Assembly (NCBI GenBank): GCA_007126865.1
Contig: SLAN01000086.1
Coordinates: forward strand, 1 to 5,852
Length of the DNA stretch: 5,852 nt
Direction of reading: 5' to 3'
DNA from: Spirochaetales bacterium
Lineage (GTDB): Bacteria; Spirochaetota; Spirochaetia; DSM-27196; SKKC01
Shown here piece by piece: positions 1-5,852 of the stretch. Numbering within the stretch: the first letter of the stretch is position 1; every line of letters begins with the position of its first letter. The notes under the pieces were generated by a model, which was not told the DNA's origin, did no database searches, and worked only from the letters and a program-made list of their open reading frames with translations. The position numbers and the translations under genes were made by a program.

Positions 1-2
1 GC

Positions 3-1148
3 GAAGAGACGGCTTCGGACAAAGCCGAAGCTGCGACCGGGATGGAAGCTGCAACGGCGAAGAAATCCGCATCCGATCGAAGCGGCGAGCCCGCCGCCGA
101 TCGACAGCCCGCGGGGGCGCCATCGCGATCCGGTGCGGCTGCATCATCGGGTCTCACGTTGAATCCGAGCTCGGGGTCAGGTGGACGCTCCGATTCCGGA
201 GGCAAAGCGAAGTGGCTGGCGCTTGCCGCGCTCCTGCTCGTGGCGCTCGGTGTCGGTTATCTGCTCTCTCCCTGGGGGAGAGATGTTCGCGATTTCCTCA
301 TCGCCGACGACCCTGCTGTTGAAGAACCGATCGACCCTCCGGCCGTGGAGGACCCCCCGGTGGAGGCCCCCCCGGTAGAGGATCTCCCGGAAGACGTCGA
401 TGAGGTCGACGATCCTGATATTGTCGAGGTGCCCGATCCCGATGATCCCGACGCAGTCGACGCGGTGCCGGAGGAACCGGTGCCCGATCCCGATGATCCC
501 GACGCAGTCGACGCGGTGCCGGAGGAACCGGTACCCGATCCCGATGATCCTGACGCAGTCGACGCGGTGCCGGAGGAACCGGTACCCGATGAGGTGGACG
601 ATCCGGTTGTCGATCCCCCGCTGGAGCCGATCGAAGCAGATGACATCGACATTGAAGTTGATCCGACGGGAACAGCGTTATCGATCGACGTCGCGCCATT
701 CGAGGCAGTTGACGAATCGCTGCGACTCGATGGGGCATTCGAAGAAGTCGGAATCTCCATTCTAGACATTATCGATGTGACGAACGCCATCGCTGTGGCG
801 AGCGGTTATCGCCCGATGGGAACTGCACCCGACCTCGGCCCTGACCCGGACTGGATTTTTCCCGGGAGTGCGTTAACCTTACCGGACGGAGAGCAATACC
901 GTGTTGTTGCGACAGACACCATGTGGAACCTCGCTACCGCATTCATTCGCGACGACTCCGCGCATCGTATCGCCGGCTATCTCTCGTTACTGGCCGGCGT
1001 GGATCTCGAGACGGTGTCGAGCGAAGAAGTGGACGAGTTGATTCGTGAACTGGAATCGCTGCGCGACGGAGCGTACAGCAGCCAGCTTGCTTTACGGTTC
1101 GATGAAGCGATTGAGACGATACGCGAACGAAGGGGGGAACCCGGTTGA
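3..1148 (+). CDS. Single-pass membrane protein with acidic Pro-rich stalk and LysM-like C-terminus (5' partial)
   Basis: I do not recognise this as a named gene. The first ATG in the window is at 42, but the frame is open to the left edge, that ATG has no convincing ribosome binding site, and the codons before it have the same Ala/Glu/Thr/Lys character. The true start is therefore probably outside the window. Numbering from Met42, residues 1-54 are low-complexity (Ala, Ser, Gly, Pro). Residues 58-76 form one hydrophobic segment preceded by Lys-Ala-Lys, suggesting N-inside, C-outside topology. Residues 87-210 are dominated by Asp, Glu, Pro and Val, with three 17-residue repeats (130-180), and look like an extended periplasmic stalk. 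The C-terminal part has DWIFPG at 270-275, like the end of a LysM motif, then YRVVATDTMWNLA at 286-298, like the start of one. Peptidoglycan binding is an inference. The stop at 1146 is 122 bp before cfpA, which has its own promoter candidate. Confidence 0.8.
   Translation, partial: EETASDKAEAATGMEAATAKKSASDRSGEPAADRQPAGAPSRSGAAASSGLTLNPSSGSGGRSDSGGKAKWLALAALLLVALGVGYLLSPWGRDVRDFLIADDPAVEEPIDPPAVEDPPVEAPPVEDLPEDVDEVDDPDIVEVPDPDDPDAVDAVPEEPVPDPDDPDAVDAVPEEPVPDPDDPDAVDAVPEEPVPDEVDDPVVDPPLEPIEADDIDIEVDPTGTALSIDVAPFEAVDESLRLDGAFEEVGISILDIIDVTNAIAVASGYRPMGTAPDLGPDPDWIFPGSALTLPDGEQYRVVATDTMWNLATAFIRDDSAHRIAGYLSLLAGVDLETVSSEEVDELIRELESLRDGAYSSQLALRFDEAIETIRERRGEPG
429..590 (+). repeat. 51-bp in-frame tandem repeat, three copies plus a 9-bp partial copy
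   Basis: Copies lie at 429-479, 480-530 and 531-581, followed by a partial copy at 582-590. Copies 1 and 2 are identical base for base. Copy 3 differs at two silent third positions (GTG to GTA, CCC to CCT). Each copy encodes the 17-residue unit VPDPDDPDAVDAVPEEP. The near identity implies recent duplication. The 51-bp unit keeps the frame, so copy number could vary without breaking the gene. Confidence 0.95.
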
Positions 1149-1183
1149 TTCAAAGCTGCAGAGTGACTTGACGATTTTTGCAA

Positions 1184-1211
1184 TTGTCTTTATCTCAATC
1201 TGTGTTATAGT
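1184..1211 (+). promoter_or_regulatory. Candidate sigma-70-type extended -10 promoter for cfpA
   Basis: TTGTCT at 1184-1189 matches four of six positions of the -35 consensus. A 16-bp spacer separates it from TATAGT at 1206-1211, which matches five of six positions of the -10 consensus. A TG dinucleotide at 1203-1204 is correctly placed for an extended -10 element. Transcription would start near 1218, giving a leader of about 50 nt. The surrounding bases (about 1168-1250) are markedly AT-rich compared with the genes on either side. TTGACG at 1168-1173 is an alternative -35, but the hexamer 17 bp downstream (TATCTC) is poor. The assignment rests on pattern alone. Confidence 0.55.
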
Positions 1212-1258
1212 TGGGAACGGTGGAATTTTCGCCGCATTCATAAGAATGACTGAAAGGA

Positions 1259-1264
1259 AAGGAG
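1259..1264 (+). promoter_or_regulatory. Strong ribosome binding site of cfpA
   Basis: AAGGAG ends six bases before the ATG at 1271, within a longer purine run that begins near 1252. This is close to an ideal Shine-Dalgarno sequence and spacing. It fixes the cfpA start and fits high expression of a structural protein. It is clearly stronger than the start region of the following gene. Confidence 0.85.
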
Positions 1265-1270
1265 TCTAAG

Positions 1271-3217
1271 ATGTCGGACATACCCAGAAGTCCAAATGTA
1301 TTTCATCCACGCAAACCGTCAGCAGTTGGTTCGCGCAATTCGCTTGCGCAAGAGGGCCGCGACCAGAAGGCCGAGTACAAGCAGCTTATCGACGAAGAAG
1401 TCGAGAACATACTTAAGGACATACAGGTAAAGCTGCCTCAGGAAGTTCTGGACAAGCTCGACGTCATGGGCGGGCTGAAAGAGAAGCTCTACAACTACTA
1501 CAACCAGAACTACCAGAACATGTTCAACCGCTACATCGTCACGTCGGAAGACGAGATGGTGAAGAAGGTTCGAAACTTCATCGATAAGGAAGAGAGCAAA
1601 AATCTCGCCCGCTACTCTCCGAAAGAAATCGCGGAGATGCTCGATCAGATCGCCGGCGCCGATAAATTCAACACCGGTGAGATCGAAAAGTCGATCGTCA
1701 ACATGTACGGGCATCTGCAGGGCCACATCCAGCGAGGCATGAACGACCTCGAGAACGATACCAACTCGCTACTCCGTCAGAAGACGGACGTCGGTGCGTT
1801 CATTCGCGCTGAGAATGCGTACGCGGTTTTCAAGTGCGCGTTCAAAGACTCGGTTCAGAAGCCGAAGACGGTCACGAACACCAAGCTCAGCGTCAATATC
1901 CTCGACAGTGAGCTGATCAGCCCGATCTTCCAGTACCAGGTAACCGTCGAGTATCTTATCAAGGACCAGATTTCCCGCGCGATCATGACGATGATCGACC
2001 AGGAGATGGAACGGTTCCAGGATGAGCTGATCGACGAAGGGAAGGATGAGCTCAGCGACACGGAGCTGATGTTCGAGAAGATGAAGCGTGTCCCCAACTA
2101 TACCGACGACGACACCGAGGACGAGAATTCCAAGCGCTACACCTTCCTCGCGAAGAATCTGATCGAGAAGATCGAAGGGCTTCGCGCGGAGATCGACCTG
2201 AAGGAATTCGATCCGCTCAATATCCGGGAGAATCTCAAGAAGATCGTGGATATGGAGAACATCCGCAACCGTGGGTTCAATACCGCGATCAACTCACTGA
2301 CTTCGATCCTCGATACGTCGAAGATGGGGTATCAGTACATTGAGAACCTCAAGAACGCGCGCGAGCTCATCGTTCGCGAATATGAGGACACCGATTCCGA
2401 GCGGCTTCCGGACGAACGCTATCAGCTGCGGCTGAAGTACTACGACTCCGACCAGCTGAACGCCGAGCGCGAAGCGTACGATCAGCAGATGGAGCAGTTC
2501 AAGAACGAGATCCAGCACCTCTGGGATGTTGTCGAGGCTGTCTATCACAACAGCAAGAGCAACTTCCGGGTCACCGACTTTGAAGATCTCGCCAAGAGCG
2601 TACGCGGCCGAATCCGCAAGCAGAAGGAAATGAGCGGCGATCCGATGTACGAGGATCTCCAGAAGACCTGGAATGAGATCATTCGGATCAAGGCCGAAGA
2701 GACCGATGTCGAGCGGCTGAATCAGACCTATCTTTACGAGAAGGATCTGATGAAGCGGATGGTTAAACGGTCGCGACAGCGAGTATCCGAAATCTACGGA
2801 TTTCAGAACCCGGCCCCGCGGGTTATCCTCGATCAGCGCATCGACTTCCTCGAGCGGGAGTTCGAAGAGTTCGACTATCTCATTAACCCGTATCACATCC
2901 AGGCCGGGCTCCTGCTCGACGTCGATATCTCCAGTATCAAGCGAAAGAAGTTCACGCTGAACGGAATGGCGAACGTCCTGAACGAGTTCCTGCACGGAGT
3001 ATCGAAAGGATTCCAGGATGCGGCTTTCGCACAGTTCAAGCGTCGGCGCTCCACGATCCGTGCCGACCTGAATCAGAGCTTCGAAAATGTTGCGGAGGGA
3101 TTTGACGCCGGCGGCGGTGCCGCGGGCGGAGCATCTTCCGCAAGCGGCGAGGAGATCAAGGGCCGGGCGGATGTGACTCCGTCACAGTCGATGAATGACG
3201 ATCTCCAAGAGCTGTAA
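1271..3217 (+). CDS. cfpA: Cytoplasmic filament protein CfpA
   Basis: In treponemes CfpA is the major subunit of ribbon-like filaments that run lengthwise under the inner membrane. Loss of cfpA in Treponema denticola leaves chains of incompletely divided cells. I recognise the family from the overall sequence, not from a catalytic motif, because it has none. The 648 residues are a little shorter than the roughly 680 I recall for T. pallidum CfpA. The protein is soluble and highly charged, with no signal peptide or membrane segment. Residues 1-30 are polar and probably flexible. From about 35 onward it is mostly predicted helix, interrupted by an acidic linker around 255-286 (DDDTEDEN at 279-286). 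Helical stretches such as 395-430 have coiled-coil-like composition. There is a single cysteine, Cys189. The tail from 612 is rich in Gly, Ala and Ser and likely disordered. The start is fixed by AAGGAG six bases upstream. The next gene begins 6 bp after the stop, suggesting an operon. Confidence 0.92.
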
Positions 3218-3224
3218 GCGCTTA
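3215..3224. other. 10-bp perfect palindrome joining the cfpA stop to the next start
   Basis: TAAGCGCTTA is its own reverse complement. It contains the whole cfpA stop codon (TAA at 3215-3217), the 6-bp gap, and the first base of the next ATG. It occupies the place where a Shine-Dalgarno sequence would normally sit. It is too short to form a stable hairpin by itself, so its role, if any, is unknown. Confidence 0.6.
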
Positions 3225-4216
3225 TGGATAATCAGCTTAATGTCTTAGCACGCAAGGCCGGGTTCAACTCGGCCTTGCGTCACTTCAAGGTTGTCACCGA
3301 ATATGTCGGTCGTGTCAGTAAGGGAGCGAATCTCGCCGACATCCTGAACGAGCACCTCGATGAGGGACGTGTAAGCCGACATCAGGTTAAGCCCATTGTG
3401 AGCGCTCTTCTCGTTGACAAGTTCGACTACGCCTATAAGTCGCATAACCTTGGCCGGATGATCGACGATGTTTCCGCGATTACCGAGACGGTGTCGAAAT
3501 GGAGCAAACTGGATATCGTATGTGTGTTTCACCATCCGCATACCGGTGTGTTCGTAATCAATCCGAAACGTGATGACCAGTGGGAAGGGGCCTTGCCCCT
3601 CGGCAAAGATGAGCTGCTCGTAATCTACGTTGGTGCTGCCCGCGGTGAAGATGTCAAGCCGAGCGTGCTTCGCGATGCAGCCGACGATTTCGCCTCCCTC
3701 GTTGACGGCGCGAAGGTCCGCGGGAAGAAATCGTATGTGAGCGAGCGACGATCGGCGATCGAATCGAAGCCGGCCGCGCCTACCGGTTCAACTGCTGCTG
3801 CACCGTCCGCCGAAGAGGCGTCGGCGACGACGCAATCTGCGCCCGCGGCTTCCGCACAGCCGACAGCGGCTGCACCGAAGCGTCGGGCGCGTATGACTTC
3901 GCGTATACCCGTATTGGTCACGAATGAGCTGTTTCACAACGGCAACGTCGAGGCGTGGAAGAAGATCATCGAGTCTTACAAGAGCAAGTATGAAGGCCTC
4001 GATGTGCTCATATGGTATGAAAACGAACGTATAAACGACATAAACGCGCTTTTCAAGTGGGGCAAGGTGAAGCACGGAACCCCGATCATGATCAGTGTCG
4101 TCGGCGATGATCCGAAGGACGTGTCAAAGCTTCGACGGTATCTGTATGAAGGTGCGAGCCCCCGCTTCGAAGCGTTCCTGCACGGCGGGGCCGACCGTAC
4201 ATTAGACCTGTTCTAG
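3224..4216 (+). CDS. Conserved-context hypothetical protein, two domains joined by an Ala/Pro-rich linker
   Basis: I do not recognise a named family. The 330-residue product has no signal peptide or membrane segment, so it is probably cytoplasmic. Residues 1 to about 178 form a first mixed helix/strand domain, with hydrophobic strands around 98-110 (LDIVCVFHHPHTGVFVI) and 129-136. Residues 182-218 are a low-complexity linker of Ala, Pro, Ser and Thr. Basic residues at 219-223 lead into a second domain (about 227-330) that looks alpha/beta: a strand at 228-232, a long helix, a strand near VLIWY, then another strand before GDDP. I see no P-loop or other nucleotide-binding signature. The start at 3224 has no proper Shine-Dalgarno sequence; the nearest is a weak AAGAG at 3207-3211, 12 bases away. 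No other ATG occurs until codon 82. It lies 6 bp after cfpA, so translational coupling is likely. I infer, weakly, a role with the CfpA filament. Confidence 0.85.
   Translation: MDNQLNVLARKAGFNSALRHFKVVTEYVGRVSKGANLADILNEHLDEGRVSRHQVKPIVSALLVDKFDYAYKSHNLGRMIDDVSAITETVSKWSKLDIVCVFHHPHTGVFVINPKRDDQWEGALPLGKDELLVIYVGAARGEDVKPSVLRDAADDFASLVDGAKVRGKKSYVSERRSAIESKPAAPTGSTAAAPSAEEASATTQSAPAASAQPTAAAPKRRARMTSRIPVLVTNELFHNGNVEAWKKIIESYKSKYEGLDVLIWYENERINDINALFKWGKVKHGTPIMISVVGDDPKDVSKLRRYLYEGASPRFEAFLHGGADRTLDLF
3250..3280 (+). promoter_or_regulatory. Strong stem-loop inside the first codons of the gene after cfpA
   Basis: ACGCAAGGCCG (3250-3260) and CGGCCTTGCGT (3270-3280) are perfect reverse complements, giving an 11-bp GC-rich stem. 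G3262-C3268 and a G3261-U3269 wobble can extend it, leaving the loop UUCAA. It spans about codons 9-19, starting 26 bases after the ATG. No T-run follows, so it is not a classical intrinsic terminator. It could slow ribosomes or polymerase, or protect the 3' end of a processed cfpA message. The pairing is seen directly; the function is inferred. Confidence 0.65.
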
Positions 4217-4322
4217 GAGCTTGGCGGGCCTAGGACATGTATTGAATATGGCAGGTATGTGCAGGCGGGATCATGCATGTATGTACCCGGATTGTGCGAG
4301 ACACATGCGCAGTATTCAGTCC

Positions 4323-4352
4323 CGGAGGAGTGTCCGACGCACTCCTGGTCCG
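4323..4352 (+). terminator. Hairpin in the intergenic gap, possible atypical terminator
   Basis: The 199-bp gap at 4217-4415 holds no credible gene. Its clearest structure is AGGAGTG (4326-4332) pairing with CACTCCT (4340-4346) around a 7-base loop. An outer CGG/CCG pairing (4323-4325 with 4350-4352) is possible across a 3-base bulge. It lies about 105 bases after the preceding stop and is not followed by a T-run, so termination is uncertain. It could instead be a leader structure for the gene at 4416. I see no convincing promoter in the gap. Confidence 0.35.
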
Positions 4353-4399
4353 TGGGTAGGCCGGAACGTCGAACGGTTACAACGGTGACATATCTCTGT

Positions 4400-4405
4400 A
4401 GGGAG
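4400..4405 (+). promoter_or_regulatory. Ribosome binding site of the PPDK-like gene
   Basis: AGGGAG ends ten bases before the ATG at 4416. An in-frame TGA at 4386-4388 blocks any longer start, and no other ATG lies between. Together these fix the start of the PPDK-like gene at 4416. Confidence 0.65.
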
Positions 4406-4415
4406 TAAGCGGATA

Positions 4416-5852
4416 ATGAAGAAGTATCACGCATTTAGCGAAAACGAGTATCTCGACCAGCCCGATGCGCTCGATGAGCTCGGGAGTCGAGGCAAGCGGG
4501 TCATGCAGCTCGCTTCGTTGGGACTCCCCATCGCTCCGGGGTTCGTCCTTTCGAATGAGACTATCCGGGAGATGTCCGACGATCCGGAAGCGGAGAAGTC
4601 TTTTCTGTCCGAGCCGGTCGCGAAGATGGAACAGATAATGGGTAAGCGCTTCGACGATCCGGAGAATCCTCTTCTGATTAAGGTCGTGGAAAGCCCGATG
4701 CTGAATATGGTGAATACGTTCTCTACGATTCACAACATCGGGTTGACCGGGAACACCGTAGATGGGTTTGCCAAGTACGTCGGTGAGGATTTTGCGTATC
4801 ACGAATACGCCAACGTGATTCGCAAAATGCTTCAGCTCGAGAGCCTTACCGACGTTCCGGCTGCCCGGCGGAAACGCATGGATGCGTTCTCGAAGAAACT
4901 GAAGAACGCAAGGAAAAAGGCTTCGGTGACGAAGTGTGTCGAAGAGTTTACCGACGTGTATTCCCCTGCGTTTCTCGGCGACGCGTACGCTCAGTTTGTC
5001 TGGACGATTAAGGAGTATCTGAGCCTGTTCACAGAGCGGCCGACAAGCGAAGACTCCTCGCTGATGATTCAGTCGATGGTCTTCGGCAATTACGGCCAGG
5101 AGAGTTACTTCGGAAGCTACTTCACGCATGACATCATCACCGGCGATGACAAGATCACCGGCGAGTTCTTTCCGGAGTCTTTCGACGATCGCAAAGCCGA
5201 AGGAAAGCCGATCGCCAAGATTAAGCCGGCTGTACGCAAGGAGCTCGAACGTATCGCCGAAGAGCTCGAGAAGAACTTCAAAGAGATCCGGCAGGTTCGC
5301 TTCACCGTTGAAAGTGGGAAGCTGTGGGTGATCGATCAGTTCGGAGCAACGAACCGATCCACGCAGGCGGAGATCAAGACGTTGCTGGACCTTCGCAAGA
5401 AGGGGGTAATCGATGGCGACTACGTGATCAACGCGATTAAGCCCGGACGCCTTTCGGAGCTGCTGCACCCGCAACTCGATCTCAATTCGGTGAAAAAGCT
5501 CGCGAAAGTTGAAGGCGGTATCGCAGGTGCGGTCGGTGCTGCGATCGGGAGAGTGTATTTTTCCACCGAAGCGCTCGTTAAGGAACACCGGCGTGCGACG
5601 CACGCGGGTGAGGACGCGAACCTGATACTCGCAATGCCGTCAACGTACGCCGAGGATGTAAAGGCAATCGAGGTTGCGCGCGGTGTGCTCAGTACCGAAG
5701 GTGGATACGCCTCACATGCGCCGGTTGTTGCGAGAAGTCTCGGTAAGGTCGCGTTGGTATATCCGGATGCGAATTTCACGAAGACCTCTCTGAAGATCGG
5801 GAATCGTACCGTGAAAGAGGGCGACTACATCACACTGAATGTACCGTACTAC
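4416..5852 (+). CDS. Pyruvate, phosphate dikinase-like protein with degenerate ATP site (3' partial)
   Basis: The frame is open from 4416 to the window end (479 residues) and continues beyond it. Canonical PPDK, about 870-900 residues, makes PEP from pyruvate, ATP and phosphate through a phosphohistidine carrier. The family match is clear in order: LGLPIAPGF at 35-43; NIGL plus VDGFAKYVGEDFAY after residue 100; GEFF at 249-252; FTVESGKLW at 296-304; LLHP at 349-352; and the swivelling-domain motif GGYASHAPVVAR with the phospho-acceptor His at 434, near His455 of the Clostridium enzyme. The ATP-grasp half is eroded. The GGKG lysine is Arg25, the VRSGA arginine is Val91, the FTRNP arginine is His238, and the QTR motif is Asp-Gln-Phe (307-309). 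The usual Thr before Ser-His is Ala432. Normal dikinase activity is therefore doubtful. The C-terminal PEP/pyruvate domain lies outside the window. Alternatives are a divergent but active enzyme with another phosphoryl donor, or a regulatory pseudo-enzyme. Confidence 0.88.
   Translation, partial: MKKYHAFSENEYLDQPDALDELGSRGKRVMQLASLGLPIAPGFVLSNETIREMSDDPEAEKSFLSEPVAKMEQIMGKRFDDPENPLLIKVVESPMLNMVNTFSTIHNIGLTGNTVDGFAKYVGEDFAYHEYANVIRKMLQLESLTDVPAARRKRMDAFSKKLKNARKKASVTKCVEEFTDVYSPAFLGDAYAQFVWTIKEYLSLFTERPTSEDSSLMIQSMVFGNYGQESYFGSYFTHDIITGDDKITGEFFPESFDDRKAEGKPIAKIKPAVRKELERIAEELEKNFKEIRQVRFTVESGKLWVIDQFGATNRSTQAEIKTLLDLRKKGVIDGDYVINAIKPGRLSELLHPQLDLNSVKKLAKVEGGIAGAVGAAIGRVYFSTEALVKEHRRATHAGEDANLILAMPSTYAEDVKAIEVARGVLSTEGGYASHAPVVARSLGKVALVYPDANFTKTSLKIGNRTVKEGDYITLNVPYY

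Follow-up and report, generated by a model that had tools for sequence, protein, structure and literature searches.

Related phosphohistidine systems

In the PTS, Enzyme I takes the phosphate of PEP and then passes it to HPr, as set out in the available part of PMC8100219. VadK (Rv1127c), according to the accessible portion of PMC13400623, is a histidine kinase that evolved from PPDK and lost the PEP domain. Rifampin phosphotransferase, as far as the available sources describe it, is unlike the protein considered here, using ATP and carrying a drug-binding domain where the PEP barrel would be.

CfpA filaments form a spirochaete cytoskeleton, and we know of no account of their regulation. The stretch of DNA analyzed here (the window, 5,852 nucleotides) carries, on its forward strand, cfpA, a gene for a 330-aa protein and the start of a PPDK-like gene. 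The PPDK-like protein is a conserved PPDK paralogue that lacks key ATP-site residues and is under purifying selection.

The PPDK-like protein belongs by descent to the same family as canonical PPDK (TIGR01828, EC 2.7.9.1), with which it shares the domain order, the swivel phosphohistidine and a PEP/pyruvate barrel bearing all six of the catalytic residues that were checked, but all PPDK-like rows examined are replaced at the ATP-site Lys, the ATP-site Arg and the Mg-ligand Glu, and they form a separate clade. It resembles PTS Enzyme I in having a PEP-binding barrel and a phosphohistidine swivel domain, with three orthologues scoring 240–247 bits against PF02896 and 33–37 bits against PF00391, both over the cut-offs. 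Unlike Enzyme I, the donor here is a PPDK without the N-terminal HPr-binding domain, PF05524 being unlisted in the same three orthologues at E values up to 1. The neighboring carrier is HPr-like by analogy, with predicted HPr folds and a His before helix A, but it has 330 aa and tandem domains and is recognized by no HPr model; ordinary HPr genes are also present in 10 of the 12 genomes searched. Set beside VadK as the accessible part of PMC13400623 describes it, the PPDK-like protein would likewise be a PPDK that became a signaling phosphohistidine protein and has the genes of partner proteins close by, and it would be the mirror image: VadK keeps the ATP-grasp domain and the His, whereas the PPDK-like protein keeps the PEP domain and the His and has lost the ATP residues. 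By the sequence tests run, it appears to be a member of neither group, PTS-like in its proposed mechanism and PPDK by descent.

Gene layout and the second contig

Contig C281, part of a Spirochaetota genome bin (1.88 Mb, 343 contigs, 64.7% complete), makes up the window. A large membrane-type protein, of which only the end is present (3-1148, + strand, incomplete frame), is followed by cfpA (1271..3217, +; NF040882, 1108.5 bits against a cut-off of 500), the gene for the 330-aa protein with predicted tandem HPr-fold domains (3224..4216, +) and the N-terminal 479 aa of the PPDK-like protein (4416..5852, +), which comprise an ATP-grasp-derived domain and a phosphohistidine swivel domain and remain open at the contig end. 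The barrel domain is absent from the window because the assembly breaks there, the gene being cut by the assembly rather than truncated; same-genus orthologues measure 879 aa.

A 133-aa frame on contig C217, carrying the GTND and CGEHG motifs, shares 129 of 133 residues with a same-genus PPDK-like orthologue, versus 63 of 117 aligned residues with that genus's canonical PPDK. The frame is the tail of the window's own PPDK-like gene and no second, canonical PPDK copy, for which the C217 match might be taken.

A TIGR01828 search for a second, canonical ppdK found none in the window's own genome bin, at its 64.7% completeness. Of two same-genus genomes, G001 contains one PPDK over the TIGR01828 cut-off and G002 two pieces that score highly, and the PPDK-like gene occurs in genomes both with and without a canonical PPDK match. 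Two near-complete genomes (G010 and G057) keep the PPDK-like gene and have pyruvate kinase, with no PPDK above the TIGR01828 cut-off.

Residues of the PPDK-like protein

Residues 21-475 of the window PPDK-like protein align with solved PPDKs (1ggo, E 5.1e-47), and its mobile domain scores 38 bits against PF00391 (cut-off 23.1). Its scores of 217.8 bits over 479 aa against TIGR01828 and 21.2 bits against PPDK_N fall below the respective cut-offs of 843.45 and 27, and the 608-677 bits that 11 full-length orthologues reach with TIGR01828 are also below 843.45. The first alignment comprised 49 family rows taken from fetched genomes, 7 from named records (56 in all) and 84 canonical PPDKs (12 spirochaete and 72 from named genomes); 16 more family rows from further families were added, giving 72 family rows that include two near-copy pairs (L023/L024 and L009/L104). 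The named-genome scan covered 588 loci, and its best 80 included 7 family members; of the 73 remaining loci, 72 were counted and one shorter than 600 aa was left out. Judged from these best 80 of 588, the family is suggested to be absent outside Spirochaetota.

Canonical positions carry the numbering of C. symbiosum PPDK, and we take their ATP-site, Mg-ligand and PEP-site roles to be those in that enzyme, including D321 and E323 as Mg ligands. The original prediction, that the phosphohistidine is kept and ATP-site residues are lost, holds. His434 (5715..5717, +), at the phosphohistidine position H455, lies in the intact context GGYASHAPVVAR and is His in 72/72 family rows. Arg25 (4488..4490, +) replaces the GGKG Lys (K22), with Arg in all 72 family rows and Lys in 84/84 canonical PPDKs; Val91 (4686..4688, +) replaces the VRSGA Arg (R92), with Val, Ala or Ile in all 72 and Arg in 84/84, and the MPGMMD segment reads MLNMVN in alignment with PPDKs. 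The predicted loss of the FTRNP Arg applies to the window PPDK-like protein, which has His238 there, but is no family trait (Arg in 45/72 rows, His in 27/72). The QTR Gln is replaced by Asp307 in one alignment but is occupied by the family-invariant Gln308 in a larger one; because the position depends on the alignment, its loss is not established.

The two acidic Mg-ligand positions, which the original prediction missed, add to this list, with a charge reversal at the Glu. D321 and E323 correspond to Gln293 and Arg295 (5298..5300, +); the E323 position is never acidic in the 72 family rows (Arg/Lys in 68, Met/Ile in 4) and is Glu in 84/84 canonical PPDKs, while the D321 position is still acidic in 14/72. 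Overall, none of the 72 family rows retains any of K22, R92 and E323, and all 84 canonical PPDKs have all three. The available part of PMC5507339 assigns Arg95 and Glu324 of the plant enzyme a direct role in ATP binding and states that their mutation would likely abolish activity; these residues likely correspond to R92 and E323. The current annotation as a working ATP/AMP dikinase, which would require other pocket residues to take over, is thus very unlikely: K22, R92 and an acid at the Mg-ligand Glu are missing from 72/72 rows, and the likely plant counterparts of R92 and E323 take a direct part in ATP binding as far as that source describes them.

The PEP/pyruvate barrel positions R561, R617, E745, N768, D769 and C831 are kept in every family row that reaches them (71 or 69), with only N768, D769 and C831 seen in the window's own genome, on contig C217. 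The original prediction had proposed, as one option, a phosphate donor other than ATP, which is borne out in part. Since the rows reaching the barrel keep these residues, PEP would be the natural donor, an identity that we infer from the barrel.

Conservation of the family

Comparison of the window PPDK-like gene with two same-genus copies gives dN/dS values of 0.033 and 0.043, and 0.043-0.044 within the ATP-grasp part. A quick, unrooted tree (73 rows) places the family on one side of one branch (SH-aLRT 100). A decaying PPDK copy on its way out, which the absence of several catalytic residues might suggest, is hardly conceivable in view of dN/dS values of 0.03-0.04, long open frames throughout the sampled phylum and the identical three losses (K22, R92 and E323) in all 72 rows; the earlier view that this is not simple decay is borne out by the selection values and the tree. 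Of the replacements within the sequence segments where residues were lost, nine reach at least 95% conservation (65 rows), which suggests, at the level of sequence, that the former ATP-site surface has been put to new use.

Co-occurrence with cfpA

Searches of 149 Spirochaetota genomes for each of the three genes found 60 genomes with cfpA, 58 with the 330-aa gene and 56 with the PPDK-like gene. The PPDK-like gene is present in 56/60 cfpA-positive and 0/89 cfpA-negative genomes, extending to co-occurrence a link with cfpA that the original prediction had drawn from proximity. Neither the 330-aa gene nor the PPDK-like gene appears in the 89 cfpA-negative genomes at the thresholds used; the 0/89 for the PPDK-like gene depends on a threshold of E 1e-200, which cut genes would escape. 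The 56 comprise 55 matches of at least 1087 bits and the window, whose cut gene falls below that threshold, and the remaining PPDK matches of the same search reach at most 765 bits, leaving no overlap with the PPDK-like kind. In the sampled genomes, cfpA thereby gains two companion genes that occur only with it.

The order cfpA–330-aa gene–PPDK-like gene is found in 40 of the 56 genomes with all three, comprising 34 with both gaps below 600 bases (by script) and 6 in which the 330-aa match is split in two (read by eye). In 5/56, four of these from one genus, the 330-aa and PPDK-like genes adjoin each other and cfpA is on a separate contig. The PPDK-like gene is located 4.9-6.2 kb downstream in 7/56 and on another contig in 1/56, and all three genes are on different contigs in 3/56, from one genus. 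The likely partner of the PPDK-like protein is the product of the gene in between, which the original prediction missed.

This gene partnership bears on whether the altered pocket serves a small molecule. A phosphotransferase with a rebuilt pocket, in which new basic residues bind phosphate or PPi in a nucleotide-free reaction such as PEP + Pi -> pyruvate + PPi, would account for the conserved basic replacements Arg25, Lys89 and Arg292, for Arg/Lys at position 295 in 68/72 rows and for a genome without a pyruvate kinase match (G115). We consider it quite unlikely, as the PPDK-like gene tracks cfpA and not a set of PEP-metabolism enzymes, and a metabolic enzyme leaves the co-occurring partner protein unexplained.

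The 330-aa protein

The 330-aa protein, with the precomputed Pfam label PF27497.1, is predicted to contain two domains. The first (residues 69-163; 3428..3712, +) has a predicted HPr fold and, by eye, no conserved His at the place of His15. The second, HPr-like domain (residues 222-316; 3887..4171, +) is less certain in fold, matching HPr weakly by predicted structure, and carries His238 (3935..3937, +), the predicted phosphoacceptor just before helix A. This residue is His in 140/140 aligned rows and in 16/16 homologues read separately, which may overlap the 140; its surroundings are nearly invariant, and it directly precedes the predicted helix 239-255, with no Arg at +2. His238 is thus predicted to sit where HPr has its phosphohistidine.

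The likeness to HPr comes from predicted structure. A Pfam scan of 20 members at E up to 10 gave no match to PF00381 (PTS-HPr), and no HPr homology of the 330-aa protein was found by profile searches of solved structures, by hhalign, by a shuffle test or by unguided alignments. This absence, together with the weak fold match of the His-bearing domain, would suit a PEP/pyruvate-sensing pseudoenzyme that binds PEP, may phosphorylate its own His and passes nothing on, the swivel position alone signaling to the 330-aa protein and the filament. The loss of ATP residues, the retention of the barrel residues and the His, and the partnership with the 330-aa gene and cfpA also fit such a sensor, but an invariant His at a predicted HPr-type site, with near-invariant surroundings, is hard to explain without phosphate movement, and we regard the sensor as unlikely.

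A proposed PEP-driven relay

A changed nucleotide half and an intact PEP half would leave PEP + His -> pyruvate + phospho-His as the remaining half-reaction. As the 330-aa gene, like the PPDK-like gene, occurs only with cfpA and its product has a predicted HPr-type His, the pair can be read as a PEP-driven relay with the 330-aa protein as phosphoacceptor and CfpA as target. We hold the chances evenly balanced that the PPDK-like protein is a PEP-dependent histidine phosphotransferase with a predicted handover of phosphate to His238 of the 330-aa protein. Within the barrel, His434 would take up phosphate from PEP, a step like that of PTS Enzyme I and of the PEP half-reaction of PPDK. The swivel domain would then turn to what was the ATP-grasp face, where the HPr-like protein would now dock in place of a nucleotide. 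The phosphate of His434 would pass to His238 of the 330-aa protein, and the carrier, once phosphorylated, would affect the CfpA filament or signal to it; the filament's behavior would thereby follow PEP supply. We infer both the handover to His238 and the influence on CfpA, which is probably the output of the relay.

If true, this PEP-to-protein phosphate route would tie the spirochaete cytoskeleton to the energy state, and the relay would represent an independent evolution of a PTS-like relay as well as the mirror image of VadK. No earlier notice of a PEP-driven relay of this kind was found in the open-access literature searched, and the accessible parts of PMC1665464, PMC2405797 and PMC5371819 contain nothing on the PPDK-like family.

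Treponema pallidum TP0746

The G115 genome (1,139,633 bases; PPDK-like locus L070) matches Treponema pallidum, and its PPDK-like protein matches TP0746. The available part of PMC10013896 lists the TP0746 (ppdK) variants A869T at nt 810,772 and P655S at nt 811,414; the Ala869 codon of the G115 protein starts at 810,772 and the Pro655 codon is at 811,414, in agreement with that source. Glu501 and the length of 901 aa likewise agree with the listing in the accessible part of PMC3373638.

The available part of PMC10013896 describes TP0746 as an enzyme that 'most likely' produces ATP using PEP, AMP and diphosphate. The residues of the G115 protein at K22, R92 and E323 are Arg, Val and Arg, a pattern that makes the assignment as an ATP-making glycolytic PPDK doubtful on sequence grounds. 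Profile searches of G115 gave neither a canonical PPDK nor any match to PPDK_N or pyruvate kinase, which leaves the PPDK-like form as the sole PPDK-type gene found there; a 711-aa frame for another PEP-utilizing protein accounts for a second, partial TIGR01828 match (C-terminal part, 112.6 bits). Against the relay, a genome without another PPDK or pyruvate kinase would profit from a working PPDK. The broader proposal, that spirochaetes re-invented an Enzyme I/HPr relay from PPDK, dedicated to CfpA and inherited with cfpA, so that the T. pallidum 'PPDK' would be a relay enzyme without ATP making, is one that we put forward tentatively, as a real possibility that is somewhat less than probable. 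If true, T. pallidum glycolysis must leave PEP by another way, for example through the GTP-dependent PEP carboxykinase, which is present in G115.

Possible additional genes of the cfpA unit

The membrane-type protein at 3-1148 of the window contains three copies of the acidic repeat PDPDDPDAVDAVPEEPV. Its homologues lie directly upstream of cfpA in L066, L067, L068, L069, L074 and L099-L102, and a frame at 12012-14051 of L083, between the 330-aa and PPDK-like genes, resembles by eye the start of the L066 protein. The membrane-type protein is a possible fourth member of the cfpA unit. At L083:10044-15407 (family f55), frames of 237, 427, 679 and 353 aa separate the 330-aa gene from the PPDK-like gene and could be further relay parts.
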